Shown here: one piece after another, positions 1 to 15,316 of the stretch | How positions within the stretch are numbered: the first letter of the stretch is position 1 | Layout: the number at the start of each line of letters is the position of its first letter | Assembly (NCBI GenBank): GCA_027063755.1 | Contig: JAMORD010000231.1 | Coordinates: forward strand, 1 to 15,316 | Reading direction: 5' to 3' | Length of the DNA: 15,316 bases | Origin: a bacterium | GTDB lineage: Bacteria > Coprothermobacterota > Coprothermobacteria > Coprothermobacterales > JAADFF01 | Notes under the pieces: generated by a model | The model's database searches: none | Seen by the model: the letters and a program-made list of their open reading frames with translations, nothing else | What the model was told of the DNA's origin: nothing | Made by a program: the position numbers and the translations under genes

Positions 1-1
1 T

Positions 2-1366
2 ATACGCAAGATGAAGCGTATGGGGGTAAAGGCTGAACAGAAGATACTGAAGGGTATACAGATATACCGTATGGATGCCGGTAGGGTGCCTTTATTCACT
101 ATCAGGCCTCTTGTTATGGAAATGGTGAATTATCTCAAAGATAAGACAGGCATAGAACGCATATCACCTGCTGGTAGTTTTAGGCGCTGGAGAGAAGATG
201 TGGGTGATGTTGATATCCTTGTGGCTACAGATAGTGAGGGGGGTACAGTCATTGAGCTGTTTGCCTCTGCAGAGTGGACCAAAGAGGTCTTGTGGCGGGG
301 TGAAACCAAGTGCAGTATCGTTACCCCATCAGGCGTGCAGGTGGATCTGAGGGTTGTGCCAGAGGACAGCTGGGGGGCAGCTCTTCAGTATTTTACCGGC
401 TCCAAGGCGCACAATATTAGGCTTAGGGAGATAGCCATATCTAAGGGGTTAAAACTCAATGAATACGGACTCTATCGTGAGGATACAGGACAGAAGATAG
501 CGGGACTTACAGAAGAAGAAATATACGAGGCCCTTGGCATGCCGTGGATACCACCGGAACTGAGAGAGGATATGGGAGAGGTGCAGGCAGCATTGCAGGG
601 TAAATTGCCGGACCTTATTACAGAGGATGATATCAGGGGCGATATACACATGCATACGACATATAGCGATGGTGCAGACTCCATAAGGGCTATGGCACTG
701 AAAGCCAAAGAGTTAGGTTATGAGTGGATTGTTATCACCGACCATGCCATAGGATTGGGTGTTGTTGGTGGTATAGACTACGATACATGGAAAAAAGAGT
801 ATGAAGAGGCTAAGCAGGTGGAAAAAGAGGTGGGTATACGCATATTTGTGGGTATAGAGGCCAATATTATGGCCGATGGTGAGGTTATGATATCGTCACC
901 AGATATGGACTTTGTCATAGGTAGCATTCATTCGGGCCTTGATGGTAGCAGGGAGAAAATTATGGCCCGATATGAGAAGGCCATATACTCAGATCTTATT
1001 GACAGTATAGGACACCCTACAGGAAGACTACTGGGAGGTGTTAGACCACCTATGGATGTGGATATGGACCAGCTTCTTGCCATGGCAAAAGAAAAAGGTT
1101 TATTTATGGAAATCAATTCTTATCCCAACAGGCTTGACCTCAATGGTCCCAATGTTTTTAAGGCAAAGAATATGGGCATAAGGCTATATATAGGCACCGA
1201 TTCCCATACCACTATGCAACTGGAAAACATGGTCTATGGTGTACACACGGCAAGAAGAGGTTGGGCTGAAAAGAAAGATATTCTCAATACTCTTAGCGCA
1301 GATGAAATGGAAGAGCTGGTAGAAAATCTAAAGTCAAGGAGAAAAACTGTTGCTATAGATTATTAA
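2..1366 (+). CDS. polX: DNA polymerase/3'-5' exonuclease PolX, 5'-truncated by window edge
   Basis: Family X DNA polymerase fused to a PHP phosphoesterase, the bacterial PolX architecture used in gap-filling base excision repair. The frame is open to the window edge (codons before the Met at 11 read I-R-K), and the visible 451 aa are shorter than the usual ~570, so the N-terminal helix-hairpin-helix part lies upstream and the true start is outside. Counting from that Met: nucleotidyltransferase motif GSFRR at 55-59, catalytic Asp66 and Asp68 in DVGDVDILV, third Asp112 in VQVDL. The PHP domain starts near 210 and keeps the expected metal ligands: HMH 213-215, Asp220, H245 in TDH, E283, H307, H335, D397 and H399. 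Both active sites therefore look intact. The stop overlaps the stop of the convergent small gene. Family assignment is secure; the repair role is family knowledge. Confidence 0.93.
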   Translation: MRKMKRMGVKAEQKILKGIQIYRMDAGRVPLFTIRPLVMEMVNYLKDKTGIERISPAGSFRRWREDVGDVDILVATDSEGGTVIELFASAEWTKEVLWRGETKCSIVTPSGVQVDLRVVPEDSWGAALQYFTGSKAHNIRLREIAISKGLKLNEYGLYREDTGQKIAGLTEEEIYEALGMPWIPPELREDMGEVQAALQGKLPDLITEDDIRGDIHMHTTYSDGADSIRAMALKAKELGYEWIVITDHAIGLGVVGGIDYDTWKKEYEEAKQVEKEVGIRIFVGIEANIMADGEVMISSPDMDFVIGSIHSGLDGSREKIMARYEKAIYSDLIDSIGHPTGRLLGGVRPPMDVDMDQLLAMAKEKGLFMEINSYPNRLDLNGPNVFKAKNMGIRLYIGTDSHTTMQLENMVYGVHTARRGWAEKKDILNTLSADEMEELVENLKSRRKTVAIDY

Positions 1367-1572
1367 GCGTATTTGTCAAAGTCGTAAGACGAGATAAGTT
1401 CTATCAGTTCTTCGGCTGAGACTTTTTGACTATCTATGTTTTGTTTGATAATTTCAATGACCAAGTCTCTTAGTACCTCTGGTGGTATGTCACCCATGCT
1501 CTTTTCTTTCAGCACCTGCATAAGCATTTTCATAAGACCATCGTCTATAGGACCTACACCTGATATAGACAT
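1363..1572 (-). CDS. small hypothetical protein, 69 aa
   Basis: I do not recognise this protein. It is acidic and probably mostly helical, begins MSISGVGPIDDG, contains SMGDIPPEVLRDLVIEIIKQ and ends ELISSYDFDKYA. There is no signal peptide, membrane segment or cysteine. The open frame reaches a GTG at 1579-1581, but AGGGGG at 1581-1586 overlaps that codon and lies exactly 8 nt before the ATG at 1570-1572, so I chose the ATG. The strong SD argues that it is a real gene. It lies 57 nt downstream of the cysteine synthase gene on the same strand and could be co-transcribed with it or use a weak promoter near 1613. Its stop shares bases with the polX stop (TTAA at 1363-1366). Confidence 0.62.
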   Translation of the reverse strand: MSISGVGPIDDGLMKMLMQVLKEKSMGDIPPEVLRDLVIEIIKQNIDSQKVSAEELIELISSYDFDKYA

Positions 1573-1580
1573 AATATCCA

Positions 1581-1586
1581 CCCCCT
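1581..1586 (-). promoter_or_regulatory. SD site deciding the start of the 69-aa gene
   Basis: AGGGGG on the minus strand with an 8-nt spacer to the ATG at 1572. It overlaps the upstream in-frame GTG, which rules that codon out as the likely start. Confidence 0.65.
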
Positions 1587-1612
1587 ACTGTTAATATCGG
1601 TGTATATTTACG

Positions 1613-1618
1613 ATTATA
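1613..1618 (-). promoter_or_regulatory. possible -10 box before the 69-aa gene
   Basis: A perfect TATAAT on the minus strand, about 40 nt before the ATG at 1572. No TTGACA-like hexamer is visible 16-18 nt upstream and there is no TG extension. The surroundings are very AT-rich, so the match may be chance. Confidence 0.3.
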
Positions 1619-1629
1619 TACCTATTAAA

Positions 1630-2487
1630 TTATAAATTTATATTCTTAATAATTGATAAATACTTATATCCGTCGTCAGGAAATACTGTAACTACTGTTT
1701 TTAGATTGTATTCCTCTTTAACTTTGATAGAAGCATATGCGTTTGCTGCGCTGCTTATTCCAACGAATAGTCCATAAGTTTGTGCAAGTTCTTTATGCAT
1801 TTGTATAGCTTCTTCATTAGAAACATAAACTTCTTCTGTTATCAGGGAAGTATCATAGATTGCAGGAGTGAATCCGTCTCCTATACCCTGTATGATATGG
1901 TTTTTCTCATCTTTGGGTTTTACGCCAAAGAGTTTTACATCTGGATATATCTTTTTGATAGCTTTACCTACTCCCATGATAGTACCTCCAGTGCCTACTC
2001 CAGCAACAAATGCGTCTATTTTACTTTTAATCTGTGAAATGATTTCTGGCCCTGTAGTTAGTTCATGGGCTATAACATTCATAGGGTTTTCAAATTGTCT
2101 GATATATATCAAATTTTGCTCCTGTGCTATTCTCTCAGCTAATTTTTTGGATTCTAAGACATTGCCTTCAGCTGGTGTGAGTATTAGCGTTGCTCCTAAT
2201 GTTTGAAGTACTAATTTTCTTTCTTCTGACATATTTTCGGGCATTACTATGATAGGCTTTAACTGAAATATTGAGGCTATGGAAGCCAATGCTATACCCA
2301 TATTGCCAGAAGTGGCCTCAACGAAAGAGTCTCCCTTGCTGAGTTTTCCTGTTTCTGTGAGATGCTTTAGTATAAAGTAAGCGGGTCTTGCCTTTATACT
2401 ACCGCTAAAGTTAAACCATTCTAACTTGGCATATATACCGTGTTTGTCCAAATATATCATTGGTGTGTTGCCTATATGGATGTCCAT
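1630..2487 (-). CDS. cysteine synthase family PLP-dependent enzyme
   Basis: Fold-type II PLP enzyme of the CysK/CysM family, expected to make cysteine from O-acetylserine (or a related activated serine) and sulfide. The 285 aa keep the family landmarks in order: IGNTP at 5-9, the SGSIKARPA block with the probable PLP lysine K32, the substrate loop TSGNMG at 59-64 (Met where most members have Thr), phosphate-binding GVGTGGT at 163-169, HIIQGIGDGF at 197-206, GISSAANA near 243-250 and FPDDGYKYLS at 269-278. It is slightly shorter than typical (~300-310 aa) at both ends. The ATG at 2485-2487 follows a strong GGAGG, and a sigma-A-like promoter lies just upstream, so it may be transcribed apart from the sigma operon. 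Exact substrate (O-acetylserine, O-phosphoserine, cystathionine-type) cannot be decided, so I give no symbol. Confidence 0.88.
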   Translation of the reverse strand: MDIHIGNTPMIYLDKHGIYAKLEWFNFSGSIKARPAYFILKHLTETGKLSKGDSFVEATSGNMGIALASIASIFQLKPIIVMPENMSEERKLVLQTLGATLILTPAEGNVLESKKLAERIAQEQNLIYIRQFENPMNVIAHELTTGPEIISQIKSKIDAFVAGVGTGGTIMGVGKAIKKIYPDVKLFGVKPKDEKNHIIQGIGDGFTPAIYDTSLITEEVYVSNEEAIQMHKELAQTYGLFVGISSAANAYASIKVKEEYNLKTVVTVFPDDGYKYLSIIKNINL

Positions 2488-2521
2488 CTATCTCCCCTCC
2501 TTAATGCTTATTGGGAAAGTT

Positions 2522-2550
2522 ATTATACCTTAACTTGAAAGTGTAGGCAA
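2522..2550 (-). promoter_or_regulatory. sigma-A-like promoter for the cysteine synthase gene
   Basis: Minus strand: -35 TTGCCT (2545-2550, 4 of 6 matches to TTGACA), 17-nt spacer, -10 TATAAT (2522-2527, 6 of 6). Transcription would start near 2515, giving a leader of about 27 nt that contains the SD. Geometry and -10 are good; the -35 is imperfect. Confidence 0.6.
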
Positions 2551-2587
2551 CACATAATATATTAACTTAGTGTCTGTATACCCAATG

Positions 2588-3103
2588 TTACTTTTCTTCT
2601 TTAGGGGGTAGCACGGGGTCGGTAATGCACTTTTTACCAGGTCCACAGTCGTTTTTCTGTTCAAGGTCGCCCTTGATTTTATCTTTTACAGTTTCGTTGG
2701 CTGTTGTGGCCGTAGAGGCCGTTGTTGATGTAGATGCTGTGGCTGGGGCTACCAGTGTGCGAACGGTATTGCCCTTGACGCCACTTTCATCAGACTTGTA
2801 TGTTTCTACATTTTCCATATACTTGCCACCTTTCTGTAGGGCTACACGATTGCCACTGTGAGGTGCCCATATAAAGAGCGATAACGCCACTATGAGAATG
2901 ACAGCGATAGTGGCATAGGCCAGCTTATATACTGGTGAGGCATTAGTTCTCTTTACAGGCTCTTTATTTCCTTTTAGCATGCGAGCTATGGGGTCTACCT
3001 CCTCAACGACATTGGGAAACAACCACTTTATCCATAAGGGTATATCTTTGCCCTGCAGCCTCTTTTCTATGATAATATCTGCAATCTTATCTCTTATCTT
3101 CAC
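2588..3103 (-). CDS. single-pass membrane protein, probable anti-sigma factor
   Basis: 171 aa. A charged cytoplasmic-looking N-terminal part (1-58) is followed by one hydrophobic segment at about 61-80 (LAYATIAVILIVALSLFIWA), then an outside-facing region with an Ala/Thr/Ser-rich stretch at about 119-136 and a lysine-rich tail with Cys153 and Cys159. The GTG start at 3101-3103 lies inside the sigma gene (17-bp overlap), with GGGAG upstream; such coupling is typical of sigma/anti-sigma pairs. No HxxxCxxC zinc anti-sigma motif is present, so the anti-sigma role rests on position, topology and overlap, not on a recognised domain. The low-complexity segment could be a linker exposed to the cell surface. 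It could also be an unrelated membrane protein co-expressed with the sigma factor. Confidence 0.68.
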   Translation of the reverse strand: MKIRDKIADIIIEKRLQGKDIPLWIKWLFPNVVEEVDPIARMLKGNKEPVKRTNASPVYKLAYATIAVILIVALSLFIWAPHSGNRVALQKGGKYMENVETYKSDESGVKGNTVRTLVAPATASTSTTASTATTANETVKDKIKGDLEQKNDCGPGKKCITDPVLPPKEEK

Positions 3104-3572
3104 TGTCTATCATCTCCCTGAGCCTTCTGATGGCACGGTATTGTAGGCTTTTGATACCTGCCACAGACCTATTCATAGCATGTGCAACCTCTTTTATGCT
3201 CATGCCTTCTTTGAACCTTAGTGTTATCAGTGTTTTTTCGTCTGCAGGTAGCCTATCTACATATTGCCAGATATCAAATGTATCTTCGTCTTCTATGTTG
3301 TCTTCTGATGCCAGTATGATGTTGTCTATAGGTATCTTGGGATATTTGTTTTTTCTCATAAAGTCTACAATCTTGTTGCGAAGGGTCCTGTATATGAGCC
3401 CTCTGAGTGTTGATAAAGTTTTTATCTTGTCGGTATATTCCCATATTTTCAGTAGCGTGTCTTGCACGAGATCTTCGGCGTCTGCCCGTATACCAACATA
3501 TTTCATGGCAAACCCCAGTAGTTCGTCGTAAAGACTACCAATTATCTGTTCAACTTCGGCCTTTTTTACCAT
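3087..3572 (-). CDS. ECF-type RNA polymerase sigma factor
   Basis: 161 aa with the two domains of sigma-70 group 4 and nothing more. Region 2 covers about residues 10-75 and includes DAEDLVQDTLLKIWEY at 31-46, the core-binding and -10-recognition helix. A short acidic linker (90-99, EDNIEDEDTF) leads to region 4 at about 105-155, with LPADEKTLITLRFKEGMS followed by the helix-turn-helix IKEVAHAMNRSVAGIKSLQYRAIRRLRE. ATG at 3570-3572 follows GGAGTGA. The gene lies 37 nt downstream of the methyltransferase gene and overlaps the membrane-protein gene. It probably directs transcription of a small stress or envelope regulon; its targets are not visible and no obvious ECF-type -35/-10 pair for autoregulation was found upstream of the operon. 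Confidence 0.9.
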   Translation of the reverse strand: MVKKAEVEQIIGSLYDELLGFAMKYVGIRADAEDLVQDTLLKIWEYTDKIKTLSTLRGLIYRTLRNKIVDFMRKNKYPKIPIDNIILASEDNIEDEDTFDIWQYVDRLPADEKTLITLRFKEGMSIKEVAHAMNRSVAGIKSLQYRAIRRLREMIDSEDKR

Positions 3573-3609
3573 GCCTCACTCCTGTATACGAGAGATGCCC
3601 TGAAAGGTA

Positions 3610-4248
3610 TCACTTTTTCATGCATGCAAGTCTCAGATAAGGTGCATTCAAAGGGAACCATTCTTTGTATTGGGTAAAACCGACATTTCTTGCCATTTCC
3701 CTTAGGTCTAGTTTGATAAAGTTGTATGCGTGAGGACATTCTATTGCTCTAAATATTACTTGCATGATTGGATGTGCCGTTTCAAGGTCAAATGTGCCAT
3801 AGTCAAAGATACAGAAACGGCCGTCTTTTTTTACATGTCTGTATGCGTTTTCCATAATGGTTTTTTGCTGTTCGTAGGGAAAACCGTGGAATGCGAAAGA
3901 GATAAATACAATATCAAATTTCTCATGTAAATCAAATGGTTCTGTGATAGATGTTTCAATAAACCTGACATTATCACGGCCACCACATCGTCTATAAAAG
4001 CGTTTCTTCATGCCCTGACTAATATCTATGCCAACATATGGTGATTTTCCTATAAGTTTCAGAAATCTACGACAGTTGGCACCTGGTCCTGTGGCGAACT
4101 CCAGCACCGATGTGCCATGATGGGCACCGGTATGGGCTATGGCGGTCATGAGAATTTCCCCATAGCCTCCTAAGCTTAGTGTGTTGAGCAACTCTTCGTA
4201 GAAGTAGGCGACTGTACCGTCTAAGAATGGTCCTTTCTCCATTGGCAT
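3610..4248 (-). CDS. class I SAM-dependent methyltransferase
   Basis: 212 aa with a Rossmann-type methyltransferase core. SAM motif I is VLEFATGPGAN at 48-58, the acidic end of strand 2 is in GIDIS at 73-77, and the strand-4 block FDIVFISFAFHGFP is at 111-124, followed by HVKKDGRFCIFDYG. The motif I variant FATGPG in place of the common VGCGTG is unusual but keeps the glycines. The substrate is unknown; no DNA- or RNA-methylase signature such as NPPY is present. ATG at 4246-4248 has GGAGG 8 nt before it; a second in-frame ATG two codons later is less well spaced. It is the first gene of the apparent operon with the ECF sigma factor and membrane protein, so it is probably expressed with them. 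Confidence 0.82.
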   Translation of the reverse strand: MPMEKGPFLDGTVAYFYEELLNTLSLGGYGEILMTAIAHTGAHHGTSVLEFATGPGANCRRFLKLIGKSPYVGIDISQGMKKRFYRRCGGRDNVRFIETSITEPFDLHEKFDIVFISFAFHGFPYEQQKTIMENAYRHVKKDGRFCIFDYGTFDLETAHPIMQVIFRAIECPHAYNFIKLDLREMARNVGFTQYKEWFPLNAPYLRLACMKK

Positions 4249-4270
4249 AACTCTTTCCTCCTTTCTCTTA

Positions 4271-4279
4271 ATAATACCA
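4271..4279 (-). promoter_or_regulatory. possible extended -10 promoter for the methyltransferase-sigma operon
   Basis: Minus strand TGGTATTAT, a TGnTATnAT extended -10 with 5 of 6 core matches, 23-31 nt before the methyltransferase ATG. No convincing -35 is seen (TGATTT at 17-nt spacing). An extended -10 can act without one. Confidence 0.42.
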
Positions 4280-4286
4280 TGTAGTT

Positions 4287-4292
4287 TATAAT
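4287..4292 (+). promoter_or_regulatory. possible -10 box for the carbonic-anhydrase-like operon
   Basis: A perfect TATAAT on the plus strand, 34 nt before the ATG at 4327. The hexamer at a 17-nt spacing is TCTCTT, a poor -35. It sits beside the oppositely oriented candidate at 4271-4279, so this short spacer is probably a divergent promoter region. Confidence 0.42.
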
Positions 4293-4312
4293 AAAATCAG
4301 ATTTACAGTTTA

Positions 4313-4318
4313 GGGAGG
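4313..4318 (+). promoter_or_regulatory. SD site deciding the carbonic-anhydrase-like start
   Basis: GGGAGG with an 8-nt spacer to the ATG at 4327. The two in-frame GTG codons at 4318 and 4321 overlap or abut the SD and are too close to serve as starts. Confidence 0.65.
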
Positions 4319-4326
4319 TGGTGTGC

Positions 4327-4845
4327 ATGATTGTCAAGGTAGGTGAGAAACAGCCGACTATTCATGAGACAGCTTATGTCTCTGATATGGCCTTTCTATC
4401 TGGTGATGTCAGGGTAGACGCCGGTGCTTCTGTATTTCCGTTTGTGTCTGCCCGAGGAGATCTTAACTACATTCACATAGGTGAGGGGTCTAATGTGCAA
4501 GATGGTAGTGTTTTACATGTGACCGATGAATACCCGGTAGAGATTGGTAAGAATGTTACTGTAGGACATGCCGCTATTCTTCACGGCTGCACTGTGAAAG
4601 ACGGGGCTCTTATAGGAATGGGTGCTGTTGTTCTTGATGGTGCTGTTGTAGAGGAGGGAGCCATAGTTGCCGCCGGTGCATTGGTGCCTCCGGGCAAGGT
4701 TGTGCCTGCTGGCACGCTGGCTATTGGTTCTCCCTTTAAGGTTGTCAGGGACCTCAGTGATGAGGAGAAGGAAGCAATACTGAAAAATGCTGAAGAATAT
4801 CAAAGGCTGAGAGATATTTACAGGGAGGCCGAAAAGGGTGAGTAA
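4327..4845 (+). CDS. gamma-class carbonic anhydrase-like protein (YrdA/hexapeptide-repeat family)
   Basis: 172 aa left-handed beta-helix protein, trimeric in the family, with zinc bound between subunits; members hydrate CO2 or serve unknown roles. Hexapeptide-type repeats run from about residue 15 to 145. The three expected zinc histidines are present: His64 in DGSVLH, and His81 and His86 in VGHAAILHG. The conserved ARGD (about 42-45) and LIGMGAVVLDGAVV (about 94-107) blocks are typical of this family. The C-terminal helix (DLSDEEKEAILKNAEEYQRL) is also typical. The start follows the SD at 4313-4318. The end overlaps the next methyltransferase gene by 8 bp. Fold and metal site are well supported; carbonic anhydrase activity is not proven for many YrdA-like proteins. 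Confidence 0.9.
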   Translation: MIVKVGEKQPTIHETAYVSDMAFLSGDVRVDAGASVFPFVSARGDLNYIHIGEGSNVQDGSVLHVTDEYPVEIGKNVTVGHAAILHGCTVKDGALIGMGAVVLDGAVVEEGAIVAAGALVPPGKVVPAGTLAIGSPFKVVRDLSDEEKEAILKNAEEYQRLRDIYREAEKGE

Positions 4846-5656
4846 AGGGACGAATCCCTTTGACTCCGAAGAGGTTGCATCTTCATACGATAGCTGGTTT
4901 GAAACACCTGTGGGGCGACGGGTGGCTCAGGAAGAGCTGGAAGTTTTTTGGCAGAAGATGGCTCCATTGGGTGATGGTGTGCCACTGAAAAGTGTCGGTG
5001 GAGGGTGTGGCAGTGGGGTGGCCTCAGCACGGTTTAAAGAGGCTCCTCCTCTTAATGTGCTTGAAGTAGGTAGTGGCACGGGATGGCTTCTTGATAAGAT
5101 GTACCATAGCCCTTTTAATATACGGGCTGTTGTTGGGATTGAACCATCGGAGCATATGAGAAAATATGCCTCAAAGAAATTTGACAATGTTGTCTCTGAT
5201 ATTGATGAGATTACGAGGCTAATCCGCTTAAATGAGCGTTTTGTTGGTATTGTGTCTGGTGATGCTATGGATTTGCCTTTTGGTGAAGAGCTTTTTGATA
5301 GGGTAGTGTTCTTTACATCGCTGGAGTTTGTTCCAGATCAAGATAAGGCTATATGGGAAGCCTTGAGGGTGTTGAAACCAGGAGGGCGTATTGTTATTGT
5401 TGTGCTTAACGGTGAAAGCCCATGGATGAAGAGGAGAATAGGTAAAGGGGTTTTTGCATCAGGGCATTTTCCCACTGTTTCAGAATTTAGAGAATTCCTT
5501 TCCCGTTATAATGGAAACTATGTATCGGGTGCCGTTTATTGGATGCCGTCTGAAGAGGATAGGCTTCCGTCACTACTACCTTTGAGAGCGTGGTGGAATA
5601 AGTTATGGGGACTGAAGAATGCAACAGCACTGGTGGGATACATACCGAAAACATAA
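4838..5656 (+). CDS. class I SAM-dependent methyltransferase (UbiE/Methyltransf_11 type)
   Basis: 272 aa. N-terminal NPFDSEEVASSYDSWFETPVGRRV is typical of small-molecule methyltransferases. SAM motif I is LEVGSGTG at 75-82, the acidic loop is GIEPS at 100-104, GDAMDLPF at 141-148 is motif II, and LRVLKPGGRIVIVVLNGESPW follows. Between the N-terminal helix and motif I there is a Gly/Ser-rich stretch at about 45-68 (including VGGGCGSG) longer than I expect for this family. The GTG at 4838 lies inside the carbonic-anhydrase gene, with GGGAGG at 4823-4828 as the SD. The 3' end overlaps the Nudix gene by 52 bp. The substrate is unknown. Confidence 0.84.
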   Translation: MSKGTNPFDSEEVASSYDSWFETPVGRRVAQEELEVFWQKMAPLGDGVPLKSVGGGCGSGVASARFKEAPPLNVLEVGSGTGWLLDKMYHSPFNIRAVVGIEPSEHMRKYASKKFDNVVSDIDEITRLIRLNERFVGIVSGDAMDLPFGEELFDRVVFFTSLEFVPDQDKAIWEALRVLKPGGRIVIVVLNGESPWMKRRIGKGVFASGHFPTVSEFREFLSRYNGNYVSGAVYWMPSEEDRLPSLLPLRAWWNKLWGLKNATALVGYIPKT

Positions 5657-6078
5657 AAGAGATTTCTGCTGGTGGTATTGTCTTTAGAAAAAACGGTAAG
5701 TCATGGCAAGTGCTCATGGTGAAAAACCGTCGTGGTTCTTGGACTTTCCCTAAGGGTCGCGTTGAAAATGGGGAAACACTGGAGGAGACTGCTGTTAGAG
5801 AAGTTGAAGAAGAAACTGGAGTAAAAGCAAGGGTTATTAAGTATGCCGGTACAGTGACATATGTTTATCACAAAGATGATGGTATAGTAGTGGACAAAAA
5901 AGTTCACTTTTTTATTATGAAGTACATTTCTGGAGAGCCCACACCTGATGGAGTAGAGAATATTGCCGCACGGTGGGTTGATTTGCATCATGTGAAGGAT
6001 TATATGGCTTATGAAAACCTCTGGAAAGTCTATTTGGATGCCATGTTTTCGGTTGTTGGGGGTGATGATGATTTGTAA
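5605..6078 (+). CDS. Nudix hydrolase
   Basis: 157 aa with a complete Nudix box from Gly51 to Val73 (GRVENGE, then REVEEETGV), matching Gx5Ex7REUxEExGU; this binds Mg2+ for hydrolysis of nucleoside diphosphate derivatives. The preceding SAGGIVFRK and WTFPKGRVE resemble the diadenosine tetraphosphate (Ap4A) hydrolase/MutT-like branch, but the substrate cannot be fixed. The ATG at 5605 lies within the methyltransferase gene, with GGTGG 8 nt upstream; about 19 residues precede the domain, so a later non-ATG start is possible. The gene ends the carbonic-anhydrase/methyltransferase operon. No clear terminator follows it, so read-through into the Mbx operon is possible. Confidence 0.88.
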   Translation: MGTEECNSTGGIHTENIKEISAGGIVFRKNGKSWQVLMVKNRRGSWTFPKGRVENGETLEETAVREVEEETGVKARVIKYAGTVTYVYHKDDGIVVDKKVHFFIMKYISGEPTPDGVENIAARWVDLHHVKDYMAYENLWKVYLDAMFSVVGGDDDL

Positions 6079-6090
6079 ATAAAACTTTTG

Positions 6091-6107
6091 TATATGCAAT
6101 GCATATA
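6091..6107. repeat. perfect palindrome TATATGCA-A-TGCATATA, candidate operator
   Basis: Two perfect 8-nt arms around one central A, in the gap between the Nudix gene and the Mbx-type operon. It ends 19 nt before the extended -10 and covers the region just upstream of where a -35 would lie, a good position for a dimeric regulator. It does not match Rex, FNR/CRP or LexA consensus as I know them. Confidence 0.55.
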
Positions 6108-6126
6108 AGCCTACATATCCAACTTT

Positions 6127-6135
6127 TGTTATAAT
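6127..6135 (+). promoter_or_regulatory. extended -10 promoter of the Mbx-type operon
   Basis: TGTTATAAT: a perfect TATAAT (6130-6135) with a TGn extension. No -35 match is seen at 17 nt (AAGCCT at 6107-6112), which fits an extended -10 promoter or one needing an activator. Transcription would start near 6142, leaving a leader of about 65 nt. Confidence 0.6.
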
Positions 6136-6149
6136 CACAATGTTGAAAT

Positions 6150-6184
6150 ATGTGCGGTCAGTGATTTGTTCGGTGGTCGTACAT
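6150..6184 (+). promoter_or_regulatory. leader RNA hairpin before the Mbx-type operon
   Basis: Bases 6150-6160 can pair with 6174-6184 as 11 contiguous pairs, three of them G-U, closing a 13-nt loop. It would fill most of the predicted leader and end 12 nt before the SD GAGG at 6197-6200. No U-run follows, so it is not an intrinsic terminator. It could stabilise the long mRNA or affect translation. Found by eye; significance not tested. Confidence 0.4.
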
Positions 6185-6196
6185 CATATATGAAAA

Positions 6197-6200
6197 GAGG
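6197..6200 (+). promoter_or_regulatory. SD site deciding the mbxA start
   Basis: GAGG with an 8-nt spacer to the TTG at 6209. The in-frame ATG at 6203 is only 2 nt from it, and the GTG at 6200 overlaps it, so TTG fits the spacing used in the rest of the operon. Confidence 0.5.
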
Positions 6201-6208
6201 TGATGGCC

Positions 6209-6706
6209 TTGAAGCTACTCAAAGCACTTGGGCTTGGTATTGTGTTTTGGGGACTTTATCTCGTTCTTGTGGGAACAACTAATTCCCATGAGCTTCTTGT
6301 TGGAGCAATTGTGGCTTTTCTTATTGCTTATGGAACTGTAGAGATGGTGACCTCTTGGGAGGGAGGTCGGACAACAATTGGTGGTATTCTACTATTTATC
6401 TTTGTTTACATTCCATACTTCATCTATGCAATGATTAAGGCCAATCTTGATGTTGCTTACAGAGTACTGCATCCTTCTATGCCTATTAATCCGGCTGTTG
6501 TTTCCTTTAAGACTAATCTGAAATCTGACCTTGGCAAACTTATTCTCGCCAATTCCATTACATTGACACCAGGTACGATCACACTGGAAGTCAAAGATGA
6601 TGAGTTCTTTATCCACTGGATAGATGCTCCTACATCTGATCCAGAAGATGCCAAAGAGGCCATTTGTGGCACCTTTGAGAGACTTCTAATGAAGATTACG
6701 GGGTGA
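6209..6706 (+). CDS. mbxA: MrpE-like subunit (MbxA/MbhA type)
   Basis: 165 aa from TTG (the ATG at 6203 would add two residues). MrpE/MnhE family: two hydrophobic segments near the N-terminus (about 6-22 and 27-44), a third at about 54-75, then a soluble C-terminal domain with LGKLILANSITLTPGTITLEV, the family's most conserved block. In Mrp antiporters and MBH/MBX complexes this subunit belongs to the ion-translocating membrane module. It is the first gene after the promoter at 6127 and is followed after 6 nt by the MrpF-like gene. Symbol is given by synteny with archaeal MBX. Confidence 0.87.
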   Translation: MKLLKALGLGIVFWGLYLVLVGTTNSHELLVGAIVAFLIAYGTVEMVTSWEGGRTTIGGILLFIFVYIPYFIYAMIKANLDVAYRVLHPSMPINPAVVSFKTNLKSDLGKLILANSITLTPGTITLEVKDDEFFIHWIDAPTSDPEDAKEAICGTFERLLMKITG

Positions 6707-6712
6707 TGCGAC

Positions 6713-6970
6713 ATGGGTGTATGGTCTGATATTCTATTTGCTATTTTACTGTCGGCTATTATCTTAGGCCTTTACAGGCTTATAAAAGGTCCTACCAATG
6801 CCGATAGAATGGTTGCATTGGATATTCTCACCACTTCCACAGTGGTACTTATTGCTTTCTTGGCATGGTATTTCCAGCGTATTATTTACCTTGATATTGC
6901 TCTCGTATACGCCGCTTTATCTTTCATCGCCGTAATTGTTCTTGGTAGGTATCTGGAAGGGGGTGTATGA
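6713..6970 (+). CDS. mbxB: MrpF-like subunit (MbxB/MbhB type)
   Basis: 85 aa, three hydrophobic segments (about 5-24, 40-55, 58-78). The GPTNADRMVALD block at 26-37, with its conserved Arg and Asp37, is the MrpF signature; the Asp lies at a membrane boundary and is important for Na+/H+ exchange in the family. ATG at 6713 has GGGG 9 nt upstream. The stop at 6968-6970 lies just before the next start, so the two are translationally close. A membrane module subunit with no cofactor. Confidence 0.88.
   Translation: MGVWSDILFAILLSAIILGLYRLIKGPTNADRMVALDILTTSTVVLIAFLAWYFQRIIYLDIALVYAALSFIAVIVLGRYLEGGV
6957..6963 (+). promoter_or_regulatory. SD site deciding the mbxC start
   Basis: AAGGGGG with an 8-nt spacer to the GTG at 6972. 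The longest open frame starts at a TTG at 6936, well inside mbxB and without an SD. Confidence 0.65.
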
Positions 6971-6971
6971 T

Positions 6972-7409
6972 GTGAACGATAGGAAAGAGATTTTTTGGGG
7001 GATTGTTGTAACATTACTTATTGTTTTATTTGCTGCTTCTCCATTTTTACCTAAGCCATACAATATTTTTTCCAGAAATATTGTCGGTTGGACATTTATG
7101 AGTATTGGAGTGTTTTTTGTATTTCTCGGTTCTCTTGGTCTTGTAAGGATGCCCGATCTTTACTGCAGAATGCAAACAGCAACGAAAGTTACTACATTGG
7201 GTGCTTTGTCTATGCTTCTCGGAGTTTCTATCCTTGATAGCAGTGGTGTATTTGTACTCAAGGCTATCTTGATTGGTGTGTTCCTACTGATGACAGCACC
7301 TATTTCTGCATCTGTGCTTATTAGGGCAGCCCACGATAAAGGTGTTGCTCTTACCGAGAAAACTCAGTTTGACAGGTACGAGGAGTCTAAGGCAGGTGAA
7401 AAGGCATGA
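6972..7409 (+). CDS. mbxC: MrpG-like subunit (MbxC/MbhC type)
   Basis: 145 aa from GTG. An extra N-terminal hydrophobic segment (about 9-24) precedes the MrpG/MnhG core, where SIGVFFVFLGSLGLVRMPDLYCRM and the following ATKVTTLG are the diagnostic block; two further hydrophobic segments follow, then a charged tail of about 25 residues (HDKGVALTEKTQFDRY). MrpG usually is about 110-120 aa, so both the added N-terminal segment and the tail lengthen it. The start follows the SD at 6957. The stop overlaps the next start as ATGA at 7406-7409, implying coupled translation. Confidence 0.87.
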   Translation: MNDRKEIFWGIVVTLLIVLFAASPFLPKPYNIFSRNIVGWTFMSIGVFFVFLGSLGLVRMPDLYCRMQTATKVTTLGALSMLLGVSILDSSGVFVLKAILIGVFLLMTAPISASVLIRAAHDKGVALTEKTQFDRYEESKAGEKA

Positions 7410-7657
7410 CAATAGTAAATCTGTTGATATATGTGCTTATGGGTCTGATGATTGTCATGGCTATCATTGCCGCCGAGACAAAGAATTTGCTCTCGGCAGC
7501 TATCTTCTCAGGTTTTATTAGCTTGGTTGTATCTATGCTGTTTGTATATCTTCAGGCTCCCGATGTTGCCATGGCTGAGGCAGCTATTGGTGCAGCCCTC
7601 TCCCTGGCTATTATCCTGTTTGCCATTAAACGTACGGGGGAGGTGGAAGAAAAATGA
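7406..7657 (+). CDS. mbxD: MrpA C-terminal-like subunit (MbxD/MbhD type, DUF4040)
   Basis: 83 aa, three hydrophobic segments. The block LQAPDVAMAEAAIGAALS at about 49-66 is the hallmark of the MrpA C-terminal domain/MbhD family (NuoJ-related), whose acidic residues are placed in the proton or sodium path of the MBH and Mrp structures. ATGA overlaps join it to the genes on both sides (7406-7409 and 7654-7657). In Mrp antiporters this domain is fused to the large MrpA; as a separate subunit it is characteristic of MBH/MBX-type complexes. Confidence 0.88.
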   Translation: MTIVNLLIYVLMGLMIVMAIIAAETKNLLSAAIFSGFISLVVSMLFVYLQAPDVAMAEAAIGAALSLAIILFAIKRTGEVEEK

Positions 7658-8340
7658 GGCTTAAATATATACTTGCATGGATATTTGTTATACTCTTCGT
7701 AGGTGTTGTTGCATATTCTCTTCAGACAGAAGTTCCTTTTGGGCATGACCTAACGAAACTTGCCAAGTATTATGTGGACAATACGGCAAGAGAGACAGGT
7801 ATTCCCAATTTTGTTACGGCTATTGTTGTCTCTTACAGAGGCTTTGATACCCTTGGTGAGGTAACTGTGCTTCTGCTTGCCACATTAGGTGTTATTGGTA
7901 TCTTGCCATGGGAAAAACATAAGAAGGTGAAAAAGGCCCACCCTGTGCTTCTATGGGGTATAAGAATAGTATTTCCTATTATCTTGTTGGTTGGAGTATA
8001 TATCGTTATTCATGGACACTTGACACCGGGTGGAGGTTTCCAGGCCGGTGCTGTTGTAGCCTCTGCATTTCTGCTATATATGGTATCCCTGTCTGCTCAT
8101 TTGGATCTTGAAAGTTTCGCCTTTACAGAATCTATTGCGGGAGCAGGCTTTGCCCTTATTGGGGTTGCCGGTATCTTTGCCGGTGGTGCATTTCTATATA
8201 ACTTCTTGCCCAAAGGCAATCTCTTTGACCTGTTTTCCGGAGGTATTATCCCCATAGTCTACATTCTTATAGGCCTCAAGGTTAGCAGTGAGCTTACCGA
8301 GGTAGTCTCCCACATGATGAAGGGAGGGGCTGAGCAATGA
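7654..8340 (+). CDS. mbxF: fused MrpA-tail (MbhE-like) and MrpB (MbhF-like) subunit, MbxF type
   Basis: 228 aa combining two units that are separate in archaeal MBH. Residues 1-90 resemble MbhE: an N-terminal hydrophobic segment (5-22), then the YRGFDTLGEVTVL block at 61-73 and a hydrophobic segment to 85. Residues 95-228 are MnhB/MrpB: HGHLTPGGGFQAGAVVA at 120-136 is the family signature, with four hydrophobic segments. A charged linker (KHKKVKKAH, 88-96) joins them. There is no stop or frameshift between the halves. MBX-type clusters lack a separate E gene, which agrees with a fusion here. It overlaps both neighbours by ATGA. Confidence 0.87.
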   Translation: MRLKYILAWIFVILFVGVVAYSLQTEVPFGHDLTKLAKYYVDNTARETGIPNFVTAIVVSYRGFDTLGEVTVLLLATLGVIGILPWEKHKKVKKAHPVLLWGIRIVFPIILLVGVYIVIHGHLTPGGGFQAGAVVASAFLLYMVSLSAHLDLESFAFTESIAGAGFALIGVAGIFAGGAFLYNFLPKGNLFDLFSGGIIPIVYILIGLKVSSELTEVVSHMMKGGAEQ

Positions 8341-8693
8341 TGTTCTATATAGCTGCTTTGTCTTTGATTGGTATAGGACTATATGTTGTTCTAACAAAGA
8401 AGAATCTTGTTAAGGTACTTATAGGTATTTCTATCGCTGATAGTGGTGTGAACTTATTGCTTATATCTGTTGGCTATTTAAAGAATGGTACTGCTCCAAT
8501 ATTGGAAAAGGGACTCAATAAACCTATGGTAGACCCTGTGCCTCAGGCTCTGGTGCTTACAGCTATCGTTATCGGTGTCGCTACATTGGCTCTTGCTATG
8601 TCGGTTGTTATTGATGTAAAAAGGCATTTTGGTACTGTTGAGCTGGATAAGGTCATCAAGATGATGCGTGGAGGTGATAACGGTGACGCTTAA
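8337..8693 (+). CDS. mbxG: MrpC-like/NuoK-like subunit (MbxG/MbhG type)
   Basis: 118 aa with three hydrophobic segments. The KNLVKVLIGISIADSGVNLLLI block at about 22-43 and the ALVLTAIVIGVATLALAMSVV block at about 71-91 are conserved in MrpC and NuoK. The start is the first of two adjacent ATGs at 8337, overlapping the previous stop as ATGA, with GGGAGGGG just upstream. In the family it packs between the MrpB-like and MrpD-like subunits and carries part of the ion path. Its 3' end overlaps the next gene by 11 bp. Confidence 0.89.
   Translation: MMFYIAALSLIGIGLYVVLTKKNLVKVLIGISIADSGVNLLLISVGYLKNGTAPILEKGLNKPMVDPVPQALVLTAIVIGVATLALAMSVVIDVKRHFGTVELDKVIKMMRGGDNGDA
8670..8674 (+). promoter_or_regulatory. 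SD site deciding the mbxH start
   Basis: GGAGG with an 8-nt spacer to the GTG at 8683. The longer open frame begins at a GTG at 8668 that precedes the SD. Confidence 0.65.
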
Positions 8694-10098
8694 ATTCTTT
8701 GATCCGATGCTGATGATAGGTATATCTCTTGCCATAGTCTTTCTGATGCCTATTTGGAGAGCACTAGGTGGAAAGAAACTGGCTTGGGCCGTTTCCGTGC
8801 TTCTGTATGCCTTCAACACCCTATTTATGATAGGTGTTTCCTATAGGGCTACATTGTATCCAGAGGGCCTTATCGTCAAGATAGGTGGTTTTAATCCACC
8901 GTTTGGTATTGTGCTTCATGTGACATTTTGGGGGGCAGTGCTAAGCACATTTGTGTGGTTCGTGGCTTTTCTCTCCATTATGTATGCTTCCACGCGAAAT
9001 GATGCTGAACCAGCATATGTATACTATTCTCTGTTAACTCTTATAGCTCTCGGTTCTACTGGTATGTTCTTGACAGGTGATATCTTTAACCTATTTGTAT
9101 TTACTGAGATTACAGCTTTAGCGGCATTCGGTTTATCTGCCTTTATGAAGAAAAAGGAAACAGCTTATGCCACTATTAAATACATCATTATGGCAGAGGT
9201 TGCCTCTGCATTCCTTCTTGTTGCCATAGCCTTGCTCTACGGTAAGCTGGGAACACTAAATATGCTTGATGCCCATCAGACATTAAAAACCGTTGGTATG
9301 ACAGGTGCTATGGTTCTCAGTGTCTTGTTTTTCCTTATAGGCTATGGTGTTGAAGCAGAGATTTTCCCTCTGAATCTTTGGGCTCCCGATGTGTATAGGT
9401 ATGTACCTGAGGAAGTTATTGCCCTATTTATATCTGGTTCTTCTAAAGCCGCAGCTTTTGCATGGCTGAGAATGTGGGTAATGGTATTTGGTGTGCCACA
9501 GAAAATGTTACAAGTTATGTTGTGGATAGGTATTGTCACTTTTGCCTTTGCCGAAGTTATGGCATATTCTCAGAAAAACTTCCGTAGGGCTCTGGGTTAT
9601 GCCTCTTTAGGACAGGCTGGTCTTGTATTTGTGGCTATAAGCTTGGGTAGCGAGCTGGCTCTTAAGGCCGCATTTCTCCTTATGCTTAACCATATTCTCT
9701 CTGAAACTATTCTCTTCTACATTGCCGGTAATATTGGTGAAGATGGAGCTCCTGCCAATGTCAGAATACCTTTAGTATTCGGATTCTTGGGTGCTGTGTC
9801 TATGCCACCATTTATTGGTTTCTGGGGGAAAATATTCCTCTTTATGGCATTGGCAAAGGCAGGGTACTGGGTAATGTTTGTACTCATTGCCCTGTTCTCT
9901 ATAGTAGAGATTGCATATATGTATAAATGGTTTGTTTCCCTTTACAAGGGTACAGGCAAAATGGAGCTTGTTCGTAGTTTCTCTCCTATTATGCTAACAT
10001 TAGTTTCTTTTGCTATGTGGTTTTTGCCACTTATTCCTAAAGCCGTAAATCTTCTTGATATTGTTATTAAACCCTTTATTCAGAAAGGGGTGATGTAG
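8683..10098 (+). CDS. mbxH: MrpD/NuoN-like antiporter subunit (MbxH type)
   Basis: 471 aa polytopic protein of the Proton_antipo_M family, expected about 14 membrane helices. Key sites: Glu142 in NLFVFTE (the TM5 glutamate of the family), Lys255 in SGSSKAAAF (TM8 lysine), SQKNFRRALGYASLGQAG and His337 in LNHILSE. At the usual TM7 lysine position, the sequence reads GVEAEIFPLNLWAPD, so Glu224 stands there, with Glu226 two residues on; at the TM12 lysine position it reads SETILF, with Glu341. These substitutions are read by eye against NuoL/M/N motifs. GTG start from the SD at 8670. With the next gene it forms a pair of antiporter-like subunits. Confidence 0.88.
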   Translation: MTLKFFDPMLMIGISLAIVFLMPIWRALGGKKLAWAVSVLLYAFNTLFMIGVSYRATLYPEGLIVKIGGFNPPFGIVLHVTFWGAVLSTFVWFVAFLSIMYASTRNDAEPAYVYYSLLTLIALGSTGMFLTGDIFNLFVFTEITALAAFGLSAFMKKKETAYATIKYIIMAEVASAFLLVAIALLYGKLGTLNMLDAHQTLKTVGMTGAMVLSVLFFLIGYGVEAEIFPLNLWAPDVYRYVPEEVIALFISGSSKAAAFAWLRMWVMVFGVPQKMLQVMLWIGIVTFAFAEVMAYSQKNFRRALGYASLGQAGLVFVAISLGSELALKAAFLLMLNHILSETILFYIAGNIGEDGAPANVRIPLVFGFLGAVSMPPFIGFWGKIFLFMALAKAGYWVMFVLIALFSIVEIAYMYKWFVSLYKGTGKMELVRSFSPIMLTLVSFAMWFLPLIPKAVNLLDIVIKPFIQKGVM

Positions 10099-10099
10099 T

Positions 10100-12127
10100 G
10101 TGGGTATGCTAACGCACTGGTCTGTGCTAACTGTGCCAGAGGTGCTCGTGCTAAGCTCTATACTGGCAGCACTATTTGGCCTTATAAACAATGAGAAAGT
10201 AAAGCGTATTCTTCAAATGATTTCTACAACCGCTGCTGCTGCATTTGCCCTTTATGTAAATATTGGACTTGTTGCAGGATGGAAGAGTCTACCTAAAATG
10301 GCAGACCTTAAGCCTTTTACTGTGAAACTTACAGAAAATATTACTCTCAATTGGCAGTATTATTGGATAACAGGTACATTTGCCATATTGGTGATGGGTG
10401 TGCTTATGTTTGTACTCGCATATGCTCTTGAGACATTCAAAGATGATGAAAACACAACACCTTTCTATGTGCTAACACCACTTCTTGCTGCTGCCATTTA
10501 TATGACATTGGCTTCTGTAAACCTTATTGCCCTTTTCTTCTCTTGGGAACTCATGTCTTTTGTAGCTTTATTGATGCTTCTTTATTATGATCGTACAAAG
10601 GAAGGTGGTCCATGGCTTTATGCCTTCTGGTCTGGTATTGGTGCTATGTCAATGCTTGCGGGTATATTCCTGATGTATCTGGCATCTGATGGAAAGACTA
10701 CTTTTGGAATGTTTGAGCTTATGCAGACTGTACCAATATATACCATTAAGCATCCTTATCTAACATTGGCTGCTGTTCTGTTAATTGGTGTTCCATTTAT
10801 GATTAAGGCATCTGTTCCACCATTTCATACATGGGCACCTCGCACATATGGAAGCACACATCCATCTGTTGCAGCATTTTTCTCAGCTGCTTATTCTAAG
10901 GTTGGTATATTTGCCATGCTTATGTGGCTATACATATTTGTTGGTACTGTAATGAGTGGTAAATGGGTAACAACACTTGGAGCTAATTTTAGAAGTATAC
11001 CAACGGCATTTTTTATCTTGGCAGCACTGTTAGCGTTTGGCTCTGTCTTTACATCTCTTCTGGCTTTTGCACAGAAGGATGCCATGTATCTTCTCGCCTA
11101 CTCTTCTATGGGACAGCTAATGTATATGGTGATGGCACTTGTGATAGGCATAGGTATTACCGTAGGCTATCAGAAAGATATGAATATCGCCATGACGGTG
11201 TACACCCTTGGTTTCTTTGGTGCTATTTATCACGCTTATGCCCATGGTGTGTTTGAAATGGCCGCATATATGGCACTGGGTGCTGTCTATAAACGCTCTG
11301 GTGGTGAAACAGAGTTTAATAAACTGGGTGCTTATGCCCACCGTATGCCTGTGACATTCTTTATGGGTTTTCTTGCCATGCTCTCCACGGTTTCTATTCC
11401 TATGATGTGGGGCTTTGCATCTAAATATCTTATCTATCAGGCTGCCCTTTATGGTAGATTCTTTGTACTCTCTGCTATGGCCTTGATTGCCGGTACTGCC
11501 TCATTCCTATATGCATTCCGCTACATTCACGGTATCTGGTGGGGACAGCCTACGAAGGGATATGACTTCATGCATTCTGTTAGAGAGGTTTCTGCATGGG
11601 GTATTATCATTGCCCTAGTAGTTATAGGACTTACCGTGCTTGGTGGTGCAATGCCTGGTCAGGTTCTTAATTTTATAACCGGCAATTCTCTTAATCAGAT
11701 GGTTATGCAGAGTGCAATGGCCGGTGGGCCTCTTCTGATAGACAAGGCTATTTACATGGTTAATGGATTCTCTATTGTCCACTTTGGGTATTTGGCTATT
11801 CTCTTTACAGTGGGTATTTTAGTGGCATTGCTTGTTTATACTCTCGCTGGTGGTTCTCGCAAAGTTAACCTTGATGATTTCTACAACTCTTCAGAACCAT
11901 ATAGACCTGAGTGGCAAGTTCAGCTTATTGGAGCCTTCTATGGTCCTATTGAGAGGGTTATTGAACCATATTTTAAGATATCTATTGAAAGGGTATATAA
12001 CTGGTTTGGAGATATATTTGGCTGGTTTGCCTCGTATATTGAAAGCTGGAACACTGGAGATACCCGTGATTATGCATGGGCACTGGCAGGTCTTGTTATC
12101 CTGCTTATGGTGCTCTGGGTATTTTAA
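10100..12127 (+). CDS. mbxH': second NuoL/MrpA-like antiporter subunit with lateral-helix-like tail (MbxH' type)
   Basis: 675 aa. Residues about 10-590 are a Proton_antipo_M protein with the canonical charged residues: Glu150 in FFSWELMSF (TM5), Lys236 in FMIKASVPPFHTWAP (TM7), Lys267 in AAYSKVGIF (TM8) and His382 in HAYAHGVFE; the TM12 lysine position reads Glu386. Residues about 594-675 form an extra amphipathic region (RKVNLDDFYNSSEPYRPEW, then YGPIERVIEPYFKISIERVYNW) ending in one membrane segment (about 657-674), resembling the MbhI/NuoL lateral-helix arrangement. MBH has a separate MbhI; here none follows. GTG at 10100 has GGGG 9 nt upstream and starts one base after the mbxH stop. An internal start at the Met 2 codons later is less likely. 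Confidence 0.88.
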   Translation: MGMLTHWSVLTVPEVLVLSSILAALFGLINNEKVKRILQMISTTAAAAFALYVNIGLVAGWKSLPKMADLKPFTVKLTENITLNWQYYWITGTFAILVMGVLMFVLAYALETFKDDENTTPFYVLTPLLAAAIYMTLASVNLIALFFSWELMSFVALLMLLYYDRTKEGGPWLYAFWSGIGAMSMLAGIFLMYLASDGKTTFGMFELMQTVPIYTIKHPYLTLAAVLLIGVPFMIKASVPPFHTWAPRTYGSTHPSVAAFFSAAYSKVGIFAMLMWLYIFVGTVMSGKWVTTLGANFRSIPTAFFILAALLAFGSVFTSLLAFAQKDAMYLLAYSSMGQLMYMVMALVIGIGITVGYQKDMNIAMTVYTLGFFGAIYHAYAHGVFEMAAYMALGAVYKRSGGETEFNKLGAYAHRMPVTFFMGFLAMLSTVSIPMMWGFASKYLIYQAALYGRFFVLSAMALIAGTASFLYAFRYIHGIWWGQPTKGYDFMHSVREVSAWGIIIALVVIGLTVLGGAMPGQVLNFITGNSLNQMVMQSAMAGGPLLIDKAIYMVNGFSIVHFGYLAILFTVGILVALLVYTLAGGSRKVNLDDFYNSSEPYRPEWQVQLIGAFYGPIERVIEPYFKISIERVYNWFGDIFGWFASYIESWNTGDTRDYAWALAGLVILLMVLWVF

Positions 12128-12140
12128 GGGGGTGTGAGAT

Positions 12141-13100
12141 GTGAATACAGCAACTGTAGCAGGGGCTGCTTCTGCGGGTGCTAAATTTTTGGGTGCCCTT
12201 GTATTGACATTAAAAGTGCTTGTGTATCTAATTCTTATGGTTGCAATAGGGTTATTCCTGATGGGTATCTACAGGAAATTTAGTGCTCGTGTTCAGTACA
12301 GAGTAGGTCCACCTATATGGCAGCCATATATTGATGTCATAAAACTCTTGTCTAAGAAAGACGCTGCAACGAAGAATTGGGTCTTTGATCTTGGTGCGGT
12401 TATGGGATTTGGTGGTCCACTGATATTACTCTTATTCTTGCCATTAGATAGTATAGTTGGATTGAATTTCCATACGAAGGGTGATTTGATACTGATTTTG
12501 TACCTTGCTGTTGTTGGTCCTCTTGGTTTTGCACTGGCAGCATCTGTAGGTGCTTCTCCGTGGGGTGCTATAGGTGTTGGTCGTGCTTTGTCTATGATGC
12601 TTGGCTATGAACTGCCATTTATACTTGGCATTTTGGCTGTTGTGGCCAAGGATGGTACCATTATGCTTCATAAAGTAGCTGCAGCTCAGAGCATATGGAA
12701 TCCTGCAGGCTGGCATTATTTCCAATGGCCTTTGATACTGGCTGCTATTGGGGCACATATAGGTTTACAAGGTATGCTTTCTGAAAAGCCTTTTGAACAA
12801 TCCGTGGCACCGCATGAAATAGGTTCTGGTATCATGGTTGAATTTGGTGGAAGATATCTGGGTATGATGCTTCTTATGAAAGCTGCTTCTTTAATGGCTG
12901 AGCTCGGTTTATTTGCTATATTCTTTTTAGGTGCAACAACTCCACTTGATACAATAATAAAAATCTTCATTTTGTACATCATAGCAATATCGTTTGATGC
13001 TGTTTTGGGTAGATTTCGTCCCGACCAGGCATTTGTCGTTCTTTGGAAGTGGCCAACAATTATTGCATTGCTTGGTCTACTTCTAACAGTTTTCGCGTGA
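12141..13100 (+). CDS. mbxM: NuoH-like membrane anchor subunit (MbxM type)
   Basis: 319 aa, about eight membrane segments. NuoH/respiratory complex I subunit 1 signatures are present: SARVQYRVGPP at 48-58, GRALSMMLGYELPF at 147-160, and the acidic loop EKPFEQSVAPHEIGSGIMVEFGGRY at about 215-239 with Glu215, Glu219, Glu226 and Glu234. In complex I this subunit holds the quinone cavity and links the peripheral arm to the pump; in MBH/MBX it links the catalytic arm without quinone. GTG at 12141 with AAGGGGG 8 nt upstream. Its place before the NuoB-like gene is the MBX order; in MBH it follows MbhL. Confidence 0.91.
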   Translation: MNTATVAGAASAGAKFLGALVLTLKVLVYLILMVAIGLFLMGIYRKFSARVQYRVGPPIWQPYIDVIKLLSKKDAATKNWVFDLGAVMGFGGPLILLLFLPLDSIVGLNFHTKGDLILILYLAVVGPLGFALAASVGASPWGAIGVGRALSMMLGYELPFILGILAVVAKDGTIMLHKVAAAQSIWNPAGWHYFQWPLILAAIGAHIGLQGMLSEKPFEQSVAPHEIGSGIMVEFGGRYLGMMLLMKAASLMAELGLFAIFFLGATTPLDTIIKIFILYIIAISFDAVLGRFRPDQAFVVLWKWPTIIALLGLLLTVFA

Positions 13101-13111
13101 GGTGATGTAAG

Positions 13112-13645
13112 ATGGCAGAGTGGTTGAAACTTATTGATAAAGCAAGATCACGTAGTATATGGATGCTTATGTACTGCACAGGTTGTGGCGCTATGGAGAT
13201 GCCTCCAGCCATGACCTCAAGATTTGATATGGAGCGTTTTGGTATTATGCCGATGGCAACTCCCAGACAGGCAGATGTGATACTTGTAACAGGATATGTT
13301 ACTAAGAAGACGCTCAAGCGTATTATATATGCCTATGAGCAGATGCCGGCTCCAAAGTGGCTTGTTGCTCATGGTTCTTGTCCTATCAACGGTGGGGTTT
13401 ACTGGGATAGCCATGCCACAGTAAACAGATTAGATTTGTTCTTACCCGTTGACCTGTATGTTGCCGGTTGTATGCCAAGGGCTGAAGCCAACATGAAAAT
13501 GTTTACTGAACTGATAGACATGGTAGCCAAAGGAGAAGCCCGTGGTTGGGAAGAGTATGAGAAAAATAAGGCTTATTACAAGGAAAATCAGCGTAAACTC
13601 TTTGGATACGACCTTGTCTTTACAGATGGGAGGTCTGCCCTATGA
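13112..13645 (+). CDS. mbxJ: NuoB-like FeS small subunit (MbxJ type)
   Basis: 177 aa of the NuoB/hydrogenase small subunit family. Cys22 and Cys25 (CTGC), Cys90 (GSCPINGG) and Cys120 (AGCMPRAE) would bind one [4Fe-4S] cluster. The CxxC spacing is that of group 4 hydrogenase-like small subunits, whereas NuoB has two adjacent cysteines. SRFDMERFGIMPMATPRQADVILVTG at 36-61 and LPVDLYVAGC are also characteristic. It passes electrons from ferredoxin-like subunits to the active site in the MbxL-like partner. ATG at 13112 has GAGG 9 nt upstream; the stop overlaps the next start as ATGA at 13642-13645. A C-terminal extension of about 40 residues (from 138) is charged. Confidence 0.92.
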   Translation: MAEWLKLIDKARSRSIWMLMYCTGCGAMEMPPAMTSRFDMERFGIMPMATPRQADVILVTGYVTKKTLKRIIYAYEQMPAPKWLVAHGSCPINGGVYWDSHATVNRLDLFLPVDLYVAGCMPRAEANMKMFTELIDMVAKGEARGWEEYEKNKAYYKENQRKLFGYDLVFTDGRSAL

Positions 13646-14232
13646 GAGTAGAAGAAGTTGTTAAGGCGATAAAGGATAAATTTGGACTTGAAGTAGAAAA
13701 TCCCTATCCAAGAAGACTGAGGGTAAAGATACCTGTAGATGGCAAGTCTGATGAAGAGAGAAGGCAGGTGCTCAGGGACTTACTTCAATATGCAAAGGAG
13801 ATAGAATTTCAGCATATGTCATTTATTACATGTGTGGATTTCATTAAAGAGGGTAGATTTGAACTGAATTATGGATTGTGGTCTTATACGATACCTACCA
13901 TGCTTGTGGTGAAATATGACCTTGATAGGGAAAATCCTAAGCATATAACGGTGGTTGATATATGGAAACCAGCTAAGATTTGGGAACAAGAAGTTCATGA
14001 GATGTTTGGAGTTGAGTTTGAAGGTAATCCGAGATCCTTTGAACCTTATGTGCTTGAAGATTGGGATAGTATTCCTCCACTGAGAAAAGATTTTGATCCT
14101 GTTCAGTATCTCAAAGAACATCCTATGCAGGGAGCAGGATATGATCCACTGCCATATGCTAATCTTGTAGAGAAGAATCTTGAACAGCCAACAGTACAGG
14201 AGACAGGGGGTGACGAGGGTGCCAATTCGTGA
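13642..14232 (+). CDS. mbxK: NuoC-like 30-kDa subunit (MbxK type)
   Basis: 196 aa soluble subunit. The NuoC signature is WEQEVHEMFGVEFEGNP at 114-130, followed by SIPPLRKDF at 143-151 (LRKDF is the conserved end of the domain). Residues 54-100 form the usual beta-sheet part (HMSFITCVDF, then GLWSYTIPTMLVVKYDL). The tail 152-196, rich in Pro, Gln and Glu, has no recognisable motif. There is no cofactor; it is a structural partner of the NuoD-like subunit, with which it is fused in some organisms. It is translationally coupled by ATGA to the NuoB-like gene and overlaps the next gene by 14 bp. Confidence 0.91.
   Translation: MRVEEVVKAIKDKFGLEVENPYPRRLRVKIPVDGKSDEERRQVLRDLLQYAKEIEFQHMSFITCVDFIKEGRFELNYGLWSYTIPTMLVVKYDLDRENPKHITVVDIWKPAKIWEQEVHEMFGVEFEGNPRSFEPYVLEDWDSIPPLRKDFDPVQYLKEHPMQGAGYDPLPYANLVEKNLEQPTVQETGGDEGANS
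14205..14210 (+). promoter_or_regulatory. SD site deciding the mbxL start
   Basis: AGGGGG with an 8-nt spacer to the GTG at 14219. The in-frame GTG at 14210 overlaps the SD and is unlikely to be used. Confidence 0.62.
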
Positions 14233-15316
14233 ACTTGTTGTCACATATGACTTTCCAACAGATTTGCACTTAGGTCCACAGCACCCTGGTATTCACGGAA
14301 ACTTTGCCTATATCTTGAAAGTTGATGGTGAGATTATTCTTGAGGCAAAGATTGTACCAGGTTATCTTCACCGTGCCTTTGAAAAACTCATGGAACGCAG
14401 AACATGGATTAACAATATAGCCCTTATACCCCGTGTTTGTGTTCCCGAGCCAGATGTTAATGAATATGCATACAATGCAGCTATTGAACGTATAGCCGGT
14501 TGGGAAATACCACCAAGGGCTAAATATATAAGAACTGTTGTCTTGGAAATGGCTCGTATTTCCTCTTATTTAATGTACCTTTCATCTATGGGTGGTGGTG
14601 TTGGTGTATATCCACTGGCACAATGGTCGGTTGGTGATAGAGACTATATTCTTGATCTCTTTGAGGCACTGACCGGTGCCCGTGTTTACCATATTTTCAT
14701 GATTGCCGGTGGAGTTAGAAGAGATATACCAGAAGGATGGTTAGATAAACTGGAGGAAACATTGAAGTACCTTGAGGGTAGACTAAAAGAATACGATAAG
14801 CTTATCATGAAAAATGCCGTGGTCCAGCGAAGACTTGTCGGCTTGGCACCCATCACCCCTGAATATGCCATGGAACACGGTGTTACCGGTCCAAACCTCA
14901 GGGCTACTGGTGTGCCATATGATCTAAGAAAAATTGATCCATATGCCGCATACGATGAGCTTGACTTTGAAGTTGTTACTGAGAAGTACGGTGACGCTTG
15001 GTCAAGGTTTATGGTGAGGAGGAGAGAGATAGAACAGTCTATAGATCTGCTTAGACAGCTTATAGATAAGTTGAGAAAAGACAATACACCGCATATTCAC
15101 CAGCCATATAGCGGTTTGGCGTTTAAGGTGCCACCGGGTGAGGCATATGTGCATATAGAGTCTACCAAGGGTGAATTTGGTTACTATGTATGGTCTGATG
15201 GTGGCTTCAATCCATACAGGGTATTTGTTAGAGGACCAACAACCTCTCATGCCGGTGTGCTCATGGAAGATATAGCCGTTGGTCAGCAGCTTGCTGACTT
15301 CTCTCTGATTGACGGT
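14219..15316 (+). CDS. mbxL: NuoD/[NiFe]-hydrogenase-large-subunit-like protein (MbxL type), 3'-truncated
   Basis: Open to the window edge: 366 codons and no stop. Family landmarks: HLGPQHPGIHGN at 17-28, GYLHRAFEKLMERR at 48-61, PRVCVPEPDVNEYAYNAAIERIAG starting at 71, MARISSYLMYLSS near 110-122, then VTGPNLRATGVPYDLRK and GEAYVHIESTKGEFGYYVWSDGG. At the first active-site motif, where hydrogenases have CxxC, it has Cys74-V-P-Glu77; where complex I has R-x-D-Y with the quinone tyrosine, it has R72-V-C-V. It is therefore neither a normal hydrogenase nor a normal quinone reductase subunit, which fits MBX/MBS. The C-terminal cysteine motif lies beyond the window and cannot be checked. GTG start from the SD at 14205. 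Confidence 0.9.
   Translation, partial: MPIRELVVTYDFPTDLHLGPQHPGIHGNFAYILKVDGEIILEAKIVPGYLHRAFEKLMERRTWINNIALIPRVCVPEPDVNEYAYNAAIERIAGWEIPPRAKYIRTVVLEMARISSYLMYLSSMGGGVGVYPLAQWSVGDRDYILDLFEALTGARVYHIFMIAGGVRRDIPEGWLDKLEETLKYLEGRLKEYDKLIMKNAVVQRRLVGLAPITPEYAMEHGVTGPNLRATGVPYDLRKIDPYAAYDELDFEVVTEKYGDAWSRFMVRRREIEQSIDLLRQLIDKLRKDNTPHIHQPYSGLAFKVPPGEAYVHIESTKGEFGYYVWSDGGFNPYRVFVRGPTTSHAGVLMEDIAVGQQLADFSLIDG

Follow-up and report, generated by a model that had tools for sequence, protein, structure and literature searches.

Positions 6209 to 15316 of the stretch of DNA analysed here (15,316 nucleotides in all; hereafter, the window) carry an operon that encodes, with a probability of roughly 0.8, a complex of the MBS/MBX type, namely, an ion-pumping, membrane-bound sulfane-sulfur reductase that would pass electrons from ferredoxin to polysulfide. 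The type of the complex is seen in the gene content and gene order of the operon, in phylogeny and in diagnostic residues. As such, the MBS/MBX complex of this Dictyoglomota bacterium is a further, and unsurprising, case of a type known from thermophilic archaea and bacteria.

Organization of the operon

The window spans the whole of contig C231 in a genome that comprises 1.5 Mb in 251 contigs and is 88% complete. Twelve of the 13 MBS/MBX genes lie within the window, uninterrupted and in the order MbxA-B-C-D-F-G-H-H'-M-J-K-L, with the 3' end of MbxL being lost at the contig end. In the list of open reading frames, these appear as 12 intact ORFs on one strand, the ends of which abut or overlap, from position 6200 or 6209 to the end of the window. 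Identities were assigned using Pfam and NCBIfam profiles, while seven of the predicted products were compared with all solved structures in the PDB. The features are as follows:

6091-6107, no strand assigned: 17-bp palindrome TATATGCAATGCATATA, immediately 5' of a TATAAT box at 6130-6135
6209-6706, plus strand: MbxA/MbsA, MrpE-like (PF01899, MNHE, 1.1e-40)
6713-6970, plus strand: MbxB/MbsB, MrpF-like (PF04066, 6.8e-16)
6972-7409, plus strand: MbxC/MbsC, MrpG-like (PF03334, 5.5e-24)
7406-7657, plus strand: MbxD/MbsD, C-terminal MrpA part, MbhD (PF13244, 1.7e-19)
7654-8340, plus strand: MbxF, the equivalent of MbsE, MbhE+MnhB fusion of 228 aa (PF20501 and PF04039)
8337-8693, plus strand: MbxG/MbsG, MrpC/NuoK-like (PF00420, Oxidored_q2, 7.5e-23)
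8668-10098, plus strand: MbxH/MbsH, MrpD-like antiporter/pump (6U8Y_H, 204 bits; next match, 106)
10100-12127, plus strand: MbxH'/MbsH', second antiporter/pump, with C-terminal horizontal-helix region (6U8Y_X)
12141-13100, plus strand: MbxM/MbsM, NuoH-like membrane anchor (NuoH profile, 6e-28)
13112-13645, plus strand: MbxJ/MbsJ, NuoB-like, proximal [4Fe-4S] (NuoB profile, 7e-56)
13642-14232, plus strand: MbxK/MbsK, NuoC-like (PF00329, 30 kDa, 9.6e-25)
14210-15316, plus strand: MbxL/MbsL, NuoD-like, cut at the 3' end (49 kDa profile, 6e-71)

A scan of genome contigs returned a sole close relative at the DNA level, namely, a contig (L005/L037) of a 'Dictyoglomota bacterium' MAG, with L being 94% identical. 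This congener contig reaches 2 kb past the window's end, such that both the end of L and the N gene could be read. The same run of 13 genes was found in G001, from the genus of the window, and in G003, from another genus of the same order. G001 and the congener contig contain the same genes and are very probably one record. Two further bacterial lineages, represented by the fully read G021 and G057, also present the order A-B-C-D-F-G-H-H'-M-J-K-L-N, together with the same L and J motifs. In G002 and G004, from a third genus of the window's order, MBH is carried, along with an Ech-like set in G004; no MBS-type L was found in either. Given the frames, the profile and PDB matches, and the recurrence of the gene order across lineages, the operon is far beyond chance.

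The MbxA ORF is open from a GTG at 6200, with the TTG at 6209, the start initially proposed, being the likely one in view of the ribosome-binding site AGAGGTGAT. MbxC most likely begins at GTG 6972, where the 94%-identical relative has an ATG, while MbxL, open from TTG 14180, likeliest begins at GTG 14210, a GTG in the relative as well. MbxC contains some 35 additional N-terminal residues relative to its homologues in G003, G021 and G057, a segment that probably provides one membrane helix more than is found in those proteins.

The Pyrococcus furiosus MBS (6U8Y; PMC7684303) offered the best PDB match for all seven window subunits compared, namely, D, the E/F fusion, H, H', M, J and L. MbxD scored 73 bits against 6U8Y_D and 48 against MBH, MbxM 179 bits against 6U8Y_M and 92 against MBH, MbxJ 224 bits against 6U8Y_J (next, 120), and MbxH' 174 bits against 6U8Y_X across residues 18-671 (next, 82). 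For MbxL, 386 bits to 6U8Y_L were obtained, as opposed to 237 to complex I and 138 to MBH. MbxF matched 6U8Y_E over its full length (183 bits), while in MBH, it matched two separate chains, E and F. The Proton_antipo_M profile recognized both pump subunits, H (3e-36) and H' (9e-24). With N from the congener added to the 12 subunits in the window, the thirteen-subunit set of the P. furiosus complex is accounted for, including the E/F fusion, the H and H' pumps, an NuoH-like M ahead of J-K-L-N, the three-cysteine motif of J, the single cysteine per former NiFe pair of L and a stand-alone N. The two complexes differ in that L is 50% identical, H' is 675 rather than 618 aa long and C has its extra N-terminal segment. 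By contrast, the P. furiosus MBH (6CFW), while sharing related subunits and the Mrp module, has one antiporter-like pump, NiFe ligands and separate E, F and I subunits.

The ORFs, profiles and 6U8Y matches confirm the MBS/MBX gene order that an earlier note had recognized in this region, just as the paired pumps, the E/F fusion, the J and L motifs and the L tree agree with its choice of MBX/MBS over MBH. Its description of that order as archaeal is overstated, since bacterial MBX operons have the same order and have already been described. The related clusters it had placed in Thermotogae are indeed on record, with bacterial MBX having been described in Thermotoga (PMC9431562), as well as in Zhurongbacter (PMC10356935).

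Diagnostic residues of J and L and the phylogeny of L

In P. furiosus MbsJ, the cluster-containing site includes a loop three residues shorter than that of MBH and is liganded by C28, C93 and C123, with C25 being too far away, while MbsL has lost two of the four NiFe cysteines, such that C85 and C385 remain, one per pair (PMC7684303). In window J, Cys 22, 25, 90 and 120 correspond to MbsJ residues 25, 28, 93 and 123, with identical spacing, and alignment revealed the loop to be likewise three residues shorter than in MBH; the three-residue insert is present in the MBH J of the host itself. The J motif reads CTGC and not the tandem CC of complex I NuoB. In window L, RVCVPEPD, containing Cys87 (numbered from TTG 14180), appears in place of the hydrogenase RxCGxC, and the congener L terminates in ...SFDICPPDLDK, with a single cysteine instead of DPCxSC. 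Both ligand motifs of group 4 [NiFe] enzymes (L1, RxCGxC; L2, DPCxSC) are absent from the window-type L. Across 43 MBS-type L proteins, C87 and V88 (ORF numbering) are invariant.

A tree of L proteins (78 rows, LG+C20, with a single archaeal MBS row) separated [NiFe], Nuo and MBS proteins into three groups, each with a support of 100. The window L fell within the MBS clade (100/100), apart from [NiFe] group 4 and complex I, thereby answering, for L, the phylogenetic question raised in the earlier note, and clustered with its counterparts from G001 and G003 (100/98). Branching among P. furiosus, the window's clade and the other bacteria was without resolution.

The N subunit and the distribution of bacterial MBX

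When other contigs of the window's own MAG were searched for the N subunit of MBS, the N of MBH alone was found, and MbxN was therefore taken from the congener. There, just as had been anticipated for the DNA past position 15316, the remainder of L is directly followed by an MbxN-like gene. It encodes a stand-alone protein of 176 aa with two CxxCxxCxxxCP motifs, CIGCGNCSRICP and CTFCALCVDVCP (2x[4Fe-4S]), the best PDB match of which is MbsN of 6U8Y.

The N proteins of G021, G057 and G051 have 592-615 aa, with Pfam detecting Fer4_20 and Pyr_redox_2 domains behind the ferredoxin part, an arrangement seen in NfnB-type NAD(P)H reductases. Of 39 other bacterial MBS loci, 38, namely, all those with a readable N, have an NfnB-like part downstream of L, the exception being L057, where the sequence ends at 2.4 kb; fusion of this part to N was confirmed by Pfam on three of these loci. 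Unlike these MBX of other phyla, those of the genus of the window and of its sister genus have a short N, like MbsN, and no NfnB-like part was found within 13-20 kb around their operons. The complex of this Dictyoglomota lineage is therefore of the ferredoxin-only, archaeal type. The literature searched, with most subscription papers lying outside the search, contained no explicit description of an N-NfnB fusion in MBX, and the fusion is not claimed to be unreported.

At a threshold of E<=1e-100, the MBS model matched 70 of 103 genomes of one bacterial phylum and nine of 54 of another, although one of these nine (L058) is Nuo by motif. Together with the Thermotoga and Zhurongbacter literature, these counts indicate that MBX is common in bacteria and not restricted to Archaea. 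The same literature search, again with most subscription papers outside it, returned no explicit report of MBX in Dictyoglomota; a first report is not claimed.

Alternative readings of the operon

It is conceivable, if unlikely, that this MBS-family complex instead reduces a different disulfide, a quinone-like compound or NAD(P)+, with a histidine of L aiding proton-coupled reduction. His39 of window L aligns without gaps to Nqo4 H38 (GPQHPGIHGNF versus GPQHPSTHGVL), and this position is occupied by His in 37 of the 43 MBS-type L proteins, by Pro in four, by Thr in one and by Glu in P. furiosus; in this last protein, the loop is shorter by one residue and its alignment is not secure. The P. 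furiosus MBS is described as being without equivalents of Nqo4 H38, Nqo4 Y87 and MbhL E21; the MbhL E21 equivalent is also absent from window L. Since most bacterial MBX L proteins keep the histidine, its absence characterizes P. furiosus and does not define the family, and the active-site chamber of the window complex is accordingly not identical to that of P. furiosus. Mbx was, moreover, formerly named ferredoxin:NADP+ oxidoreductase (cited in PMC6349859). Nonetheless, Nqo4 Y87, the partner of H38, gives way to Val throughout the 43 MBS-type L proteins, the window's included, the three-cysteine arrangement of J is associated with S-S cleavage, neither an NAD(P)H-binding subunit nor the NfnB-like part of other bacterial MBX is present here, and homologues are induced by S0 (PMC9431562, PMC10356935).

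It is very improbable that the window holds a simple Mrp Na+/H+ antiporter with unrelated Nuo genes behind it, for while the first genes are indeed Mrp homologues, the operon is continuous, M-J-K-L are conserved across several lineages, the N- and C-terminal parts of MrpA are split as in MBS, and F is fused in the manner of MBS. A group 4 [NiFe] hydrogenase of the MBH/Ech type, driven by ferredoxin and pumping ions, is almost certainly not encoded, despite all subunit families being common to MBH and a true MBH being encoded elsewhere in the host, and was rejected on the basis of residues and the L tree, given that one cysteine stands for each CxxC pair of L (RVCVPEPD, ICPPDLDK), the NiFe ligands and, in J, the MBH loop are missing, and L lies outside the [NiFe] clade and is far closer to MBS L than to MBH L. 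Of the marks of a hydrogenase named in the earlier note, a C-terminal CxxC is not present in L, the end of which was read in the congener; as for maturation genes, hypD of the related genome G003 adjoins a separate MBH locus and not MBS. Complex I (Nuo) was likewise rejected, considering the CTGC motif, the Val in place of Y87, the MBS-type membrane arm and the L tree.

Proposed function and physiology

Reading the operon as MBS/MBX, and by analogy to the solved P. furiosus complex, ferredoxin would serve as donor, polysulfide as acceptor and Na+ as the exported ion. Polysulfide reduction is a sound inference. Reduced ferredoxin would deliver electrons to the two [4Fe-4S] clusters of N, from where they would reach the proximal cluster of J, predicted to be held by three cysteines (site-differentiated). 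The open iron of this cluster would split S-S bonds of polysulfide in a chamber that J, L and M form together. The energy would be relayed through M and a three-loop system to the H' and H pumps, with the Mrp part (A, B, C, D, F and G) presumably exchanging protons for Na+. The pump lysines and glutamates are mostly conserved, including E58 of D, E147, E229, K260 and K388 of H, all five of E150, K236, K267, H378 and K442 of H', and E226 and E234 of M. In contrast to P. furiosus, the window has Leu at the position of MbsH H330 and lacks MbsM E104.

The host contains four POR gamma matches, in keeping with ferredoxin-based fermentation and abundant reduced ferredoxin. Inspection by eye of the c subunit of its F-type ATP synthase revealed no clear Na+ signature. 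A separate MBH locus, in the order K-L-A-B-C-D-E-F-G-H-M-J-N, encodes an L with RVCGICSM and DPCMSC, the best PDB match of which is 6CFW. With a [NiFe] MBH in addition to MBS, the host probably alternates between forming H2 and sulfide, as do Thermococcales, with sulfur likely acting as the switch between MBH and MBS, as it does in P. furiosus and Zhurongbacter. Thermotoga maritima MBX is alike by description, with 13 subunits and S0 induction (mbxA up 4.36-fold; PMC9431562). Zhurongbacter thermophilus 3DAC, although of a different phylum and likened by description and not by sequence, is also a thermophilic bacterium with MBH and a 13-gene MBS cluster; S0 boosts its growth and its MBS genes, 10 of 13 of which are up with S0 (PMC10356935).

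The palindrome upstream of MbxA is conserved in the congener contig, with the centre base alone altered. Perfect copies are limited to this site in the window's own genome and to the same place in G001. Together with the TATAAT box, it possibly serves as operator/promoter of the operon; a promoter/terminator scan across the region gave results at or near chance level.

Evolutionary implications

The short N and the kept histidine are the two modest evolutionary points of this operon. It is a rather remote thought that this bacterial branch, retaining a ferredoxin-only N and a complex-I-like histidine, could reflect the ancestral state of both archaeal MBS and the NAD(P)H-linked bacterial MBX with N-NfnB, and might reduce a proton-requiring acceptor in addition to polysulfide. 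The operon provides a documented case of MBS with a stand-alone N, from a little-studied phylum of thermophiles that also has MBH, while the loss of the quinone-site histidine in P. furiosus MBS is seen not to be general in the family. The sampled loci suggest two forms of bacterial MBX operon, one with a ferredoxin-only N and the other in which N is joined to an NAD(P)H reductase. This split, together with the kept histidine, bears on the proposed path from MBH via MBS to complex I.

Sequences upstream of and within the MBS operon

A perfect palindrome lies 5' of the MBS operon, and the MbxC protein begins with an additional hydrophobic stretch:

window 6091-6107: palindrome, TATATGCANTGCATATA
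window 6972-7100: additional N-terminal hydrophobic segment of MbxC, about 35 residues

The palindrome is kept across two species, and no second perfect copy was found in the genome of either. It may be the site at which a dedicated regulator acts. The hydrophobic segment is present in MbxC of the window's genus and absent from the homologues in G003, from another genus of the order, and in G021 and G057, from other bacterial phyla.

Other genes of the window and host

Elsewhere in the window, a possible regulatory gene pair was noted:

window 2588-3572, minus strand: sigma-70 family (ECF-like) factor, then a probable membrane protein

The latter, for which no Pfam match was obtained, is perhaps the anti-sigma factor of the former. 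The host genome has genes (L101, L104) for an F-type c subunit as well as for a duplicated K subunit of V/A type, so the organism may possess two rotary ATPases.

The separate MBH of the order

The order also encodes a [NiFe] MBH:

L036:4068-7217 (host genome, contig C15); also L038, L040, L044 and L049: [NiFe] MBH operon

Here, the Mrp genes are preceded by K and L, and H is one protein of 1,021-1,049 aa. Since the H proteins scanned (L036, L040) each contain two Proton_antipo_M domains, this hydrogenase may carry two fused pumps, whereas P. furiosus MBH has one.

Related clusters in other genomes

Two further arrangements were identified:

L046:6960-17448 (genome G018): complex-I-like cluster with three antiporter genes
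L041:4541-6370, L042:6677-8524, L043:1067-2845 and 35 further loci: N fused to an NfnB-like reductase

In the G018 cluster, J contains CSGCC and L contains RICFMDDF, with the C-terminal end MCHGDIDR. In the L-protein tree, this L is sister to the MBS clade (support 94/81) on a long branch; the cluster is possibly an intermediate between MBS and complex I. In MBX operons of other bacterial phyla, N and an NfnB-like FAD/NAD(P)H reductase form a single fused protein, which suggests NAD(P)H-linked MBX in those phyla.
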